From the NCBI RefSeq assembly GCF_014863355.1, contig NZ_JACZEP010000001.1, forward strand, positions 1,116,001-1,180,000: a stretch of DNA of 64,000 nt, read 5' to 3'. Below the pieces are notes generated by a model. It made no database searches, was not told where the DNA came from, and saw only the letters and a program-made list of their open reading frames with translations. Shown here one piece after another: positions 1-64,000 of the stretch (position 1 is the first letter of the stretch; the number at the start of each line of letters is the position of its first letter). Source of the DNA: Aminobacter carboxidus. Its GTDB lineage: Bacteria > Pseudomonadota > Alphaproteobacteria > Rhizobiales > Rhizobiaceae. The translations under genes were made by a program, and so were the position numbers.

Positions 1-1507
1 GCCAGCCGGACACCCACTCATAGACGAGCTTCGAACTCGCCGTGTTGTTGCAGACGACGATGAAGACGGGCGGTACCGAAATGCCGGCGCGCCGCCATTC
101 CTCGAATTCTTTCTCGTAATGGCTGTAGAGGGAGATAAGCGCCGTCTGGAGCTGCGCCGGAATCGACAGGGGGTCGAGCTCGCCGGACTTGGAGGCGCCC
201 TTCTTGGGCATCTGTTTTCCGATGTGATCCCAAAGGTTCCGATAGACGGGTGTCTCGGCATTGACCGCGTTGTCCGCCACCGGAACACGCGGCAGCTTGA
301 CGATGCCGCATTCGATGGCGTCGACGAGACTGAAATCCGAAACGACCCAGGGAAACAGCGTGCCTTCCTCGTAGCCGGAACCGCGCAGGAAGAAGGGCGT
401 GGCGGAAAGATCGTAGACCGCGCGCAGGCCAACCTTGCGCTTCAGCGCCTCGAGACCCGAAATCCAGAGACGGGCGGCCTCATTGTTCTTTTTCGCTTCT
501 TCCTTGTCCTCGCCCTTCGCCTCGGCTTCGTCGTCGGTGCCGGGCCGCTCGCGGTAGCAGTGGTGCGCCTCGTCGTTGATGACGACGATGTTCTTCAAGG
601 GAAGAAGCTCGCCGCAGGCGCGGGCCAGCATTTCGCCTTCGCTCTCCTGCTTCTCGATCGGCTGCCCCGTGCGGCCCTGCATGAGCCGTTCGCCGACGGG
701 ATTGAGGTCGTGCGCCTTGCGGCGCTGGAAGGCGTGGTAGTTGGTGATCACGATCTTGGCCTTGCCGAGATCATTCATCAGTTCGGCGGGGACCAGTTCA
801 CGAGTGCGGTAGTAGTTGTCGGTGTCGGATGGGTTGAGGACACGGAGCCGATCCTTGATCGTGATACCCGGCGCCACCAGCAGGAAGCCTCTGGAAAAGA
901 GCGACGAATTCGGCTGCCTGGCGGCATTAATGGACTGCCACGCGATCAGCATTGCCATGACCGTCGTCTTGCCAGCGCCCGTCGCCAGCTTCAACGCAAG
1001 CCGGAACAGATCCGGATTGGCGTCTCGGTTTGCCTCCTCGAGATGACGGAAGATATGCGCATATTGCTTGCGCCCGCGCGCTACCTCGGCCAGCCAGATC
1101 GCCGTCTCGACTGCCTCGATCTGGCAGAAAAAGGGTCGCTGATTGGAGAATTCGTGGTGTCGCCAATGCTGCAAAAGGCGCTGCGTGACGGGCGTAACGC
1201 CCCAGTCGTTGGGATTCGGCAGGGCGCGCCAGGATTCGATGTGTCCGCGGATTTCGTTGATGATCGGCGTCGGGTTATAGCCGCTTTCACCGCCCTCAGG
1301 AGCATCGAAGGCGAGGGACGCCTGGCTTCGGCCCGCGCCGGATTTCGACCGTCGTGCCTTGGGCACCGGCGTAATGTACTTCGACCGTCGCCGCCCTTCG
1401 ATCGGGGGATGCTCCAGTGGCTGGCCGTCATCACCGAGCGCATGATGCCGCGTCGGCGGCAGATAGGGCGAATTGAGGATAGGTTCCGCATAGAATGGCT
1501 TGGTCAT
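1..1507 (-). CDS. Type III restriction-like DEAD/DEAH helicase-nuclease, N-terminal part (cut by window edge)
   Basis: The first 502 codons are present and the gene runs off the left edge. The ATG at 1505-1507 follows a GGGGGG ribosome-binding site. Visible motifs are LATGAGKTT (Walker A, about residues 174-182), NDEAHHCYR (motif II, about residue 310) and DLSATPFF (motif III, about residue 370). This order is that of superfamily 2 translocases of type III restriction (Res) subunits, and the N-terminus resembles the solitary BPTD_3080-type restriction endonucleases as I remember them. The nuclease domain expected at the C-terminus is outside the window. No methyltransferase gene is visible. 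It probably cuts foreign DNA in the cytoplasm. It is divergent from the DUF4297/SMC unit, so it belongs to the defence island. Helicase call firm, restriction role inferred. Confidence 0.85.
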   Translation of the reverse strand, partial: MTKPFYAEPILNSPYLPPTRHHALGDDGQPLEHPPIEGRRRSKYITPVPKARRSKSGAGRSQASLAFDAPEGGESGYNPTPIINEIRGHIESWRALPNPNDWGVTPVTQRLLQHWRHHEFSNQRPFFCQIEAVETAIWLAEVARGRKQYAHIFRHLEEANRDANPDLFRLALKLATGAGKTTVMAMLIAWQSINAARQPNSSLFSRGFLLVAPGITIKDRLRVLNPSDTDNYYRTRELVPAELMNDLGKAKIVITNYHAFQRRKAHDLNPVGERLMQGRTGQPIEKQESEGEMLARACGELLPLKNIVVINDEAHHCYRERPGTDDEAEAKGEDKEEAKKNNEAARLWISGLEALKRKVGLRAVYDLSATPFFLRGSGYEEGTLFPWVVSDFSLVDAIECGIVKLPRVPVADNAVNAETPVYRNLWDHIGKQMPKKGASKSGELDPLSIPAQLQTALISLYSHYEKEFEEWRRAGISVPPVFIVVCNNTASSKLVYEWVSGW

Positions 1508-1740
1508 GGTCCCCCCGGAACGAATCCCGGACACCATGCACGGAAAGGAACCTATTGATCAACTTACGGAGTCCGTCATGCGGGATTGGAGGGAGGACGA
1601 ACATGATTTGATGTGGTTGCAAGTCTAGAGCCCCCAGCGCGGGCAGACGCGGCCAACACGCGTTTAGTGAATGGATGTATGTATCGGCTCCGGCACAACA
1701 TGCTTAGGATGCGGGGATATTGTCGATTCGGGCGCAGTAA
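1508..1740. promoter_or_regulatory. Divergent promoter region between restriction-like gene and nuclease/SMC unit
   Basis: This gap separates two divergently transcribed defence genes and must hold both promoters. It is less G+C-rich than the flanking genes. I could not place a confident -35/-10 pair or operator in it. Confidence 0.4.
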
Positions 1741-2829
1741 TTGGATATAAGGCAAACCCTCCTGAAGGAACCTCAGCGCGAGCAGGGTGGCAAGCTTGCG
1801 GTAGAACGATTTGAATACCAGGCAGCTTGGGGGCTGTCACGGATACTCCAGCTTTACAAGAGTGGCGCGGACTTCGGGGTCGCGTTCGAGTTCCACGACG
1901 ACGTCCTCGAACTCGACAGCATAAGCAATCCCACGAAGATCACATTCTTCCAAGTGAAGACGCAGAAATCCGGCACATGGACGCTTTCCAGCATTTCGGC
2001 TTCATCTGGTGCCAAACTGAAGAAGACCACGGTTAAGCGGGGCGATGCGCCGCCGGCGAAGAAGTTGTCCTTCGCGGCGAAAATGTATGACAACTACAAG
2101 CGATTTCCGAACCATACTGAGAGACTGGTCTTCGTCACCAATCAGATGTGCTCTGATCTTGCAGCCGGTCATGACGAGGCGAAGTTCGACACCGCCGCGG
2201 CGGCAAAGATCGAATCCTTCCGGAAACGCCTGAAGGAACAGGATCCAAACTTTCAGGACGAGCACTCGAAGCTGTTCCACTTCTGCTGCTCCACCATGAA
2301 CCTCGCCAGCTTCAGCGACACGATTATGGGCGCCGTCCAGAAGTTCGTGATCGAGCAGACCGGAATGACGGAGACCAGCACCTACGCATTCGCCCTCATG
2401 CTTCTCGAAGAATGCCGCCAGCGGGAGCGGATGGACGTCGACTTCAGCGGCTTTGCCCAGATGTCGGAATCCTTCGTAACACGAAAGCTGATCGACGATC
2501 GCCTCGAGGACTTCAAGAGGAAGCGGGCGGAGGCGGTCGAGTGGTCGGGAATCGCTCCGTACATTACGAACATCGTTCGCCGCCGAGACATTGGGGCGGG
2601 TTGGAAACTCTACGTCAACGACCGCCGCTCCCGCTACGGACCCGGACCACAGAGATTCCGCAAGGCCGTCAAGGATGTCGTTGCGAACCACATCACTGGA
2701 GCCCGCGATCTAATGTTGGAGGTGGACGCTGCTCTTCCGGAAGTCAGGCCGCTCGCAGACCTTTGGGACAAAAGCGTGAGCGACGATTACCTTCGCGCCG
2801 TCATCCTTTACGAGTTCCACGATGTCTAG
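1741..2829 (+). CDS. DUF4297 (Cap4-type) dsDNA nuclease effector of a two-gene defence unit
   Basis: This 362-aa protein starts at TTG; an in-frame stop at 1738 excludes anything earlier, and the conserved domain begins about 10 residues in. Residues 20-230 match the DUF4297/Cap4 pattern: FEYQAAWGL, then EFHDDVLELD (about 50-59) and FFQVKTQ (about 69-75). The acidic cluster plus QVK is a PD-(D/E)xK nuclease core. The last 130 residues are not recognised and could be the sensor or partner-binding part. It lies 47 bp upstream of an SMC-like ATPase. The same pairing occurs in Lamassu-Cap4 and in ABC-three-component systems, where the ATPase senses infection and the nuclease destroys DNA. The effector role is inferred; the domain call is fairly secure. 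Confidence 0.8.
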   Translation: MDIRQTLLKEPQREQGGKLAVERFEYQAAWGLSRILQLYKSGADFGVAFEFHDDVLELDSISNPTKITFFQVKTQKSGTWTLSSISASSGAKLKKTTVKRGDAPPAKKLSFAAKMYDNYKRFPNHTERLVFVTNQMCSDLAAGHDEAKFDTAAAAKIESFRKRLKEQDPNFQDEHSKLFHFCCSTMNLASFSDTIMGAVQKFVIEQTGMTETSTYAFALMLLEECRQRERMDVDFSGFAQMSESFVTRKLIDDRLEDFKRKRAEAVEWSGIAPYITNIVRRRDIGAGWKLYVNDRRSRYGPGPQRFRKAVKDVVANHITGARDLMLEVDAALPEVRPLADLWDKSVSDDYLRAVILYEFHDV

Positions 2830-2983
2830 CAGCGAACGCTTTCAGCAACTCGTCAGAAATCTCAGATTGAAGCACCATGAAAAACTTGCGCTTCGAGAAG
2901 TTAGAACTCCTGTCGACAACGGAGCGCAAGGGCAGGACGGTCAAGTTCCATCCCCGACTGACGGTGATCACCGGCGAGAATGA
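2822..2983 (+). CDS. Possible 53-aa ORF bridging nuclease and ATPase genes (low confidence)
   Basis: An ATG overlaps the stop codon of the nuclease gene (GATGTCTAG), an arrangement typical of translational coupling. The frame stays open for 53 codons and overlaps the first 107 bases of the ATPase gene. The first 28 residues (MSSSERFQQLVRNLRLKHHE and on) look like an amphipathic helix; the rest is low in structure and is probably just the shadow of the ATPase reading frame. It could be a relic of a middle-component gene, a translation-coupling leader, or chance. No function is assigned. Confidence 0.25.
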   Translation: MSSSERFQQLVRNLRLKHHEKLALREVRTPVDNGAQGQDGQVPSPTDGDHRRE

Positions 2984-4559
2984 CGTCGGCAAATCCTCGA
3001 TCATAAAGAGCATCTACTGGGCGTTCGGCGCTCCGGTCAGGATGCATCCGGAGTGGCTCAAAGCGAAGGTGAAGGCCCGCGTGTCCTTCACCATCGACGG
3101 TGATCGCTTCTCGATCGTCAGGGACGGCACAGCCTTCGGCGTTTTCGACGACAAGGGCGCTCTCCTGATCACGACAAGGAGCGTCACGTCCGAGTTGGGC
3201 CCGTTCCTCGCGAAATTGCTCGACTTTGGTCTAGTGCTGCCGAACAAGTCCGGCGTTACGGAGACGCCGCCGCCCGCCTACATGTTCATGCCGTTCTATA
3301 TCGACCAGGATAGCGGCTGGAGGCAATCGCTCGAATCCTTCGACAACCGCGGGCAGTACAAGAACCCGCGGAAAGCCGTGGTGGAGTTTCATTCCGGCAT
3401 CAGGCCGAACAGGTACTACGTGCTCCAGGCGAGGAAAGCCGCCGTCCAATTGGAGATTACCGAACTTGGCCGCGACCGGCAGGTGCTGGAGAAGGCGGTC
3501 GCCAAGCTGAACCTGCAGCCCGCCTTCACCGGAACGGAGTTCACCGAGCTCGAGCATCGGGAGTCCGTGGATCGCCTTCTCTTGGAGCTTCGCGACCTTC
3601 GGGCTGCACGGCTCAAAAGCGCCGCCGAGCTTGCCGACCTCGTAGACGGACGTGAACTCGTGAGTGAGCAGATGAGGATCGCCCGCCTCGCAATGGAGGA
3701 GCTGGGCAAGGATTATGCCTACGCGTCGAAGGCCGAGGCTGAGATATTCTGCCCGACCTGCGGGACGAGCCACCACAACGACTTCACGCACAAGTTCTCA
3801 ATCCTCGATGATCGCGAAGCGTGCGCGCAGTTCCTTCGCGACCAGGATGACCGCCTGGTCGATATCCGGAAAAGGGCGGAACAAGTGGAAGCGCGCCTTA
3901 GCGGTACGGACGCCCTGATCGAGAAGGTGTCGGGAACCCTTGTTGAAAAGGAAGGGGACCTCACGCTCAAAGAGGTCATCGAGAACGCCAGCGCAAACAT
4001 GGCGAGAGGGCTGTTCGATGCGCAGCTCGAGGACATCAAGGCGGAAGTCGACAAGAGGGCGGGGGAGATCGTCGAGATCGACGCCGAGGTGAAGACGCTG
4101 GACGACAAGAAACGCAGGAAGGAGATCGAGGCCTACTATGCCGAGCTCATGACCGGCTTCCTGCGGACCCTCAACGTTCAAAGGATCGATTTGGATAGCG
4201 CGATCAAGATCGTCCGTAAGGTCAACGACACGGGAAGCGACCAACCGCGGGCGGTCCTCGCCTACCACCTCGCGCTCATGAAGACCGTCTTCCGGTTCTC
4301 CTCCGCCTTAACGGCGCCGATGATCATCGACAGCCCCAACCAGCAGGATCAGGACGCGACCAACGTGGCGGCGATGATTGCCCTCATCATGAGCAGCCGT
4401 CCGGACAACGGCCAGACAATCCTCGGGACGGTTGGCCTTCACGATCAGAAGGTTGAAGACGGGGAAGTGATCGAGCTCGTTGACGAACTATCGGCCCTAT
4501 CGTCTGATCATTATCCTCAAATCCTTGATACCATGAATCCTTTACTCGGCATGCTGTAG
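2877..4559 (+). CDS. SMC/Rad50-like ABC ATPase with zinc-hook CxxC, partner of the DUF4297 nuclease
   Basis: The 560-aa protein starts at ATG 2877; a stop codon two codons upstream fixes the start. No strong ribosome-binding site is visible, so coupling to upstream translation is likely. Walker A is GENDVGKSS (33-41), a coiled-coil-like stretch runs from about 185 to 425 and is interrupted by CPTC (292-295), a Rad50-type hook motif, and GSDQPRAVLAYHLAL (about 453-467) precedes Walker B/D-loop PMIIDSPNQQDQD (481-493). This is a compact SMC-type ATPase about half the size of Rad50. With the nuclease upstream it forms a two-gene unit resembling LmuB of Lamassu or the ATPase of ABC-three-component systems. 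It would sense aberrant or phage DNA and license the nuclease; that role is inferred. Confidence 0.8.
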   Translation: MKNLRFEKLELLSTTERKGRTVKFHPRLTVITGENDVGKSSIIKSIYWAFGAPVRMHPEWLKAKVKARVSFTIDGDRFSIVRDGTAFGVFDDKGALLITTRSVTSELGPFLAKLLDFGLVLPNKSGVTETPPPAYMFMPFYIDQDSGWRQSLESFDNRGQYKNPRKAVVEFHSGIRPNRYYVLQARKAAVQLEITELGRDRQVLEKAVAKLNLQPAFTGTEFTELEHRESVDRLLLELRDLRAARLKSAAELADLVDGRELVSEQMRIARLAMEELGKDYAYASKAEAEIFCPTCGTSHHNDFTHKFSILDDREACAQFLRDQDDRLVDIRKRAEQVEARLSGTDALIEKVSGTLVEKEGDLTLKEVIENASANMARGLFDAQLEDIKAEVDKRAGEIVEIDAEVKTLDDKKRRKEIEAYYAELMTGFLRTLNVQRIDLDSAIKIVRKVNDTGSDQPRAVLAYHLALMKTVFRFSSALTAPMIIDSPNQQDQDATNVAAMIALIMSSRPDNGQTILGTVGLHDQKVEDGEVIELVDELSALSSDHYPQILDTMNPLLGML

Positions 4560-4729
4560 ACACCTCACCTAATCCATTGGATTGCTCTGCTTTCGGCGCG
4601 CGAAACGCCGGCTTTCAGCCGTATTGCACGTCCAACGGCCGACGGGAGCGGTCCGTTTCAGCAAGGGTCACCGCCGACGGACAGGGTGGCAACCCCTGCC
4701 AGACCAAACACCGACGAACTCCTCGGCGC

Positions 4730-5485
4730 CTACACCTCCACCACCAACGCCGGATCGAAGTTGCTGTTCTCGTCCTCGTATCCCCGCGGGTTGCAGACCA
4801 CCCGGGTTTCCCCAACCGTGTAGTCGCAGCTGTCGTGGGTGTGTCCGTGAACCCAGAGAGCGGGCCGTCCATCCTCGATCAGAGGGGTCAGGTCGGATGC
4901 GTACGCGCCGTTCAGGAGATCGCCTTTGAACCGCGGCGGAATGGAAAGCGCGTGCGGCAGGTGGTGTGTGACCACGACCGTTCTGGACGAATCCTTCAGG
5001 GCGGTGTCCAGGAAAGTCCGCGACTGCTGATGGATCCTGTACGAGGCCTCCGGCACAAACCTTTGCCAAGGATTCCGCTGCCGAGCGATCTGCTTGTAGT
5101 CGTTCATGCGGCCACGGGCGTGGTGCATCGCGATCTGGGGATGACCCTCGATGCGGTAATCGGTCCACAGGGTGGTGCCCAGGAAGCGGACTCCATCGAT
5201 GATGACGGACGTGTTTTCGAGGAAATGCACGTCCGGGAATGCTTCCGCTGCCCCGAAACCGTCTTCGATTCCTTCCCTTATGGCCCCTTTATAGAACTCG
5301 TGGTTCCCGGCGACGTAAACGCACGGCATTGAAGGGGCGATGTGTTTCGCCAACCAGTGGACACCGTTGGCCGGAGCGCGGCAGAGGTCTCCGGCCATCA
5401 TGCAGACCTCGGCGTTCGGTATCCGGAGAGGCTGCCGCAGGTCGGCGTACTCGAGGTGGAGGTCCGACAGGACCCAGACCCTCAT
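4730..5485 (-). CDS. Calcineurin-like metallophosphoesterase
   Basis: All five metal-binding blocks of the calcineurin-like phosphoesterase fold appear in order: SDLHLE near the N-terminus, AGDLC, GNHEFY, THHLP and GHTH near the C-terminus. The 251-aa protein has no signal peptide, so it acts in the cytoplasm. The ATG at 5485 gives a protein that begins right at the first beta strand (MRVWVLSDLH); a TTG six codons upstream is the alternative. The substrate cannot be told from sequence: these enzymes cleave nucleotides, nucleic acids or phosphoproteins. It lies 121 bp downstream of the Lon-like ATPase gene on the same strand and may share its transcript. Association with a defence island suggests a nucleic-acid or nucleotide substrate, but that is a guess. 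Confidence 0.8.
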   Translation of the reverse strand: MRVWVLSDLHLEYADLRQPLRIPNAEVCMMAGDLCRAPANGVHWLAKHIAPSMPCVYVAGNHEFYKGAIREGIEDGFGAAEAFPDVHFLENTSVIIDGVRFLGTTLWTDYRIEGHPQIAMHHARGRMNDYKQIARQRNPWQRFVPEASYRIHQQSRTFLDTALKDSSRTVVVTHHLPHALSIPPRFKGDLLNGAYASDLTPLIEDGRPALWVHGHTHDSCDYTVGETRVVCNPRGYEDENSNFDPALVVEV

Positions 5486-5606
5486 GGCGGGTCCGTCCTG
5501 CAATTGTTGACAAAACAGGCGGCGGTCTCTGGATGAGAAGCGAATCCCATAAGCGCCCTTCTACCCATTGCATGCCCTCCAGCGAATCCGCTCAACGGGT
5601 GCGACT

Positions 5607-7136
5607 TCACTGCCGACCTCGGAGGTCTTCACGCACTTCAACGAGCTTCTCGACCAGACGGTGAAGCTTCCGGATCGAACCGCCGGGCCAGACGGAGGCG
5701 AGAGCATCGGTCTCCACTTGATCGAGTGGAGTCGCCCACCGGGGATCGTGGCCGAGCTCGACATAAAGGTGTTCGAGGATGCGGGGCGCCAGGAACATGA
5801 GTTGGTCCGGCCCCGGCAGGGGAAACTGAAGGATTCGGCATCTGTCCAGCAACACGGCGGGGACGCTCCGGACCTCGTTGGCGGTCATCAGCCAGGATAC
5901 GTGCGACAGATTGCAACTGGCTTCCAGGTAGGGGTCGAACCAGCGGGTGGAGGTCTCCTTCTCCAGAAGTCCCACAAGGACGTCATGGACATTGCCGTTG
6001 TGACGGCTCGTCGCCACCTTCTCGAGTTCGTCGAGGATGATCGCCGGGCCTGCGCATTTATGGCGGCGGATTGCCATCACGGCCATGCTCGGCTCGCCGG
6101 TGGACCACCGTCTCGCAGTCCCTCCGATGGCGCTGTCGCTGATCCCGCCGCAGGGCACCATTTCATACGGCAGCCCGAGTTCTTCCATCAGTCGCCAAGC
6201 AAATCTGGATTTCCCGCCTCCGGGCGGTCCAAGAAGGATCGTCGGCCGCAGCCAGGCGTGACGCTTGCCAGTAACCTTCCTGAGAATCGTGTCGATTGCG
6301 GACACCGCATATGGGAATTCCGCGACCAGCCTCGTCCGCACCAAGGCCAGGTCCGGTGCGGCCGGCAGAGGCAGGGGCTTCCCAAAGAATTCCCTGAACT
6401 CCTTCTCGACCTTCCTTCCGTCCGGGGTGGTCTCGTTTCCAGCGGACCTGAAGACAACCACGGACCCGGACGACGATTGAGCTTTCTCCGGCTCCCCGGT
6501 TCCGGCTTTTTCAAGCTCGTCGACAGTCAGTTCGAATGCTTCGGGCCGCGGGGAAGCCTGTCGCTTCAGGATTGCAGTCTGGAACTGGTATTCAAAGCTG
6601 TTCTTCTCGCGGAGCTGCCCTGACCTGTGCCACGTCGAGAGACCATATCCCTGCGACCGGATGGAACTGGAGAAAGCGCTCCAAGCCAGCGACCGCCACA
6701 GCAGTTCCAGGTCATCGGATCTGTGAAGGTCGTTCAACGCCAGCGTGGCGATGTCCCCGGCAATCCTGGCAGCCGCATCCGGATGGCCCCATACTGCTAG
6801 GTAGAACTGACAGCGAACGCCGCCTGACTCGAACGAGGCGTGCGACCTGCTTTCCAACGCGCCGAATGCTGTCATGAGGTCTTGAACGGTATGTTCGTTC
6901 TGATCAACGGTGAGCCTGTCGAGGGCCGCGATGAGGCCAGCAAGCCCGAGATCACACCGTGTCTTGAGTGCCCCCGAAAGCCGAATTGCGTACTCCCGAA
7001 TGTCCTCGCTGACACTATCCCTGAAGAAGCTCATTCCCCGCAAGAGTTCATCCTCGGTCGGCAGGTGGAGCCCCGCCACCGCCGCCTTTTCGCGACGCTT
7101 GAAATGTCGAAGGTGCGCTGGGTCCTTCACCGACAT
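5607..7136 (-). CDS. Lon-type AAA+ ATPase without protease domain
   Basis: The 509-aa protein has an unrecognised N-terminal half (1-250) and a C-terminal AAA+ module. Walker A is GPPGGGKS (303-310), followed by CGGISDSAIGGT, the pattern seen after Walker A in Lon, then Walker B IILDELEK (about 366-373), sensor TANEV, and LLDRCRIL before the helical lid. The Lon Ser/Lys protease domain is absent; the protein ends soon after the lid. It should therefore unfold or remodel a partner instead of degrading it. It starts 8 bp after the DUF6634-like gene, so the two are surely co-transcribed, and the metallophosphoesterase follows 121 bp later. I infer an island module of unknown biochemical role. 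AAA+ call is strong. Confidence 0.85.
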   Translation of the reverse strand: MSVKDPAHLRHFKRREKAAVAGLHLPTEDELLRGMSFFRDSVSEDIREYAIRLSGALKTRCDLGLAGLIAALDRLTVDQNEHTVQDLMTAFGALESRSHASFESGGVRCQFYLAVWGHPDAAARIAGDIATLALNDLHRSDDLELLWRSLAWSAFSSSIRSQGYGLSTWHRSGQLREKNSFEYQFQTAILKRQASPRPEAFELTVDELEKAGTGEPEKAQSSSGSVVVFRSAGNETTPDGRKVEKEFREFFGKPLPLPAAPDLALVRTRLVAEFPYAVSAIDTILRKVTGKRHAWLRPTILLGPPGGGKSRFAWRLMEELGLPYEMVPCGGISDSAIGGTARRWSTGEPSMAVMAIRRHKCAGPAIILDELEKVATSRHNGNVHDVLVGLLEKETSTRWFDPYLEASCNLSHVSWLMTANEVRSVPAVLLDRCRILQFPLPGPDQLMFLAPRILEHLYVELGHDPRWATPLDQVETDALASVWPGGSIRKLHRLVEKLVEVREDLRGRQ

Positions 7137-7144
7137 CTAAGAAC

Positions 7145-7486
7145 CTATGCATCCCGGCCGAACTGGCTGGCTGGCCGACCAAGCCGATACCAACGCGAAA
7201 GCGTTCGCGCCCATTCGAAGTCGACGGAGATTATCCAAAGATCCGAGGTGCCGATGGCCCGGTTCTCTCCGACGAGCTTCGGATGTCCCGTCGACAGTCC
7301 GGCCAGGCAGGGGGCTGGTCGTTTCGTCAGCACCCAGCGGTCCAGGATCGGAACCTCGTTTCCGGCCATGGCTTCCGGCCGCACGCCACGCTGAATGCGC
7401 TCCATATCGGCAGCGAGCGACAGCATTCGCTCCATCCCTCTCACGAATTCGGGACCTTGATCGTCACCTGGGTTGAAGAGCAGCAT
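7145..7486 (-). CDS. Small conserved protein, DUF6634-like
   Basis: The ATG at 7486 is preceded by ACGGAGAT at good spacing, so the 113-aa form beginning MLLFNPGDDQGPEF is preferred over longer in-frame starts. The protein has an N-terminal helical segment (FVRGMERMLSLAADMERIQRG) and a conserved-looking end (SDLWIISVDFEWARTLSRWYRLGRP). From memory this pattern matches the DUF6634 family found in rhizobial genomes, often beside an AAA ATPase; I cannot verify it here. No catalytic motif, membrane segment or signal peptide is seen. It is the first gene of the minus-strand unit with the Lon-like ATPase, 8 bp apart, and is divergent from an XRE regulator. It may be the adaptor or substrate of that ATPase. 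Confidence 0.6.
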   Translation of the reverse strand: MLLFNPGDDQGPEFVRGMERMLSLAADMERIQRGVRPEAMAGNEVPILDRWVLTKRPAPCLAGLSTGHPKLVGENRAIGTSDLWIISVDFEWARTLSRWYRLGRPASQFGRDA

Positions 7487-7658
7487 CGGGATCTCCGTCT
7501 GTCGGCCAAGGATCCGATGCAGTCGGATCCTGTGATTCGAAGGAATCAGCCAGGCAGACATACGGCGTCGACGGGTCGGCGTCCACACGCCACCGTCGGC
7601 GTCCGGACGTCGCTCTACGATGCTGGTGTTCTCAAGTTCAACGGGTTAGAAATCCGGC
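7487..7658. promoter_or_regulatory. Divergent promoter region between DUF6634-like/AAA+ unit and XRE regulator
   Basis: This 172-bp gap must drive both the minus-strand unit and the plus-strand regulator. A small XRE protein encoded at its edge is a natural candidate to bind here. I could not identify a convincing inverted repeat by eye. Confidence 0.4.
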
Positions 7659-7928
7659 ATGCAGGCATCCTATGACTTCCTCCGCGCCGCCCGATCTCTT
7701 CTGGATATCAGCGCGAAAGACCTCGCCGAAAAGGCAGGGGTGAGCACCCGCTCGATCGTCCGGATCGAGGCCGGTGAACCCGTCGGACTCGAGACCAGCA
7801 TGCGCGTGCAGGTCGCGCTCGAAGCGTGGGGCATCGAATTTCTGGCGGAGACGAAATCGAGCGGGCCGGCGATGCGAGTTCGCAAAGGGGTGGTCAAGAA
7901 GGTCGGGTTTCAATTGCAGGCCCGTTGA
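7659..7928 (+). CDS. Small XRE-family helix-turn-helix regulator
   Basis: The 89-aa protein has a Cro/CI-type helix-turn-helix over residues 8-60: LRAARSLLDISAKDLAEKAG, VSTRSIVRIEAGEPVG, then a hydrophobic segment VQVALEAWGIEFL typical of rhizobial XRE proteins that carry only the DNA-binding domain. The basic tail (VRKGVVKKVGFQLQAR) may add DNA affinity. No clear ribosome-binding site precedes the ATG, so start or leaderless translation is uncertain. It is divergent from the DUF6634-like/AAA+/metallophosphoesterase unit and is the likely repressor of that unit and of itself; this is inferred from position. Confidence 0.8.
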   Translation: MQASYDFLRAARSLLDISAKDLAEKAGVSTRSIVRIEAGEPVGLETSMRVQVALEAWGIEFLAETKSSGPAMRVRKGVVKKVGFQLQAR

Positions 7929-8234
7929 TCGGCGAAAACCGCGGGTTGGGTTCCCCGAGCCGCGTCTACGCCTCCGGCAGGAACTGTTCGGTTACAGAGC
8001 GGCCGCACGCTTCGAAATGATCGTCAATGCCATCTAGCCTGGGAGAGGCTTCCCGGGGGCTTCGACAGCCTCACACCTCGCAGGCAGAGGCTTTGGCGGT
8101 GCCTGATAATCTGCGAGGTATCGTGTTGGAGAAAATTATGGCCTTTCGTGCGGCTCTCAAAGCCGCCTGCGGCGGGGCAAGGGAGCCTAGCACCCGCGTT
8201 TTCGCCTTCTACACCAGTGTACTGCCAGGCAGCC
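7929..8234. other. Non-coding stretch at the right end of the accessory island
   Basis: No convincing gene is seen on either strand between the XRE regulator and the terminator pair. The stretch has many short repeats of GC-rich words but no integrase, direct repeat or tRNA end that would mark an insertion site. Confidence 0.4.
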
Positions 8235-8290
8235 GCAGTCGGGGGCGGCTACGGCGCTATTGAGGGCGCGCCGCCCCCGACTGCTTTCTT
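8235..8290 (+). terminator. Intrinsic terminator, plus strand, long-looped
   Basis: Perfect 15-bp arms (8235-8249 and 8270-8284, GCAGTCGGGGGCGGC and its complement) enclose a 20-nt loop and are followed by TTTCTT. It could end the XRE transcript, although that gene stops 300 bp upstream, or mark the end of an unseen RNA. Confidence 0.6.
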
Positions 8291-8299
8291 ACCAGCCGA

Positions 8300-8335
8300 A
8301 AAAAGAAAGTATGCCAACTATGCGGTCGGCATACT
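8300..8335 (-). terminator. Intrinsic terminator of nrdJ
   Basis: On the minus strand AGTATGCC pairs with GGCATACT (8308-8315 and 8328-8335) around a 12-nt loop and is followed by TTCTTTTTT. The upstream arm overlaps the nrdJ stop codon, so transcription ends right at the gene end. Confidence 0.8.
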
Positions 8336-11300
8336 ATGAGCAGCCCGATGTACTTCCGCAGGTGTCGCACTTCTCGCAGGTGCCGTTGCGGACCATGGTG
8401 AAGTTCTGGCACTCCGAGCAGGAATTGCCGGTGTAGCCTTGCAGCATCGACTTGGCGCGGCGGTCGGCGGCGACTTTCTTGGCCTCGGTCGCTTCCTGGG
8501 CGGCAGCGTCGGTGAACAGCGAGGTCGTCACCGTCTCGGAAGTCTCCTCGATGGTGATTTCTTCGACCAGTTCCTTGGCACGCTCCTCGTAGTCACGCTT
8601 GTAGGCGGTGGATTCCTCGACCGAGATCGCGGCTTTTGGTGCCAGCGACAGCACGTTGGAGCCGGAGAAGGCGGTCACGGGCGTGGCGCGCGCCGGGCTT
8701 GGAGTGGCAGCCGAGCCCTTGGGATCGTTGCCGGCGACGCCGGAGACGACCTTGAGCGGGGAGGCGCCGCGGGTCAGGCCCTTGGAGAAGGGCAGGGCCT
8801 TGCCTTCGGTGATGCCCTTGCCGAGGGCCGTCTTGTCGAAGTCCGACTGGTCGACATGGGCGAGGTCGTGGCGGTTGAGATAGCTGACGGCGAGCTCGCG
8901 GAAGACATAGTCGAGGATCGAAGTGGCGTTCTTGATGGCATCGTTGCCGATGACCATGCCGGCCGGCTCGAACTTGGTGAAGGTGAAGGCCTCGACATAT
9001 TCGTCGAGCGGCACGCCATACTGCAGGCCGAGCGAGATCGAGATGGCGAAATTGTTCATCATCGCGCGGAAAGCAGCGCCTTCCTTGTGCATGTCGATGA
9101 AGATCTCGCCGAGGCGACCGTCGTCGAACTCGCCGGTGCGCAGGTAGACCTTGTGGCCGCCGACGACGGCCTTCTGGGTGTAGCCCTTGCGGCGGTTCGG
9201 CAGCTTTTCGCGTTCGCGGTAGAGGCGCTCGATGACGCGCTCGACGATCTTTTCGGTGACCTGTACCGCCTTGGCTGCGGCAGGGGCCGCGAGCAGCGCC
9301 TCGACGGCCTCATCTTCATCCTCGTCCTCATCTGCGATGAGCGAGGCATTGAGTGGCTGCGACAGCTTGGAGCCGTCGCGATAGAGCGCGTTGGCCTTGA
9401 GCGCCAGCTTCCACGAGAGCATGTAGGCGCTCTTGCAGTCCTCGACCGTCGCCTCGTTGGGCATGTTGATGGTCTTGGAGATGGCGCCCGAGATGAAGGG
9501 CTGGGCCGCCGCCATCATGCGGATATGGCTTTCGACCGAAAGATAGCGCTTGCCGATCTTGCCGCACGGATTGGCGCAGTCGAAGACGGGCAGGTGCTCG
9601 TCCTTGAGGAAGGGCGCGCCCTCGAGCGTCATCGCACCGCAGACATGGATGTTGGCGGCTTCGATGTCCTTCCTGGAGAAGCCGATCGCCGGCAGGATCT
9701 CGAACGAGAAATCGTTGAGCTGCGCGTCGGTGAAGCCGAAGGTCTCCTTCACCCAGTCGGCGCCAAGCGTCCACTGGTTGAACACGAACTTGATGTCGAA
9801 GGCGCTCTTGAGCGCGGCATTCAACGCCTCGATCTTCTCGTCGGTGAAGCCCTTGGCCTTCAGCGCGCCGGGGTTGATGCCGGGCGCCTGGTTGAGGTTG
9901 CCATGGCCGACGGCATAGGCCTCGATCTCGGCGATCTGGGCCTCGGTGTAGCCGAGCGTGCGCAGCGCCTCCGGAACGGCGCGGTTGATGATCTTGAAGT
10001 AGCCGCCGCCGGCGAGCTTCTTGAACTTGACCAGCGCGAAGTCGGGCTCGATGCCAGTGGTGTCGCAATCCATGACCAGGCCGATCGTGCCGGTCGGCGC
10101 GATCACGGTTGCCTGGGCGTTGCGGTAGCCATGCTCCTCGCCGAGTTCGATGGCGCGGTCCCAGGCAGCACGGGCGTGGCTGACCAGGTCCTGCTGCTTG
10201 AGGTCGGAAGCGACCAGCGGCACGGGATGGACCGACAGCTTTTCGTAGCCGTCCTTGTCGCCATAGGCGGCGCGGCGGTGATTGCGCATGACGCGCAGCA
10301 TGTTTGCGGCGTTGCGGTCATAGTCCGGGAAGGCGCCGAGCTCGGAGGCCATCTCGGCCGAGGTGGCATAGGCGACGCCGGTCATGATCGCCGTCAGCGC
10401 GCCGCCAATGGCACGGCCTTCGTCGGAGTCATAAGGAATGCCTGAGGTCATCAGCAGGCCGCCAATGTTGGCGTAGCCGAGGCCAAGCGTGCGGTACTCG
10501 TAGGACAGCTTGGCGATTTCCTTGGACGGGAACTGCGCCATCATGACCGAGATTTCGAGCACGACGGTCCAAAGGCGCACGGTGTGCTCGTAGGCCGCGA
10601 TGTCGATTGTCCCGTCGGTGTTGCGATAGGGCAAAAGGTTGATCGACGCCAGGTTGCAGGCCGTGTCGTCGAGGAACATGTATTCCGAACACGGGTTCGA
10701 CGCACGGATGGCGCCCGCCGAGGCGCAGGTGTGCCAATCGTTCATCGTGGTGTTGAAGTGCAGGCCGGGATCAGCCGACGCCCAGGCGGCGTAGCCGATC
10801 TTTTCCCACAGGTCGCGGGCCTTGAGCGTCTTCATGACCTTGCCGTCCTTGCGGGCGGTCAGCTGCCAATCGCTGTCCTGTTCGACGGCGCGCAGGAAAT
10901 CATCCTTGAGCGAAACCGAATTGTTGGAGTTCTGGCCCGAAACGGTGAGATAGGCCTCCGAATCCCAGTCGGTGTCGTAGGTCTTGAAATCGATCGAGGT
11001 GTAGCCCTGCTTGGCGAACTGGATGACGCGGTAGATGTAGTTCTCCGGCACCGCGTTCTTCTTGGCGGCCTTGATCTCGCGCTTGAGCGCGGTGTTGATC
11101 GCCGGATCGAAGCAATCGTCGTCCTGGCCTTCGCAGTTGACGCAGGCGGCCATGATCTTGGCGAGGTGCTGCTTGACGATCTTGGAGCCGGTGACGAGAG
11201 CGGCGACCTTCTGCTCTTCCTTCACCTTCCAGTCGATATAGGCCTCGATGTCGGGGTGGTCGGCGTCGACGACGACCATCTTGGCGGCACGGCGGGTGGT

Positions 11301-12116
11301 GCCGCCCGACTTGATGGCGCCTGCTGCGCGGTCGCCGATCTTGAGGAAGCTCATCAAGCCCGATGAACGGCCGCCGCCCGAAAGCTTTTCGCCTTCGCCG
11401 CGCAGATGCGAGAAGTTCGAGCCGGTGCCCGAACCATACTTGAACAGGCGCGCTTCACGTACCCACAGGTCCATGATGCCGCCCTCGTTGACGAGGTCGT
11501 CGGCGACCGACTGGATGAAGCAGGCATGCGGCTGCGGGTGTTCGTAGGACGACTTCGACTTGGTCAGCTTGCCGGTGAAGGGGTCGACGTAGAAATGGCC
11601 CTGGCCGGGACCGTCGATGCCATAGGCCCAGTGCAGGCCGGTGTTGAACCATTGCGGCGAGTTGGGTGCGACGCGCTGGGTGGCGAGCATGTAGGACAAT
11701 TCGTCCTTGAACGCACGGGCGTCGTCCTCTGATTTGAAGTAGCCGCCCTTCCAGCCCCAGTAGGTCCAGGTGCCGGCGAGACGGTCGAAGACCTGACGGG
11801 CGTCGATTTCTGAGCCGTAGCGTTCGTTTTCGGGCAGCTTGGCGAGTTCGGCCTCGTCGGGCACCGAGCGCCACAGGAACGAGGGGACGTCGTTTTCCTC
11901 GACCTTCTTCAGCCGGGCGGGCACGCCGGCCTTGCGGAAATACTTCTGCGCCAGGATGTCGGCGGCGACCTGGGAGAACTGCGCCGGCACATCAATGTTG
12001 TCGAGCCGGAAGACCACCGAGCCGTCCGGATTCTTGATCTCGGAAAGGGCCTTGCGGAACTCGATCTCCGCGTAGGCCGATTGTCCATCCTTGGTGAAAC
12101 GCCGCTCGATGCGCAT
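8334..12116 (-). CDS. nrdJ: Vitamin B12-dependent (class II) ribonucleoside-diphosphate reductase
   Basis: This 1260-aa enzyme reduces ribonucleotides to deoxyribonucleotides in the cytoplasm using adenosylcobalamin to make the thiyl radical. Motifs seen include the substrate-site segment [12 protein letters not shown], the catalytic loop [19 protein letters not shown] after the barrel core, and a C-terminal zinc-ribbon/shuttle tail with [12 protein letters not shown] and a final GCS. Length and tail fit the long single-chain NrdJ of alphaproteobacteria. The ATG at 12116 begins [12 protein letters not shown], the usual N-terminus. An NrdR box lies about 264 bp upstream and an intrinsic terminator overlaps the stop. 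It stands alone as a transcription unit and marks the return to core genome right of the defence island. Confidence 0.97.
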
Positions 12117-12350
12117 CGGTCGATTTCCTTTTGTCTATATATAGCGTCTTTCGCGGGAAATTTCCCGTTGCTGATGCGAAAGACGCAAGCCCGTCTGAAC
12201 CGGCGGCCTGAACAGCCGGTTGCCCTATCCCGCCTATCCCGCGGCCTGACCTGGAAAACTCCTTCCGGAGCCTGTTCCCATCAACCTGCGGACCGTTGCG
12301 GGTCCTTGAAACTGAAACTTTTTCTGCGATTCCCTCATGGAGGGCTACTC

Positions 12351-12366
12351 ACACTATCTAGCGGTC
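12351..12366. promoter_or_regulatory. Degenerate second NrdR half-site
   Basis: ACACTATCTAGCGGTC keeps the ACACTAT half of the NrdR box but not the other half. It lies 29 bp from the consensus box at 12380, close to the tandem spacing usual for NrdR sites. Confidence 0.45.
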
Positions 12367-12379
12367 AGGTTGGCTGCAA

Positions 12380-12395
12380 ACACTAAATATAGTGT
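12380..12395. promoter_or_regulatory. NrdR box upstream of nrdJ
   Basis: ACACTAAATATAGTGT matches the NrdR consensus (acaCwATATATwGtgt) with dyad symmetry. NrdR is the ATP/dATP-sensing repressor of ribonucleotide reductase genes, so the box predicts repression of nrdJ when dATP is high. Confidence 0.8.
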
Positions 12396-12755
12396 TAACA
12401 GAAGATTTCCGCCAGTCCCACATTTTTACCATCCAACCCCTTGGACATCCAGAAACCGCACGCTTCGGCGCCCCGCAGGGCGGGGGGTAAATGCGAGCAG
12501 CTACGCACAAAATCTGGGAAAAAGACCGGGCTCTTAACAATCCGGCCGCACACTCTACAAGCGCGCTTGAGTCATAAAAGGCGACTCGGCAGCCAACGTC
12601 AAGGAGTCGTTCTTGTAGATTTTGTGACCCCAACATCTTGTGTGTCACTAATGTGGATAACGGGGAGAACTTGCTGCGCGGACGAAGCCGGCGCAACAAC
12701 GGCGAAGGCTAAAAATGCCTGCCGCGAGCCGCCTTGTGGTGAGGGTTGGTATTGC

Positions 12756-13247
12756 TCAGGCGGCGAATTTTGCGTGCGCGGCACCAAAAGACGAGATCAG
12801 CCGGCAAAGGTCGGGTTCGTTGACCATGCGTGCAGCTTCGCTGGGAGAGACCCACTTGCGCGTGCGCTGGCGCCGCTCTTTCCACTTTTCGGCGACCTTG
12901 CGTACTTCGAGCGGATAGACCAGCACCTCGCAGGCGACCTGTTCGCCGCTCGAAAGCTCCTTGAGGTAGAAATAGCGGCCGGCTTCATGGGTATCGACCG
13001 AGCCGCTGAGGCCGGCTTCTTCGCTCGCCTCGCGCGCCGCGGTCTCGCACAGCCGCTCGGCGGTTTCCGGCCAGCCCTTGGGCAGGACCCAGCGTCCGGT
13101 GTCGCGGCTGGTGATGAGCATGATTTCGATGCCGGTGGCGGTGCGGTGCCAGGGCAGGGCGGCAACCTGGAGCCTGCAGGCTGGAGCGCCGAACAGTCGG
13201 CGTATCCGCTCGACCAGATGGTTGTGATAGACTGGCTTCATCAGCAT
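12756..13247 (-). CDS. Nudix hydrolase
   Basis: The Nudix box is complete at about residues 58-80 (GWPETAERLCETAAREASEEAGL is its span; key residues G, E, REASEEAGL). The 163-aa protein starts at the ATG at 13247, preceded by TAGGG at 6-7 nt; longer frames upstream lack coding character. Nudix enzymes cleave nucleoside diphosphates linked to another group; the substrate here is unknown, though the small DIPP-like layout (LPKGWPE just before the box) suggests diphosphoinositol-polyphosphate or dinucleoside-polyphosphate hydrolases. It is monocistronic, between nrdJ and gpt, both on the same strand. Fold certain, substrate open. Confidence 0.9.
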   Translation of the reverse strand: MLMKPVYHNHLVERIRRLFGAPACRLQVAALPWHRTATGIEIMLITSRDTGRWVLPKGWPETAERLCETAAREASEEAGLSGSVDTHEAGRYFYLKELSSGEQVACEVLVYPLEVRKVAEKWKERRQRTRKWVSPSEAARMVNEPDLCRLISSFGAAHAKFAA

Positions 13248-13337
13248 CGGCAGCCCTACCTGACCTGTAGAATCATGCGCCGCATCACGAATTGTAGGGT
13301 TAATCCTCCGTAACAAAAGTAAATAGATTGATAACAA

Positions 13338-13363
13338 AACGCCCGACATGAAGGCCGGGCGTT
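13338..13363 (-). terminator. Intrinsic terminator downstream of gpt
   Basis: Minus-strand arms AACGCCCG and CGGGCGTT enclose a 10-nt loop and are followed by TTGTTATC. It sits 30 bp after the gpt stop codon. Confidence 0.65.
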
Positions 13364-13392
13364 GGGAATGGCAGAAACTGTGGGGCGGACGG

Positions 13393-13890
13393 TCAGCCCA
13401 TGTGGTCTTCAGCGATCGGCTTCTGGTAGGTGAAGCCGAGATCCCAGGGGAAATAGATCCAGGTGTCCTGCGATACCTCGGTGACGAAGGTGTCGACGAG
13501 CGGCCGACCCTTGGGCTTGGCATAGACGGTGGCAAAATGCGCCTTGGGCATCATTGCGCGAACGATCGCGGCGGTCTTGCCGGTGTCGGTCAGGTCGTCG
13601 ACGATCAGCACGTTTTCGCCTTCGCCTTCGAGCAGCGATGGCGTGATCTCCTTCAGCACCTGCAACTGACCCTGCGAGGTGTAGTCGTGATACGAGGCGA
13701 TACAGATCGTCTCGATCAGCCGGATGCCGAGTTCGCGCGAGATGATCGCCGCCGGGACGAGGCCGCCGCGGGTGATGCAGACGATCGCCTTCCACTGCGG
13801 ATTGACGCCGGCGAGGCGCCAGGCGAGCGCGCGCGCATCGCGGTGGAACTGATCCCAGGATACGGGAAAGGCTTTTTCGGGAAGGGACAT
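13393..13890 (-). CDS. gpt: Xanthine-guanine phosphoribosyltransferase
   Basis: The 165-aa protein transfers the phosphoribosyl group of PRPP to xanthine or guanine in purine salvage. The PRPP-binding loop [14 protein letters not shown] lies at residues 94-107, the early ITRGGLVPA (39-47) forms the PPi-binding loop, and the C-terminal YFPWDLG is typical of Gpt and separates it from hypoxanthine enzymes. Length fits Gpt. The ATG at 13890 follows GGGAAGG-like purines within the preceding bases. An intrinsic terminator follows. Single-gene unit. Confidence 0.92.
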
Positions 13891-14018
13891 GTGACGCGCA
13901 CTCCGGCTCGGCGCGCCACCTGGCGCGGAAATAGGGGAATGCAGGCGGAATTAGCCGGAAAGCCCCGTCCTTGGCAAGGGCGGGGCGCCAGGAGCGGTCA
14001 GTAAATCAGGCGGTAATC

Positions 14019-14858
14019 TTACCGTGACAGCAGGATCGCGGTGTCGCCGGCCTGCAGGACGTTGCGGGTGACGCCGCCAAACAGGAACTCGCGGATCCAC
14101 GAATGGCTGTAAGCGCCCATCACCAGAAGGTCGGAGCCGGTTTCGACCATCTTGTTATGGATGACGGCGTCGACGGTGTGCCCGCGCGAGGCCTCGACGC
14201 TGACCGACACCTTGGCGCCGTGGCGGGCGAAGGCCGAGGCGATTTCGGCGCCTGCCGCGTCCATGGTCTGGTCAGCGGTTTCGACGGGGTCGATGACCAG
14301 GATTTCGGTGGTGTCGGCCTCGACGATGAAGGGTAGGGCGTCGAAGGCGGCGCGCGTGGCCTCGCGGCTGCCGTTCCAGGCAATCAGGATGCGGCGAAAG
14401 GTCGAGATCAGCGGCGCCGAATGCGGCACCACCAGTACCGGCCGGCCGGCCTCGTAGATCAGCGAGTCGATATCGGCGGCAACCGAATCCCGAGCCTCGG
14501 GCGAGGACTGGGCAACAATGACGATGTCGGCGCAACGCGCGCTTTCCACGCCCGACAGCGCGCTGTCGCCGGAAAAGCTCTCGAAGCTGCGCCATTCGAA
14601 CGACAGGCCCGATGACTCGATGCGCGCCAGGAACGCCTTCTGCACCTTCTCGGCGCGCTCCTTGCACAGATCGGCATTGGCCTGGATGAATTCGGTGTCG
14701 GGGAAGCCGACAGCGGTCGTGTAGGGCATCGCGAGTGCCTCGGCGTGGACGCCGATGAGGTGGCTTTCGTGCCGGTCGGCAAACGGGATCGCTACGTCGA
14801 GAACCCGGGCGACGTCGCGTTCGCTCTGGATAATGGCAACGATTGTCTTGAACGGCAT
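14019..14858 (-). CDS. Universal stress protein with two UspA domains
   Basis: The ATG at 14858 has a strong GGAGGG site 5-6 nt upstream, giving 279 aa. Two UspA repeats are visible: residues 1-145 beginning FKTIVAIIQSE, and 150-279 beginning FRRILIAWNGSREA. The second ends with GAYSHSWIREFLFGGVTRN, the ATP-binding Gx2Gx9G(S/T)-like end of UspA, here with the usual rhizobial variation. The first repeat lacks that motif and may not bind nucleotide. Role is stress tolerance in the cytoplasm; specific partner unknown. Neighbours (gpt, cinA-like) give no operon hint. Confidence 0.88.
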   Translation of the reverse strand: MPFKTIVAIIQSERDVARVLDVAIPFADRHESHLIGVHAEALAMPYTTAVGFPDTEFIQANADLCKERAEKVQKAFLARIESSGLSFEWRSFESFSGDSALSGVESARCADIVIVAQSSPEARDSVAADIDSLIYEAGRPVLVVPHSAPLISTFRRILIAWNGSREATRAAFDALPFIVEADTTEILVIDPVETADQTMDAAGAEIASAFARHGAKVSVSVEASRGHTVDAVIHNKMVETGSDLLVMGAYSHSWIREFLFGGVTRNVLQAGDTAILLSR

Positions 14859-14939
14859 GGCTCCCTCCTTCACGTGAGCTGAATTCTGCCCTGCCAAAGA
14901 AACACTGACATGCCCGTACTTGTTCCAATGTGACTTGAA

Positions 14940-14994
14940 TCAAGTGTTTGGGATCAGCCTTTGGGCTCAAGTGTTCGGGATCAAGTGTTCGCGG
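14940..14994. repeat. Short tandem repeat, about four 13-14-bp units
   Basis: Units at 14940 (TCAAGTGTTTGGGA), 14954 (TCAGCCTTTGGGC, degenerate), 14967 (TCAAGTGTTCGGGA) and 14981 (TCAAGTGTTCGCGG) follow each other without gaps. They fill the gap between uspA and the cinA-like gene and end 4 bp before the latter's stop codon. Confidence 0.7.
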
Positions 14995-14998
14995 CCGC

Positions 14999-15739
14999 TC
15001 AGGCGGCCTTGGCGATGTCGGCGAGCATCGCCTCGATGGCGATGCGCGCGGAGTCCATGGCTTCCTGCGAGCGTGAGCGGACCACGAGCTCGGTCCAGAA
15101 CGTGCCGTCGAGGTACTTCGGGTAGGAGCCGATGATGGTGTCGGGGTGCGCCTTCTGGATATCGCCGAGCGGCCCGCCGATAGTGCCTTCGCCATAAGGG
15201 CACTGCACGGTTGTCGATAACAGCTTGGCTCCGGTCCTGAGCGTCGGCATGACATTGTCGAGCATCGCCTGGAAGATCGACGGCACGCCGGCCATGACGT
15301 GGACGTTGCCGATGCGGAAGCCGGGCGCCACCGAGACGGGGTTCTCGATCAGGTCGGCGCCGCGCGGCGTGCGCGCCATGCGCTTGCGTGCCGCGGAGAA
15401 TTCCAGGCCGCGCGAGGCGTAGTTGGCTTCCAGCATGGCATAGGCGCGCGGCTCGTATTCGCAAGGCACGCCGAAGGCCTTGGAGATCGAGTCGGCGGTG
15501 ATGTCGTCATGGGTCGGGCCGATGCCGCCGGTGGTGAAGACGTAGTCGTAGCGGGCGCGCACCGCATTGACCGCGGCGACGATCTCGTCCTCGTCGTCCG
15601 CGACAATACGCACCTCCCTGAGGTCGATGCCCGAGGCGGTCATCATGTCGGCGAGGTGACCGATGTTCTTGTCCTTGGTGCGGCCGGACAGGATCTCGTC
15701 GCCGATGACGACCATTGCTGCGGTGACGATGTCGGCCAT
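14999..15739 (-). CDS. CinA-type molybdopterin-binding domain protein
   Basis: The 246-aa protein is a MoCF-biosynthesis (MoaB/MogA-like) fold with VVIGDEILSGRTKDKN near the N-terminus and TTGGIGPTHDDITADS at about residues 69-84, both hallmarks of the CinA N-terminal domain. The C-terminal nicotinamide-nucleotide amidase domain of full CinA is absent, as in the short alphaproteobacterial homologues called competence/damage-inducible protein A. In CinA this domain hydrolyses ADP-ribose-type compounds; that activity is plausible here but not shown. Start ATG 15739 gives the usual N-terminus. Tandem repeats lie immediately downstream. Confidence 0.85.
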   Translation of the reverse strand: MADIVTAAMVVIGDEILSGRTKDKNIGHLADMMTASGIDLREVRIVADDEDEIVAAVNAVRARYDYVFTTGGIGPTHDDITADSISKAFGVPCEYEPRAYAMLEANYASRGLEFSAARKRMARTPRGADLIENPVSVAPGFRIGNVHVMAGVPSIFQAMLDNVMPTLRTGAKLLSTTVQCPYGEGTIGGPLGDIQKAHPDTIIGSYPKYLDGTFWTELVVRSRSQEAMDSARIAIEAMLADIAKAA

Positions 15740-15919
15740 ATCAGAAGCTCCGTTGTCGGCTCAGTCAGATACAGGCGCACGGACAAGCGGGCAATGGTCG
15801 CCGTTTGGTGAACGATGCGTCACGTATTGGGACGCTTTCATTGAACGGCCAATCCACTACATCTATCCCAGCCGCCGACCCAAGACGGCGCAACGAGATT
15901 TCCCGTTTGGAGAGATGAA

Positions 15920-16549
15920 ATGGCTAAGATTCTTGTTCTGTATTATTCGAGCTGGGGCCATATGGAGCAGATGGCCAAGGCCGCTGCCGAAGGCGCACGC
16001 GCTGGTGGCGCCGACGTGACCATCAAGCGCGTTCCCGAGCTGGTCCCCGAGGCCGTCGCCAAGGCTGCCTACTACAAGCTCGACCAGGAAGCGCCGATCG
16101 CCGATCCGCTCGAACTGGCCGACTATGACGGCATCATCATCGGCACCGCCACGCGCTATGGCACCATGGCCTCGCAGATGAAGAACTTCCTCGACCAGAC
16201 CGGCCCGCTTTGGGCCAAGGGCGCCTTGCTCGACAAGGTCGGTTCGGTGATGGTCTCGACCGCGACCCAGCATGGTGGCGCCGAACTCGCACTGATCAAC
16301 GCCCAGATCCACCTGCAGCACCACGGCATGGTGATCGTGCCGCTGTCTTATGCCTACCAGGGCCAGATGGGCAACGACGTGGTCCGCGGCGGCGCGCCTT
16401 ACGGCATGACCACGACCTCGGACGGCGACGGTTCGCGTCAGCCGTCGGCGCAGGAGCTCGAAGGCGCCCATTTCCAGGGCAAGCGCGTGGCCGAGATCGC
16501 CATTCGCCTGCATGGCAAGGGCACGAATGCTGTCAAGGAAGTCGCATAA
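15920..16549 (+). CDS. wrbA: NAD(P)H:quinone oxidoreductase WrbA
   Basis: This 209-aa flavodoxin-like FMN enzyme reduces quinones by two electrons, avoiding semiquinone radicals. The phosphate-binding loop is [12 protein letters not shown] near residue 8, followed by [20 protein letters not shown] (about 75-94) and [13 protein letters not shown] (about 111-123), which are WrbA signatures. GGAGAG lies 5 nt before the ATG. A strong intrinsic terminator follows. It is a single-gene unit. Confidence 0.95.
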
Positions 16550-16577
16550 CAGCTTCTGATTGCTACAATTTTTGTGA

Positions 16578-16604
16578 ACGGGCGGCCGCAAGGCCGCCCG
16601 TTTT
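16578..16604 (+). terminator. Intrinsic terminator of wrbA
   Basis: A perfect 10-bp stem (ACGGGCGGCC with its complement) around loop GCAA is followed by TTT. It lies 29 bp after the wrbA stop. Confidence 0.85.
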
Positions 16605-16670
16605 GCATACCCCGGGTTTGCGCCGCCAACAGGCGCAGCTAAGCTGCGGACATTGCCTGCAGGAGGTTCG

Positions 16671-17660
16671 ATGGCGACTGCGACGATTCTCGGATGGGTG
16701 GCCAGCATCGCCTTTCTGGCCATGGCGCTGGTCGGCGGCTACTTCGTGCTGGCAACGCGCAGGATTTCGGCGCAGGCCGAACGCGCGGTGCCGGCGAGCG
16801 GCAGGTTCATGACACTAGGTGCCCACCGAATCCACTATGTCGACCAGGGCGAGGGCCGCCCGATCCTGTTCATCCACGGACTTGGCGCGCAACTGCACCA
16901 TTTCCGCCACCCGCTGTTTCCCGAACTCGCTGATTTCAGGTGCGTCGCGCTCGATCGGCCGGGCTCGGGCTATTCCGCGCGGCCGGTCAGCTTTTCCGGC
17001 GGCCTTGTCGAGCAGGCCGATCTGGTCGCACGCTTCATTACCGAACTTGGGCTGGAGAAGCCGCTTGTCGTTGGCCATTCGCTCGGCGGTGCCGTGGCAC
17101 TGGCACTGGCGGAAAACCACCCCGAGACGGTTTCGGGGCTGGTGCTGCTGTCGCCGCTGACTCATCTGGAAGACGAGCTGCGGCCCGAGTTCCGCTCGCT
17201 CTACATCAAGTCGTCGCTGAAGCGCCGCCTGATGGCTGAAACGCTGGCTGTGCCGACAAGCCTGAAATATGCGCCGCAAACATTGGCCTTCCTGTTTTCG
17301 CCGCAGGCAGCACCCCAGGACTACGGCACCGCCGGCGGCGGTTTTGCCGGGCTCAGGCCAAGCCACTTCTACGCAACCTCGGCCGACATGGTGGCGATCG
17401 AGCGCGATCTTGGCGCGATCCAGGCGCGTTATGGCGAGCTGGATCTGCCGGTCGGCGTGATGTTCGGCACGGCTGACCGCGTGCTTGACTTCCGCCTGCA
17501 CGGCGCACCCCTGGCCGGCCGGATCAAGGATCTTGAGCTCGACCTGGTCGATGGCCTGGGCCACATGCCGCAATTCGTCGAGGCGAAGCGGGTGGCGGGC
17601 TTGGTCAGGCGCATCGCCGCCAGGGCTTTTGGGACGCCGGCTGACAAGCTCGTCGGATAG
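16671..17660 (+). CDS. Membrane-anchored alpha/beta hydrolase
   Basis: AGGAGG 5 nt upstream fixes the start at ATG 16671 (329 aa). Residues 6-28 form one hydrophobic helix, probably a membrane anchor with the enzyme on the periplasmic side. The fold shows the oxyanion-strand HGLG, the nucleophile elbow GHSLGG at about residue 133, the acid segment GTADRVLD and the final histidine in DGLGHMPQ. The substrate is unknown; esterase, lipase or dehalogenase activities all use this scaffold. It lies between wrbA (terminated) and a convergent SH3 protein and is a single-gene unit. Confidence 0.88.
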   Translation: MATATILGWVASIAFLAMALVGGYFVLATRRISAQAERAVPASGRFMTLGAHRIHYVDQGEGRPILFIHGLGAQLHHFRHPLFPELADFRCVALDRPGSGYSARPVSFSGGLVEQADLVARFITELGLEKPLVVGHSLGGAVALALAENHPETVSGLVLLSPLTHLEDELRPEFRSLYIKSSLKRRLMAETLAVPTSLKYAPQTLAFLFSPQAAPQDYGTAGGGFAGLRPSHFYATSADMVAIERDLGAIQARYGELDLPVGVMFGTADRVLDFRLHGAPLAGRIKDLELDLVDGLGHMPQFVEAKRVAGLVRRIAARAFGTPADKLVG

Positions 17661-17668
17661 AGTGATCT

Positions 17669-17718
17669 TAGGCAATTCCGGACGGAGCCGCTGCGCATTT
17701 TTCCCGGAACTGCCTTAA
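17669..17718. repeat. Imperfect palindromic intergenic repeat
   Basis: AGGCAATTCCGG and CCGGAACTGCCT form an imperfect hairpin around a GC-rich loop, between two convergent genes and touching the end of the SH3 gene. It looks like a widespread Mesorhizobium-type palindrome (from memory). It may act as a bidirectional terminator. Confidence 0.45.
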
Positions 17719-18068
17719 CGGCAGGAATTGCTCATCCAGTTGCGATGGGCCCAGCCTTCGAAACCGTCGCCGCCGACGAAGTACCAGCTGCCGCGCCGAT
17801 CGGTAATCTCGACGGTGTCGCCGTTGAACAGCTGGTGCACCATGGGTGACGAAGCGCTTGGGCGCGCCCGCATGGCGAGGAAGCCCGTGCCACGGGCGAG
17901 ATTGTAGGTGCTCGACAGCCCGTGCACGGTGCCTTCGCAATATTGCGCCTGCACCGGTGTCGCGATGCCGATCGTCAACGTTGCCGTAACGGCAGCGATT
18001 GCCGCCGCCGAAAGCGCGGCTTTGGCTGAAAAAGCTGAATTACCCGCAAGCACTGATTTGAGCGACAT
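17715..18068 (-). CDS. Secreted small SH3-domain protein
   Basis: The 117-aa form starts at ATG 18068 after GGACG. Residues 1-42 are a signal peptide with a long alanine-rich core ending ...PVQAQ. The mature part has a bacterial SH3 (SH3b) pattern: LAMRARPSASSPMVHQLFNGDTVEI, then GSWYFVGGDGFEGWAHRNWMS. Such domains bind peptidoglycan or stabilise envelope proteins. Two cysteines (CEG near the mature start, SC at the end) could form a disulfide. Function in the periplasm is inferred; no operon partner. Confidence 0.8.
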   Translation of the reverse strand: MSLKSVLAGNSAFSAKAALSAAAIAAVTATLTIGIATPVQAQYCEGTVHGLSSTYNLARGTGFLAMRARPSASSPMVHQLFNGDTVEITDRRGSWYFVGGDGFEGWAHRNWMSNSCR

Positions 18069-18175
18069 CGTCCGGCCTCCGCTGAGGTATCCGGCGCATG
18101 GCCGGGTTGCCGATAAGTGTCGCCGGCACGGCAAGAAGTTCACGCGCGCGGCCCATTTTCTCACCTGGGGGAAGG

Positions 18176-18415
18176 CTAGTCGGAAACCTCGGTATCGGGC
18201 CTGTCGTCGCCCTTGGCGAGTTCGTCGTGCCAGCGGCCTTCAGCGTCTTCATACTGGATGCCGTCGGTCGAGCCGGCGACGCGCTGTTCGGCTGCCGCGG
18301 TTTCGGCGGCGCGCAGGGCGTCTTCGTGGTTGGGAAATGTCTCGGAGAACGTTCCGCCGACCTTGTAGGCCCAGCCACCATCGTGCTGGACGACTTCATA
18401 GACGAGCTTGGCCAT
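18176..18415 (-). CDS. DUF2188 domain protein
   Basis: ATG 18415 with GAGGAAAC upstream gives a 79-aa acidic protein. The pattern VYEVVQHDGGWAYKVGGTFS, then ETFPNHEDALRAAETAAAEQ, matches DUF2188 (W..k..g....f.t..eA...A). The ending IQYEDAEGRWHDELAKGDDRP is usual in rhizobial members. These are small soluble proteins of unknown function, often stress-linked. It lies just upstream of the SH3 gene on the same strand with a 107-bp gap. Confidence 0.75.
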   Translation of the reverse strand: MAKLVYEVVQHDGGWAYKVGGTFSETFPNHEDALRAAETAAAEQRVAGSTDGIQYEDAEGRWHDELAKGDDRPDTEVSD

Positions 18416-18743
18416 GGGTTTCCTCGCTGGCGCTGGAAGCAAATGCGTTGGTTAGCACCTCCGGGTGCCGTTCAGCCGCATGGAATGCGCCGCGCGCCGC
18501 GGCAAGGATGGACTGACGCCCGTGCTGGCATGTCTGATGCACGAGAGCGGCGTGTAGCCTGCGACCCGGCGGCAGTCACCTGAAGGCATCGCCGGTGCGG
18601 TTGTCAGGCGACGGCGGCCGTGGAGCGACTGCGGAGCCACAGCGGTTGCGAGGCGCGCAAAGGATTCGAATGCGACCATGCCCGCTCAAACGTCCTCGGG
18701 GGCAAATGGTTGCATGCCGCGTGGCGGCGCTAGCTGGTCTGGT

Positions 18744-18860
18744 TCAGAGAGGGACGATGGAAAAGACCACCCAGGCACCGCAAACCGCTGCAGCAAGTCC
18801 GAGGCAGGCGCTACGGTGTTTTTCCCAGAAATATGGCGCACGTTCCCAATTGTAGTGCAT
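18744..18860 (-). CDS. Candidate 38-aa single-span membrane protein
   Basis: ATG 18860 is preceded by GGGGAG nine bases upstream. The 38 codons read MHYNWERAPYFWEKHRSACL and then a hydrophobic segment LAAAVCGAWVVFSIVPL before TGA. One membrane span with a charged N-terminus is plausible. It is the only protein-like reading in the 635-bp gap between the DUF2188 gene and tRNA-Leu. Family unknown; conservation would decide. Confidence 0.45.
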   Translation of the reverse strand: MHYNWERAPYFWEKHRSACLGLAAAVCGAWVVFSIVPL

Positions 18861-19050
18861 GTACTCAGCTCCCCACTCACTCCCCACGCGGTGAAGTTGT
18901 ATTTCACTCTGAAACAATCCGCAATTTTCCGGCGTGGTTGTACAGTGACGAAAGAGCGCGAGCGTGGCAATTTTGTCACGCTCAAAGGCAGCCGGATATG
19001 CTTGCGAGCGGGGCCCGATTCGCTGGCGCGGGGTTGGGAAGGTTCGTTGC

Positions 19051-19135
19051 TGGTGCGGACGGCGGGGCTCGAACCCGCATAGCCGAGGCTGAGGGATTTT
19101 AAGTCCCTTGCGTCTACCAGTTTCGCCACGTCCGC
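19051..19135 (-). tRNA. tRNA-Leu (anticodon UAA)
   Basis: Read on the minus strand, GCGGACG at the 5' end pairs with CGTCCGC before ACCA, so the CCA end is encoded. The anticodon loop is CTTAAAA inside a GGGA(C)/TCCC stem, giving UAA. The T arm is GCGGG TTCGAGC CCCGC. A long variable arm (about CTCAGCCTCGGCTAT) fits a class II leucine tRNA. Length 85 nt. Confidence 0.95.
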
Positions 19136-19193
19136 TCGAGCCGAACTGGTAAAGCAGCCGGGCGATATTGCAAGTCCCGGCAACAGCTTGCGG

Positions 19194-19397
19194 CTACTTC
19201 GTTTCGTTGAAATCGAGCAAAGGGGACTGCGTTTCGGCATTCGATTTCGGTGCCTTGCGCGGCGCTTTCTTGGCCAGCTTTTTGGCGGCATCCTTGGTTA
19301 TGGCAGTCGCCGCATCCTGCGGAACGGCCGCCTGGGGCGTTGCCTTGGCCGGTTTCGCCGCGACTGTTGTAGCCTTTTCAGTGAACTTGATTGCCAT
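19194..19397 (-). CDS. Small Lys/Ala-rich basic protein
   Basis: A 67-aa protein if started at ATG 19397 (GGAC 8-10 nt upstream); a start at 19418 adds seven residues. It is almost wholly Ala, Lys, Thr and Pro (KATTVAAKPAKATPQAA, then ITKDAAKKLAKKAPRKAPK) and resembles histone H1-like tails, suggesting nucleic-acid binding. The end LLDFNETK is acidic. No domain is recognised. It lies 58 bp downstream of tRNA-Leu start side on the same strand. Function unknown. Confidence 0.5.
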   Translation of the reverse strand: MAIKFTEKATTVAAKPAKATPQAAVPQDAATAITKDAAKKLAKKAPRKAPKSNAETQSPLLDFNETK

Positions 19398-19555
19398 GCT
19401 TGATGTCCGTCGTTTCATCGTGCCGAGTCAGCGGCTTTGGCTCTCCATACACGATTTGTCTGCCCAAAGGGCCATTGGCAGCCAAACATGCCGTCCGGCG
19501 ACTGGCCGGCCGTGATTGCGGACATTGTTGCGGGCCGGTGTCCGCCCCAACGACG

Positions 19556-20407
19556 CTACTTCCGCTCGATGAACTCCAGTACCGACTTGTTGTATTCGTC
19601 GGGCGCCTGCAGCATGGCGAAATGGCTGGTGTTGGGCAGGATGATCAGTTCGGCCCCGGGGATGATGGAGGCCATGTAGTCAGTGTGCTTGCGCGTCACC
19701 GCCTCGTCATGGTCGCCGAGCACGATCGCCGTCGGCACCGTGATCTTGGCCAGCTGATCCTTGGTCCAGTTCGGTTGCGTCTTCCACATCTCGCTGATCT
19801 GAGCGACGAAGGCTTCGTACTCTGCCGGTGTCTTGGACATTTTGGCGTAGTCCCGGCCGGAGCGTTCGATGTAGGCACCAAAGGTCTTGTTGGTTTCGAC
19901 GCCGGGATCGACACCATCGGTGGTGACGTTGGCGGCCTGCGCATAAAGCCTTGTCAGGCGCTCCGGGTGCTTCATGGCGATGTCGAGGCCAATGATGCCG
20001 CCGTCGCTCCAGCCGACGATCGCGGTCTTGTCGATCTTGAGGTGATCGAGCAGCGCCAGATAGTCGGATGCCATCAATTCATAGCCGAAGGGATCGGTGG
20101 TTCGGCTCGAGCGGCCATGGCCGCGGCTGTCGGCGACAATCACCTTGTGGGTCTTGGACAGCTCTACTACCTGGCTCGACCAGATTTCGGCATGGCCGAG
20201 ACCGCCATGGATCAGCAGCACCGGGTCGCCGGCACCATAGACGGCATAATACATGTCGATGCCGTTGACCTTTGCGTAGCCGGTCTCGGTTGATGCCGGC
20301 ATGGGCACCGGCTCCGGCAACGTCAGCCAGCGTTCTTCGGCACTCGCCACGGCTATGGAGAACAATGAAACAAAAGCAATAACAACAGCAGTCCAGAAAG
20401 AACGCAT
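19556..20407 (-). CDS. Secreted alpha/beta hydrolase
   Basis: The 283-aa protein starts at ATG 20407 with a signal peptide (about 1-23, core VVIAFVSLFSIAVASA). The fold shows HGGLGHAEIW (oxyanion), DSRGHGRS, the nucleophile elbow GWSDGG where serine sits in G-W-S-D-G, the acid in GDHDEAV and the histidine in NTSHFAML. GWSDGG is typical of a group of periplasmic hydrolases/haloperoxidase-like proteins. Substrate unknown. It lies downstream of, and separated by a terminator from, the tct transporter. Confidence 0.88.
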   Translation of the reverse strand: MRSFWTAVVIAFVSLFSIAVASAEERWLTLPEPVPMPASTETGYAKVNGIDMYYAVYGAGDPVLLIHGGLGHAEIWSSQVVELSKTHKVIVADSRGHGRSSRTTDPFGYELMASDYLALLDHLKIDKTAIVGWSDGGIIGLDIAMKHPERLTRLYAQAANVTTDGVDPGVETNKTFGAYIERSGRDYAKMSKTPAEYEAFVAQISEMWKTQPNWTKDQLAKITVPTAIVLGDHDEAVTRKHTDYMASIIPGAELIILPNTSHFAMLQAPDEYNKSVLEFIERK

Positions 20408-20460
20408 GCCCGCCTCCGCCCGTTTCGTGCGGCAAGTGACTGCCAATGCGCCGGAAAAGT

Positions 20461-20485
20461 CAACGGGCGGAAAATCCGCCCGTTG
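20461..20485 (-). terminator. Intrinsic terminator at the end of the tct operon
   Basis: CAACGGGCGGA and TCCGCCCGTTG pair perfectly over 11 bp with a 3-nt loop. On the minus strand ACTTTTCC follows. It sits 27 bp after the tctA stop and 54 bp before the next gene. Confidence 0.65.
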
Positions 20486-20511
20486 GTTTTGCTGCGAGTT
20501 GCTGGGCTTCT

Positions 20512-22023
20512 TCAGCCTTCTTCCTCGACGAAGACCTCGTCGCGCTTCTTGCGCACCGCAGGCAGCAGGACGACGATCAGCACGCCCGCGGCTAGTGCCA
20601 GAAGGATGGCGCTGATCGGGCGGGTGACGAAGGTGGTCGCGTCGCCGCGCGACAGGATCATGGCGCGGCGCAAGTTTTCCTCGAGCAGCGGCCCGAGCAC
20701 GAAGCCGAGCAATAGCGGTGCCGGCTCGCAACGCAGCTTGACCAGCACGTAGCCGATGAAACCGAAGAAGGCGACGGCATAGAGGTCGAAGACGTTGGAG
20801 TTGACGCTGTAAACGCCGATGGCACAGAACGCCATGATGATCGGGAACAGCACGTAGTAGGGCACTGTCAGCAGCTTCACCCACAGGCCGATAAGCGGCA
20901 GGTTGAGGATAATCAGCATCAGGTTGCCGATCCACATCGAGGCGATGATGCCCCAGAATAGCGCCGGCTGCTCGGTGGCGACGTTGGGCCCGGGCACTAT
21001 GCCCTGGATGATCATCGCGCCGATCATCAGCGCCATGACAGGGTTGGCCGGGATGCCGAGCGTCAGCATCGGGATGAACGAGGTCTGGGCGCCGGCATTG
21101 TTGGCCGACTCCGGGCCGGCGACGCCTGCGACTGCACCCTTGCCGAACTCTTCAGGGTGCTTGGAGACGCGCTTTTCCACCGTATATGAGGCAAACGCTG
21201 CCAGGATCGCACCGCCGCCGGGCAGGATGCCGAGCGCCGAACCGATCGCCGTGCCGCGCAGGATGGGTGCTGCCATCTCTCGGAAATCCTGGCGTGTCGG
21301 CATCAGGCCTGAAACCTTGGCCATCAGCACTTCGCGGGTCTTTTCGCTTTCAAGGTTGCGCAGGATCTCGGCGATGCCGAAGACGCCGACGGCGACTGCG
21401 ACGAAGTTGAGCCCGTCGGCATATTCGCGGATGCCGAGCGTGAAGCGCGGCGTACCGGTGTAGATGTCGGTGCCGACGAGGCCGAGCAGCAGGCCGAGCA
21501 CGACCATGGCGAGTGCCTTGATGATCGAACCGTGGGCAAGCGCAATGGACGAGACCAGGCCGACGACCATCAGCGAGAAGTATTCGGCGGCACCGAATTG
21601 CAGCGCGATCGCCGTCAGTGGCGGCGCGAAGATGGCGACCAGGAAGGTCGAAACCGTGCCTGCGAAGAACGAGCCGATGGCGGCGATGGCAAGTGCGGCA
21701 CCAGCGCGGCCCTTGCGCGCCATCTGGTAGCCGTCGATGGCGGTGACGGCGGACGAGGATTCGCCCGGCATGTTGATCAGGATCGCCGTGGTCGAGCCGC
21801 CATATTGCGCGCCGTAATAGATGCCGGCGAGCATGATCAGCGAGGAGACGGGATCGCCGATCTGGAAGGTGATCGGCAACAGCATGGCGATGGTGGCGGT
21901 GGCGCCGATACCGGGCAGCACGCCGATGAGGGTGCCGAGCAAGACGCCGATCAGGCAGAAGCCGAGATTGGCGAGTGTCGTTGCGGTCGAAAAGCCGAGC
22001 GCGAGATTGTCGAAGAGTTCCAT
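20512..22023 (-). CDS. tctA: Tripartite tricarboxylate transporter, large membrane subunit TctA
   Basis: The 503-aa polytopic protein (about 11-12 hydrophobic spans) carries the TctA signature GVLPGIGATATIAMLLPITF near residue 40 and PGESSSAVTAIDG near residue 85, with AGPESANNAGAQTSFIPML in the centre. It forms the sodium-driven channel that accepts carboxylate from the periplasmic binding protein. It is the last gene of tctC-tctB-tctA, 10 bp after tctB. Substrate is probably a di- or tricarboxylate; the binding protein does not reveal which. Confidence 0.93.
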   Translation of the reverse strand: MELFDNLALGFSTATTLANLGFCLIGVLLGTLIGVLPGIGATATIAMLLPITFQIGDPVSSLIMLAGIYYGAQYGGSTTAILINMPGESSSAVTAIDGYQMARKGRAGAALAIAAIGSFFAGTVSTFLVAIFAPPLTAIALQFGAAEYFSLMVVGLVSSIALAHGSIIKALAMVVLGLLLGLVGTDIYTGTPRFTLGIREYADGLNFVAVAVGVFGIAEILRNLESEKTREVLMAKVSGLMPTRQDFREMAAPILRGTAIGSALGILPGGGAILAAFASYTVEKRVSKHPEEFGKGAVAGVAGPESANNAGAQTSFIPMLTLGIPANPVMALMIGAMIIQGIVPGPNVATEQPALFWGIIASMWIGNLMLIILNLPLIGLWVKLLTVPYYVLFPIIMAFCAIGVYSVNSNVFDLYAVAFFGFIGYVLVKLRCEPAPLLLGFVLGPLLEENLRRAMILSRGDATTFVTRPISAILLALAAGVLIVVLLPAVRKKRDEVFVEEEG

Positions 22024-22033
22024 CTCATCCCCC

Positions 22034-22495
22034 TCAGAATGGCAGCCAGGGGCCGAAGCGCTGGAACGGCAGGCCCAGCGCGTAGCTGAACACGATAACC
22101 GAAAACAGCGTGACCCCGGCAGAGAGGATGACGGCGGCGAGCGGCTTCATCCGGGTGGAGGCGAAGGCGGCGATCAGGCAGGTCAGGAAGATCGACGGCA
22201 CGAAGCCGAGCCCGCGCACGGTAAGGCCGAAAAAGACCGGAGCCGGCAGGATGAAGGCCATGCCGCGCCAGGCGATCGGGCCGAGCGGTTCGCCCGCTAC
22301 CTTGGTGGCCTGGACGATGACGATGGCGCCGAGCAGGATCAGCACCAGGGCCAGCACGAGCGGGAAGTATCCCGGCCCCATGCGGAACGTGGTGCCGAGG
22401 TCGAGGCCGAGCGACTGGATGGCGAAAAAGGCGCCGGTGGCGACGAAGATCGCTCCACAGGCTCCGTTGGTCGGATCGATGGCGAGGTTTTTCAT
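22034..22495 (-). CDS. tctB: Tripartite tricarboxylate transporter, small membrane subunit TctB
   Basis: The 153-aa protein has four hydrophobic spans and the TctB pattern TFRMGPGYFPLVLALVLILL at about residues 36-55. It partners TctA in the inner membrane. The order tctC-tctB-tctA and the 10-bp gap to tctA show an operon. A 245-bp gap containing palindromic repeats separates it from tctC. Confidence 0.9.
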   Translation of the reverse strand: MKNLAIDPTNGACGAIFVATGAFFAIQSLGLDLGTTFRMGPGYFPLVLALVLILLGAIVIVQATKVAGEPLGPIAWRGMAFILPAPVFFGLTVRGLGFVPSIFLTCLIAAFASTRMKPLAAVILSAGVTLFSVIVFSYALGLPFQRFGPWLPF

Positions 22496-22499
22496 GCGA

Positions 22500-22720
22500 G
22501 GCCCTCTGCTAGCGCCTGATGTCGAGGTGAAGTGCTGCCGTCATCCGCCTGCTTCGGACTTCTCCTGATGTGGCGGAGCAAGCCAGCATCGAACGCCGCA
22601 TGATCGCGCAGCGCCGGCAATAGGCAAGAAGTTTCGGAGGCAGGAGCTTTCGGCAAGCTGCCTTCTCCCCGTTTGAGAGGAGAAGGCGTGGCTGTCGGAC
22701 CGGCCACGCGCTGCGCGGCC
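22500..22720. repeat. Palindromic repeat mosaic between tctC and tctB
   Basis: It contains GCCTTCTCC...GGAGAAGGC (9-bp arms, about 22658-22687) and a GGCCACGCG/CGCGGCC-type hairpin near 22700-22723. The GGGGAGAAGG core and a nearby GGCGGATGA word recall a mosaic repeat common in Mesorhizobium intergenic space. Being inside the operon it could lower tctBA relative to tctC or stabilise the tctC message. Confidence 0.5.
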
Positions 22721-22740
22721 GGTTTCCATTGCCGCTGGGC

Positions 22741-23718
22741 TTAGTCGGCGAACTGGCCGGCGGCTTCGATGATCGGCTTCCAGCGCGCGATTTCGCCTTC
22801 GAGCTTGGCCTTGAGCGCAGCCGGGGTGGCGTCAGCTTCCGACGACGGGATGGTACCGAGCTCGGCGAAGCGGGCAACGACGTTGGGGTCCTTGAGCGCG
22901 ACTTGGAGCGACTTCGAAAGACGCTCGGTCACTTCTGCAGGCGTGCCCTTGGGCGCATAGACGCCGTGCCAGATGCCGACTTCCATGCCATCGAGACCGC
23001 CTTCTTTGGTGGTCGGAACGTCCTTCAGGACGTCGAGGCGGGCAGGCGAGGTGACGGCATAGGCCTTGATCGTGCCGGCCTGGATCTGCTTGGTGGTGTT
23101 GGTGGTCTGGTCGCACATGATGTCGACCTGGCCGCCGAGCAGGTCGGTCATAGCTGGACCGGTGCCTTTGTAGGGGACGGTGACCAGCGGCGTGCCGATG
23201 GCGCTCATGAACAGCATGCCGCACAGATGCGAAGCAGCACCGATGCCGGCATTGGCGACGGTGACCGTGTCCTTGTTGGCCTTGGCGTATTCGACGAGGC
23301 CCTTGAGGTCGGTCGGCTCCAGATCCTTCTTGGCAACGATGGTCATCGGCACTTCGGTGACCAGGCCGACATATTCGAAGGCATTCAGCGTGTCATAGGC
23401 GAGCTTGCGGTACAGCGTGGCGCTGGTGGCCATGCCAATGTGGTGGAGAAGCAGCGTGTAGCCATCCGGATCGGCGGCAGCGACACGGCCGGCGCCGAGC
23501 GTGCCACCGGCACCGCCGACGTTCTCGACGATGACCTGCTGGCCGAGGTCCTTGGACATCGATTCAGCAACGAGGCGGGTGACTGTGTCGGTCGGGCCAC
23601 CGGCCGCGAACGGCACGACGACAGTGATGGTGCGCTCAGGATAGCCGGCAGCGCCAGCGGCAAGCGGGAAAATGGCAACGGCGGCAGCCGTCGCCAGCGA
23701 CGCGATAAGTTTCTTCAC
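22741..23718 (-). CDS. tctC: Tripartite tricarboxylate transporter substrate-binding protein TctC (Bug family)
   Basis: The GTG at 23718 has a strong GGGAGGA site five bases upstream; the 325-aa protein then starts with a signal peptide (VKKLIASLATAAAVAIFPLA, cut about AGA-AGYPE). Bug-family marks are YPERTITVVVPFAAGGPTDT after the signal and GGAGGTLGAGRVAAADPDGY at about 75-94, with LLGGQVDIMCD later. It binds a carboxylate in the periplasm and hands it to TctAB. It is the first gene of the operon. A sigma-54-like promoter and a perfect 18-bp palindrome lie upstream. Confidence 0.93.
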   Translation of the reverse strand: MKKLIASLATAAAVAIFPLAAGAAGYPERTITVVVPFAAGGPTDTVTRLVAESMSKDLGQQVIVENVGGAGGTLGAGRVAAADPDGYTLLLHHIGMATSATLYRKLAYDTLNAFEYVGLVTEVPMTIVAKKDLEPTDLKGLVEYAKANKDTVTVANAGIGAASHLCGMLFMSAIGTPLVTVPYKGTGPAMTDLLGGQVDIMCDQTTNTTKQIQAGTIKAYAVTSPARLDVLKDVPTTKEGGLDGMEVGIWHGVYAPKGTPAEVTERLSKSLQVALKDPNVVARFAELGTIPSSEADATPAALKAKLEGEIARWKPIIEAAGQFAD

Positions 23719-23801
23719 GGAATCCTCCCAGATATCGGAACTCGACCTCCGCCATGACCACAGCTCCTCCGGGGCCGGCGTTGGATAACCGATAGGGCAG
23801 C

Positions 23802-23817
23802 AGCAGGGACCGTTCCG
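23802..23817 (-). promoter_or_regulatory. Candidate sigma-54 (-24/-12) promoter of tctCBA
   Basis: On the minus strand CGGAACGGTCCCTGCT keeps the invariant GG-N10-GC and 9 of 12 defined positions of TGGCACG-N4-TTGCT. It lies about 85 bp upstream of the tctC start and 85 bp downstream of the palindrome at 23902. Confidence 0.5.
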
Positions 23818-23873
23818 CAACGTCGCATGGCCATGGTCGTCGGCTAAAATGCCCTGGCGAGCTGGTCGATGGG

Positions 23874-23900
23874 TGGAAAAGGTGACATCAGCCTTTTCCA
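23874..23900. repeat. Inverted repeat next to the activator palindrome
   Basis: TGGAAAAGG and CCTTTTCCA (9-bp arms) flank a 9-bp spacer, 1 bp from the 18-bp palindrome. It could be a second regulator site or the terminator stem of the response-regulator gene, though no T run follows. Confidence 0.5.
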
Positions 23901-23901
23901 G

Positions 23902-23919
23902 TGTGTGGAATTCCACACA
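23902..23919. promoter_or_regulatory. Perfect 18-bp palindrome, likely DctD-like activator site
   Basis: TGTGTGGAATTCCACACA is fully self-complementary. It closely resembles DctD upstream activating sites (TGTGCGGAA-TTCCGCACA type). It lies 12 bp after the stop codon of an NtrC/DctD-type regulator and about 185 bp upstream of tctC. Confidence 0.7.
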
Positions 23920-23930
23920 ATCAGTGGCGT

Positions 23931-25286
23931 CTAGCGCTCGGGGGCGTCTGCCATGCCGGCCTGATTCTTGTCGAGACCGTAGCGCTGCATCTTCTCGTAG
24001 AGCGTCTTGCGCGAGATTCCGAGCTGCTCGTAGACCGGCTTGAGGCTGCCGCCATGGGCGACAAGGGCCGCCTGGATGACATTCTTCTCGAAGCCGGCGA
24101 CCCGCTCGGCGAGGCGTTCGTCGCCGTCGGGAGAGCCGTCGTCGGTGGATTGCATGTCGAGGCCGAGCACGAAGCGGTCGGCGGCATTGCGCAGCTCGCG
24201 GACATTGCCGGGCCAGTCAAGCCGGGCAATGTCGGCGACGACGCGCGGCGGCACCTCCATCGCCTCGCGGCGATAGCGGCCAGTTGCCTCGCGCACCAGC
24301 TGCAGGAAAAGCAGCGGCACGTCCTCGCGTCGCGCCGTGAGCGCTGGCATGCGCAGCGTCACGACGTTGAGGCGGTAGAGCAGGTCGGCGCGGAAACGCC
24401 CGGCGGCCGCCTCGGCGTCGAGATCGGCCTTGCTGGTGGCGATGAAGCGCACGTCGAGCGGAATTGGCTCATTGGAGCCGAGGCGAAAGATGATGCGGTC
24501 CTGGATGACGCGCAAAAGCTTTGCCTGCAGGTCCGCCGGCATCGAACCGATCTCGTCGAGCAGCACGGTGCCGCCGCGGGCATGCTCGAACTTGCCGTAG
24601 CGCGGCCTGAGCGCGCCGGGAAAGGCGCCGGCCTCGTGGCCGAACAGTTCGCTTTCGATCAGCGTTTCGGGCAGGGCGGCGCAGTTGATGGCGACGAAGG
24701 GTTTTGTGGCGCGGCTGGAGATGTCGTGCAGGGCACGTGCCGCCACTTCCTTGCCGGTGCCGGTGTCACCGATGATCAGCGCGTCGGCGTCGGTGGCAGC
24801 AATGGCGCGCAGCTTGTAGCGCAGCTCGACCATGATGTTGCTGCGGCCGGGTAGACGGGCCTCGAGGTCGTCGTTCTTGCCGGCTGCGGCGCGCAGTTCG
24901 CGGTTCTCAAGCACCAGCTTGCGCCGATCGATGGCGCGTGCCGCCATTTCGGCGATGTGCTGGGATGTGAACGGCTTTTCGATGAAATCGTAGGCGCCCT
25001 CGCGCATGGCGCGCACGGCAAGCTGGACGTCGCCATGGCCTGTAACGAGGATGACGGGGATGTCGGCATCGACCTCGTGGATGCGGCCCATCAGCGTCAT
25101 GCCGTCCATGCCCGGCATGCGGATGTCGGAGACGACGACGCCGTTGAAGCCCTGGGTGATGAAGTCCAGGGCGCGCTCGCCGCTGGGGCTGTCCTGCACG
25201 GCAAGGCCGGCGAGATCTAGCGACTGCGCGGTGGAGCGGCGCAGCTCGTCCTCGTCGTCGACCAGAAGCACGACGGGCGGCTTCAT
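23931..25286 (-). CDS. Sigma-54-dependent response regulator, DctD/NtrC type
   Basis: The 451-aa protein has a receiver domain (phosphoacceptor D54 in [13 protein letters not shown]104 in FIEKPF), a sigma-54 AAA+ domain (Walker A GDTGTGKE 173-180, Walker B VLLDEIG 241-247) and a C-terminal Fis-type helix-turn-helix ([20 protein letters not shown]). The GAFTGA loop that contacts sigma-54 reads GAFPGA (220-225). It overlaps its kinase gene by 4 bp. Together they should activate tctCBA in response to an external carboxylate. Classic Tct systems use an OmpR-type TctD, so the NtrC-type regulator here is closer to DctD or TctD-like rhizobial proteins. Confidence 0.93.
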
Positions 25287-27124
25287 TCCGCGGCCTCGCG
25301 CATGGCGGAGCGCATCGTATCGAGCTCGATTGTGAACAAGGCCCCGCCTTCAGGATGATTCAAGACGCCAAGACTCCCACCGAAGTCCTTGATGATGTTG
25401 TACGAAATCGAAAGACCAAGGCCAAGGCCCTTGCCCACGCCCTTGGTCGAGAAGAACGGGTCGAAGATGCGTTCGGCAATCGCCTTAGGCACGCCGGGAC
25501 CGTGGTCGCGCACCGTGATGGTGACCTTGCCGGCCTTGCGCCGTGCCACCAACTCGATGCGGCGGTGGGGCAGGCCTTCCACGGCGTCGGCGGCGTTGGT
25601 GACGATGTTGACCAGCACCTGCTGCAAGCGCACCGAGCCTGCCTTGACCGTCAACGGAGTTGGCCCGAGCTCGACGAGCAGCTCTGCGTCAGCCGCCTTG
25701 AGGCGCCAGGCGACGATTTCCTGGGTATCGTGCACCACCTCGGCCAGATCGACCGGTCCGAGCTTCTCGTTTGGTTTGCGGGCGAAGTTCCTGAGATGCC
25801 TGCTGATCGAGGCCATGCGGTCGGCGAGGCTGGAGATGCGCGAGACGTTGTCGCGCGCCTCGGCGACGCGCTCGCGATCGATCAGGATCGCGGCATTGTC
25901 GGCATAGGTTTTCACCGCCGCCAGGGGCTGGTTGAACTCGTGCGACAGTGCCGCCGACATCTGGCCAAGGGCTGCCAGCTTGCCCGCCTGGATGAGGTCG
26001 GCCTGGGTCTGGCGCAGCTGTTGCTCGGCGGTGCGGCGTTCGGCAACCTCGGTTTCCAACCGGCTGTTGACCAGCGCCAGGTCGGCGGTGCGCTCCTCGA
26101 CGCGGCGTTCGAGCTCCTGTTGCGCCGACTGCTGCATCTGCATGCGCTCGGCCAGGCGGGCGCGGCGCTGCAGGATGATCGCGCTGCCAAGCGCAGCGAG
26201 GCCCAGCGCCAGCAGGGCAAGCACGACCGCCGTCAGGGACTGGGCGCGGGCGGAACCCGTGTCGGCCAGGACATGCACCGTCCAACCAGCTTCGGGCATC
26301 GTCTCGGCGACCTCGAGGAACTCGCGGGTGTTGCCGCGCTCGGTGATGGCAAGCAATTCGCGGCCGTCGGCCATGAAGCGCGACACCGGCAGGTTGCGCA
26401 GTATGGCGTCGGAATAGCGCCGCGAGGCGGTGGTGCGGGCCAGCATGTCGGCGGTCAGCGGCTGCATGCCGGCATAGAGCCAGCCGGGGCGGCTGCTCAT
26501 GAAGATGATGCCTTCGGGATCGGTGACGGTCAGCTCGAAGTCGCCGCCGCGCCAGGAGGCCTCGATCTCCTCGATATGGACCTTGAGCACGACGACGCCG
26601 GCGATCTGGTCGCCGAGCTTGACCGGGGCCGAGAAATAATAGCCGCGCATGCCGGACATCACGCCGAGCGCGAAGAAGCGGCCGATGCCACCACGGATGG
26701 CGTCCTGATAGTAGGGGCGATACGAATAGTTCTCGCCGACGAAGGTGGTGGGCAGATCGTAGTTGCTGGCCGAGATCGTGTTGCCGCCCGGTTTGATCAG
26801 GTAGATGTCGGACGATTCGAGCAGGCCGTTGATCGATTTCAGATAGCGGTTGGCGACATCGCGCAGCGCCTGGTCGTCGGGCGAGGCGAGCAACAGCTGG
26901 ATGTCGTCATTGTCGGCGATCAGCTGCGGCAGCGACTTGTAGCGGCTGATCTGGCCGGTGAGTGCGGAGACCGCGAGCCTGAGCGTGGTCTGGCCGCGCG
27001 CTTCGGCCTCGTCCATGTAGGCGCGCGTGGCGAGCCGTCCACCCAACACCACGATCGCAAGCGCCAGCGCCGCCAGGGCAAGCCCCGGCCACACCCAGCG
27101 GCGACCAAAAAGAAGATGCTGCAT
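25283..27124 (-). CDS. DctB-like sensor histidine kinase
   Basis: About 613 aa from ATG 27124 ([12 protein letters not shown], then a membrane span at about 13-31); longer in-frame starts up to 27181 exist and lack better ribosome-binding sites. A periplasmic double-PAS/Cache region runs to about 290, with [14 protein letters not shown] typical of DctB-like sensors, then a second span, a coiled coil (about 325-385), H-box [21 protein letters not shown]-box [10 protein letters not shown]1 DHGPGVP and G2 GLGLGLS. It senses a carboxylate outside and phosphorylates the DctD-like partner, whose gene overlaps by 4 bp. Confidence 0.92.
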
Positions 27125-27247
27125 CACGCGGCCCGAACCCGTTCTTGCCGCCAAGTATAGCGGGGCGGCCATGCCGCACAACCAAGGCGCTGTTTTCCGG
27201 CGTGGCTTTCGCTACAGTCGTTGCGAAAGAGCACAGGATTCCATGCA
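27125..27247. promoter_or_regulatory. Divergent promoter region, kinase gene / ade
   Basis: The 123-bp gap carries the promoters of the sensor kinase (minus) and adenine deaminase (plus). No clear motif was recognised. Confidence 0.35.
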
Positions 27248-29059
27248 ATGCCCAACACGTCGCCCTTCGCCAAACCGCGCCCCTGGACCGAGACCGCCCC
27301 TGAACTGGTCGACGTCGCCATGGGCCGCAAGCCGGCCGACCTCGTGATCCGCAACGGCCGCTGGGTGAACGTGCATTCGGGCGAGATCATTGCCGGCACC
27401 GACATTGCCATCGTTGCCGGGCGCTTCGCCTATTGCGGCCCGAACGCCAGCCACGCCATCGGTCAGGGCACCAAGGTCGTCGACGCCGGCGGGCGCTATC
27501 TCGTGCCCGGCCTGTGCGACGCGCACATGCATGTCGAAAGCGGCATGGTGACGGTGACCGAGTTCTGCCGCGCGGTGATCCCGCATGGCACGACGTCGAT
27601 GTTTATCGACCCGCACGAAATCGCCAACGTGCTCGGGCTGCCCGGCGTCAGGCTGATGCATGACGAGGCACTGGCGATGCCAATCAACGTGCACGTGCAG
27701 ATGCCGTCCTGTGTGCCGTCGGCCCCGGGGCTGGAGAATGCGGGGGCTGCGCTGACGGTCGAGGACGTCGCCGTGGCGATGACCTGGGAGAACATCATCG
27801 GCCTGGGCGAAGTGATGAATTTCCCCGGTGTCGCCGCCAACAATCCGGTCATGTCGGGCGAGATCGCCGAGACGGTGAAGGCCGGCAAGACGGTCGGCGG
27901 GCATTATGCCTCGCGTGATATCGGCCTGCCGTTCCACGGCTATGTCGCCGGCGGTCCCGAGGACGACCACGAGGGCACGCGCGCCGAAGACGCGATCGCG
28001 CGGGTACGGCAAGGCATGAAGGCTATGCTGCGGCTTGGCTCGGCCTGGTACGATGTCGCCAGCCAGATCAAGGCGGTGACGGAGCAGGGCATCGACCCGC
28101 GCAGCTTCATCCTGTGCACCGACGACAGCCATTCGGGCACGCTGGTGCACGAAGGGCACATGGACCGCGTCGTCCGCCACGCCATCCAGCAGGGCCTGAA
28201 GCCGGTGACGGCGATCCAGATGGCGACGATCAACACCGCCCAGCATTTCCGCCTCGAACGCGAGCTTGGCTCGATCACGCCGGGCCGGCTTGCAGACGTG
28301 CTCATCGTCTCGGATCTGGCCGAACTCAAGATCGACGAGGTCTATGCGCGCGGCGTGCGGGTGGCCAAAGCCGGCAAGCTCGATATCGACATTCCTGCCT
28401 ATGCCTATCCCGCCGAAGCCAAGCAAACGGTCAAGCTGGGCAAGAAACTCAAGGCCGTCGACTTCGACATCAAGGCACCGGAAGGCGCCAACGAGGTACG
28501 GGTGCGGGTGATTGGCGTCATCGAGAACCAGGCGCCGACGCGCGCGCTGGAGGCCGATCTCGGCGTCGAAGACGGGCTGGTGGCGATGGACCGTCGCAAC
28601 GACGTCTGCCAGATCGCGCTCGTCGAGCGTCATCGCGCCACCGGCACGGTGACCAATGCGTTCGTGTCAGGCTTCGGCTACATGAAGGACTGCGCGCTCG
28701 CCTCGACGGTCGCGCATGACAGCCACCACATGATCGTCGTCGGCACCAACAAGGCCGACATGGCGCTGGCCGCCAACCGGCTCGGGCAGGTGGGGGGCGG
28801 CGTGGTGTTGTTTTCCGAAGGCAAGGAGCTGGCGATGGTCGAAATGCCGATCGCCGGCCTGATGTCGGACGAGCGTGCCGAAATCGTTGCCGCCAAGGCC
28901 GACAAGCTGGTCCAGGCGATGCGCGACATGGGCTGCAGCCTCAACAACGCCTACATGCAGCATTCGCTGCTGGCCCTGGTGGTCATCCCGGAACTCCGGA
29001 TTTCCGATGTCGGGCTGGTCGACGTGACGACGTTTGAAAAGGTCGAGCTGTTTCTCTGA
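27248..29059 (+). CDS. ade: Adenine deaminase
   Basis: The 603-aa amidohydrolase converts adenine to hypoxanthine and ammonia in purine salvage. Metal-binding motifs are DAHMHVES (about 91-98), IDPHEIANV (about 124-132), and DDSHSG near 290, with the C-terminal domain DSHHMIVVGTN typical of Ade. ATG 27248 is preferred: AGGA lies about 10 nt upstream and the protein begins MPNTSPFAKPRPW; the ATG at 27243 is out of frame. Single-gene unit facing a convergent gene across a terminator. Confidence 0.95.
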   Translation: MPNTSPFAKPRPWTETAPELVDVAMGRKPADLVIRNGRWVNVHSGEIIAGTDIAIVAGRFAYCGPNASHAIGQGTKVVDAGGRYLVPGLCDAHMHVESGMVTVTEFCRAVIPHGTTSMFIDPHEIANVLGLPGVRLMHDEALAMPINVHVQMPSCVPSAPGLENAGAALTVEDVAVAMTWENIIGLGEVMNFPGVAANNPVMSGEIAETVKAGKTVGGHYASRDIGLPFHGYVAGGPEDDHEGTRAEDAIARVRQGMKAMLRLGSAWYDVASQIKAVTEQGIDPRSFILCTDDSHSGTLVHEGHMDRVVRHAIQQGLKPVTAIQMATINTAQHFRLERELGSITPGRLADVLIVSDLAELKIDEVYARGVRVAKAGKLDIDIPAYAYPAEAKQTVKLGKKLKAVDFDIKAPEGANEVRVRVIGVIENQAPTRALEADLGVEDGLVAMDRRNDVCQIALVERHRATGTVTNAFVSGFGYMKDCALASTVAHDSHHMIVVGTNKADMALAANRLGQVGGGVVLFSEGKELAMVEMPIAGLMSDERAEIVAAKADKLVQAMRDMGCSLNNAYMQHSLLALVVIPELRISDVGLVDVTTFEKVELFL

Positions 29060-29083
29060 ACCGGGCCGCTGCTCGTCTGGCTA

Positions 29084-29110
29084 GCAAAAGAAAGCCCCGC
29101 ATAGCGGGGC
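29084..29110 (-). terminator. Intrinsic terminator of the DUF900 hydrolase gene
   Basis: On the minus strand GCCCCGC-TAT-GCGGGGC is followed by TTTCTTTT. It lies between convergent ade and the hydrolase and may serve both. Confidence 0.8.
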
Positions 29111-29145
29111 GCCCAAGGCGTCCTTTTTCATTCCTGCCGTCGGGT

Positions 29146-30222
29146 CTACTGTAGCCCGCCGAGCATGTTGATGCGGTCGGTGACCTCGCGGTCGCTGGCA
29201 AAACCGTCGTCGGCGCGCAGGCGCTGGCCAAGCAGCTTCACCATCTCGGGATTGTCGGCGAACTTGGTGTGATTGAACGAGTCGCCGCTCTTGGCGTCGG
29301 AAAGGTCGACGACGATCACGCCGTATTCGGCGAGGTCGCCGGCGTTCTTGTAGTCGCCGAGGCGCGGCTTGGAGCCGGCCAGGATACCCGACAGCTTGAG
29401 CGCGCGGTCGTCGCCCGAGGTCATCAGGAAGAACGGCTTGTTCGGCTTGCCGTAGCGGCGCATCTGGCTCTTGAACACGTCGACATCGATGTCAGGCGAA
29501 GCCAGAACGACGTCGCCGAGCTTGCCGCCGAGGTCGCGGTCGCCGGTCAGCGCCAGCTGGCGCAGCGCTTCCATGGTCACCCAGGTGCCCATCGAATGCG
29601 CGACGATATCGATGCGGCGCGCGCCCGACTGGGCGAGCATGCGCAGCGTCACTTCGAGCTGGTCGCGGGCGGCCGCGGCACTTTCCCTGTCATAGACATA
29701 GTCGGTCGTGCTGCCGCCTGAGGCCCAGGAAAACAGCACCGGGGTGCCGGTGTAGCCCGAGTCGTGCGCGATCTGGGTGGCGCGGTAGACGCCGGCATCG
29801 AAGGATGTGTTGTAGCCGTGCACGAACAGCATGGCGCGACCGCCGCGCGCGGCGATGTCGGCGCTGAGTGCCTTGGAGAATTCAGGTTGAGTCTGGTAGC
29901 CGACCGCATTGGTGGCGGTGAAGAACTTGGTCGGATCGGGGTCCTTGCGGTTGCGCAGCTCGATCTGGCCGGTCTTGTGGACCTTCGGCACGGTCACGTC
30001 GACGCGAGCGAAATTGAGCGTCGCCGAGCGGTCGCGATCGAAGACCTGTTTGTCGTCGGCGGCATGCTGGCGCGTCGAGGCGACAAAGATCGCATGGTTG
30101 CCAGCGATCTCCGAGACGGGGACGTTGACGACCGCGCCGGTCAACAGCGCGCCGGACGGCTGCCCGATGCAACCGGACAAAAGGAGGGCGGCGATGGCGA
30201 TGCAATAGTTGGACGGCGACAC
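29146..30222 (-). CDS. DUF900 alpha/beta hydrolase lipoprotein
   Basis: The 358-aa protein begins at GTG 30222 and has a lipobox (ALLLSGC, Cys about residue 18). The hydrolase part has AMLFVHGYNTSF (oxyanion), FSWASGG, the nucleophile elbow VAHSMGTW and a C-terminal histidine in GDSFNHTKFADN. This is the DUF900 family of esterase/lipase-like proteins. It should sit as a lipoprotein on the periplasmic side of a membrane. Substrate unknown. No strong ribosome-binding site was seen, so the start has some doubt. Confidence 0.85.
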   Translation of the reverse strand: MSPSNYCIAIAALLLSGCIGQPSGALLTGAVVNVPVSEIAGNHAIFVASTRQHAADDKQVFDRDRSATLNFARVDVTVPKVHKTGQIELRNRKDPDPTKFFTATNAVGYQTQPEFSKALSADIAARGGRAMLFVHGYNTSFDAGVYRATQIAHDSGYTGTPVLFSWASGGSTTDYVYDRESAAAARDQLEVTLRMLAQSGARRIDIVAHSMGTWVTMEALRQLALTGDRDLGGKLGDVVLASPDIDVDVFKSQMRRYGKPNKPFFLMTSGDDRALKLSGILAGSKPRLGDYKNAGDLAEYGVIVVDLSDAKSGDSFNHTKFADNPEMVKLLGQRLRADDGFASDREVTDRINMLGGLQ

Positions 30223-30403
30223 TTTTGATGATCTCTCTGACGGGCAAGGCGTTCAGCGTGCCACCCTCGGGACGGCCTGATAGTGGCGGAAGTAAGTCGC
30301 GTCCAGTCGAAAAGAACAGCGCAAGTGGACATCGCCTGGCGAGTGTTGCCGGATTGCCGAAATTGTGGCGGAAACAAGGACTTCCGCATTCCAGTTCACG
30401 GAA

Positions 30404-31861
30404 TTAGCGACCCCAGAAAGTTGGCGTGAAGATCACCAGCACGGCCAGGATTTCGAGACGCCCGAGCAGCATTGCCGCCGAGCAGATCCACTTGGCGGCA
30501 TCGGGCAATGACGAGAAGTTGCCGACCGGGCCGATGATCGGACCGAGGCCGGGACCGACATTGGTGAGCGACGTCAACGAGCCGGTGACAGCGGTGATGA
30601 AGTCTAGCCCGGTGGCGCTCAACAGCACGATGGTGATGGCCCACAGCACCATGAAGGAGGCGATGAACAGCACGACCGCGCTCTGCATTTCAGGGGCGAC
30701 GGTGCGGTCGCCATAACGCACCGGTATGACGGTGTTGGGATAGATCAGGCGGCGCAGACCGTTGGCCAAAAGCTCGAACAGGATGAGGAAACGGTAGGCC
30801 TTGATGCCGCCGGTTGTCGAGCCGGAGCAGCCGCCCATGAAGGTGGCGACGAAGATGCAGCCGATAGCGAACGGTCCCCATCGGCCGTAGTCGTCGCTGG
30901 CAAAGCCGGCTGTGGTGATGATCGACATCAGGTTGAACGTCGAATGGGTAAGCGCCGTGAAAAACGGAATGCCCATGTTGACACGCAAGTAGATGGCAAC
31001 GGCGATTGCGAAGACGATGCAGTAGCCGGCATAGACGCGAATCTGCGGGTCGCGCAGCGCATCGAGCCTGCCCCGCACGGCAAACAGGATCATGATCGAA
31101 AACGGCAACCCGCCGATGAACATGAAGACGATGCCGGTCCACAGGACCGCGGGGTTGTCAGCGTAGCGAACGAAAGACGTATCGTGGGTTGAGAAGCCGC
31201 CGGTAGCAACTGTCGACATGGCATGGTTGACAGCGTGGAAACCATCCATGCCGGCAGCGGCATAGGAAATGGCACAGGCAAGGACCAGCACCGTATAGAT
31301 TCCGATCAGGCTGAGCGCGAAGGTGTGGAAGCGCTCGAAGGGCCGATCTTCGATGTCGGAGGATTCGATCTTGAAATAGGACACGCCGCCGATATTGAGG
31401 AACGGCAACAGGAACAGGCCGAGCGCGATGACGCCGAGCCCGCCCATGAAGCTGAGTAGGGAGCGCCAGAGTAGAATGCCGGGCGGCGCCGCGTCGAGGC
31501 CATTGATGACCGTTGAGCCGGTGGTAGTGACGCCGGACACCGATTCGAAGATGGAATCGGTCACGCTCAGGCCGAGCGACGAGGTCATGAATGGCACGGC
31601 ACCGGCGATCGCCAGCGTGATCCAGAGGAAATTGACCAGTATGAAGCCGAAGCGGGTGTTGGCCGGCGGCACGCGGCCCTGCGTGGCAAGCGCGATCGCC
31701 AGCGAAAGCCCGCCCATGAACAGGGCCGTGAAGGCGAAGGAACGCCAGTCGTCATTGCCGTAGTAGAGGTCGACCGCCGCCGGCAGGAGCATCGCAACAG
31801 ACAGGTAGATGGCAAAGACGGCTGCGATGTGGATCGCGGCGCGGACGGCAATTCTGTTCAC
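30404..31861 (-). CDS. trkH: TrkH-type potassium uptake channel subunit
   Basis: From GTG 31861 the protein is 485 aa, the usual TrkH length; the open frame continues upstream but loses coding character. Four pore-loop motifs are seen: VSGVTTTGST, MSTVATGGFSTHD, SIITTAGFASDDYG and SLTNVGPGLGP, each with the glycine of the K+ filter. About ten membrane spans. It imports K+ at the inner membrane and normally needs the NAD-binding gating protein TrkA; no trkA lies in this window. Single-gene unit. Confidence 0.92.
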   Translation of the reverse strand: MNRIAVRAAIHIAAVFAIYLSVAMLLPAAVDLYYGNDDWRSFAFTALFMGGLSLAIALATQGRVPPANTRFGFILVNFLWITLAIAGAVPFMTSSLGLSVTDSIFESVSGVTTTGSTVINGLDAAPPGILLWRSLLSFMGGLGVIALGLFLLPFLNIGGVSYFKIESSDIEDRPFERFHTFALSLIGIYTVLVLACAISYAAAGMDGFHAVNHAMSTVATGGFSTHDTSFVRYADNPAVLWTGIVFMFIGGLPFSIMILFAVRGRLDALRDPQIRVYAGYCIVFAIAVAIYLRVNMGIPFFTALTHSTFNLMSIITTAGFASDDYGRWGPFAIGCIFVATFMGGCSGSTTGGIKAYRFLILFELLANGLRRLIYPNTVIPVRYGDRTVAPEMQSAVVLFIASFMVLWAITIVLLSATGLDFITAVTGSLTSLTNVGPGLGPIIGPVGNFSSLPDAAKWICSAAMLLGRLEILAVLVIFTPTFWGR

Positions 31862-32014
31862 CGAGACGTATCCCCAAATGTATCGCGGCGAGCCAATCTG
31901 TCGGCCTGGACCTGGCGGCGGGAGCCGGACAGTGGCTTCGTGACGCCGAATATGCAATAGCGCGGGAGCGCGGGCCACAGCATTTGCGCGGTCGATTTCA
32001 GGAGTGCCTTTGCC

Positions 32015-33271
32015 ATGACCAGTTTTGCCGAAAGGGTTTCGCTGGCAGCCGCGGCGGTGAGGCAACTGTTTCCCGAAACACCGCTGCAGGAGAACGACTA
32101 TCTCTCGCGCAAGACTGGCGCGCGCGTGCTGTTGAAGCGCGAAGACCTGACGCCGGTGCGCTCTTACAAGATTCGCGGCGCGTTGAACTTCTTTCGCAAG
32201 ACCCTTGCCGCCGGCAACGAGGCGGAGTTGTTCGTTTGCGCTTCGGCCGGCAACCACGCCCAGGGTTTTGCCTTCGTCTGCCGGCATTTCGGCAAGAAGG
32301 GCGTGGTGTTCATGCCGGTGACGACGCCGCAGCAGAAGATCGACAAGACCAGGCTGTTCGGCGGCGAGTTCGTCGAGATCAAGCTTGTCGGCGACTTCTT
32401 CGACGATTGCTATCGCGCCGCGCTGGAGTTCGCCGAAAGCTCCGGCGGCCACATGGTGCCGCCCTTCGACCACAAGGACATCATCGAGGGCCAGGCGACG
32501 GTCGCCCTTGAGATTATGGCGCAGATGCCGAATGGACGCATGCCCGACATCGTGCTTTTGCCGGTCGGCGGCGGTGGACTGTCTGCCGGTGTGACGCGCT
32601 ACTTTGCCGAAACTGGCGGCACACCGCGTTTCGTCTTCTGCGAGCCGGCTGGCGCGCCCAGCCTGCGCGACAGCCTCGCCACCGGCAAGCGCGTGAAGCT
32701 CGCCAAGGTCGACAATTTCGTCGATGGCGCGGCCGTCGCCGAGATCGGCCGCGAACCGCTGCGCCTGCTCAAGGATTTCGCCGCCGACACGGTCAGGCTG
32801 GTGCCGGAAAACCGGCTCTGCGCCACGATGATCGAGATGCTCAATGTCGAGGGCGTGGTGCTGGAACCTGCCGGCGCGCTGGCGATCGACGCGCTCAAGG
32901 ATTTTTCCAGGAAAGAGCTCAAGGGCAAGACCGTGGTCGCGGTGGTCTCGGGCGGCAATTTCGACTTCGAGCGGCTGCCCGACGTCAAGGAGCGCGCGCT
33001 GCGCTTCGAGGGCTTGAAAAAGTACTTCATCATTCGGTTTCCCCAGCGGCCGGGCGCGTTGCGCGATTTCCTCGAACTTATGGGCCCCGACGACGACATC
33101 ACCCGCTTCGAGTATCTCAAGAAGTCGGCGCGCAACTTCGGCTCGGTGCTGATCGGCATCGAGACCAAGGACCGGCGCAACTTCGATCTGCTCAAGGCGC
33201 GCTTCGATGTCGAGGGCGTGCAGTACCAGGACATTACCGACAACGAGACGTTGGGCGGCTTCATCATATGA
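32015..33271 (+). CDS. ilvA: Threonine ammonia-lyase (threonine deaminase)
   Basis: The 418-aa PLP enzyme converts threonine to 2-oxobutanoate for isoleucine synthesis. The PLP lysine is in VRSYKIRGALNF (about residues 48-59), the phosphate loop is PVGGGGLSAG near residue 188, and SAGNHAQGFA lies at 81-90. A single C-terminal ACT-like domain (RFPQRPGALRDFLELMG, about 345-418) is present, as in the short form of IlvA. It overlaps the following DUF1697 gene by ATGA. Confidence 0.93.
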   Translation: MTSFAERVSLAAAAVRQLFPETPLQENDYLSRKTGARVLLKREDLTPVRSYKIRGALNFFRKTLAAGNEAELFVCASAGNHAQGFAFVCRHFGKKGVVFMPVTTPQQKIDKTRLFGGEFVEIKLVGDFFDDCYRAALEFAESSGGHMVPPFDHKDIIEGQATVALEIMAQMPNGRMPDIVLLPVGGGGLSAGVTRYFAETGGTPRFVFCEPAGAPSLRDSLATGKRVKLAKVDNFVDGAAVAEIGREPLRLLKDFAADTVRLVPENRLCATMIEMLNVEGVVLEPAGALAIDALKDFSRKELKGKTVVAVVSGGNFDFERLPDVKERALRFEGLKKYFIIRFPQRPGALRDFLELMGPDDDITRFEYLKKSARNFGSVLIGIETKDRRNFDLLKARFDVEGVQYQDITDNETLGGFII

Positions 33272-33807
33272 GCGTGTTCGTTGCGCTGTTTTCCGGCATC
33301 AATGTCGGTGGCAATCGCATCGTCAAGATGGCTGAACTGAGGGCGTTCTTCGACGAACTCGGCTTTGCCGATATCGCAAGCTACATCCAGAGCGGCAATG
33401 TGGTGTTCAAGGCTGAGGCTGCCGGCGTTCGTGCTCTGACTGAGCGGATCGAGCCTGGGTTCGAAAAGCGCTGGGGTTTTCGCTCGCGCATCATGGTGCG
33501 CGATCTCGGCTGGATCGAGGCGCTGGTGGCCAACAATCCCTATCCTGATATGGCCGGCGATCCGACCAAGCTGCATGCGAGCGCCCTGGAGCGCGCGCCG
33601 ACGTCAGAAGAAGTCGCGAGGCTTGCCGAGCGTTGCACCGGGCCCGAACGCTTCGTGGTCAAGGGCGATGTGCTTTACCTCCACACGCCCGACGGCCTGG
33701 GCAAATCGAAATTCGCCGAAATCCTGCCGCGCACCCTCAAGGTACCTGGCACGATGCGCAACTGGCGCACCGTGCTGACTTTGCTGGAGATGGCCCAGAA
33801 GGCCTGA
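33268..33807 (+). CDS. DUF1697 protein
   Basis: The 179-aa protein shows the DUF1697 pattern: VALFSGINVGGNRIVKMAEL at the start, ASYIQSGNVVFKAE, and LPRTLKVPGTMRNWRTVLTL near the end. The family is widespread and its function is unknown. Its start overlaps the ilvA stop (ATGA), so the two are co-translated. No signal peptide or membrane span. Confidence 0.88.
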   Translation: MSVFVALFSGINVGGNRIVKMAELRAFFDELGFADIASYIQSGNVVFKAEAAGVRALTERIEPGFEKRWGFRSRIMVRDLGWIEALVANNPYPDMAGDPTKLHASALERAPTSEEVARLAERCTGPERFVVKGDVLYLHTPDGLGKSKFAEILPRTLKVPGTMRNWRTVLTLLEMAQKA

Positions 33808-33869
33808 CGGCTTTTCGCCCCCAGTGCGTCGAGCTTGCCGAAACCGGTCCTTGCTTCGGGCCGAAGCGG

Positions 33870-34310
33870 TTACCAGCTGCCGGTGTTCGGCATCGACAGC
33901 CAGGGTTCCGCCGGCGCCTTGCGCTCGCCCTTTTGCAAGAGCTCGATCGAAATGCCGTCGGGCGACTTGATGAAGGCCATGTTGCCGTCGCGCGGCGGAC
34001 GGTTGATGGTGACACCCTTGTTCATCAGGTCCTGGCAGGCGGCGTAGATGTCGTCGACCTCATAGGCGAGGTGGCCGAAATTGCGGCCGCCCTGATAGTC
34101 TTCCGTATCCCAGTTGAAGGTCAGTTCGAGCAGCGGCGCCTGCGACGAAGCCCCCGTGCCTTCATCCTCCGAGGCGGCAAGGAAGATCAGCGTGTAGCGA
34201 CCCTTCTCGTTGGTGGAACGACGGACCTCCTTCATGCCGAACTTGTTGCAATAGAAATCCAGTGAGGCGTCGATGTCTTTGACGCGGACCATGGTGTGCA
34301 GATAGCGCAT
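33870..34310 (-). CDS. gloA: Lactoylglutathione lyase (glyoxalase I)
   Basis: The 146-aa VOC-fold enzyme turns the methylglyoxal-glutathione adduct into S-lactoylglutathione. Landmarks are [20 protein letters not shown] at the start, [15 protein letters not shown] in the middle, [15 protein letters not shown] and [11 protein letters not shown] at the end, matching metal ligands H5, E69-area, H88-area and E134-area of GloA. It is a single-gene unit convergent with DUF1697. Confidence 0.92.
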
Positions 34311-34528
34311 CGCTGTTCCTTGGGTTGGGGTTCGGGCGATACATAGGGCGGGGCCGCCATGCTCGGCAACCTTGGCGTCGCGTTTTCCGGGGAACTGGTG
34401 CGAAGCTTGTGTCTATCCGGGGGGCAAGTCGAAAAATGGCCGGTCGGCCCTTGCGTAAGTCCAGAACGGAAGTGTTAATCTTATATCAAGAATCAGTAAT
34501 GGCGTTTGCAAGGAAAGGGGGCGTTCTG

Positions 34529-35125
34529 ATGGGGGAAAAGGCCTCTCTCGCGGTGCAGAACGGCACTGGCCGTGACGCTTTCGAGCTCGATGACAACACT
34601 GACGGCGTCGGTCTGGTCGAGCTTGCAGGCGCCATCAAATGGTTCGATGTGGCCAAGGGCTACGGCTTCATTCTCCCCGACGGTGGTGTTGGAAGCGACG
34701 TGCTGCTGCACGTGACCTGCCTGCGCCGCGACGGCTTCCAGACGGCACTGGAAGGTGCCCGCGTGGTTTGCCTGGTCAAGCAGGGCGACCGCGGCCTGCA
34801 GGCCTTCCGCGTGCTCTCCATCGACAATTCGACCGCCGTGCATCCCGCTGAAATGCAGGAGCAACGCACCCATGTCTCGGTTGCGCCCGAAAGCGGGCTT
34901 GAGCGCGCGCTGGTCAAGTGGTTCAACCGCACCAAGGGTTTTGGCTTCCTGACGCGCGGCGAAGGCACCGAGGACATTTTTGTCCACATGGAAACGCTAC
35001 GCCGCTTCGGCGTCACCGAGCTCCGGCCGGGACAGGTGGTGCTGGTTCGGTTCGGCAAGGGCGACAAAGGCCTTATGGCTGCCGAAATTCACCCCGATCT
35101 AGGGACCTTGCCGGTTTCGCACTAG
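34529..35125 (+). CDS. Cold-shock protein with two CSD domains
   Basis: A GGGGG stretch seven bases before ATG 34529 selects the 198-aa form. Two cold-shock domains are present: about 31-97 with [17 protein letters not shown] and [12 protein letters not shown], and about 128-192 with [18 protein letters not shown] and [12 protein letters not shown]. Both RNP1 (KGYGFI, KGFGFL) and RNP2 motifs are intact, so both should bind RNA or ssDNA. Two-domain CspA proteins of this size are common in rhizobia. Single gene, followed by the DUF192 gene after 137 bp. Confidence 0.92.
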
Positions 35126-35262
35126 GTTTCAGGTGAAGCCGGCCTGCAAATGGCGGCTTTCTGCGCTTCCGGTGCTGACGGACTCAATGTCCGCTCCGCT
35201 TCGGTTCTCGAAATCCACCATTTTCGGATCGGCCTGACCACAAACGCGAACGCGCCCCGAAG

Positions 35263-35790
35263 ATGGATTTGATGACTACACGTAAATCATTGATAGCCGG
35301 AGCGCTCGGTGCTGCAATGCTTGCGGCGCCGGCTTTTGTCGTTTCGCTTGCCCTGACCGGCCCTGCTGTCGCTCAGCAGGCGATGGCGCTGCCGGTCGAT
35401 GCCGAGCCGCTGATCGCCGTCACCGCCAAGGGCGACGTGCCTTTCCGCATCGAGATCGCCGACGAACCGGGCGAACGCTCGATGGGGCTGATGTTCCGCA
35501 AGGATCTCGCCGACGACCAGGGCATGCTGTTCGTGTTCGAGCAGACCCAGCCGGTCGGCTTCTGGATGAAGAACACGCCGCTGCCGCTCGATCTGGTCTT
35601 TGTCGGTCCCGACGGCAAGGTGCTGGACGTTTTGCCGGGCACGCCGTTTTCCGAAGCCGTCATCGCGCCTGACGAACCGGCGCGCTTCGTGCTCGAACTC
35701 AAGGCTGGAACGGCAGCCAGGATCGGCATGGCCGACGGCGTCATGCTCAGGCATCGCGCGATCGCCGCGGTTGCCGGCAATCCAGGCTGA
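35263..35790 (+). CDS. Exported DUF192 protein
   Basis: The 175-aa protein has a signal peptide (about 1-38, ending AVAQQ) and the DUF192 pattern: AKGDVPFRIEIADEPGERSMG, MFRKDLADDQGMLFVFEQTQ, VGFWMKNTPLPLDLVFVGPDG. Family function is unknown; the FWMKNTP motif is near-invariant. Two possible starts (35263, 35272) differ by three codons. The alpha/beta hydrolase gene follows after 33 bp and is probably co-transcribed. Confidence 0.88.
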   Translation: MDLMTTRKSLIAGALGAAMLAAPAFVVSLALTGPAVAQQAMALPVDAEPLIAVTAKGDVPFRIEIADEPGERSMGLMFRKDLADDQGMLFVFEQTQPVGFWMKNTPLPLDLVFVGPDGKVLDVLPGTPFSEAVIAPDEPARFVLELKAGTAARIGMADGVMLRHRAIAAVAGNPG

Positions 35791-35823
35791 GGCGAGATCT
35801 CGGCCAAAGACTTCGGAGCGACG

Positions 35824-36600
35824 ATGGCACTCGATCATTTTTCCCATGAAGGTTTCGACCTGGCATTCCTGGACTTGCCGCCGGTGGGCGCGGGCAGTGG
35901 CGAGCCGGTCCTGATGATCCACGGCTTTGCCTCCAGCCACTTCGTCAACTGGGTGTCGCCGGGCTGGTTCAAGACGCTGACCGAGGCGGGATACCGCGCC
36001 ATCGCCTTCGACCATCGCGGCCATGGCGGCTCGACCAAGAGCTACAACGAGGCCGATTACACACCGAGCAAGATGGCCGCTGATGCGGTAGCCCTGCTCG
36101 ATCATCTCGGCATCGAGCGTGCCCATGTCATGGGCTATTCGATGGGCGCGCGTGTCTCGGCATTCATGGCGCTGGAAGCTCCCGAGCGCGTGGCGACACT
36201 GGTGTTCGGCGGCCTTGGCATCGGCATGGTCGATGGTGTCGGTGACTGGGACCCGATCGCCGCCGCACTGCTGGCCGAGGATCCCGCTGTCATCACGCAG
36301 CCGCGGGCCAAGATGTTCCGCGCCTTTGCCGACCAGACGCGCAGTGACAGACGAGCGCTCGCCGCCTGCATCTCGACCTCTCGCGAACTGGTGACCGACA
36401 ACGACGTCAGGCGGATCATGCAACCGGTCCTGGTTGCCGTCGGCACCAGGGACGACATTGCCGGCTCGCCGCACGAACTTGCCCGGCTGCTGCCGCATGG
36501 CGAGAGCTTCGACATCGAAGGGCGCGACCACATGCTGGCGGTCGGCGACCGGACGTTCAAGAAGCGGATGCTGGAGTTTTTGGCCGCGCATCCGATCTGA
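35824..36600 (+). CDS. Cytoplasmic alpha/beta hydrolase
   Basis: The 258-aa hydrolase shows LMIHGFASSHFVNW (oxyanion), AFDHRGHGGS, the nucleophile elbow GYSMGAR near residue 103, and the histidine in EGRDHMLAVG. The acid is likely GTRDDIAG. No signal peptide. Substrate unknown. It lies 33 bp after DUF192 on the same strand and converges with an HD-domain gene 4 bp away. Confidence 0.88.
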   Translation: MALDHFSHEGFDLAFLDLPPVGAGSGEPVLMIHGFASSHFVNWVSPGWFKTLTEAGYRAIAFDHRGHGGSTKSYNEADYTPSKMAADAVALLDHLGIERAHVMGYSMGARVSAFMALEAPERVATLVFGGLGIGMVDGVGDWDPIAAALLAEDPAVITQPRAKMFRAFADQTRSDRRALAACISTSRELVTDNDVRRIMQPVLVAVGTRDDIAGSPHELARLLPHGESFDIEGRDHMLAVGDRTFKKRMLEFLAAHPI

Positions 36601-36603
36601 GCG

Positions 36604-37194
36604 TCAGCCGCTCAGCTTTGCCAGTGACCGTTCCATGTTCGCTCGGGCCCGGGCTTCGAAGCGAGCGATGAAAATGTCGGTGTGGAAGATGCGTGGCCGG
36701 GCAAGGAAATTGCGCAGCACGGCGCCGCGTCCGGCGCGCCAGTCGGCGTCGCTGACCCAGCCATATTCGCGCCTGACGGCATCTTCGTAGGCGTCGAAGG
36801 TTTCCGCAGGGGCGCCGAGGATCGACAGGTCCATGTCGAGCAACAGGGCGGTGTCATTCCTCGCTGTCGCGTCGTCGAAGTCAGGTACCTGGTGGGTGGC
36901 GGTCGCCTCGATCATCTTGACGATGCGGGCGAGGCGTGGGGCGTCGACATGGCCGTGGAGCCTTTCGGCGGCAAGCGCGGCGCTTAGCGCCTCGTTGTCC
37001 TTGCGCCGGCTGTCATAGATCGCGTCATGGAACCAGATGACGGCCTCGACTGCCTCGCGATCGGCGAATTGGGCGTGATACTCCGCCAGCAATCCCAGCA
37101 GCGCCTCGATGTGACGGATGCCGTGATAGTGGCGGTCGTCGGCTCGGTAGAGAGCGGTCAGTTCCGCCTTGGTGGCGTCATCCAGAAGAGACAT
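36604..37194 (-). CDS. HD-superfamily metal-dependent hydrolase
   Basis: ATG 37194 lies one base after the stop codon of the upstream enoyl-CoA hydratase gene, so the genes are coupled; the 196-aa form is chosen. The family pattern is RHYHGIRHIEALLGLL (His ligands), WFHDAIYDSRRKDNEALSA (HD motif) and HQVPDFDDATARNDTALLLDMDLSILGA (second metal Asp) read as segments in order. It matches the predicted HD-type phosphohydrolases sometimes labelled NMDA-receptor-like in databases. Substrate unknown. Confidence 0.82.
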   Translation of the reverse strand: MSLLDDATKAELTALYRADDRHYHGIRHIEALLGLLAEYHAQFADREAVEAVIWFHDAIYDSRRKDNEALSAALAAERLHGHVDAPRLARIVKMIEATATHQVPDFDDATARNDTALLLDMDLSILGAPAETFDAYEDAVRREYGWVSDADWRAGRGAVLRNFLARPRIFHTDIFIARFEARARANMERSLAKLSG

Positions 37195-37195
37195 G

Positions 37196-37978
37196 TCACT
37201 GGCCCTTGAAAACGGGTGTGCGCCGGCCGGCAAAGGCGGCGCGGCCCTCGGCATAGTCGTCGCTGAAGAAGGTGGCGTCACCGGCGGTCTGGGCAAGGGC
37301 GATTTCGCCAGCGTCGTAGCTTAATGCCGCGCGGATCGCCGCCTTTGAGGCGCGCACTGAGAGCGGCGCGTTGTCGGCGATTGTGCGGGCGGTCTCGTCG
37401 ATGCGGGTGTCGAAACGCGCGGGTTCGACGATTTCGAGCAGGAAACCGGCTGCAAGTGCAGCCGGCGCATCGATGCGACCTGCGGTGTAGGTGAGGTAGC
37501 GTGCCATTTGGGGACCGGCGGCCCAGACGATGTCGCCCATCGCATCTTGCGGATAGGCAAGGCCAAGACGCGCGGCAGGCACGGCGAACTGTGCATCAGA
37601 GGTGGCAATGCGCAGGTCGCAGGCTGCTGCCAGGCCAAAACCGCCGCCGAAGCAGATGCCGCGGATCGCTGCCATCACCGGGATGGCGCAGTTGCGCAAG
37701 GACGCGAAGGCTGCCGAATTGGTCGCCTCGTAGGCACGTGCGCTGTCGGCATCGCCGCGTAGCGTGTCGAACTCGGAGATGTCGGCGCCGGCGGAAAAAT
37801 CCTGGCCCGTGCCGCGCAGAACGATGACGCGGACGCCGGGCTCGGATGACAGCCGAAGCACATGGCTGGCCAACTCCACCCACATGGCCTGGGTGATGGC
37901 GTTCTTGCGCGCCGGCCGGTTGATGGTGATCGTGGCTACGCCATCGGCCGTTGTGACCAGCAAAGGTTCAGTTTCCAT
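37196..37978 (-). CDS. Enoyl-CoA hydratase/isomerase family protein
   Basis: The 260-aa crotonase-fold protein has TITINRPARKNAIT at the start, the CoA/oxyanion segment FSAGADISEFD (about 61-71), and IRGICFGGGFGLAAACDLRI (about 104-123) with AVPAARLGLAYPQDAMG following. The two catalytic Glu of classical hydratases are not both evident (D and Q occupy the positions near GLAYPQD), so the exact reaction may be isomerisation or hydrolysis. Upstream partner of the HD-domain gene; stop and next start are one base apart. Confidence 0.85.
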   Translation of the reverse strand: METEPLLVTTADGVATITINRPARKNAITQAMWVELASHVLRLSSEPGVRVIVLRGTGQDFSAGADISEFDTLRGDADSARAYEATNSAAFASLRNCAIPVMAAIRGICFGGGFGLAAACDLRIATSDAQFAVPAARLGLAYPQDAMGDIVWAAGPQMARYLTYTAGRIDAPAALAAGFLLEIVEPARFDTRIDETARTIADNAPLSVRASKAAIRAALSYDAGEIALAQTAGDATFFSDDYAEGRAAFAGRRTPVFKGQ

Positions 37979-38108
37979 GGCGCCTTGAATTTCCGCAAAC
38001 CAAATCCACTTGATCGAGCACTAAGGAAAATTGAGTTCAATCGTGCTAACATCTGGCTTATATGTCCCGCGCGGGATTGCACAAGCCGGCAGTGAACGGA
38101 GACCGTCG

Positions 38109-38957
38109 ATGAACACCATATCCGCAGCGCGCCCAAGCTCGGTGAAGCCGGTCGATCCGATCTGGCGATCGGTGCGCGACGAGGCGACGGACGCGGTGGC
38201 CGGCGACCCGCTGCTTGCGGCGTTCCTTTACGCCACGATCCTGAACCAGGACACGCTTGAAGAAGCGGTGATCCATCGCCTGGCCGAGCGGCTGGCGCAT
38301 CAGGATCTCGGCGCCGACCTCATTCGCCAGACATTTTACGCGATGCTCGAAGACAGGCCGGACTGGAGCGACACCGTGCGCACCGACATCCAGGCCTATT
38401 ACGACCGTGATCCCGCCTGCGACCGGTATCTGATGCCGGTGCTGTACTTCAAGGGCTTCCACGCCATCCAGACGCATCGCCTGGCGCATTGGCTGTGGAA
38501 CCGTGGCCGCAAGGATTTCGCGCTCTACCTGCAGAGCCGCTCGTCCTCGGTGTTCCAGACCGACATCAACCCGGCCGCGCGTATGGGTAAGGGCATATTT
38601 ATCGACCATGCCACGGGGCTTGTCGTCGGTGAAACCGCCGTCATCGAAGACGACGTCTCGATCCTGCATGGCGTGACGCTCGGCGGCACCGGCAAGGCCG
38701 GCGGCGACCGCCATCCCAAGATCCGCTACGGCGTGTTGATCGGCGCCGGCGCCAAGATCCTCGGCAATATCGAGGTTGGCCATTGCTCGAAGATCGCCGC
38801 CGGTTCGGTAGTGCTGTCGCCTGTGCCGCACAACAAGACGGTCGCCGGTGTTCCGGCGCGCGTCGTCGGCGAAACCGGCTGCGACCGCCCATCGAGCCAG
38901 ATGGACCAGTTGCTGCCGTCGCAGACGATGGATCACGTCGTCAGCTTCGATATCTGA
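38109..38957 (+). CDS. cysE: Serine O-acetyltransferase
   Basis: GGAGA seven bases before ATG 38109 gives 282 aa. CysE acetylates serine for cysteine synthesis. The N-terminal helical domain is followed by a left-handed beta-helix hexapeptide region with HRLAHWLW, DINPAARMGKGIFIDHATG (catalytic His) and VTLGGTGKAGGDRHPKI, all hallmark. The C-terminal tail ending VVSFDI has the terminal Ile that binds the cysteine synthase active site. Single gene; DUF3126 follows 130 bp later. Confidence 0.95.
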   Translation: MNTISAARPSSVKPVDPIWRSVRDEATDAVAGDPLLAAFLYATILNQDTLEEAVIHRLAERLAHQDLGADLIRQTFYAMLEDRPDWSDTVRTDIQAYYDRDPACDRYLMPVLYFKGFHAIQTHRLAHWLWNRGRKDFALYLQSRSSSVFQTDINPAARMGKGIFIDHATGLVVGETAVIEDDVSILHGVTLGGTGKAGGDRHPKIRYGVLIGAGAKILGNIEVGHCSKIAAGSVVLSPVPHNKTVAGVPARVVGETGCDRPSSQMDQLLPSQTMDHVVSFDI

Positions 38958-39087
38958 GGTTGGGTGCCAGCGCCCCTGACGGGCACCACGTGCGATTTGC
39001 ACCGGGGTAAAAGCCAAGCCTCGCCTTTACAGCGCCATGGTTGGCGTGTCAGAAGCGCGTCTCTTAACGACAAGCCGGAGAAGCCAG

Positions 39088-39291
39088 TTGAAGCCGGAAG
39101 AAATCCGAAAACTCGACGCTTATTTCAAGCGCCAGTTCCAGAACCCCAACCTTCAGGTCAAGGCACGTCCGCGCAAGGACGACTCGGCTGAAGTCTATAT
39201 CGGCGACGAATTCCTCGGCATCGTTTTCAAGGACGAGGACGACGGTGACTACAATTTCTCGATGGCGATCCTCGACGTCGACCTGGCCTGA
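39088..39291 (+). CDS. DUF3126 protein
   Basis: TTG 39088 is chosen because GGAGA lies seven bases upstream and the DUF3126 family begins with (M)KPEEIRKLDAYFKRQF. The 67-aa protein continues QVKARPRKDDSAEVYIGDEF and ends YNFSMAILDVDL. This small family is confined to alphaproteobacteria; function unknown. It follows cysE on the same strand with a 130-bp gap, an arrangement I recall in other rhizobia. Confidence 0.8.
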   Translation: MKPEEIRKLDAYFKRQFQNPNLQVKARPRKDDSAEVYIGDEFLGIVFKDEDDGDYNFSMAILDVDLA

Positions 39292-39336
39292 TCTATCGGT
39301 CGGCCCTTGCGCCGCGCGGCGAACTTCGCGCGGCTG

Positions 39337-40062
39337 CTATTTGATGTGCAGCATGGCATTCGCCTTGGCGATAACCGCCCGGTCCAGCGCACGCCACTCT
39401 CCCAGAAGTTCCCGTGGAAATCTGTAGGTCAGGCTCAAATCCTTGCCGACGAAGACGTCGCGCTCGCAAGGCGCGAGCGATTCTTCTGCTTCTGTGCCGC
39501 TGAGGCAGCGGGCGACAAAAGGCTGCTCGCCGCTGCGCGAGGCGACAGCAAGCACCTCGTTGAGATAGCCCGAATTTTCCGTGAAGCCGAACAGCGTCAT
39601 GCCGTCGGGGCCGGGCACGCCCGGCTTGACAGTCAGTTCGCTGTAGATCGGCGCAAGGCGGCCGCTCATGTCGCGCGTCATCATGCGTGGTTCGAGACTG
39701 AGGAAGACGATGCGTTTGTCGCCTTCGAGATTGTTGAATGCCGGCCGCGCCGCCTCGCTGTAGCCGTCCATCTCGGGCCAGCGCAGATAGAGGTCGAGGC
39801 GCCCGGCAATGCCGTCGCGGCGGGCTTTTTCGAAACGGATCATGTTGGCCGGGGCGGAAACCACGTCGTTGCCGATGACGATTTCGCGCGTTGCGACGTC
39901 ATCGGTATAGCCGGCCATGGCAATGGTGTGGCCGAACCAGCGGCCGCCGAGGCTGATCGCCACCGAGAGTATGGCAAACACGGCAAAACCGTAGAAGACC
40001 TTCATCATCAGCGCCGAATCGACGACGTCGAAACCGGAACTTTCGGTCGCCTCTTGCTTCAT
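39337..40062 (-). CDS. Single-span membrane protein of unknown function
   Basis: GGAGA eight bases before ATG 40062 selects 241 aa. After an acidic N-terminus, a single membrane span lies at about residues 17-38 (MMKVFYGFAVFAILSVAISL). The long exported part has no recognised domain; notable segments are VIGNDVVSAPANMIRFEKAR and LDLYLRWPEMDGYS. It looks like a conserved rhizobial envelope protein. Two cysteines in the C-terminal third (ARC, APC) could form a disulfide in the periplasm. No function assigned. Confidence 0.7.
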   Translation of the reverse strand: MKQEATESSGFDVVDSALMMKVFYGFAVFAILSVAISLGGRWFGHTIAMAGYTDDVATREIVIGNDVVSAPANMIRFEKARRDGIAGRLDLYLRWPEMDGYSEAARPAFNNLEGDKRIVFLSLEPRMMTRDMSGRLAPIYSELTVKPGVPGPDGMTLFGFTENSGYLNEVLAVASRSGEQPFVARCLSGTEAEESLAPCERDVFVGKDLSLTYRFPRELLGEWRALDRAVIAKANAMLHIK

Positions 40063-40266
40063 GAGATGTCTCCAGGACAGCCGGGGCTCGCAATTGCGTT
40101 CGAGCATCGGACTTCGCAGCGTTGGTAGCGTTTGCTCCGTGCCTTCAGGAGCCCGATATCTGACCGACATTGCGTGTGCATGGTTAATGGCTCGTTAAGG
40201 CTGTGCTGCGCGCTTGCCTTGTGGCGATGCCCTCCATAGTTTGCGCGCGCAAAAGAAGAGGATTTT

Positions 40267-40803
40267 ATGATGCCGCTTTACGCTCTCGACGGGGTCGAGC
40301 CGCAGTTCGAGGACCGCGCCAGCAGTTGGATCGCACCGGATGCCGCGGTTGTCGGCGATGTCAGGATCGGGCGCGACGTCGGCATCTGGTTTGGTTCCGC
40401 CATCCGCGGCGATCGCGAACCGATCACCATCGGTGCCCGCAGCAATGTCCAGGAGCACACGGTGATGCACACCGATCCAGGTTTTCCGCTCACAATCGGC
40501 GACGGCTGCACCATCGGTCACAGGGCGATCCTGCATGGCTGCAGCGTCGGCGACAATTCGCTGATCGGCATGGGCGCAATCGTGCTCAATGGCGCGAAGA
40601 TCGGCAAGAACTGCCTTGTGGGTGCCGGAGCGCTGGTGACCGAAGGCAAGGAATTTCCCGATAACTCTCTGATTGTCGGATCGCCCGCCAAGGTCATCCG
40701 TACGCTCGACGATGCCGCGGCTGACCGGTTGCGCAAGTCGGCGGACGACTATGTCGCCAACCAGCGGCGCTTTAGCGCCGGCCTCAAGCCGATTGCGGAT
40801 TGA
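40267..40803 (+). CDS. Gamma-class carbonic anhydrase family protein
   Basis: The 178-aa left-handed beta-helix protein has the three zinc-ligand histidines of the family: NVQEHTVMHTD and TIGHRAILHGC. The Arg/Asp pair IRGDREPITIG is also in place. The usual gamma-CA catalytic Glu loop of Cam is not present, so activity may be low, as for YrdA/PaaY-type proteins. Starts at 40267 and 40270 are adjacent ATGs. Single gene followed by a GC hairpin. Confidence 0.88.
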   Translation: MMPLYALDGVEPQFEDRASSWIAPDAAVVGDVRIGRDVGIWFGSAIRGDREPITIGARSNVQEHTVMHTDPGFPLTIGDGCTIGHRAILHGCSVGDNSLIGMGAIVLNGAKIGKNCLVGAGALVTEGKEFPDNSLIVGSPAKVIRTLDDAAADRLRKSADDYVANQRRFSAGLKPIAD

Positions 40804-40829
40804 CACCAAGGCTTCCGCCAGAAAAGGCG

Positions 40830-40855
40830 GAGCCGGCCCGGGGATGGGCCGGCTC
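40830..40855. terminator. GC-rich hairpin after the gamma-carbonic anhydrase gene
   Basis: GAGCCGGCCC and GGGCCGGCTC form a perfect 10-bp stem with a 6-nt loop, 27 bp after the stop codon. There is no T run, so termination would be weak. Confidence 0.45.
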
Positions 40856-40912
40856 CTAGACCCGGTCGTTGGGGACGGGGAGGGTGGGGACGCGACCGGG
40901 TTTCTCACCAGC

Positions 40913-40956
40913 GCATGACCCCAGAAAACCGATACCGATTTTCGAAAGGGCCATGC
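40913..40956. repeat. Imperfect palindromic repeat (rhizobial GCATGA type)
   Basis: GCATGACCCCAGAAAACCGA and its imperfect complement TCGAAAGGGCCATGC flank a short loop. The same GCATGACCCCGAAAA word recurs as a perfect palindrome at 59129-59170. Confidence 0.6.
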
Positions 40957-41018
40957 ACCGATTTCAAGTGCTGCTGCCTTCGCGCGCGCCCCGATGGGCG
41001 CGCTCGGCGCTGCAGCTC

Positions 41019-41624
41019 CTAGCGAACCGACGCCACCGCGTCGGCGCGGCCGTCGTTGATCGCAATCCAGACGCCCGAATTCCGCTCCGACTGGCGCTTG
41101 AGATAGGTGTATTCGGTCTCGTCCCAGGCCAGGACCCGCGTGTCGAGGTTGTCGAGGATGTATTCGCCGAGGCTGGTGCGCACGGTCAGCACCGCATGGC
41201 CGTCGCCATTGGGCTGACGAACAACCGTGATCAGCAGGTTGCCGGCGGGAACGCCCAATTCCATCAGCTTGCGGCGCTTTTCCAGCACATAGTCCTCGCA
41301 GTCGCCGGCGCCGGTGTCAGGATAGGACCAGACTTCTTCCTGGCCCCACATTTCCATGTCGGTGCGCGGCGCGACGTCGGTGTTGACCTTGTCGTTGATG
41401 GCGATCATCGCCTTCCACAGGCTGCGGGTCAGCTCGACCGGCTTGTTGCTGGCGGTCTTTTCGCTGCACTCGATCGGCGAGCGCTTGCACAGTTCATAGT
41501 GGCCGACCGGCTGGGTGGTGCGGCCGTTGGTCTGCATGATGGCAGGTGTCGCCATGGCGGCGCTCACGGTGCCTGCCTGAATTGTCGTGGCCAGAAGCAG
41601 CAGCCATCCCCGACGCATGTTCAT
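41019..41624 (-). CDS. Exported transglutaminase-like cysteine peptidase (BTLCP family)
   Basis: The 201-aa protein has a signal peptide (about 1-24, core LLLLATTIQAG, cut near AMA) and the catalytic Cys-His-Asp of the bacterial transglutaminase-like peptidases: GAGDCEDYVLEKRR (Cys about 108), GDGHAVLTV (His about 143) and LDNLDTRVLAW (Asp about 157). GGGGAGACAAC precedes the ATG. LapG is the best-known relative and cleaves a surface adhesin under c-di-GMP control; two PilZ/PAS genes lie nearby, but no LapD or adhesin is in the window. Substrate therefore unknown. Confidence 0.88.
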   Translation of the reverse strand: MNMRRGWLLLLATTIQAGTVSAAMATPAIMQTNGRTTQPVGHYELCKRSPIECSEKTASNKPVELTRSLWKAMIAINDKVNTDVAPRTDMEMWGQEEVWSYPDTGAGDCEDYVLEKRRKLMELGVPAGNLLITVVRQPNGDGHAVLTVRTSLGEYILDNLDTRVLAWDETEYTYLKRQSERNSGVWIAINDGRADAVASVR

Positions 41625-42256
41625 TTTGTTGTCTCCCCGTTCGAGGTGACAATGACAGGCCCGGATTTATTTGACGCAAAGCTGCGAAGTAGATGTTGAG
41701 TAAAAACAAAAGAGAACTCGCGTAAACAAAGAATAGAATAAGAATAAAATTTTCGCAAAATTTGATTGCAATTTTATCGAATTGGCTGTGGTTGCCGTCG
41801 TGGGCGTCTGTTTGCGGGTGAGCGCGAGGCAATGGGGGCGGCGCGGCCGCCGGATAAGTACTTGGCAAAGGCGGAACGGATCGGTGCTCTCAGGATTCGT
41901 TGCCGGATGCGCTGTTGTGGCGTTTGATCGACACTGACAAGGCCGGCAGGGCAATGAAGGCGAGATGCAGCTTTGCGCTGGCTGTTGCTTGGGCTTGGCC
42001 AAAAAATACTTGTCCACAGGCCGAAAAAGAGCACGTTGCACTGTATGGACCCAAAGGCCGAGCCGCGGATGTGTCATAGGCCTAGCGGCCCAGCTTTCAC
42101 CTGTGCTGGAATGGAACACCTGCTGGCAGTTGTGCCGTCTTGTTCCGGTGTGCTGGTGCGCCGCGGTGGAGGCTAAAGCTGCACCGTCAGAGCGTCGTAG
42201 TGGTGCTAACGGCATCGAACCGTGGCTCCGGCCCCAGGTGAGCAGGGCCAAAGCAA
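41625..42256. other. Non-coding region with an AT-rich promoter stretch
   Basis: About 630 bp hold no supportable gene. Positions 41690-41790 are strikingly AT-rich for this genome and lie 70-160 bp upstream of the transglutaminase-like gene on its strand; TTGCAA and TATTCT are a possible -35/-10 pair. The rest (41800-42250) shows nothing I recognise. Confidence 0.5.
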
Positions 42257-42287
42257 ACAGCCTGACCTTCGGCGAAGGTCAGGCTGT
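42257..42287 (-). terminator. Intrinsic terminator of the PilZ gene
   Basis: CAGCCTGACCTTC pairs with GAAGGTCAGGCTG over 13 bp around a 3-nt loop; on the minus strand TTTGCTTT follows. It sits 27 bp after the PilZ gene stop. Confidence 0.8.
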
Positions 42288-42313
42288 ACCTTTTGGTGAA
42301 ACGTTGGAGGCTG

Positions 42314-42931
42314 TCAGGTGCGCGGGCGGTTGAACTCGGTATCGAGCGATTCCGGGCGCTGGATGACGGCGAATTCGATGGCGACGCCATCTTCGAAATG
42401 ACGCACGACCTGGCCGCGCATGGTGCCGAGCGTAACCTGGACGCCGATCGCCGGCTTGACCTCGATTTCAAGCGCGGCCCCTGAAAGCGATAGGTCGATG
42501 ATGCGGCAGGGATACTGCCTGCCATCCATGAGCTGCAGGGCGCTGATCGGGTTGCGCGGCGCGACGCGTTCGTGGCGACGATCTTCCGGCAGGTCGAGTT
42601 CGTGCTTGTTGGCAAGCCAGGTCAGCTGTGCTGCCAGCTTGTCCTTCTTGCGGTCGGACGCAATTACGGTCATGGCGAAGCCATCCGGCAAGGTGCGGGT
42701 GACGACGCCTTCGACACGGCCGATATGGTCGATATAGGCGATGACCTTTTCGCCAGGCGCACCTGAGCGGTCGGTGCGGAAGGCAACGTTGCCAGGTGAC
42801 ATGTCGACGACCTGTCCGGCATGCTCGGTGCGATCCTCGAGCATGAACCGGCCATAGATCTTCACGCGAACGCGCTGGAAGTTGCGCCGCTCCGCCTGTG
42901 ACGGCGCGTAGTCAATCGCCGCTGGCCTCAT
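42314..42931 (-). CDS. Protein with two PilZ domains
   Basis: The 205-aa protein has two PilZ repeats. The first shows ERRNFQRVRVKIYGRF then VVDMSPGNVAFRTD; the second DRRHERVAPRNPIS then IIDLSLSGAALEIE. The RxxxR and D/NxSxxG motifs that bind cyclic di-GMP are good in the second (RRHER..., DLSLSG) and altered in the first (MSPGN instead of D/NxSxxG). It is probably a cytoplasmic c-di-GMP receptor acting on motility, adhesion or envelope synthesis. Terminator follows. It is 117 bp downstream of a PAS gene on the same strand. Confidence 0.88.
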   Translation of the reverse strand: MRPAAIDYAPSQAERRNFQRVRVKIYGRFMLEDRTEHAGQVVDMSPGNVAFRTDRSGAPGEKVIAYIDHIGRVEGVVTRTLPDGFAMTVIASDRKKDKLAAQLTWLANKHELDLPEDRRHERVAPRNPISALQLMDGRQYPCRIIDLSLSGAALEIEVKPAIGVQVTLGTMRGQVVRHFEDGVAIEFAVIQRPESLDTEFNRPRT

Positions 42932-43048
42932 GTTACCCTCATATCTGCAAACTCCCGCCGAACCGCATCGGGGAGCTATTGCGGGAAACTACCGCCAAAG
43001 AGGTTAACAAAACGCCTTGCAGCGGGCCTTGCGAGCGGCCCGACTGTG

Positions 43049-43687
43049 CTATTCTTCGCGTCCGCCTTCAAGAACGAACAGATGGCGTATCCGGCGCGCG
43101 CCATCGAGCGGGCTCGGTTCGCCCGAAAGGGAGCTGTCGCTTGGTGCGAGCGACGGTACCGTGACCGCCGGGCGGTTCCTGAGGAACATCGGCTCGAGAT
43201 CGGGATCGACGACACGCACGCTTTCGATCGAGGCGTCGGTGAGCGGGTCGGAACCGAGCCAGAACGGCCGGTCGACACTCGACAAAACGCCCAGGCTGCG
43301 CGGGTTCTCGACGCCGCCGTCGAGCGGCAGCAGCAGCATCTCGAAGGTCGTCGCGCGCAGGCTCGACGTGAAGCCTTCGAAGTTGATCACCACCACCGAT
43401 TTCTGCTGGAACACACCATAGGCAAGGCGGGCCATCAGCCGCTGGTCCTTCTGGCGCCACAGCGAGGGGAACGAAAACCCCTTGAGCTCGCGGCCGAAAG
43501 TGGCGCACAGCCGGGTGCCGGCGAGGCGAAAGACCGCTTCGCCGCGGGCGTCGCGCTCGAGGATGAAAGTGTCTGCAAGCAGGGCCTTGATCTCGGCCGG
43601 CTCGACTTCCGTACGTTTGGGCGCGGGTCGGCCGTCGCGAAGGCGGTTCCAATATTGGAACAGTGCCAGCGATCCTTTCTGTTTCAT
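43049..43687 (-). CDS. PAS domain protein (PAS_5 type)
   Basis: GGAG six bases before ATG 43687 selects 212 aa. The pattern LFQYWNRLRDGRPAPKRTEV near the start, EPAEIKALLADTFILERD, and FRLAGTRLCATFGRELKG is that of the alphaproteobacterial PAS_5 family (PF07310), soluble single-PAS proteins of unknown signal. It lacks an output domain. It lies upstream of the double-PilZ gene and may share signalling with it; this is inferred from position alone. Confidence 0.8.
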   Translation of the reverse strand: MKQKGSLALFQYWNRLRDGRPAPKRTEVEPAEIKALLADTFILERDARGEAVFRLAGTRLCATFGRELKGFSFPSLWRQKDQRLMARLAYGVFQQKSVVVINFEGFTSSLRATTFEMLLLPLDGGVENPRSLGVLSSVDRPFWLGSDPLTDASIESVRVVDPDLEPMFLRNRPAVTVPSLAPSDSSLSGEPSPLDGARRIRHLFVLEGGREE

Positions 43688-43959
43688 ATTGCTCCGCTCC
43701 GAGCGTTTCTGTGCCTGATGTGCCATCTCTGGACAGAATCGCTTCATTCTTGAGGACTACATGAGGCGCGGAGCAGGACGCGTGCCAGTCTTGGTAACAG
43801 TTGTTAACGGGTCGGATACGTTAAGGTTAACAAAGGGTTTACGTTGCTGCGTCAGGGCATACGTGGCACGTTCAATTCACTCCATGAAGTGGCCGCGCAG
43901 GCGCGGTCGGCAGCACTTCAGTCAAGAGTCAATTTGGGGACGGGCAGGGGGGCTCGACC
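43688..43959 (+). ncRNA. Putative small RNA or leader upstream of the rhomboid gene
   Basis: A strong plus-strand terminator at 43960-43996 has no gene in front of it. The region contains TTAAC-rich sequence at 43800-43835 that could be a promoter and a GGGGACGGGCAGGGGGGC segment near 43937-43953. No protein-like frame is supported. The 5' end cannot be fixed by eye. Confidence 0.35.
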
Positions 43960-43996
43960 AGCCGTCCAGGGGCAACCCTGGGCGGCTTTCTTTTTT
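43960..43996 (+). terminator. Orphan intrinsic terminator
   Basis: AGCCGTCCAGGG pairs with CCCTGGGCGGCT (12 bp, one G-U) around tetraloop GCAA and is followed by TTCTTTTTT. It is 73 bp upstream of the rhomboid start. Confidence 0.85.
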
Positions 43997-44068
43997 GCGC
44001 TTTGGGCCGGGCTGTTCTAGATGGGACGAGGCTGGCGAACGCCGGACCCGAACCCGGATCGGAAGTGC

Positions 44069-44803
44069 ATGAGCGAGCCAGCGAGCCCCACCGACAATAC
44101 GGACGAAATTGTTGACGCGGTGCCCGAGCGCCGTGAGCCGATGTTCAACCTGCCCGGCATTGTCATCGCGATCGTTGGCGCCTGCGTGGCGATCCATCTC
44201 AGCCGCGTCTACATTCTGAGCCCCGACCAGGATTTTGCCCTGCTGGTCCGCACGGCTTTCATTCCGGTTCGCTATTCGGGGCAATACGCGCTGGAAATCT
44301 GGGCGTTCACCAGCCCGCTGACCTATGCCTTCCTGCATGGCGGTTTCGCTCACCTGATCATCAACATGGTGTGGCTTGCAGCCTTTGGTTCGCCGCTTGC
44401 CAATCGTCTTGGAAACATCCGCTTCTCGGCGTTCTTCGCCGTTACGACGCTGGCGGCAGTGGCGTTGCATTATGTGCTGCATTCCAATGACGCAGCACCG
44501 CTGGTCGGCGCTTCGGGTGCGATTTCAGGAATGATGGGGGCTGCGGCGCGCTTCAGCTTCCAGGTCGACCGTTCGCAAGGCAAGCCGGCCTTCGCAGGGG
44601 CGCCGCTGCCGATCCGTGATGTCTTCCGCTCACGCACGGCGCTGACGTTCCTGGGCGTGTGGATGGTGATCAACCTGGTCACCGGGCTCGTCGGACTTAC
44701 CCCGGGCGACGACAGCCAGATCGCTTGGGAAGCCCATATCGGCGGCTTTCTGGCAGGCTTCCTGGGCATCAGGTTTTTCGACCGCAGACGCGAATTCGCC
44801 TGA
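44069..44803 (+). CDS. Rhomboid-family intramembrane serine protease
   Basis: ATG 44069 (GGAAG upstream) gives 244 aa with about six membrane spans. The catalytic serine is in GASGAISGMMGA (GxSG) and the histidine in EAHIGGFLAGF; the FLHGGFAHLIINMVWL segment with HxxxN is the other active-site wall. It cleaves membrane proteins inside the inner membrane. Substrate unknown. It is preceded by an orphan terminator at 43960-43996, so its transcription starts after or reads through it. CBS gene follows after 102 bp. Confidence 0.92.
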   Translation: MSEPASPTDNTDEIVDAVPERREPMFNLPGIVIAIVGACVAIHLSRVYILSPDQDFALLVRTAFIPVRYSGQYALEIWAFTSPLTYAFLHGGFAHLIINMVWLAAFGSPLANRLGNIRFSAFFAVTTLAAVALHYVLHSNDAAPLVGASGAISGMMGAAARFSFQVDRSQGKPAFAGAPLPIRDVFRSRTALTFLGVWMVINLVTGLVGLTPGDDSQIAWEAHIGGFLAGFLGIRFFDRRREFA

Positions 44804-44905
44804 GTGCGTTTTACTTGAAATGCGGCCCAATGCAGCGCACCATGCAGTTGGCCCGGTGGGCCGGCGTGGAGTGATTTGACTGATCGACAGCAGCAGGAGG
44901 CCACA

Positions 44906-45337
44906 ATGACTGTGAAGGCAATTCTCGAGAAGAAGGGCCATGACGTTTTTACCATTGGGCCCAATGTACATCTGTCGGAAGCGGTTCGGATTCTTGCCGA
45001 ACATCGTATCGGTGCCCTCGTCGTGACCAATGGCGACCGCAAGATCGTCGGCATCCTGTCCGAGCGCGACGTCGTTCGCATCATCGGCAAGGAAGGTGGT
45101 GCCGCCCTTGAAAAGGCGGTGCGCGACGTGATGACCCCCAAGGTCAAGATCTGCAACGAAAACCACACGGTCAACCAGGTCATGGAGATCATGACCGTCG
45201 GTCGCTTCCGCCACCTGCCGGTCGAGCGCGACGGCTATCTCTACGGCATCGTGTCCATCGGCGACGTCGTCAAGCGCCGCATCGAAGACGTCGAGCGCGA
45301 GGCCGAGGAAATCAAGGCTTACATCGCTACGGCCTGA
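44906..45337 (+). CDS. CBS-pair domain protein
   Basis: AGGAGG six bases before ATG 44906 gives a 143-aa stand-alone pair of CBS domains: GPNVHLSEAVRILAEHRIGA with VGILSERDVVRII, and NHTVNQVMEIMTVGRFRHLP with YGIVSIGDVVKRR. Such proteins bind adenine nucleotides (AMP, ATP, NAD) and report energy state to partners. The C-terminal helix DVEREAEEIKAYIA is typical of the short rhizobial members. Single gene after rhomboid. Confidence 0.9.
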   Translation: MTVKAILEKKGHDVFTIGPNVHLSEAVRILAEHRIGALVVTNGDRKIVGILSERDVVRIIGKEGGAALEKAVRDVMTPKVKICNENHTVNQVMEIMTVGRFRHLPVERDGYLYGIVSIGDVVKRRIEDVEREAEEIKAYIATA

Positions 45338-45400
45338 GCTTATGCGCATTCGAGCGCCGTGCCGCTTTTTGGGAAGCACGGCGCTCAAGCGCAGGTTCGG

Positions 45401-45658
45401 CTATCTGTTGTCGAGTTCCGGGCGAACCAGTTTCAAGCCTACCCTGGTGATGCGGTAAGGCCCGCCTTGCGACGAGGCGACAGCCTTCTTTCGCTTCAGC
45501 TTCCGGAACAGTGCGAGATCGAAGCCGGGATAGCGCCAACCCTCGCGGGTGAGGCAGATCACGTCCTCGATCCTGTCGTTGTCGTCTTTTTCGATTTCGA
45601 TGCGCCCGCCTTGGGCGAGCAGATGCAGGATGCGCTGCTCTATGCGCGATATGTCCAT
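45401..45658 (-). CDS. YjhX-family (UPF0386) protein, putative toxin
   Basis: ATG 45658 gives 85 aa, the exact family length. The pattern MDISRIEQRILHLLAQGGRI, then CLTREGW, LFRKLKRKK, GGPYRIT and the C-terminal LDNR matches YjhX of E. coli, proposed as the toxin of a YjhX-YjhQ pair. YjhQ is a GNAT protein; no GNAT gene is adjacent here, so a toxin role is doubtful in this genome. It is a small winged-helix-like protein. Single gene. Confidence 0.8.
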   Translation of the reverse strand: MDISRIEQRILHLLAQGGRIEIEKDDNDRIEDVICLTREGWRYPGFDLALFRKLKRKKAVASSQGGPYRITRVGLKLVRPELDNR

Positions 45659-45709
45659 TTTGGAATGAGTCCTGGAAAACCTGGCTGCGGCAGCAGGCGC
45701 TGAAGCAGC

Positions 45710-45752
45710 CAAAACAAAAAATCCGCCGCCACGATTGCTCGCGGCACGGGGT
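45710..45752 (-). terminator. Minus-strand terminator-like hairpin with U-rich tail
   Basis: On the minus strand GCCGC-GAGCAATCGTG-GCGGC (with an inner CGA/TCG pair) is followed by GGATTTTTTGTTTTGG. No gene ends here on that strand: the next gene upstream would be the hairpin region at 45760-45860. Confidence 0.55.
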
Positions 45753-45754
45753 TT

Positions 45755-45860
45755 CAGGTTTTCACGCCCCGCCTTCCCAGGAAGGTCGGGGCTTTAGCGG
45801 GACTCAGCCAAGTTAAACATCCACACTCCATCGGGATGGGTCTGAGATAGCGGGCAACCC
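45755..45860 (-). mobile_element. Possible decayed IS200/IS605-type right end (no transposase)
   Basis: Read on the minus strand, GAGTCCCGCTAAAGCCCCG runs into a hairpin CCTTCC-TGG-GGAAGG flanked by GCCCCG/CGGGGC and then GTGAAAACC. This resembles the AAGCCCC-hairpin end of IS200/IS605-family elements, which is also the 3' part of TnpB-associated RNA. No tnpA or tnpB is nearby. Resemblance is from memory and short. Confidence 0.3.
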
Positions 45861-46052
45861 GGCGAAATGCCAGCCCGCAGCGGCAAATGCTGGCGCGCGT
45901 TGCATGGCGGTCACACCGCCACGCCCCCAAGGTCCGCAACAAAACTTAACATTACTTCATACAGGCCGCGGTCTCGAACTGGGATGGGTGGTGTCGCCGG
46001 GTTCGCTGCCTGGTGGGCGGGGGCGCTCACATCTCACGGCTTTGGAGTGCAC

Positions 46053-46898
46053 ATGTTCACGAAAATGGGTTCTGCAACGATTTCCTTCAGGACATCGTTG
46101 GTTGCCTTGGCTTTCGGCTTTTGGGGATGTTCCGGCGCGCTTGCCGCGGATACGACGTCGGAAGAGCTGACCGCCGTACCTGATCCCAGCCGCTTCGGCC
46201 GCATCGGCGAGAAGCTGGCGGAGTGGCATGTGGTTGCCGGTGGCGGCGCGCTGATCCAGCCTGAATATGAAGGATCCGACAAGTTCAAGGTCACGCCGGT
46301 GCCATTCGTCTCGGCGACGCTGTTCGACACGCTGACCATCGATCCCACCGGCGCGACCCTTGCTGTCTTCGAGCGTGACGCCTTCGCGCTCATCGCGCGG
46401 CTTGGCTATGAGCTGGGCAGGCAGGAGGACGACTCCGATCATCTCAGAGGCATGGGCGATATCGATTTTGGCGCCACCATTGGTGCAAAAGCCGCCGTCG
46501 AACTCGGTCCGGTCGAGCTTTTCGCGCAGCTCGACAAGACGATCGGCGGCAGTGAAGGCCTCGTCGGCAGGGTTGGGCTCGAGGTGACGCAGCCGGTTTC
46601 GGAACGGCTCATTCTTGGCGCTTCGGCATCAGCTGTGGTTGCCGACGAGAACCACATGCAGGCCTATTTTGGCGTCAGCGCCGAACAGGCAACGCGTTCG
46701 GGGCTTAAGCGCTTCGATGCCGGTGCTGGTTTGAAGCGTGCCGATTTCTCGCTTTCCGCAACCTATAGTATCAATCAGAACTGGATCGTGCGCGGCGAAG
46801 CGCAGCTTGGTGTGCTGGTGGGGGATGCTGCGGACAGTCCGGTGGTCATGGAAAAGCTTCAGCCTGCAGCGATGCTGCTGGTCGGCTATAAATTCTAG
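46053..46898 (+). CDS. MipA/OmpV-family outer membrane protein
   Basis: GGAG five bases before ATG 46053 gives 281 aa. A signal peptide (about 1-30, ending GALAAD) is followed by EWHVVAGGGALIQPEYEGSD and PVPFVSATLFDTLTID, the MipA/OmpV start, and the chain ends in the strand MLLVGYKF with C-terminal Phe, as outer-membrane barrels do. MipA links murein synthases in E. coli; other members are simple porin-like barrels. It lies 28 bp upstream of an OmpR/EnvZ-type pair, which probably controls it or responds to envelope change. Confidence 0.88.
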   Translation: MFTKMGSATISFRTSLVALAFGFWGCSGALAADTTSEELTAVPDPSRFGRIGEKLAEWHVVAGGGALIQPEYEGSDKFKVTPVPFVSATLFDTLTIDPTGATLAVFERDAFALIARLGYELGRQEDDSDHLRGMGDIDFGATIGAKAAVELGPVELFAQLDKTIGGSEGLVGRVGLEVTQPVSERLILGASASAVVADENHMQAYFGVSAEQATRSGLKRFDAGAGLKRADFSLSATYSINQNWIVRGEAQLGVLVGDAADSPVVMEKLQPAAMLLVGYKF

Positions 46899-46926
46899 CA
46901 CAAGATAACCTTTCAGCGGGATCGCG

Positions 46927-47706
46927 ATGTCCGATATTGGGTCCAGTCCTGGTTTTGCTGGCAACGACAGCGACGTGAACTTGGCTGCGCAGGCCCGGCA
47001 CGGCGCGCGCATCCTGATCGTCGAGGACGATTTCGAGATCGCCAGGATGCTCAGTGAAACGCTGATCGAAAACGGCATGGCCGTCGAAATCGCCGAAAGC
47101 GGTGCCGAGATGGACGTGCTGCTGCGTTACCGTATGTTCGACCTCATCGTGCTCGACGTCATGCTGCCCGGCGAGGACGGCCTCAGCATCTGCAAGCGGC
47201 TGCGCCTGGAAACAACGATTCCGATCCTGATGCTGACAGCGCTTGGCGAGGAGATCGACCGGGTCGTCGGTCTCGAAATCGGCGCTGACGACTATGTGAC
47301 GAAGCCGTTCAGCGCGCGCGAACTGACGGCGCGGATCAGGGCGCTTCTGCGGCGCACGGCATATCCGGCGCAGGAGCGCACGCGGCCTAAGATGCTGCGC
47401 TTCAACGGCTGGCGCATCGATCCGGTTCGTCGCCAGTTGCATGACCCCAGCAACGCCAGGGTGGCAACGACGACGCACGAATTCGACCTGCTGCTCGCCT
47501 TTTGCCGCAATGCCGGGCGCGTCCTGTCGCGCGAACAGCTGCTTGGCGTGACCCATGCCGGGTTGGCCGGGCCGATCGAGCGCAGCATCGACGTCCATGT
47601 CAGCCGGCTGCGCCAGAAGATCGAAAAGGATGCCCGCGACCCGGTGCTGCTCAAGACAGTCCGGCTCGGCGGCTATTTGTTCACCGCCACGGTGGAAGAG
47701 GCATGA
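46927..47706 (+). CDS. OmpR/PhoB-type response regulator
   Basis: The 259-aa protein has a receiver domain (acidic pair ILIVEDD, phosphoacceptor in LIVLDVMLPGEDG, lysine in YVTKPFS) and a C-terminal winged helix with TTHEFDLLLAFCRNAGRVLS and SIDVHVSRLRQKIE, ending VRLGGYLF. It has an extra N-terminal stretch of about 25 residues before the receiver. It is 28 bp after MipA and overlaps the kinase gene by 4 bp (ATGA). Confidence 0.94.
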   Translation: MSDIGSSPGFAGNDSDVNLAAQARHGARILIVEDDFEIARMLSETLIENGMAVEIAESGAEMDVLLRYRMFDLIVLDVMLPGEDGLSICKRLRLETTIPILMLTALGEEIDRVVGLEIGADDYVTKPFSARELTARIRALLRRTAYPAQERTRPKMLRFNGWRIDPVRRQLHDPSNARVATTTHEFDLLLAFCRNAGRVLSREQLLGVTHAGLAGPIERSIDVHVSRLRQKIEKDARDPVLLKTVRLGGYLFTATVEEA

Positions 47707-49034
47707 AAGCGTTGCTTCGCCGCCTTGTTCCGCAGTCTCTGCGCGGCCAGCTGATGGCGATCATCATGGTGGCGATGCTCGTCGTCATCGTGCTCGGCTC
47801 AGCCTTCGAGCGTATCACCAATTCCGACTACGTGCCCGACATGGAGATCGTTGCCGAACGTGCCGGTGTGGTCGCAGCCATGTTGCGCCAGGTGCGGCCT
47901 GACAAACGGGGCGCAGTTCTCAAGGCCGCGAACGAGGCCGGGCTGGATTTCCAGTTGTTGAGCCGCGAGCAGGTCGCCGGCACGTCTTCGCCGCAGCAGC
48001 GTACGGCGCTCGGCCGTATCATTGCCGCGCTGTTTCCACCCGACAGGGCGCCACCGCTCGGCGGGCTCTGGCTGCTGGTCGCAGATCAGCCAGCGCTTGT
48101 CTTCGATCTCGATGAGAAGACGGCCGTGGCACTCTTCGGCGCCCCCGACACGGTGTTGACGTCGCAGTTCGTCAGCCCCGCCACCTACTACCTGCTGGCG
48201 CTGGTCGTTCTGTTTGTCTTGTTTTCGTTCTTTGCCGTGTGGGCCGTGACTGATCCCTTGAACCGGATTTCGGCGGCGGTTGGTTCGGCCGAGATCGACA
48301 ATGGCGACGCGTTGTTCGTTGAGCGCGGCTCAATCGAAATGGTCGGCCTGGCGCGTGCGCTCAACGGCATGCGGGCGCGCATCCGGGCGATGATCGACAA
48401 CCGCACCCGCATGCTGCGCAGCGTCAGCCACGATTTGCGCACGCCGCTGACGCGGCTGCGCCTCAGAGCCGAGCGCATGGACGATAGTGTGCTGCGCGGC
48501 GCCATGCTGTCCGACATCAGCCATATCGAAGGGCTGATCGACGAGACGCTGACCTATCTGCGCAACGACGTTTCGACGGAGGAACTGCAGCGCGCCGACA
48601 TCGCAAGTGTCGTGCAGACGGTGTGCGCCGAATTCTCCGATGTCGGCTTTTCGGTTTCCTACACCGGCCCCGACCGGCTGCCCGGCTGGTGCAAGCCGAA
48701 CGCGCTGGCGCGCGCCATCACCAATCTTTGCGACAACGGCGTCAAGTTCGCGCCCAATGTCGAGGTTCTGCTGACCGCGACCGACGAAGCGGCCATCATC
48801 GAGGTCAGCGACAACGGGCCGGGCATCCCCGAAACCGTGCGGGCACGTGTCTTCGAGCCGTTCTACAAGGTCGACGCATCACGGGGTGCGAACGCCCGGC
48901 GCGGCTTCGGTCTCGGCCTGTCGATCGTCGCCGACATCGTGCATGGCCATGGCGGCAAGATCGAGCTTGATGAAAACAGGCCGACTGGACTTGTGGTCAA
49001 GGTCGACTTGCCGAGAGGCCTTGTCGCCGCCTAG
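47703..49034 (+). CDS. EnvZ/OmpR-family sensor histidine kinase
   Basis: ATG 47703 overlaps the regulator's stop (ATGA); the 443-aa protein has membrane spans at about 19-38 and 165-185 with a short periplasmic loop, then HAMP, H-box RSVSHDLRTPLTRLRLR (about 240-256), N-box LCDNGVKFAP, G1 DNGPGIP and G2 GFGLGLSIV. It phosphorylates the adjacent OmpR-type regulator. The signal is unknown; the MipA gene next door suggests an envelope cue. Confidence 0.94.
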   Translation: MKALLRRLVPQSLRGQLMAIIMVAMLVVIVLGSAFERITNSDYVPDMEIVAERAGVVAAMLRQVRPDKRGAVLKAANEAGLDFQLLSREQVAGTSSPQQRTALGRIIAALFPPDRAPPLGGLWLLVADQPALVFDLDEKTAVALFGAPDTVLTSQFVSPATYYLLALVVLFVLFSFFAVWAVTDPLNRISAAVGSAEIDNGDALFVERGSIEMVGLARALNGMRARIRAMIDNRTRMLRSVSHDLRTPLTRLRLRAERMDDSVLRGAMLSDISHIEGLIDETLTYLRNDVSTEELQRADIASVVQTVCAEFSDVGFSVSYTGPDRLPGWCKPNALARAITNLCDNGVKFAPNVEVLLTATDEAAIIEVSDNGPGIPETVRARVFEPFYKVDASRGANARRGFGLGLSIVADIVHGHGGKIELDENRPTGLVVKVDLPRGLVAA

Positions 49035-49193
49035 GCAAATCCCTGAGTGATGAGCCGGAATTGCTCGCCGCTGCGTCCGCCGAGCAGGCAACGCTTGCCT
49101 CGATTGGCTGTTTGCACTAGCGAAGGCGCACACTAAACTATGCGCTCGCACCTTCTCGATCCGCATCTTCTCGATCCAATGACGCAGGCCGCC

Positions 49194-50696
49194 ATGACCC
49201 TCATCGATACCCGTACGCCCGATGCCAAGCGCTTCATTCCCGGTGCCACCGGCGACTGGGAGGTCATCATCGGCCTGGAGGTGCACGCCCAGGTGACGTC
49301 GGAGGCAAAGCTGTTCTCCGGCGCCTCAACCGCATTCGGCGCCGAGCCCAATGCCAATGTCAGCCTTGTCGATGCGGCGATGCCCGGCATGCTGCCGGTC
49401 ATCAACGAGGAATGTGTCAAGCAGGCGATCCGCACGGGCCTGGGCCTGAAGGCGCAGATCAACCACAAGTCCGTCTTCGACCGGAAGAACTATTTCTATC
49501 CCGATCTGCCGCAGGGCTATCAGATCTCTCAGTTCAAGCAGCCGATCGTCGGCGAGGGCAAGATCACCATTTCGGTCGGCCCCGACCGCAAAGGCGAGTT
49601 CGAGGACATCGAGATCGGCATCGAGCGCCTGCATCTGGAGCAGGACGCCGGCAAGTCGATCCACGACCAGCATCCGACGATGTCTTATGTCGACCTCAAT
49701 CGTTCGGGCGTGGCGCTGATGGAGATCGTCTCCAAGCCCGACTTGCGCTCGTCGGACGAGGCCAAGGCCTATGTCACCAAGCTGCGCACCATCGTGCGCT
49801 ATCTCGGCACCTGCGACGGTAACATGGACGAAGGCTCGATGCGCGCCGACGTCAACGTGTCAGTGCGCCGTCCCGGCGGCGAGTTCGGCACGCGTTGCGA
49901 GATCAAGAACGTCAACTCGATCCGCTTCGTTGGCCAGGCCATCGAATACGAGGCGCGGCGCCAGATTGCCATTCTCGAGGATGGTGGCAAGATCGACCAG
50001 GAGACCCGCCTGTTTGACCCGCACAAGGGCGAGACGCGTTCGATGCGCTCCAAGGAAGAAGCGCATGACTACCGCTACTTCCCCGATCCGGACCTTTTGC
50101 CGCTCGAATTCGACCAGGCCTATGTCGACGCGCTCGCCAAGGACCTCGTCGAGCTGCCCGACGAAAAGAAGGAACGCCTGGTCACGTCGCTTGGCCTGTC
50201 GGTCTATGACGCCTCGATCCTGGTCTCGGAAAAGGCGATCGCCGACTATTTCGAGAAGGTGGCTGCGGGCCGCGATGGCAAGCTTGCCGCCAACTGGGTC
50301 ATCAACGACCTGCTCGGCGCGCTGAACAAGGCCGGCAAGGACATCGAAAACGCTCCCGTATCACCCGACCAGCTCGGTGCGGTTATCGACTTGATCAAGG
50401 AAGGCACGATCTCCGGCAAGATCGCCAAGGATCTGTTCGAGATCGTCTGGAACGAGGGCGGCGACCCGCGCGAGCTGGTCGAGAGCCGTGGCATGAAGCA
50501 GGTGACCGACACCGGCGCCATCGAACAGGCCGTCGACGATGTCATCGCCGCCAACCCCGACAAGGCCGACCAGGCGCGCGCCAAGCCGACAATGGCCGGC
50601 TGGTTCGTCGGCCAGGTGATGAAGGCGACGGGCGGCAAGGCCAACCCGCAAGCGGTCAACGACCTGGTCAAGGCCAAGCTCGGCATCGAGGAATAG
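49194..50696 (+). CDS. gatB: Glutamyl/aspartyl-tRNA(Gln/Asn) amidotransferase subunit B
   Basis: The 500-aa form starts at ATG 49194 ([20 protein letters not shown] is the usual rhizobial start); 49179 and 49140 are upstream alternatives. GatB signatures: [62 protein letters not shown] and the C-terminal YqeY domain ending NDLVKAKLG. It transamidates misacylated Glu-tRNA(Gln) with GatA and GatC; those genes are not in this window. A GNAT gene follows after 4 bp. Confidence 0.96.
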
Positions 50697-50700
50697 AGCG

Positions 50701-51192
50701 GTGTTTGTCCGGACGGCGAGTGAGCGCGACCTTGAGACGATCAAGGCGCTGCTCGCCGAGACGTGGCACGCGACCTACGATGCCATCTACGGTGTCGAGC
50801 GTGTCGACGAGATCACGGCCGAGTGGCATTCGCTGGCCTCGCTCAAGGCGCGGCTGACGCGGCCCAATTCCGAGTTCCTGGTTGCCGACGACGGCAAGAA
50901 GATTGCCGGTATGGCTTTTGCCGCCGCGACCAGCGACGGCAAGGTGCTTGTGCTGCACCAGCTCTACATACGCCCGGGAAACCAGCGCGCGGGGGTCGGC
51001 CGGCTGTTGCTCGACGAAGTCGAGCAGAGCTTTCCCGAAGCACGGACGATGCGTGTCGAAGTTGAGGAGGCCAATGCGCCGGCGTTGGTCTTCTACGCTG
51101 CCAGTGGCTTCGTGCGCGCCGGCGAGACCGCCAATTGCGGTGCTGAACAGTCCGGCATTCCCGCGCTGATCCTCGAAAAGAAGCTGGGCTAG
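50701..51192 (+). CDS. GNAT-family acetyltransferase
   Basis: GTG 50701, with GAGGAA about 10 bases upstream inside the end of gatB, gives 163 aa. The acetyl-CoA-binding loop is QLYIRPGNQRAGVGRLLLDE (about 80-99, motif Q/RxxGxG/A), and YAASGFVRAGE is the family's motif B. Substrate unknown. It follows gatB by 4 bp and so is co-transcribed; it ends overlapping the convergent panC by 4 bp. Confidence 0.88.
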   Translation: MFVRTASERDLETIKALLAETWHATYDAIYGVERVDEITAEWHSLASLKARLTRPNSEFLVADDGKKIAGMAFAAATSDGKVLVLHQLYIRPGNQRAGVGRLLLDEVEQSFPEARTMRVEVEEANAPALVFYAASGFVRAGETANCGAEQSGIPALILEKKLG

Positions 51193-52049
51193 ATCGGGCC
51201 GGCTTGGCTGGCCGCTATCTCGACATTGTCGATGAGCCGCGTCTTGCCGAGGCGGGCGGCAACGAGCACGCGGCCGTCACGGTCTTTCCGCCAGGGCGCC
51301 AGCGTCACGCTTTCGCGCGCCTCGACATAATCGACTACATCGAAACCGGCGTCGAGAATAGCCTGGCGCGCCGCGGCCATCGTCGCCTGTTCGTCGGCGC
51401 CAGACTGAAGCCGCGAAGCTGCCTTGCGCAGCAGCTTGTTGAGCTGCCGTGCGATCTCAAGTTCTTCCTCGCTGAGATAGGCGTTGCGCGACGACATGGC
51501 GAGGCCTTCGGCGTCGCGGATCGTCGGCGAACCCAGCACTTCGACCGGCAAATCGAGGTCGCGGCACAGCTTTTTGACGACACACAGCTGCTGGTAGTCC
51601 TTCTCGCCGAACACAGCGAGGTCGGGTTCCGACTGGATGAACAGCTTGCCGACGACGGTGGCAACACCGTCGAAGAAGGCCGGGCGGAAATCGGTTTCGA
51701 GCCCGGCGGACGGGCCGCCAACTGATATCGAGGTAGCAAAGCCTTGCGGGTAGACCTCATCGACACCGGGTATGAAGGCCAAGTGGACGCCGGCCTTTTC
51801 CAGCCTGTCGAGGTCGAGCGCCAGCTGGCGCGGATATTTGTCGAGGTCTTCAGTCGGCGCGAACTGGCGCGGATTGACGAAGATCGAGACGACGCAGCGG
51901 TCGGCGCGCTCGAGTGCTGCGCGCATCAGCGAGACATGGCCGTCATGCAGCGCGCCCATTGTCGGCACCAGCGCGACCTTGAGGCCTTCGGCACGCCATG
52001 CCCGCACCTGGGAACGGAGGGCGGCGATGGTTTCGACGACAACGGTCAT
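51189..52049 (-). CDS. panC: Pantothenate synthetase
   Basis: ATG 52049 overlaps the panB stop (ATGA), giving 286 aa. The enzyme joins pantoate and beta-alanine using ATP. Motifs: [18 protein letters not shown] (ATP-binding HIGH region), [29 protein letters not shown] and SSRNAYLS (KMSKS-like region). It is translationally coupled to panB. Confidence 0.96.
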
Positions 52050-52882
52050 GCCTTGTCCTTGGTCAGTGAAAACAGATGTTCGGGGCCAGGGAAGGCGCGG
52101 CTGCGCACGTCGCGGGCGTAGGCTGCGGCCGCATCGGTGACGACGTCGCGTAAGTGTGCGTATTCCTTGACGAATTTGGGCACGCGGTCGACGGTCAGGC
52201 CGATAGCGTCGTCCGTGACCAGAACCTGGCCATCGCAAGCGGGGCTGGCGCCGATACCCACGGTGGGGATCCTGATGCGACGGGTGATCTCGGCCGCGAC
52301 CGGCTCGACGGTGCCCTCGATGACGACCGAAAAGGCGCCTGATGCCTCGACAGCCCTTGCATCGGCATAAAGTGCCTCGGCATTGGCCTCGGAGCGGCCC
52401 TTGATCTTGTAGCCGCCTTCCTTCTCGACCGATTGCGGCAAGAGCCCGATGTGGCCCATGACCGGAATGCCAATTGCGACGATCGCCGCGATCTGCGCGG
52501 CAATGGCCACGCCGCCTTCGAGCTTGACCGCGTCGCAGCCGGTTTCGCGCATGATGCGGCTGGCCGAGGCGACCGCGTTTTCGACCGTGTCCTCGTAGCT
52601 GCCGGCAGGCATGTCGACGACGACGCAGGCACGGGAAGAGCCGCGCATCACCGCCTGGCCGTGGGCGACCATCATGTCCATCGTCGCACCCAGGGTGTTC
52701 GGATGGCCATGCAGCACCATTGCAACGCTGTCACCAACCAGCAGCAGGTCGACATGCGGGTCGAGCAGCCGGGCGATCGGATAGGTGTAGGCGGTGAGAC
52801 AGACGATGGGCTCCTTGCCCTTGCGGGCCAAGAGAGCGGCGGGCGTGATGCGGCCGGCAGCCGCAGGCGCGTCAGAAGCCAT
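52046..52882 (-). CDS. panB: 3-methyl-2-oxobutanoate hydroxymethyltransferase
   Basis: The 278-aa TIM-barrel enzyme transfers a hydroxymethyl group from methylenetetrahydrofolate to ketoisovalerate, the first step to pantothenate. Motifs: [50 protein letters not shown] and [18 protein letters not shown]. First gene of panB-panC with an ATGA overlap. Confidence 0.96.
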
Positions 52883-53012
52883 GTCTTTTCCTCCCTCGAC
52901 GGTCCGGCCTGGCCGGTCCGAGAGCCCAACGGGCCGGATTCCATTACGGATCGGCTAAACATTTTGCAAGTGCGAGATGAAGGCGTGAGCAGATGCGAGA
53001 TGGCATCGTCCA

Positions 53013-53495
53013 TCAGGACGAGCGTGGCGGTGCCTCTTCCTGCGCCAGACGCCTGATGTAGACGGCGAACTCCGGGTCCTCGCCAGGCAGAAGCTGGGGC
53101 AGGGCGTTGCGAAAATCGGCGCGCCGGCACCATTCGCGCATGAAATCCTCCCACGATGCCCAGCGCCGCCGCTTGCGCTCGGGCATGTCAGGCTCATAGG
53201 CGACGAGATAGGCGCGCTCGAACAGGGCGATCAGGATGGCGAACATTGCCAGCAGGCGGTCGCGCTGCTCGCCGGTAAGATTGATGGTCGCATCCTGCGA
53301 CTGCAGCCTGAGGTCGGAATGGCCGAGAGACAGCTTGAGGAAGTCGGTGTAGCCGTCGGAGAGCATCTGGTAGATTTCCTCCTCCTCGTTGACACGTTCC
53401 TTGCGCTGCTCGAAGACGAAGAAGAAGATGGCCAGCGGCAAGCCGAAGATCGTCACCAGCATGCTCAGCATTTCAAGGAATTGCATGAAGGGCAT
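53013..53495 (-). CDS. Membrane-anchored protein of unknown function
   Basis: ATG 53495 gives 160 aa (53486 is an alternative). One membrane span near the N-terminus (MLSMLVTIFGLPLAIFFFVF) is followed by charged helices: EQRKERVNEEEEIYQMLSDG, then LAMFAILIALFERAYLVAYE, a second weak hydrophobic stretch, and WASWEDFMREWCRRADFRNA. I do not recognise the family from its name, but the layout occurs in many bacteria as a conserved hypothetical. No operon partner. Confidence 0.7.
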   Translation of the reverse strand: MPFMQFLEMLSMLVTIFGLPLAIFFFVFEQRKERVNEEEEIYQMLSDGYTDFLKLSLGHSDLRLQSQDATINLTGEQRDRLLAMFAILIALFERAYLVAYEPDMPERKRRRWASWEDFMREWCRRADFRNALPQLLPGEDPEFAVYIRRLAQEEAPPRSS

Positions 53496-53651
53496 GGTTG
53501 CGGTCCGATTTGACGCTGATGGCGAACAGTAGGTGTTGATTGATCCTCTGCCAATCGTCGCAGGCGGCAAGTTGGAGCGTCTAAACTCTTGCCATCGGGC
53601 CAGCCTGACGCCATAAGCAGGAGACTTTTACGCGCCTGTCGCGAGGATCCG

Positions 53652-54050
53652 ATGAAGAATTTCCTTGTCCAGTTTTTCACCTGGTGGAATGGCCAGACCC
53701 TTGGCACGCGTTTTCACACCTGGCGCAATGGCACCAAGGTCGGCCAGGACGAATTCGGCAACACCTACTATGAAGGTGGCAAGGATTCGGAAGGCCGCAC
53801 CCGCCGCTGGGTGATCTACAAGGGCTATTCGGAAGCCTCGCTGATTCCTCCCGGTTGGCACGGCTGGATGCACCATCGCGTCGATGTGGCGCCGCCGAGC
53901 GACAACTATATTCCGCGCGACTGGCAGAAGTCGCACCAGCCGAACCTGACCGGCACCGGCGGCGCTTACCGCCCGAAGGGTTCGGTGCTGGGCAATACGC
54001 ATCGTCCGCAGGTCACCGGCGACTACGACGCCTGGACGCCCGGCGCATAA
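53652..54050 (+). CDS. Complex I accessory subunit NDUFA12 homologue
   Basis: GAGGAT five bases before ATG 53652 gives 132 aa. The family core is GTRFHTWRNGTKVGQDEFGN, then YYEGG, RRWVIYKGYSEASLIPPGWH and GWMHHRVDVAPP, ending TGTGGAYRPKGSVLG. NDUFA12 (also 17.2-kDa subunit) is an accessory protein of NADH:ubiquinone oxidoreductase, kept in alphaproteobacteria and mitochondria. Single gene before DUF2155, a neighbourhood common in rhizobia. Confidence 0.94.
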   Translation: MKNFLVQFFTWWNGQTLGTRFHTWRNGTKVGQDEFGNTYYEGGKDSEGRTRRWVIYKGYSEASLIPPGWHGWMHHRVDVAPPSDNYIPRDWQKSHQPNLTGTGGAYRPKGSVLGNTHRPQVTGDYDAWTPGA

Positions 54051-54185
54051 GACAGCTCAACGGCGCGGACATTTGTCGCCACAATTGGCGGCTAACTCCT
54101 TGCCCATTGGCGTCAGGCGATTAGCCTTGGCGCGTGGGAATCAGCGAGTGGGACACACTCCGGGCGCAACGGCGGTAACGACTGA

Positions 54186-54773
54186 ATGACATTTCCTGGC
54201 CGGAATCCGTCGAGCGGACGATCAAAGGCGAAAGCCCTGCTTGTGGCTGCGGCGCTGTGCGCAGGGATTGGCCAGACGATGGCCCAGGACAGCATCGAGC
54301 AGCTGCCGCTCGACCAGCAGGTCGAACAGGGCGATGATCTTCCGGCCATCGATGTCCAGCCCTTGCCCGGCGAGGCACAACAGGCTCCCGGCGAAGCACA
54401 GCCTGCGCCGAAGGTTGCGGCACCGCCTCAGCGGATCAAGAATGCAGTTGCTGAGTTTGCTGGCATCGACAAGATCACCGGCCGCATCATCACCTTCGAC
54501 GTCTATGTCGACGAGACTGTGCAGTTCGGCGCGCTGCAGGTGACGCCGCGCGTCTGCTACTCCAGACCGGAGAACGAAGAGCCGAAGACGGATTCCTTCG
54601 TCGAAGTCGACGAAATCACGCTCGACCGCAAGATCCGGCGCATCTTCACCGGCTGGATGTTTGCCGAAAGCCCCGGCCTCAACGCCGTCGAGCACGCCGT
54701 CTATGACGTCTGGCTGAAGGCCTGCAAGCAGAAGTCGGACGTTCCCGCGCCGCAAGCTGCCAAGACCAACTGA
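54186..54773 (+). CDS. Exported DUF2155 protein
   Basis: The 195-aa protein has a signal peptide (about 12-34, ending QTMAQ), a proline/glutamine-rich linker with two PGEAQ repeats (about 60-75), and the DUF2155 domain: AEFAGIDKITGRIITFDVYV, FGALQVTPRVCYSRP, IFTGWMFAESPGLNAVEHAVYDVWL, read as three segments. The two conserved cysteines (C in TPRVCYS and LKACK) may form a disulfide in the periplasm. Function unknown, found near complex I or aat genes in alphaproteobacteria. Confidence 0.9.
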   Translation: MTFPGRNPSSGRSKAKALLVAAALCAGIGQTMAQDSIEQLPLDQQVEQGDDLPAIDVQPLPGEAQQAPGEAQPAPKVAAPPQRIKNAVAEFAGIDKITGRIITFDVYVDETVQFGALQVTPRVCYSRPENEEPKTDSFVEVDEITLDRKIRRIFTGWMFAESPGLNAVEHAVYDVWLKACKQKSDVPAPQAAKTN

Positions 54774-54842
54774 TCTTTTTCGGAACCGCATCGGGTCCCT
54801 GACGTTTGGCGTCGTGAACAATGCCAACGGGAGGATCGCGCC

Positions 54843-55220
54843 GTGACCGTCAACCGTGACGAATTGCTCGAGCTCGAACGGGAATTCTGGACCGGCAACC
54901 AGGAGTTCTTCGCCGAAAACGCCGACAGGGAATGCCTTGTCGCGTTCCCGGAAATGGCCGGTGTGATGAGCAATGCCGAACTGGCCGCGACCGCGACCAA
55001 GCCGCATCGCTGGCGCAACCTCGAGATCAAGCTGCAAGGCATCGTCGAACCCGGCAGCGATATCGTCATGCTGACCTATGAGGCCAAGGCGATCCGCGAC
55101 AATGGCGAGCCGTATCAGGCGCTGGTGAGCACCGGCTACGTTCATCGGATGCAGGGCTGGAAGATGATGTTCCATGCCCACACGCCGACCGGCACGGACA
55201 CGGGCAAAGCGAAGAGCTAG
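54843..55220 (+). CDS. SnoaL/NTF2-like (DUF4440-type) protein
   Basis: GTG 54843 with GGGAGGA upstream gives 125 aa. The pattern ELLELEREFWTGNQEFFAEN at the start, AFPEMAGVMSNAELAA, and VSTGYVHRMQGWKMMFHAHT near the end suits an NTF2-like cone fold (DUF4440). Substrate, if any, unknown. It follows DUF2155 by 69 bp. Confidence 0.75.
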   Translation: MTVNRDELLELEREFWTGNQEFFAENADRECLVAFPEMAGVMSNAELAATATKPHRWRNLEIKLQGIVEPGSDIVMLTYEAKAIRDNGEPYQALVSTGYVHRMQGWKMMFHAHTPTGTDTGKAKS

Positions 55221-55229
55221 CAGCGCTGC

Positions 55230-55847
55230 TCAGGGCATGAATGTGGCTTCGCCAACAAGAGCCTTGGCAAGCATCTTCTCGTATTTGTCGCGCGGCACGT
55301 CGACAGCGCCGAAGCGCTTCAGGTGATCGGTGGTGAACTGCGTGTCGAGCAGCAGGAAGCCGCGCTGCTTGAGGCGCTCGACGAGGTGCACGAGGCAGAC
55401 CTTGGAGGCGTCGGTTTCGCGCGAAAACATGCTTTCGCCGAAGAAGGCACGGCCCAGCGAAACGCCATAGAGCCCGCCGACCAGCTCGCCATCGCGCCAG
55501 GCCTCGACCGAGTGGGCGTTGCCGATGCGGTGAAGATGGGTATAGGCCTCGCGGATCGGCGCATTGATCCATGTCGAAAGCCGACCGGCGCGCCGTTCGG
55601 CACACGCGTCGATGACGCCTTCGAAGTCGCTGTCGAAGCGGACCTCGAAATGGCCCTGCCGGATCGTCTTGGCGAGGCTGTGCGGTACGTGGAAGGCGTC
55701 GAAGGGGATGATGCCGCGCGTCTCGGGCCGGACCCAGAAAACTTCCGGATCCGACGCGCTTTCGGCCATGGGAAAGACGCCCGACGCATAGGCCTTCAGA
55801 AGAAGGTCGGTGGGTATGCTGTAGCCGGGCGCATAAGGTCGGGTCAT
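55230..55847 (-). CDS. aat: Leucyl/phenylalanyl-tRNA-protein transferase
   Basis: The 205-aa protein adds Leu or Phe to proteins with N-terminal Arg or Lys, creating N-degrons for ClpAP. Motifs: [50 protein letters not shown] (as two segments), [20 protein letters not shown] and [15 protein letters not shown]. It is the last gene of a minus-strand run accB-accC-aat; a 12-bp gap separates it from accC. Confidence 0.95.
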
Positions 55848-55859
55848 GCGACCCTCATT

Positions 55860-57203
<1,344 letters not shown>

Positions 57204-57220
57204 GCGCGCAGCCTTCCGGC

Positions 57221-57688
57221 TTACTCGACCACGACGAGCGGCATGCCGTATTCGACAGGCTGCGCGTCTTCGATCAGGATAGCTGTGACCGTGCCGGAGC
57301 GTGGCGCGGGAATCTGGTTCATCGTCTTCATCGCTTCGATGATCAGCAGCGTCTGGCCTTCCTTGACCACCGAGCCGACCTCGATGAAGGGCTTGGCGTC
57401 GGGCGAGGGTGCCAGGTAGGCGGTGCCGACCATCGGCGAAGGCACGGCGTTCTTGGAGATGTCGACGACCGCGGGTGCCGCGACGGCTGCAACCGGGGTC
57501 GAGTTCACCGCTCCAGCAGCTGCCATGACAGGTGCGGCAACCGTGTGCACTGCCTGCGTCTGGCGTGAGACGCGCACCTTGAGGTCGCCGAGCTCGACTT
57601 CGATCTCGGTCAGGTTGGTGTCGTTCAGAATTCCTGCGAGATCGCGGACGAGCTGCTGATCAACACCGTCGGTCTTCTTCGTCGCCAT
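57221..57688 (-). CDS. accB: Biotin carboxyl carrier protein of acetyl-CoA carboxylase
   Basis: The 155-aa protein has an N-terminal helical part ([20 protein letters not shown]), an Ala/Val-rich linker and a C-terminal biotinyl domain (about 80-155) with [20 protein letters not shown] and the biotin lysine in [11 protein letters not shown]. The canonical EAMKM reads EAMKT, a common alphaproteobacterial variation. It precedes accC in the operon and follows aroQ by 29 bp. Confidence 0.96.
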
Positions 57689-57717
57689 GTTTAAGCCTTT
57701 TCTCTTCCTGTTTCCGG

Positions 57718-58152
57718 TCAGAGCCGGGCGGCCAGCGCCTGAAGCGCCAGCGTGTATCCCAGCGGCCCGAAGCCGCAGATCATGCCCACGGCCACCGGAG
57801 CCACCATGGATTTATGGCGGAACGGTTCGCGGGCGTGGATGTTGGAAAGGTGCACCTCGGCGACCGGCAACGGCGAGACGGCACGAATGGCGTCCTGCAG
57901 CGCGATCGAGGTGTGGGTGTAGGCGCCTGCATTCAAGACGATGCCGGCGGCTTTCTCGCCGGCCTCGTGGATCCAGTCGACCAGTACGCCCTCGTGGTTC
58001 GATTGGCGGAAATCGACTGCAAGGCCAAGCGAGGCGGCTGCCGCATGGCAGTCGGCTTCGATGTCGGCCAGGGTCTTGCCGCCATAAATCCCGGGCTCGC
58101 GTTTGCCCAGCATATTAAGGTTCGGACCGTTGAGGACGAAAACCGTTTTCAA
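57718..58152 (-). CDS. aroQ: Type II 3-dehydroquinate dehydratase
   Basis: The 144-aa enzyme makes 3-dehydroshikimate in the shikimate pathway. Motifs: [20 protein letters not shown] (catalytic Arg/Tyr loop), [31 protein letters not shown] (NAGAYTHTS) and [17 protein letters not shown] (catalytic His). It begins the aroQ-accB-accC-aat run on the minus strand; a terminator-like hairpin lies upstream after the DsbA gene. Confidence 0.95.
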
Positions 58153-58229
58153 TCTACAGACCTTTCCACCCGCCAGATCCTCTCTGGCGCGGCGGACCCT
58201 CTATAATCGGCATAAGCCGTCGCGGAAAG

Positions 58230-58251
58230 AGCGCAAGCGACTTCTTGCGCT
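58230..58251 (-). terminator. Hairpin terminator after the DsbA gene
   Basis: On the minus strand AGCGCAAG pairs with CTTGCGCT over a 6-nt loop and is followed by CTTTCC. It lies 33 bp after the DsbA stop codon, before aroQ. The T tract is weak. Confidence 0.5.
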
Positions 58252-58283
58252 GTCCACAACGGCTCGCGCTGAACAATCCTTGT

Positions 58284-59102
58284 TCAGCAGGTGGAATTTG
58301 CCTGGCAAGCGGCGGCCGCGGCGATCTTTTCTGCCAACACATCCTGGCCGAGCGCGCCGAAGACGACCTCGTTGCCGACGACATAGGACGGCGTGCCGGA
58401 GATCTGCAGCTTGTTGGCAAGTTCGTAGGTGCGGTTGAAGGCCTCGCCGATCTCGGGATCCTTCATCGCTTCGCGCAGCTTGGCTTCGTCAGCGCCGAGA
58501 TCGACGGCGAGCTTGATGGCGTTGTCTTCGCTGGCGCGGCCTTCGCCGCCGATCAGCTTGTCGTGGAACTCGCCGTACTTCTCCGGCATCAGGTTGCGGA
58601 ACGCCATCGACACGACATGAGCCTTTTGCGAATCCGGTCCGAGGATCGGGAACTCCTTGAGCACGAAGCGCAGGTCGGGATTGGTCTTGACGAGCGCGTT
58701 CATGTCGGTCTGGGCGCGTTTGCAGTAGCCGCAATTGTAGTCGTAGAACTCGACGATGGTGACCTTGCCGTCAGGGTTGCCGACGATGCCATCGTATTTC
58801 GAGTTGAAGATCTCGTCCTTGCTCTGCTTGATCACGTCGAGGCTGGCGATGCGCTGCTCTTCCTTCTGCTTGGCTTCCAGCGCGCCCTGCATTTCGAGAA
58901 GCAGCTCGGGATTGTTGAGCAGGTAGTCGCGCACGATCGTCTCGACCTGCTTCTTGTCGAGACTACCAGTGGCGGACACGGATGGCTGGGCAGCGGCGGT
59001 TTCGGCATGAGCGGCGTTTGGTGACCCCGCGAGGTAGCCGAAGGCCAGCATGGCGAAGGCGACAGCGATGCCCGTCGTGCCGAGAAGAAGTGCTTTTTTC
59101 AT
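58284..59102 (-). CDS. DsbA-family thiol-disulfide oxidoreductase
   Basis: The 272-aa protein has a signal peptide (about 1-33, ending AHAE), an N-terminal helical segment (Com1/ScsC-like, LDKKQVETIVRDYLLNNPEL) and a thioredoxin fold with active site CGYC in YDYNCGYCKRAQ (about 126) and cis-proline in SGTPSYVVG. It introduces or shuffles disulfides in periplasmic proteins. The final CQANSTC adds two extra cysteines. An M48 peptidase gene lies upstream on the same strand, beyond a palindromic repeat. Confidence 0.92.
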   Translation of the reverse strand: MKKALLLGTTGIAVAFAMLAFGYLAGSPNAAHAETAAAQPSVSATGSLDKKQVETIVRDYLLNNPELLLEMQGALEAKQKEEQRIASLDVIKQSKDEIFNSKYDGIVGNPDGKVTIVEFYDYNCGYCKRAQTDMNALVKTNPDLRFVLKEFPILGPDSQKAHVVSMAFRNLMPEKYGEFHDKLIGGEGRASEDNAIKLAVDLGADEAKLREAMKDPEIGEAFNRTYELANKLQISGTPSYVVGNEVVFGALGQDVLAEKIAAAAACQANSTC

Positions 59103-59128
59103 GGTTCTAAACTCCAGCCTTGGGGCTT

Positions 59129-59170
59129 ATGCATGACCCCGAAAATGAAACGATTTTCGGGGTCATGCAT
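59129..59170. repeat. Perfect palindromic repeat with 18-bp arms
   Basis: ATGCATGACCCCGAAAAT and ATTTTCGGGGTCATGCAT enclose loop GAAACG. A diverged relative is at 40913-40956. It lies between the M48 peptidase and the DsbA gene. Confidence 0.85.
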
Positions 59171-59248
59171 CAGGTTTAAAGTTTCACAGTGTCCTTGCGC
59201 GCCCAGGGGTCGCGCGGCGCTGTGTGTCGCTGTCCACCGAAAGAAGGT

Positions 59249-60709
59249 TCACTTCTTTTTCTTGCTCGGCGCTTTGTAGTTGATGATGTCCTGCGCGCGC
59301 ACCCAGCCCGGCGAACCGCGCTGAAGTTTCTGCTGTGCCCGCATCGCAAAGATTTTGGCGTCCTGGTAGGCACCGCTGTAATAATGGCCGTCGGCGGTGG
59401 CAAGGTCGGCATCGGCGACGTCGCCGAGCATGCCGTAGGCCTGGGCGAGATAGCGGTAGCCAGAGGCGTTCTCGCGGTCGCGGTCGAGGCCCTTGCGGAT
59501 TTCAACGACGGCCTTTTTGAGCGCGTCGGGCGTTCCGACCGCAAGGTAGGTCTGGCCAAGCGCGATCGGCAGGATGCCTGACTTCGCCGTATCGAGCCGG
59601 ACTGCCGTGGTATAGGCTTCCGCTGCGGCCGCGGGCTTGTTCGACTTCATCAGGATGTCGCCGCGCAACTCGTGGAAATAGGCGTTCTTGGGCTGCGACT
59701 TGATCAGCGCATCGGTCTTGGTCAGCGCCGAACGCAGGTCGCCGAACAGATAGGTCGACTGGGCGTCGCCATAATGCGAGGCAAGCCCGTCGGTGCCGCG
59801 CAGCAGGCGCGAGGCGGCTGCTTGGCCCTGAGTGTAGGCGGCGATCTTCACCCGCATCATATCGTGGCGCTGCTGCAGTGCCTCGGAGTCCTTTTTGTCG
59901 AAAAACGGGCTCTCGCGCGCCAGCGTCTCAAGATTGGCGATGCGGTCGCGCGGCATCGGGTGGCTGACCTGGTAGGGATCGACCCTGGCACCCGACAGCG
60001 ACAGTGCGGTCTGGAAGCGCTGGAAGGTCTTCAGCATGCCCTGAGCCGACTGGCCGGTGGCGTTGAGATAGGTCATCGCCGAACGGTCGGCGGTGGTCTC
60101 TTCCGAGCGCTGGTAGCCGAGAAGGCTGCGCCGCGCCATTTCGGAACCACCGGCAACGACGCCTGCGCCTGCCGCACCAAGGCCGCTGGTGTCGGTGGCG
60201 GCACCAGCCACCATCGCGCCGGCACCGAGCAGGGCGGCGACGATGGCCATGGTCTGGGCGCGCGCCAGCTGGTCGCGCAGGCGCTCCTGGTGGCCGCCGG
60301 CAATGTGGCCGGCTTCATGGGCGATGACGCCGATGATCTCGTTCGGCGTTTCGGCGGTCATCAGCGCGCCGGTGTTGATGAACATGCGCCGGCCGGCAAC
60401 GAAGGCATTGAACGCCGGGTCGTTGACGAGGATGATGTTGATGTTCGAATTGGCGAGCCCGGCAGCCTTGAGGATCGGCCGGGCGTAGTCGCGCACCAGG
60501 GCTTCGATCTCGGCGTCGCGCACGATCGGCACGTTCTGCGCATGGGCAGCACCGGTCGAGCCGAGCGCAAGCCCGGCCGACAAAGCAAGTGCGGTGACCG
60601 CGCGCGTTGACCTTGCGATGAAACGCGAAAGACTTGTGATGCTCTGCATGGCGGGGAACACTCGTAAACGAGCCATCGGGCTGTGAAAAGGCTGGTTCAA
60701 AAAACTCAT
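59249..60709 (-). CDS. M48-family zinc metallopeptidase with TPR domain (BepA-like)
   Basis: About 486 aa from ATG 60709; an internal ATG at 60649 would give a tidier signal peptide (core ALALSAGLALGSTGAAHA). The zinc site is GVIAHEAGHIAGGH (HExxH), with the distal ligand in the ETTAD segment. A C-terminal TPR region (about 330-470) resembles BepA, the periplasmic protease-chaperone of outer-membrane protein assembly. It is upstream of the DsbA gene on the same strand, separated by a palindrome, and divergent from an aminotransferase. Confidence 0.9.
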   Translation of the reverse strand: MSFLNQPFHSPMARLRVFPAMQSITSLSRFIARSTRAVTALALSAGLALGSTGAAHAQNVPIVRDAEIEALVRDYARPILKAAGLANSNINIILVNDPAFNAFVAGRRMFINTGALMTAETPNEIIGVIAHEAGHIAGGHQERLRDQLARAQTMAIVAALLGAGAMVAGAATDTSGLGAAGAGVVAGGSEMARRSLLGYQRSEETTADRSAMTYLNATGQSAQGMLKTFQRFQTALSLSGARVDPYQVSHPMPRDRIANLETLARESPFFDKKDSEALQQRHDMMRVKIAAYTQGQAAASRLLRGTDGLASHYGDAQSTYLFGDLRSALTKTDALIKSQPKNAYFHELRGDILMKSNKPAAAAEAYTTAVRLDTAKSGILPIALGQTYLAVGTPDALKKAVVEIRKGLDRDRENASGYRYLAQAYGMLGDVADADLATADGHYYSGAYQDAKIFAMRAQQKLQRGSPGWVRAQDIINYKAPSKKKK

Positions 60710-60785
60710 CAACTTGTGATCCCCATATCAATCAGGCATTTGTGCGGCACATTGCCTGGCGGGCGACAGTAGAAAGTAGACGAAA

Positions 60786-61934
60786 ATGGCGGTTGCGATT
60801 TCACGGCGCGGCGAGGTGGAACCCTTCCATGCGATGGACATCCTGGCCGAAGCCAACAGGCTCAAGGCCTTGGGCGCGCCGGTCATTTCGATGGCCGTCG
60901 GCCAGCCTTCCGATCCAGCACCGCAGCGGGTGCGGGATGCCGCTGCCGCTGCGCTCAAGCTTGGCCGCATCGGCTACACGGATGCGCTCGGGCTGTTTGA
61001 CCTGCGTAAGGCGATATCGGCCCATTACGCCGAGCACTACCGCATCGACGTGCCGGTTTCGCGAATCGCCGTTACCACCGGCTCGTCGGCGGCTTTCAAT
61101 CTCGCGTTCCTCGCGATGTTCGACGCTGGCGACCGCGTGGCGATCGCAGCCCCCGGTTATCCTGCCTACCGCAACATCATGGGCGCGCTCGGCCTTGACG
61201 TGGTCGAGATCGAATTGGAGGGCGCTGCCTATCTGCATGCCGAGCACCTGCGCGCCGCGCATGCGCAAAAACCGCTGAAAGGTGTGCTGTTTGCCAGTCC
61301 CGCCAACCCGACCGGTGCCGTCGTGCCGGCGGCCGACCTCAAGGCGCTTGTCGATACCGCCCGCGAACTCGGCATCGCGGTGATTTCGGACGAAATCTAC
61401 CACCGGCTGGCTTATGGCGCGCCCGACGTGACGGCGCTCGCCTATGACACTGACGTCACCGTCATCAACTCGTTTTCCAAATATTACTGCATGACCGGTT
61501 GGCGCATCGGCTGGATGGTGCTGCCGGAGCGGCTGGTGCGCCCGGTCGAGCGCATCGCGCAATCGCTCTACATCTCGGCGCCGGAACTGTCGCAGGTCGC
61601 GGCCATCGAGGCGTTCAATGTCGGCGATGAGCTCGAGGTCATCAAGGCACGCTACGCCTGGAACCGCGAGTTGCTGGCCAAGAGGCTGCCGGAGCTGGGC
61701 TTCAACTTCGCAGCTCCCATGGACGGTGCCTTCTATGCGTTCTGCAACGTGTCGCGGCTGACCAATGACAGCATGGAGTTCGCCAGCCGCATGCTGGCCG
61801 AAGCCCATGTCGCGGCGACGCCGGGCAGGGATTTTGACCCGCTCGCAGGCCACCGCTACATGCGATTCTCCTATGCCGGCAGCCACGACGAAATGATCGA
61901 GGCCATGGACCGGCTGGAGCGCTGGCTGCGCTGA
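60786..61934 (+). CDS. PLP-dependent aminotransferase (class I/II)
   Basis: The 382-aa fold-type I enzyme has SMAVGQPSDPAPQRV near residue 35, the PLP-contact VTTGSSAAFNLAF, ASPANPTGAVV (NPTG loop), SDEIYHRL and the PLP lysine in NSFSKYYCMTGWRIGWM (about 237). The substrate is unclear; the group includes aspartate and aromatic aminotransferases. Single gene, divergent from the M48 peptidase. Confidence 0.9.
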   Translation: MAVAISRRGEVEPFHAMDILAEANRLKALGAPVISMAVGQPSDPAPQRVRDAAAAALKLGRIGYTDALGLFDLRKAISAHYAEHYRIDVPVSRIAVTTGSSAAFNLAFLAMFDAGDRVAIAAPGYPAYRNIMGALGLDVVEIELEGAAYLHAEHLRAAHAQKPLKGVLFASPANPTGAVVPAADLKALVDTARELGIAVISDEIYHRLAYGAPDVTALAYDTDVTVINSFSKYYCMTGWRIGWMVLPERLVRPVERIAQSLYISAPELSQVAAIEAFNVGDELEVIKARYAWNRELLAKRLPELGFNFAAPMDGAFYAFCNVSRLTNDSMEFASRMLAEAHVAATPGRDFDPLAGHRYMRFSYAGSHDEMIEAMDRLERWLR

Positions 61935-61941
61935 AATGCAA

Positions 61942-61970
61942 CCGCCCCGTCGGTCGTACCGACGGGGCGG
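61942..61970. terminator. Perfect GC-rich hairpin between convergent genes
   Basis: CCGCCCCGTCGGT pairs with ACCGACGGGGCGG over 13 bp, loop CGT, 7 bp after the aminotransferase stop. No T run on either strand, so it may be a weak bidirectional terminator. Confidence 0.5.
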
Positions 61971-62063
61971 ACAGGGGCAAAGGGGAGGATGGGCTTTGCC
62001 GCCTGAGCGCCGGAATGCCGTTACCCCCACAGAACGCATTCCGACAGGAGTACTAAGGAGCGG

Positions 62064-63740
62064 TCAGGGACCAAGCACCGCTGCGACCGCCTTGCCGGCA
62101 TCGAGCAGGCCGGCGCCGAAATAATACGTCTTGCCCTTCGCCGGTTCGTTGTCGGCGTTCATCGGATCGGGTGTGAGCGGCGTTGCCCCCGGCTTCACCG
62201 CGGCGTTCTGGTCGCAGGCGGCGATGAGGTTGGCCTTGGACGCCATGCCGTCGAGCTTGGCTATGGGGCCATGTCTTGCCTTGTGGGCACGCGCTGTCAG
62301 CGCGGCGACGCCTGCTACAAGAGCAGCCGCGCCGGAGGTTCCGCCAAAGGTGGTGTAGTAGCCGCCGCCGATACCCTGGTTGTCGAGTGGCGGCAGGATC
62401 GACGAGTAGGGATCGGAGCCGCCGGCATAGCCGAACGTGCCGGGCAGGTCGGTGGTCAGCAGCGAGAAATGGCTGTGCGGGATCACCTTGCCCTTGCCCG
62501 GATGGTAGTGGTGCTGGTCGACCATCGGGTCGGTGCGGTCGACGCGCAACTGGTGGCGGGTGTAGATCTCGAAATCGTCGGAAGGCGCCACGAGCGTCAG
62601 CTTGGCGCCGTAGTTGCTGTAGCCCGAGCGGTAGCCATTCGGCGTAACGGCTCCAACCGCGATCACACCGTTGTTGGCGGCAGCAAGGCTGGCGGGGTAA
62701 ATCATCTGGCTTTCGCCGTCGTTGCCGGCCGCGCAGACGACCGGCACTTTGCGGCTGATGGCGACGATGAGCTTGGCCAGGATGTTCCAGGCAACTTCGC
62801 GATTGCCGGTCTTGCCGACCGCATGCGGCCTGAGCTCGCTTGCCGGCGGCGTCGCCTCCTCGAGACGGGCGAAGAGGTCGGCACGCTCCCAGTTTGCCCG
62901 GTCGTCGAGGTCTTGCGACAATTCGGGCTTGGCGTTGAGGACGCTGCGCGCGGGATCCGGGATGCCGCGTGGCAGCAGGATCACGTCGGCGCCATTGGCA
63001 AAGGCATAAAGGAACGCCGCGATGAATTGGTCTGGCTGCTGCTCGAAGCCGGTCCTGATCGAGATCAGCCGCGACAGCGGGTCGACGCCGAAATAGGGCA
63101 GCGTGTTGCGGTTCGGGTTTGGCACGGCACTGCCATCGTCGGCGATCAGCACGTCGGGCAGGGCAATGGCAGGGTTGGGCGCAACGGTTGCGGCAGGCTC
63201 TCCGACGACCAGGCCCGCGACGGCCGTGCCGTGGCTGCCAAAGGTCTCGTCGCCCTCGATCAGCGTGTGCAGGACGCCTTCGGAGGCCACGAGTTCTGTA
63301 ATCAGGCTGCCAAGATAGGCCGTTTCGGGGCCGGTCAGGTTGAGCGTGCCCAGTCCTGCTGTGGACAGTCCGCTGAAGAAGGCGGCCTTGACCTCCGGGT
63401 CGTAGGGGCTCGCGGCAGGCGCCGCGACGTATTTGGCGCCATAGGGATGGCTCACCAGGTCGATGGACTTCACCGCGTCGAGCCGGCTCTTGAGGTTGGG
63501 ATGGCTACGACTGACGCCGACGTCGATCAAGGCGACAGTTGCGGGCGTTGTCGCTGCCGGGAACGCCTCGGTGATCGTGTCCCAGACGGTGCCGTTGATG
63601 GTGGGTGACGAAAGATCGGTCTCGCCGCCCGGTGTCAGCGGCCCGAAGGTGGCGTCGATCACGCCAAGGGCCGTAAGGTGCCAGAGGTAGTAATAGGACT
63701 GTGGTGGCTGGAAGGAAAATTGCTGGTTGCCGTTTGCCAT
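62064..63740 (-). CDS. S8 (subtilisin-like) serine peptidase
   Basis: GAGGGGGC five bases before ATG 63740 gives 558 aa; longer frames upstream are non-coding. The catalytic triad is complete: Asp in VALIDVGVSRSHPN, His in FGSHGTAVAGLV and Ser in FGGTSGAAALVAG, with the oxyanion Asn in VCAAGNDGES. The Asp motif reads DVG instead of DTG/DSG. No signal peptide is seen; the chain begins MANGNQQFSFQPPQ. The C-terminal 60 residues follow the barrel without a known domain. It is 10 bp downstream of the PAP2-like gene, so the two form an operon. Confidence 0.88.
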   Translation of the reverse strand: MANGNQQFSFQPPQSYYYLWHLTALGVIDATFGPLTPGGETDLSSPTINGTVWDTITEAFPAATTPATVALIDVGVSRSHPNLKSRLDAVKSIDLVSHPYGAKYVAAPAASPYDPEVKAAFFSGLSTAGLGTLNLTGPETAYLGSLITELVASEGVLHTLIEGDETFGSHGTAVAGLVVGEPAATVAPNPAIALPDVLIADDGSAVPNPNRNTLPYFGVDPLSRLISIRTGFEQQPDQFIAAFLYAFANGADVILLPRGIPDPARSVLNAKPELSQDLDDRANWERADLFARLEEATPPASELRPHAVGKTGNREVAWNILAKLIVAISRKVPVVCAAGNDGESQMIYPASLAAANNGVIAVGAVTPNGYRSGYSNYGAKLTLVAPSDDFEIYTRHQLRVDRTDPMVDQHHYHPGKGKVIPHSHFSLLTTDLPGTFGYAGGSDPYSSILPPLDNQGIGGGYYTTFGGTSGAAALVAGVAALTARAHKARHGPIAKLDGMASKANLIAACDQNAAVKPGATPLTPDPMNADNEPAKGKTYYFGAGLLDAGKAVAAVLGP

Positions 63741-63750
63741 GATCGCCCCC

Positions 63751-64000
63751 TCAGATCCATTCGCGCTGTGCCGCGAGATAATTCGCCATGAAAGCGTCCC
63801 TGAGATAGGGCTGGAAGCGCTGCGCCAGCGCCCGTCCGCCATTGGTGTCGCTCGGATAGTGCAGACCGGCCCATTCCCGGTTTTCGGCCACCTTGCGGGC
63901 AATGCGCGACAGCTCTTCCGTCGCCGAATGCTCGGGCAGGATGGCGTTGAAGGCGAACGCGATCGAATGACACTGGAACGAGTGGTTGCTCGGATAGGCC
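63751..64000 (-). CDS. PAP2-superfamily phosphatase/haloperoxidase-like protein, C-terminal part (cut by window edge)
   Basis: The visible last 82 codons carry two of the three PAP2 blocks: YPSNHSFQCHS (PSGH-like) and NREWAGLHYPSDTNGG, which matches R-x5-H-x3-D with the preceding Ser replaced by Asn. The chain ends FMANYLAAQREWI. PAP2 proteins are acid or lipid phosphatases, and the vanadium haloperoxidases share the site. The K-x6-R-P block lies outside the window. It lies directly upstream of, and surely co-transcribed with, the S8 peptidase. Confidence 0.75.
   Translation of the reverse strand, partial: AYPSNHSFQCHSIAFAFNAILPEHSATEELSRIARKVAENREWAGLHYPSDTNGGRALAQRFQPYLRDAFMANYLAAQREWI

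What the first reader, a model, noticed from the sequence alone, without database searches (positions are those of the whole stretch)
1741..4559. Compact two-gene nuclease + hooked SMC ATPase defence unit
A DUF4297/Cap4 nuclease gene is followed after 47 bp by a 560-aa SMC-like ATPase with Walker A, a CPTC hook, an ABC signature-like segment and Walker B. Lamassu-Cap4 and ABC-three-component systems join the same two activities, usually with a third small protein. Here no full third gene is visible, and the C-terminal 130 residues of the nuclease are unassigned. This may be a reduced variant in which the middle function is fused, lost or supplied by a tiny ORF.
Basis: partly seen in the sequence, partly recalled or inferred. 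Interest (0 to 1): 0.78.

Follow-up and report, generated by a model that had tools for sequence, protein, structure and literature searches.

The report
Hidden third gene in Lamassu defence
The two genes are a known bacterial anti-virus system called Lamassu, but the short gap between them hides a tiny, conserved third gene that overlaps both neighbours and probably makes a small extra part of the defence machine.

Summary
The reported pair is real and is a type I (two-gene) Lamassu system: LmuA (Cap4 nuclease, 362 aa) and LmuB (hooked SMC/Rad50-like ATPase, 560 aa). PADLOC profiles cover both nearly end to end. The two-gene make-up is already described, so this is no reduced variant. Window 2822-2983 encodes a 53-aa protein in a third frame, starting 8 nt before the lmuA end and ending 107 nt inside lmuB. 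Its motif F/Y-x-x-L-[VI]-R-[NS]-L-R scores above 99.99% of null positions, leave-one-out, at 41 of 51 junctions, 40 of them in one fixed frame relative to lmuB. That frame stays open at least 60 nt into lmuB in 17 of 18 diverged representatives (5.3 expected, P about 3e-12); ordinary genes show no such excess. The overlapping tail is conserved beyond what lmuB forces. Profile libraries gave only isolated weak hits for 34 members, and none of seven annotated plasmid records lists the ORF. Coding status is well supported; the role, probably a small third subunit, is inference. Primary Lamassu papers could not be read.

The parts
1741..2829 (+). lmuA: Cap4-type (DUF4297) nuclease effector, 362 aa, TTG start; N-terminal nuclease domain, C-terminal helical domain
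   Evidence: Pfam Cap4_nuclease 6.5e-28; PADLOC LmuA 6.9e-49 over 1-359 of 362; AF2 model pLDDT 86.9; best PDB match 9ux7_C, from an LmuAB-DNA complex, E 3.5e-6, TM 0.46; the M. huakuii copy (85% identical) is annotated with the same length, 1089 nt
1900..1959 (+). putative nuclease active site of LmuA: D54 and Q71-x-K73
   Evidence: invariant columns D54, Q71, K73 in 18 LmuA rows; catalytic role recalled from Cap4/PD-(D/E)XK nucleases
2822..2983 (+). overlapping third ORF (53 aa; called lmuX here): starts 8 nt before the end of lmuA, overlaps lmuB by 107 nt in frame +2
   Evidence: leave-one-out motif scan, open-frame tests (control 128), tail conservation, ORF statistics
2849..2866 (+). core motif LVRNLR of the small protein, in a predicted helix (residues 3-15)
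   Evidence: codons vary synonymously; helix in AF2 model
2830..2876 (+). 47-bp lmuA-lmuB junction, wholly inside the third ORF
2877..4559 (+). lmuB: SMC/Rad50-like ATPase with zinc hook, 560 aa
   Evidence: PADLOC LmuB 6.8e-188 over 1-557 of 560; PDB 9ux7 LmuB by profile, E 1.4e-46
2973..2999 (+). Walker A GENDVGKSS; its Asn codon AAT makes the stop codon (2981-2983) of the small ORF
3750..3761 (+). zinc-hook motif CPTC
   Evidence: sequence; a CxxC hook is present in all 34 pattern-marked motif-bearing LmuB ORFs over 450 aa
4317..4346 (+). Walker B-like PMIIDSPNQQ, acidic pair D-S instead of D-E
   Evidence: D485, P487, Q489 invariant in 18 rows

Best explanation
The locus is a type I Lamassu anti-phage/anti-plasmid system whose operon has three genes, not two. 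Shown: LmuA (Cap4 nuclease) and LmuB (hooked SMC-like ATPase) are full-length members, and a third ORF spanning the lmuA-lmuB junction is under protein-level selection. Taken from literature on related Lamassu: LmuB senses foreign DNA ends or structures, and LmuA is then released, forms tetramers and cuts DNA, killing or arresting the cell. Inferred: the 53-aa product, a basic helix with a flexible tail, is a small third subunit that binds LmuA and/or LmuB and helps hold the nuclease in the inactive complex or in the right stoichiometry. It would do the job that LmuC, to which no similarity was found, does in type II. Its translation is probably coupled to lmuA termination, and it reads across the lmuB start. 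Split of confidence: Lamassu type I 0.97; the small ORF is a genuine selected protein-coding gene 0.93; it acts as a subunit of the complex 0.5.
For: PADLOC LmuA 6.9e-49 and LmuB 6.8e-188 over nearly their whole lengths. LmuA model matches 9ux7_C of an LmuAB-DNA complex (E 3.5e-6), Cap4 proteins and the LmuA tetramer 9hr5. Third ORF: in a leave-one-out 12-aa motif scan over all three frames, 39 of 51 junctions beat every one of 78,540 null positions, 38 of them in frame +2 of lmuB. Core residues keep the amino acid while the codons vary (R12 over 35 rows: AGA 12, AGG 7, CGA 6, CGG 4, CGT 2, CGC 2). Frame +2 open at least 60 nt into lmuB: 40 of 41 motif loci against 11.1 expected; 17 of 18 representatives under 40% identity against 5.3 expected, P 3e-12; ordinary genes 30 of 41 against 27.2 and 53 of 181 against 57.4. 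The tail over LmuB codons 2-21 is conserved beyond synonymous shuffles, z 15.4, fading to -0.1 by codons 57-76. A start codon (37 ATG, 3 GTG) is present in 40 of 40 unbroken cases, 37 of them starting before the lmuA end. Window against M. huakuii: LmuA 85% identical, LmuB 89% over residues 1-358 and 79% over the rest, the third product 89%. The 34 pattern-marked motif-bearing LmuB ORFs over 450 aa all keep the zinc hook.
Against: No transcript, ribosome-profiling or mass-spectrometry evidence. Nine of 51 loci lack the motif (L070, L076, L077, L082, L083, L084, L086, L135, L144), so Lamassu can exist without it; four of these still have the hook. L074 has only a weak form of the motif (score 1.4). 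The solved LmuAB-DNA complex is titled as two proteins, and its LmuB groups, weakly and on a long branch, with motif-less rows. In the GC-rich window itself the open frame is unremarkable (P 0.43); the case rests on the family. The AF2 model of the small protein is of low confidence beyond the helix, and the fold match of LmuA to 9ux7_C is modest (TM 0.46, rmsd 8.3). Frame +1, a control, also shows some excess conservation (z 4.3 for codons 2-21, 4.8 for codons 16-22, 4.0 in one body window), so nucleotide effects inflate the z values. Synonymous identity is raised in lmuB codons 2-35 of motif-less loci too, though less (0.644 against 0.573). AAT at the Walker A Asn, which makes the ORF's stop, is also used by 5 of 6 motif-less loci, which prefer AAT anyway.
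Confidence: 0.6

Rival explanations
1. The small ORF is translated, but its main role is in cis: ribosomes that finish lmuA start it and read through the lmuB start, setting the LmuA:LmuB ratio; the peptide itself matters little or acts only as a nascent regulator.
For: The ORF overlaps the lmuB start in the 40 unbroken cases, starts before the lmuA end in 37 of 40, and its frame relative to lmuA varies (+1 27, +2 14) while that relative to lmuB is constant in 38 of 39 top-scoring junctions.
Against: Amino-acid identity is kept through synonymous codon change in the core and the tail is conserved well past the lmuB start; a coupling device needs neither.
Confidence: 0.25
2. Plain two-gene type I Lamassu; the junction motif is an RNA or DNA signal or a by-product of the lmuB start region.
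For: Two-gene Lamassu is the described form, and the window's own +2 frame would be open that far by chance about four times in ten.
Against: Information falls at the third position of most core codons in the +2 frame (0.04 bits at L10, 0.14 at V/I, 0.15 at L14, against 2.00, 2.00 and 1.32 at second positions), though N13 and R15 keep 1.01 and 0.86 bits there. Open-frame excess is found at motif loci and not in ordinary genes. No Rfam match at gathering score in window 1-8000.
Confidence: 0.07
3. Programmed +1 frameshift joins the small ORF to LmuB, giving a LmuB with an N-terminal helix.
For: Fixed frame +2 relative to lmuB; in one locus (L009) the motif is in frame with lmuB.
Against: The frame stays open and conserved 60-107 nt past the lmuB start, which a shift at the start would not need; no shared slippery site was noticed by eye in the junction sequences, which was not a systematic search. 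L009 has a LmuB ORF of only 208 aa, broken by frame changes, and an A-run at the junction, so an assembly error or decayed copy is likely.
Confidence: 0.05
4. Frameshifted C-terminal extension of LmuA.
For: The ORF starts at or near the lmuA stop.
Against: The frame relative to lmuA is +1 in 27 and +2 in 14 loci, so no single shift could be conserved.
Confidence: 0.02

Closest known systems
Lamassu type I (LmuA Cap4/DUF4297 + LmuB)
   Same: Both proteins match nearly full length, two adjacent genes, hooked LmuB; LmuA of a solved LmuAB-DNA complex (9ux7) is the best fold match by E-value.
   Different: A conserved overlapping third ORF that I saw described in none of the listings and passages I viewed (primary papers not held); the Walker B acidic pair here is D-S, whereas PMC10586767 reports a Glu-to-Gln change as general (section read).
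Lamassu type II / DdmABC / ABC-three-component (ABC-3C)
   Same: Cap4 nuclease plus SMC-like ATPase; small component in between (passages read).
   Different: No separate LmuC/DdmB (DUF6521) gene here; the small products have no match to a middle component in PADLOC or Pfam (34 members scanned) and overlap lmuB.
CBASS Cap4 effector
   Same: Cap4 nuclease domain; solved Cap4 proteins among the fold matches.
   Different: No SAVED domain matched in LmuA; partner is an SMC-like ATPase.
Archaeal ribosomal protein eL18, N-terminal segment
   Same: The profile of the small protein matches residues 9-44 (E 6.2e-5), a basic LIRYLRKK stretch.
   Different: Only a short basic segment; no reason to infer common descent. 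A lead on shape only.

Membership tests
Lamassu type I | LmuA with Cap4/DUF4297 nuclease domain | tested here: met
Lamassu type I | LmuB SMC/Rad50-like ATPase directly downstream | tested here: met
   gap 47 bp
Lamassu type I | No third gene | tested here: inconclusive
   No conventional lmuC in the junction, but a conserved overlapping 53-aa ORF; type I as published rests on annotated genes
Lamassu type I | Protection against phage or plasmid | not testable with these tools
   needs experiment
Lamassu type II / ABC-3C | Separate middle component (LmuC/DdmB/MC) | tested here: not met
   no ordinary gene in the junction; the 34 small products scanned match no PADLOC model at E up to 5, and none of the 12 Pfam families weakly hit is an ABC-3C middle component
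CBASS Cap4 | SAVED domain in the Cap4 protein | tested here: not met
   Pfam finds only Cap4_nuclease, residues 16-227, above its cut-off
CBASS Cap4 | CD-NTase gene alongside | not tested
   only some flanking ORFs were scanned; none was named a CD-NTase
Genuine overlapping protein-coding gene | Conserved frame, start codon, open frame beyond chance, amino-acid-level conservation | tested here: met
Genuine overlapping protein-coding gene | Translated product detected | not testable with these tools
   needs ribosome profiling or mass spectrometry

The most novel reading that the evidence does not exclude
Most hooked 'two-gene' Lamassu systems of the kinds sampled here are really three-component machines. 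Their missing C component is a roughly 50-aa helical microprotein encoded across the lmuA-lmuB junction and about 35 codons into lmuB, easily passed over by gene finders. It docks the nuclease to the ATPase heads, and some lineages lost it, one of them together with the hook.
Probability: 0.5. Interest if true: 0.85.

Novelty: new variant of a known kind. Interest (0 to 1): 0.72.

Why it matters
Type I Lamassu is classified as a two-protein system. If a conserved overlapping gene encodes a third part, constructs that recode, re-clone or separately express lmuA and lmuB would silently lose it, and typing Lamassu by the presence of LmuC would be misleading. It would also bring types I and II together as three-component systems and make a direct, cheap test possible: abolish one start codon without changing LmuA or LmuB. 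A conserved protein-coding overlap of about 107 nt across deeply diverged relatives is, to my knowledge, unusual in bacteria.

Tried and rejected
Reduced or fused variant: rejected, both proteins are nearly full length against PADLOC models and the C-terminal region is present in all 18 aligned LmuA rows. Conventional third gene: none in the junction. Similarity of the small protein to LmuC or a middle component: 34 members (of the 40 unbroken ones) were scanned; PADLOC gave none at E up to 5, and Pfam, NCBIfam and PHROGs gave only weak hits, each to a single member (best 0.0017). LmuA or LmuB frameshift extension: rejected on frames and on the open, conserved tail.

Rows dropped before the counts: 53 loci were put through; L091 (LmuB N-terminus not located) and L142 (near copy of L144) were left out, giving 51 (counts checked). 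Fetched but not used: truncated or partial loci (L005, L071, L108), near copies or re-fetches (for example L065, L094-L097, L104, L105, L116-L118), and weak matches L111-L114. L009 (motif in frame 0, LmuB broken) was left out of the pooled counts and; L106 (stop inside the motif, LmuB also broken) was left out and of the ORF statistics but kept. L074 scored only 1.4, below the null threshold, yet is counted among the 41 loci, because its motif was picked by pattern; L009, above the threshold, is among the 41. One search used 37 sequences and did not include Hymenobacter.

Literature: library searches showed no mention of such an ORF in their listings; passages of PMC10586767, PMC8565338, PMC12904381, PMC12409362 and PMC12799240 were read, and one section of the first. 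Of the primary Lamassu papers, Doron 2018, Millman 2022, Krishnan 2020, Haudiquet 2025, Li M 2025 and Li Y 2025 are not held (one search used a mistyped identifier), so prior description there cannot be excluded.
Full report
What was reported. The finding names a DUF4297/Cap4 nuclease gene followed after 47 bp by a 560-aa SMC-like ATPase, with no full third gene, and asks whether it is a reduced Lamassu or ABC-3C unit. All of that is in the sequence: lmuA 1741-2829 (362 aa, TTG start), lmuB 2877-4559 (560 aa), gap 2830-2876.

What the pair is. LmuA matches Pfam Cap4_nuclease (residues 16-227, 6.5e-28) and PADLOC LmuA over residues 1-359 (6.9e-49). LmuB matches PADLOC LmuB over residues 1-557 (6.8e-188). 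By profile the nearest solved ATPase is LmuB of PDB 9ux7 (1.4e-46). An AlphaFold2 model of LmuA from 18 window and locus sequences (pLDDT 86.9) shows a mixed N-terminal domain and an all-helical C-terminal part; its best fold match is chain C of 9ux7, titled LmuAB-DNA complex (E 3.5e-6, TM 0.46, rmsd 8.3), followed by Hachiman, Cap4 and the LmuA tetramer 9hr5. The two-gene form is the original Lamassu type I: PMC8565338 (passages read) reports LmuC in about 10.2% of detected systems, and PMC10586767 (passages and one section read) says LmuC is lacking in some systems. The main claim is therefore known biology. LmuB homologues are sporadic; counting the window's own genome, matches were found in 1 of 101 close relatives, 21 of 397 in the order at E up to 1e-3, of which 8 have long strong matches, and 2 of 385 in the class at E up to 1e-15.

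The unexpected part. Printing the lmuA-lmuB junctions of relatives showed the same short peptide, out of frame with both genes: window SERFQQLVRNLR, Phyllobacterium SEHFKILVRNLR, R. leguminosarum TDKYQLLIRNLR, Aliarcobacter QDNYKLLIRNLR, Hymenobacter KGNFKQLVHTLR.

Test 1, the motif. A 12-residue leave-one-out matrix, with near copies also left out, was scanned over three frames in the 100 nt before lmuB. In 39 of 51 loci the best score beat all 78,540 null positions taken from LmuB bodies in three frames; 38 of these are in frame +2 of lmuB and one (L009) is in frame 0. At the 99.99% null level it is 41 of 51, 40 of them in frame +2. The training motifs had been picked in frame +2, but each tested locus was left out. 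The frame relative to lmuA is not fixed: +1 in 27 and +2 in 14 of 41 loci. The distance from the LVRNLR anchor to the lmuB start is 28 nt in 26 loci, 31 in 9, 22 in 3, and 25, 37 and 49 in one each, differing by whole codons; since those anchors were picked in frame +2 (Hymenobacter's), only one search tests the frame.

Test 2, protein-level conservation. Over 35 rows the core residues are kept while the codons vary (R12: six codons; L10: six; L14: six), and at L10, V/I and L14 the information lies at first and second positions; N13 and R15 also keep some at the third (1.01 and 0.86 bits).

Test 3, the overlap with lmuB. In the motif loci the +2 frame is open at least 60 nt into lmuB in 40 of 41, against 11.1 expected when lmuB is recoded with synonymous codons; at least 90 nt in 33 of 41 against 5.6. 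Loci are related, so I repeated this on 18 representatives with LmuB under 40% identical: 17 of 18 against 5.3, P 3.1e-12; at least 90 nt 11 of 18 against 2.8. Controls: motif-less loci 0 of 9 against 0.4 expected, low power; body windows of the same lmuB genes 265 of 1221 open; ordinary genes in the window 30 of 41 against 27.2, and neighbours in the fetched loci 53 of 181 against 57.4. In the GC-rich window alone the open frame is not significant (P 0.43).

Test 4, the tail. Over 605 pairs (37 sequences) with LmuB under 35% identical, the +2-frame peptide overlapping LmuB codons 2-21 is more conserved than in synonymous shuffles (z 15.4), codons 22-36 z 6.3, codons 37-56 z 2.5, codons 57-76 z -0.1; the other six body windows tried lie between -0.3 and 2.5. 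The +1 frame gives z 4.3 for codons 2-21 and up to 4.0 in a body window, so part of the signal is not specific. The stop codon of the small ORF is often made by AAT at the Walker A Asn: 16 of 17 motif loci with Asn-Asp there use AAT, although window lmuB uses AAT for only 2 of 16 Asn; motif-less loci use AAT in 5 of 6 too, but they prefer AAT throughout, and L009 also has AAT. Synonymous identity in lmuB codons 2-35 is higher than in the body (0.614 against 0.480 pooled), but motif-less loci show a smaller rise too (0.644 against 0.573), so I give this little weight.

Anatomy. Unbroken ORFs: 40, of 42-74 aa, median 53; 37 ATG and 3 GTG starts; 37 of 40 start before the end of lmuA; overlap with lmuB 50-170 nt, median 107. 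The window ORF is 2822-2983. The model of the small protein (21 sequences, pLDDT 65.7) has one helix, residues 3-15, and a tail without structure. No PADLOC match at E up to 5 for 34 members, and only weak single-member hits in Pfam, NCBIfam and PHROGs. A profile match to the N-terminus of archaeal ribosomal protein eL18 (6.2e-5) may be no more than shared helix character. None of seven annotated plasmid records with the ORF lists it (L072, L073, L074, L075, L078, L079, L081), L074 being the doubtful motif; that gene table is stated to be incomplete, and Hymenobacter is not counted because its ORF crosses the record start, where the table lists no genes.

Distribution. A LmuB tree of 45 rows needs three changes of state for the ORF (bootstrap range 2-3), though well-supported branches force only one and the root is unknown. 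The motif-less rows are a hookless clade (L070, L076, L077, L083, L144), a second group (L082, L084, L135, with 9ux7 beside it at 83/81 on a long branch) and L086, weakly placed. All 34 pattern-marked motif-bearing LmuB ORFs over 450 aa have CPxC; of the ten other rows over 450 aa five have it, one being Hymenobacter, which does have the ORF.

How it likely works. From related Lamassu (passages read: PMC12409362, PMC12904381), the SMC-like part senses foreign DNA ends or secondary structures, and the LmuA nuclease is released, tetramerises and is activated. Both parts appear intact here. I infer that the small protein is a third subunit and that its translation is coupled to lmuA. The main rival is a cis role in setting LmuB synthesis; both could be true.

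Limits. The primary Lamassu papers could not be read, so prior description of the ORF is not excluded.

Noticed in passing
L002:5478-17537 (from about 10.5 kb upstream of the window start to window 1537, minus strand): Defence island beside the Lamassu: type III methyltransferase (PADLOC MTase_III, 1200 bits), a 1025-aa ResIII-type restriction subunit, a 622-aa protein matching candidate defence models PDC-M55C and HEC-05, and a UvrD-type helicase (GajB match 6.2e-26).
   Followed up: partly
window 4730-5503, minus strand: Calcineurin-like phosphoesterase (Pfam Metallophos) with a match to PADLOC candidate PDC-S10 (6.4e-14), just downstream of lmuB on the other strand.
   Followed up: no
window 5607-7588, minus strand: AAA ATPase (509 aa) next to a DUF6634 protein (147 aa); together with the phosphoesterase they may form one cassette.
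   Followed up: no
L072:6074-9255: Closest relative found, on a conjugative Mesorhizobium huakuii plasmid, has lmuB interrupted by about 3.2 kb carrying transposase genes, while lmuA and the small ORF are intact.
   Followed up: partly
L063:7602-8873: lmuA of another locus is split by about 1.3 kb; the intervening sequence looks like an IS element (read by eye); lmuB there is also split between two frames.
   Followed up: no
L106 around 2455-2500: Only motif locus with a stop inside the motif of the small ORF; its LmuB is also broken into two frames, as expected of a dying copy.
   Followed up: partly
window 8334-12116, minus strand: Class II (B12-dependent) ribonucleotide reductase, 1260 aa: perhaps the chromosomal gene that bounds the island.
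   Followed up: no
PDB 9sra chain BP residues 9-44: N-terminus of archaeal ribosomal protein eL18 resembles the small Lamassu protein (LIRYLRKKSNEEK); possibly only shared basic-helix character.
   Followed up: no
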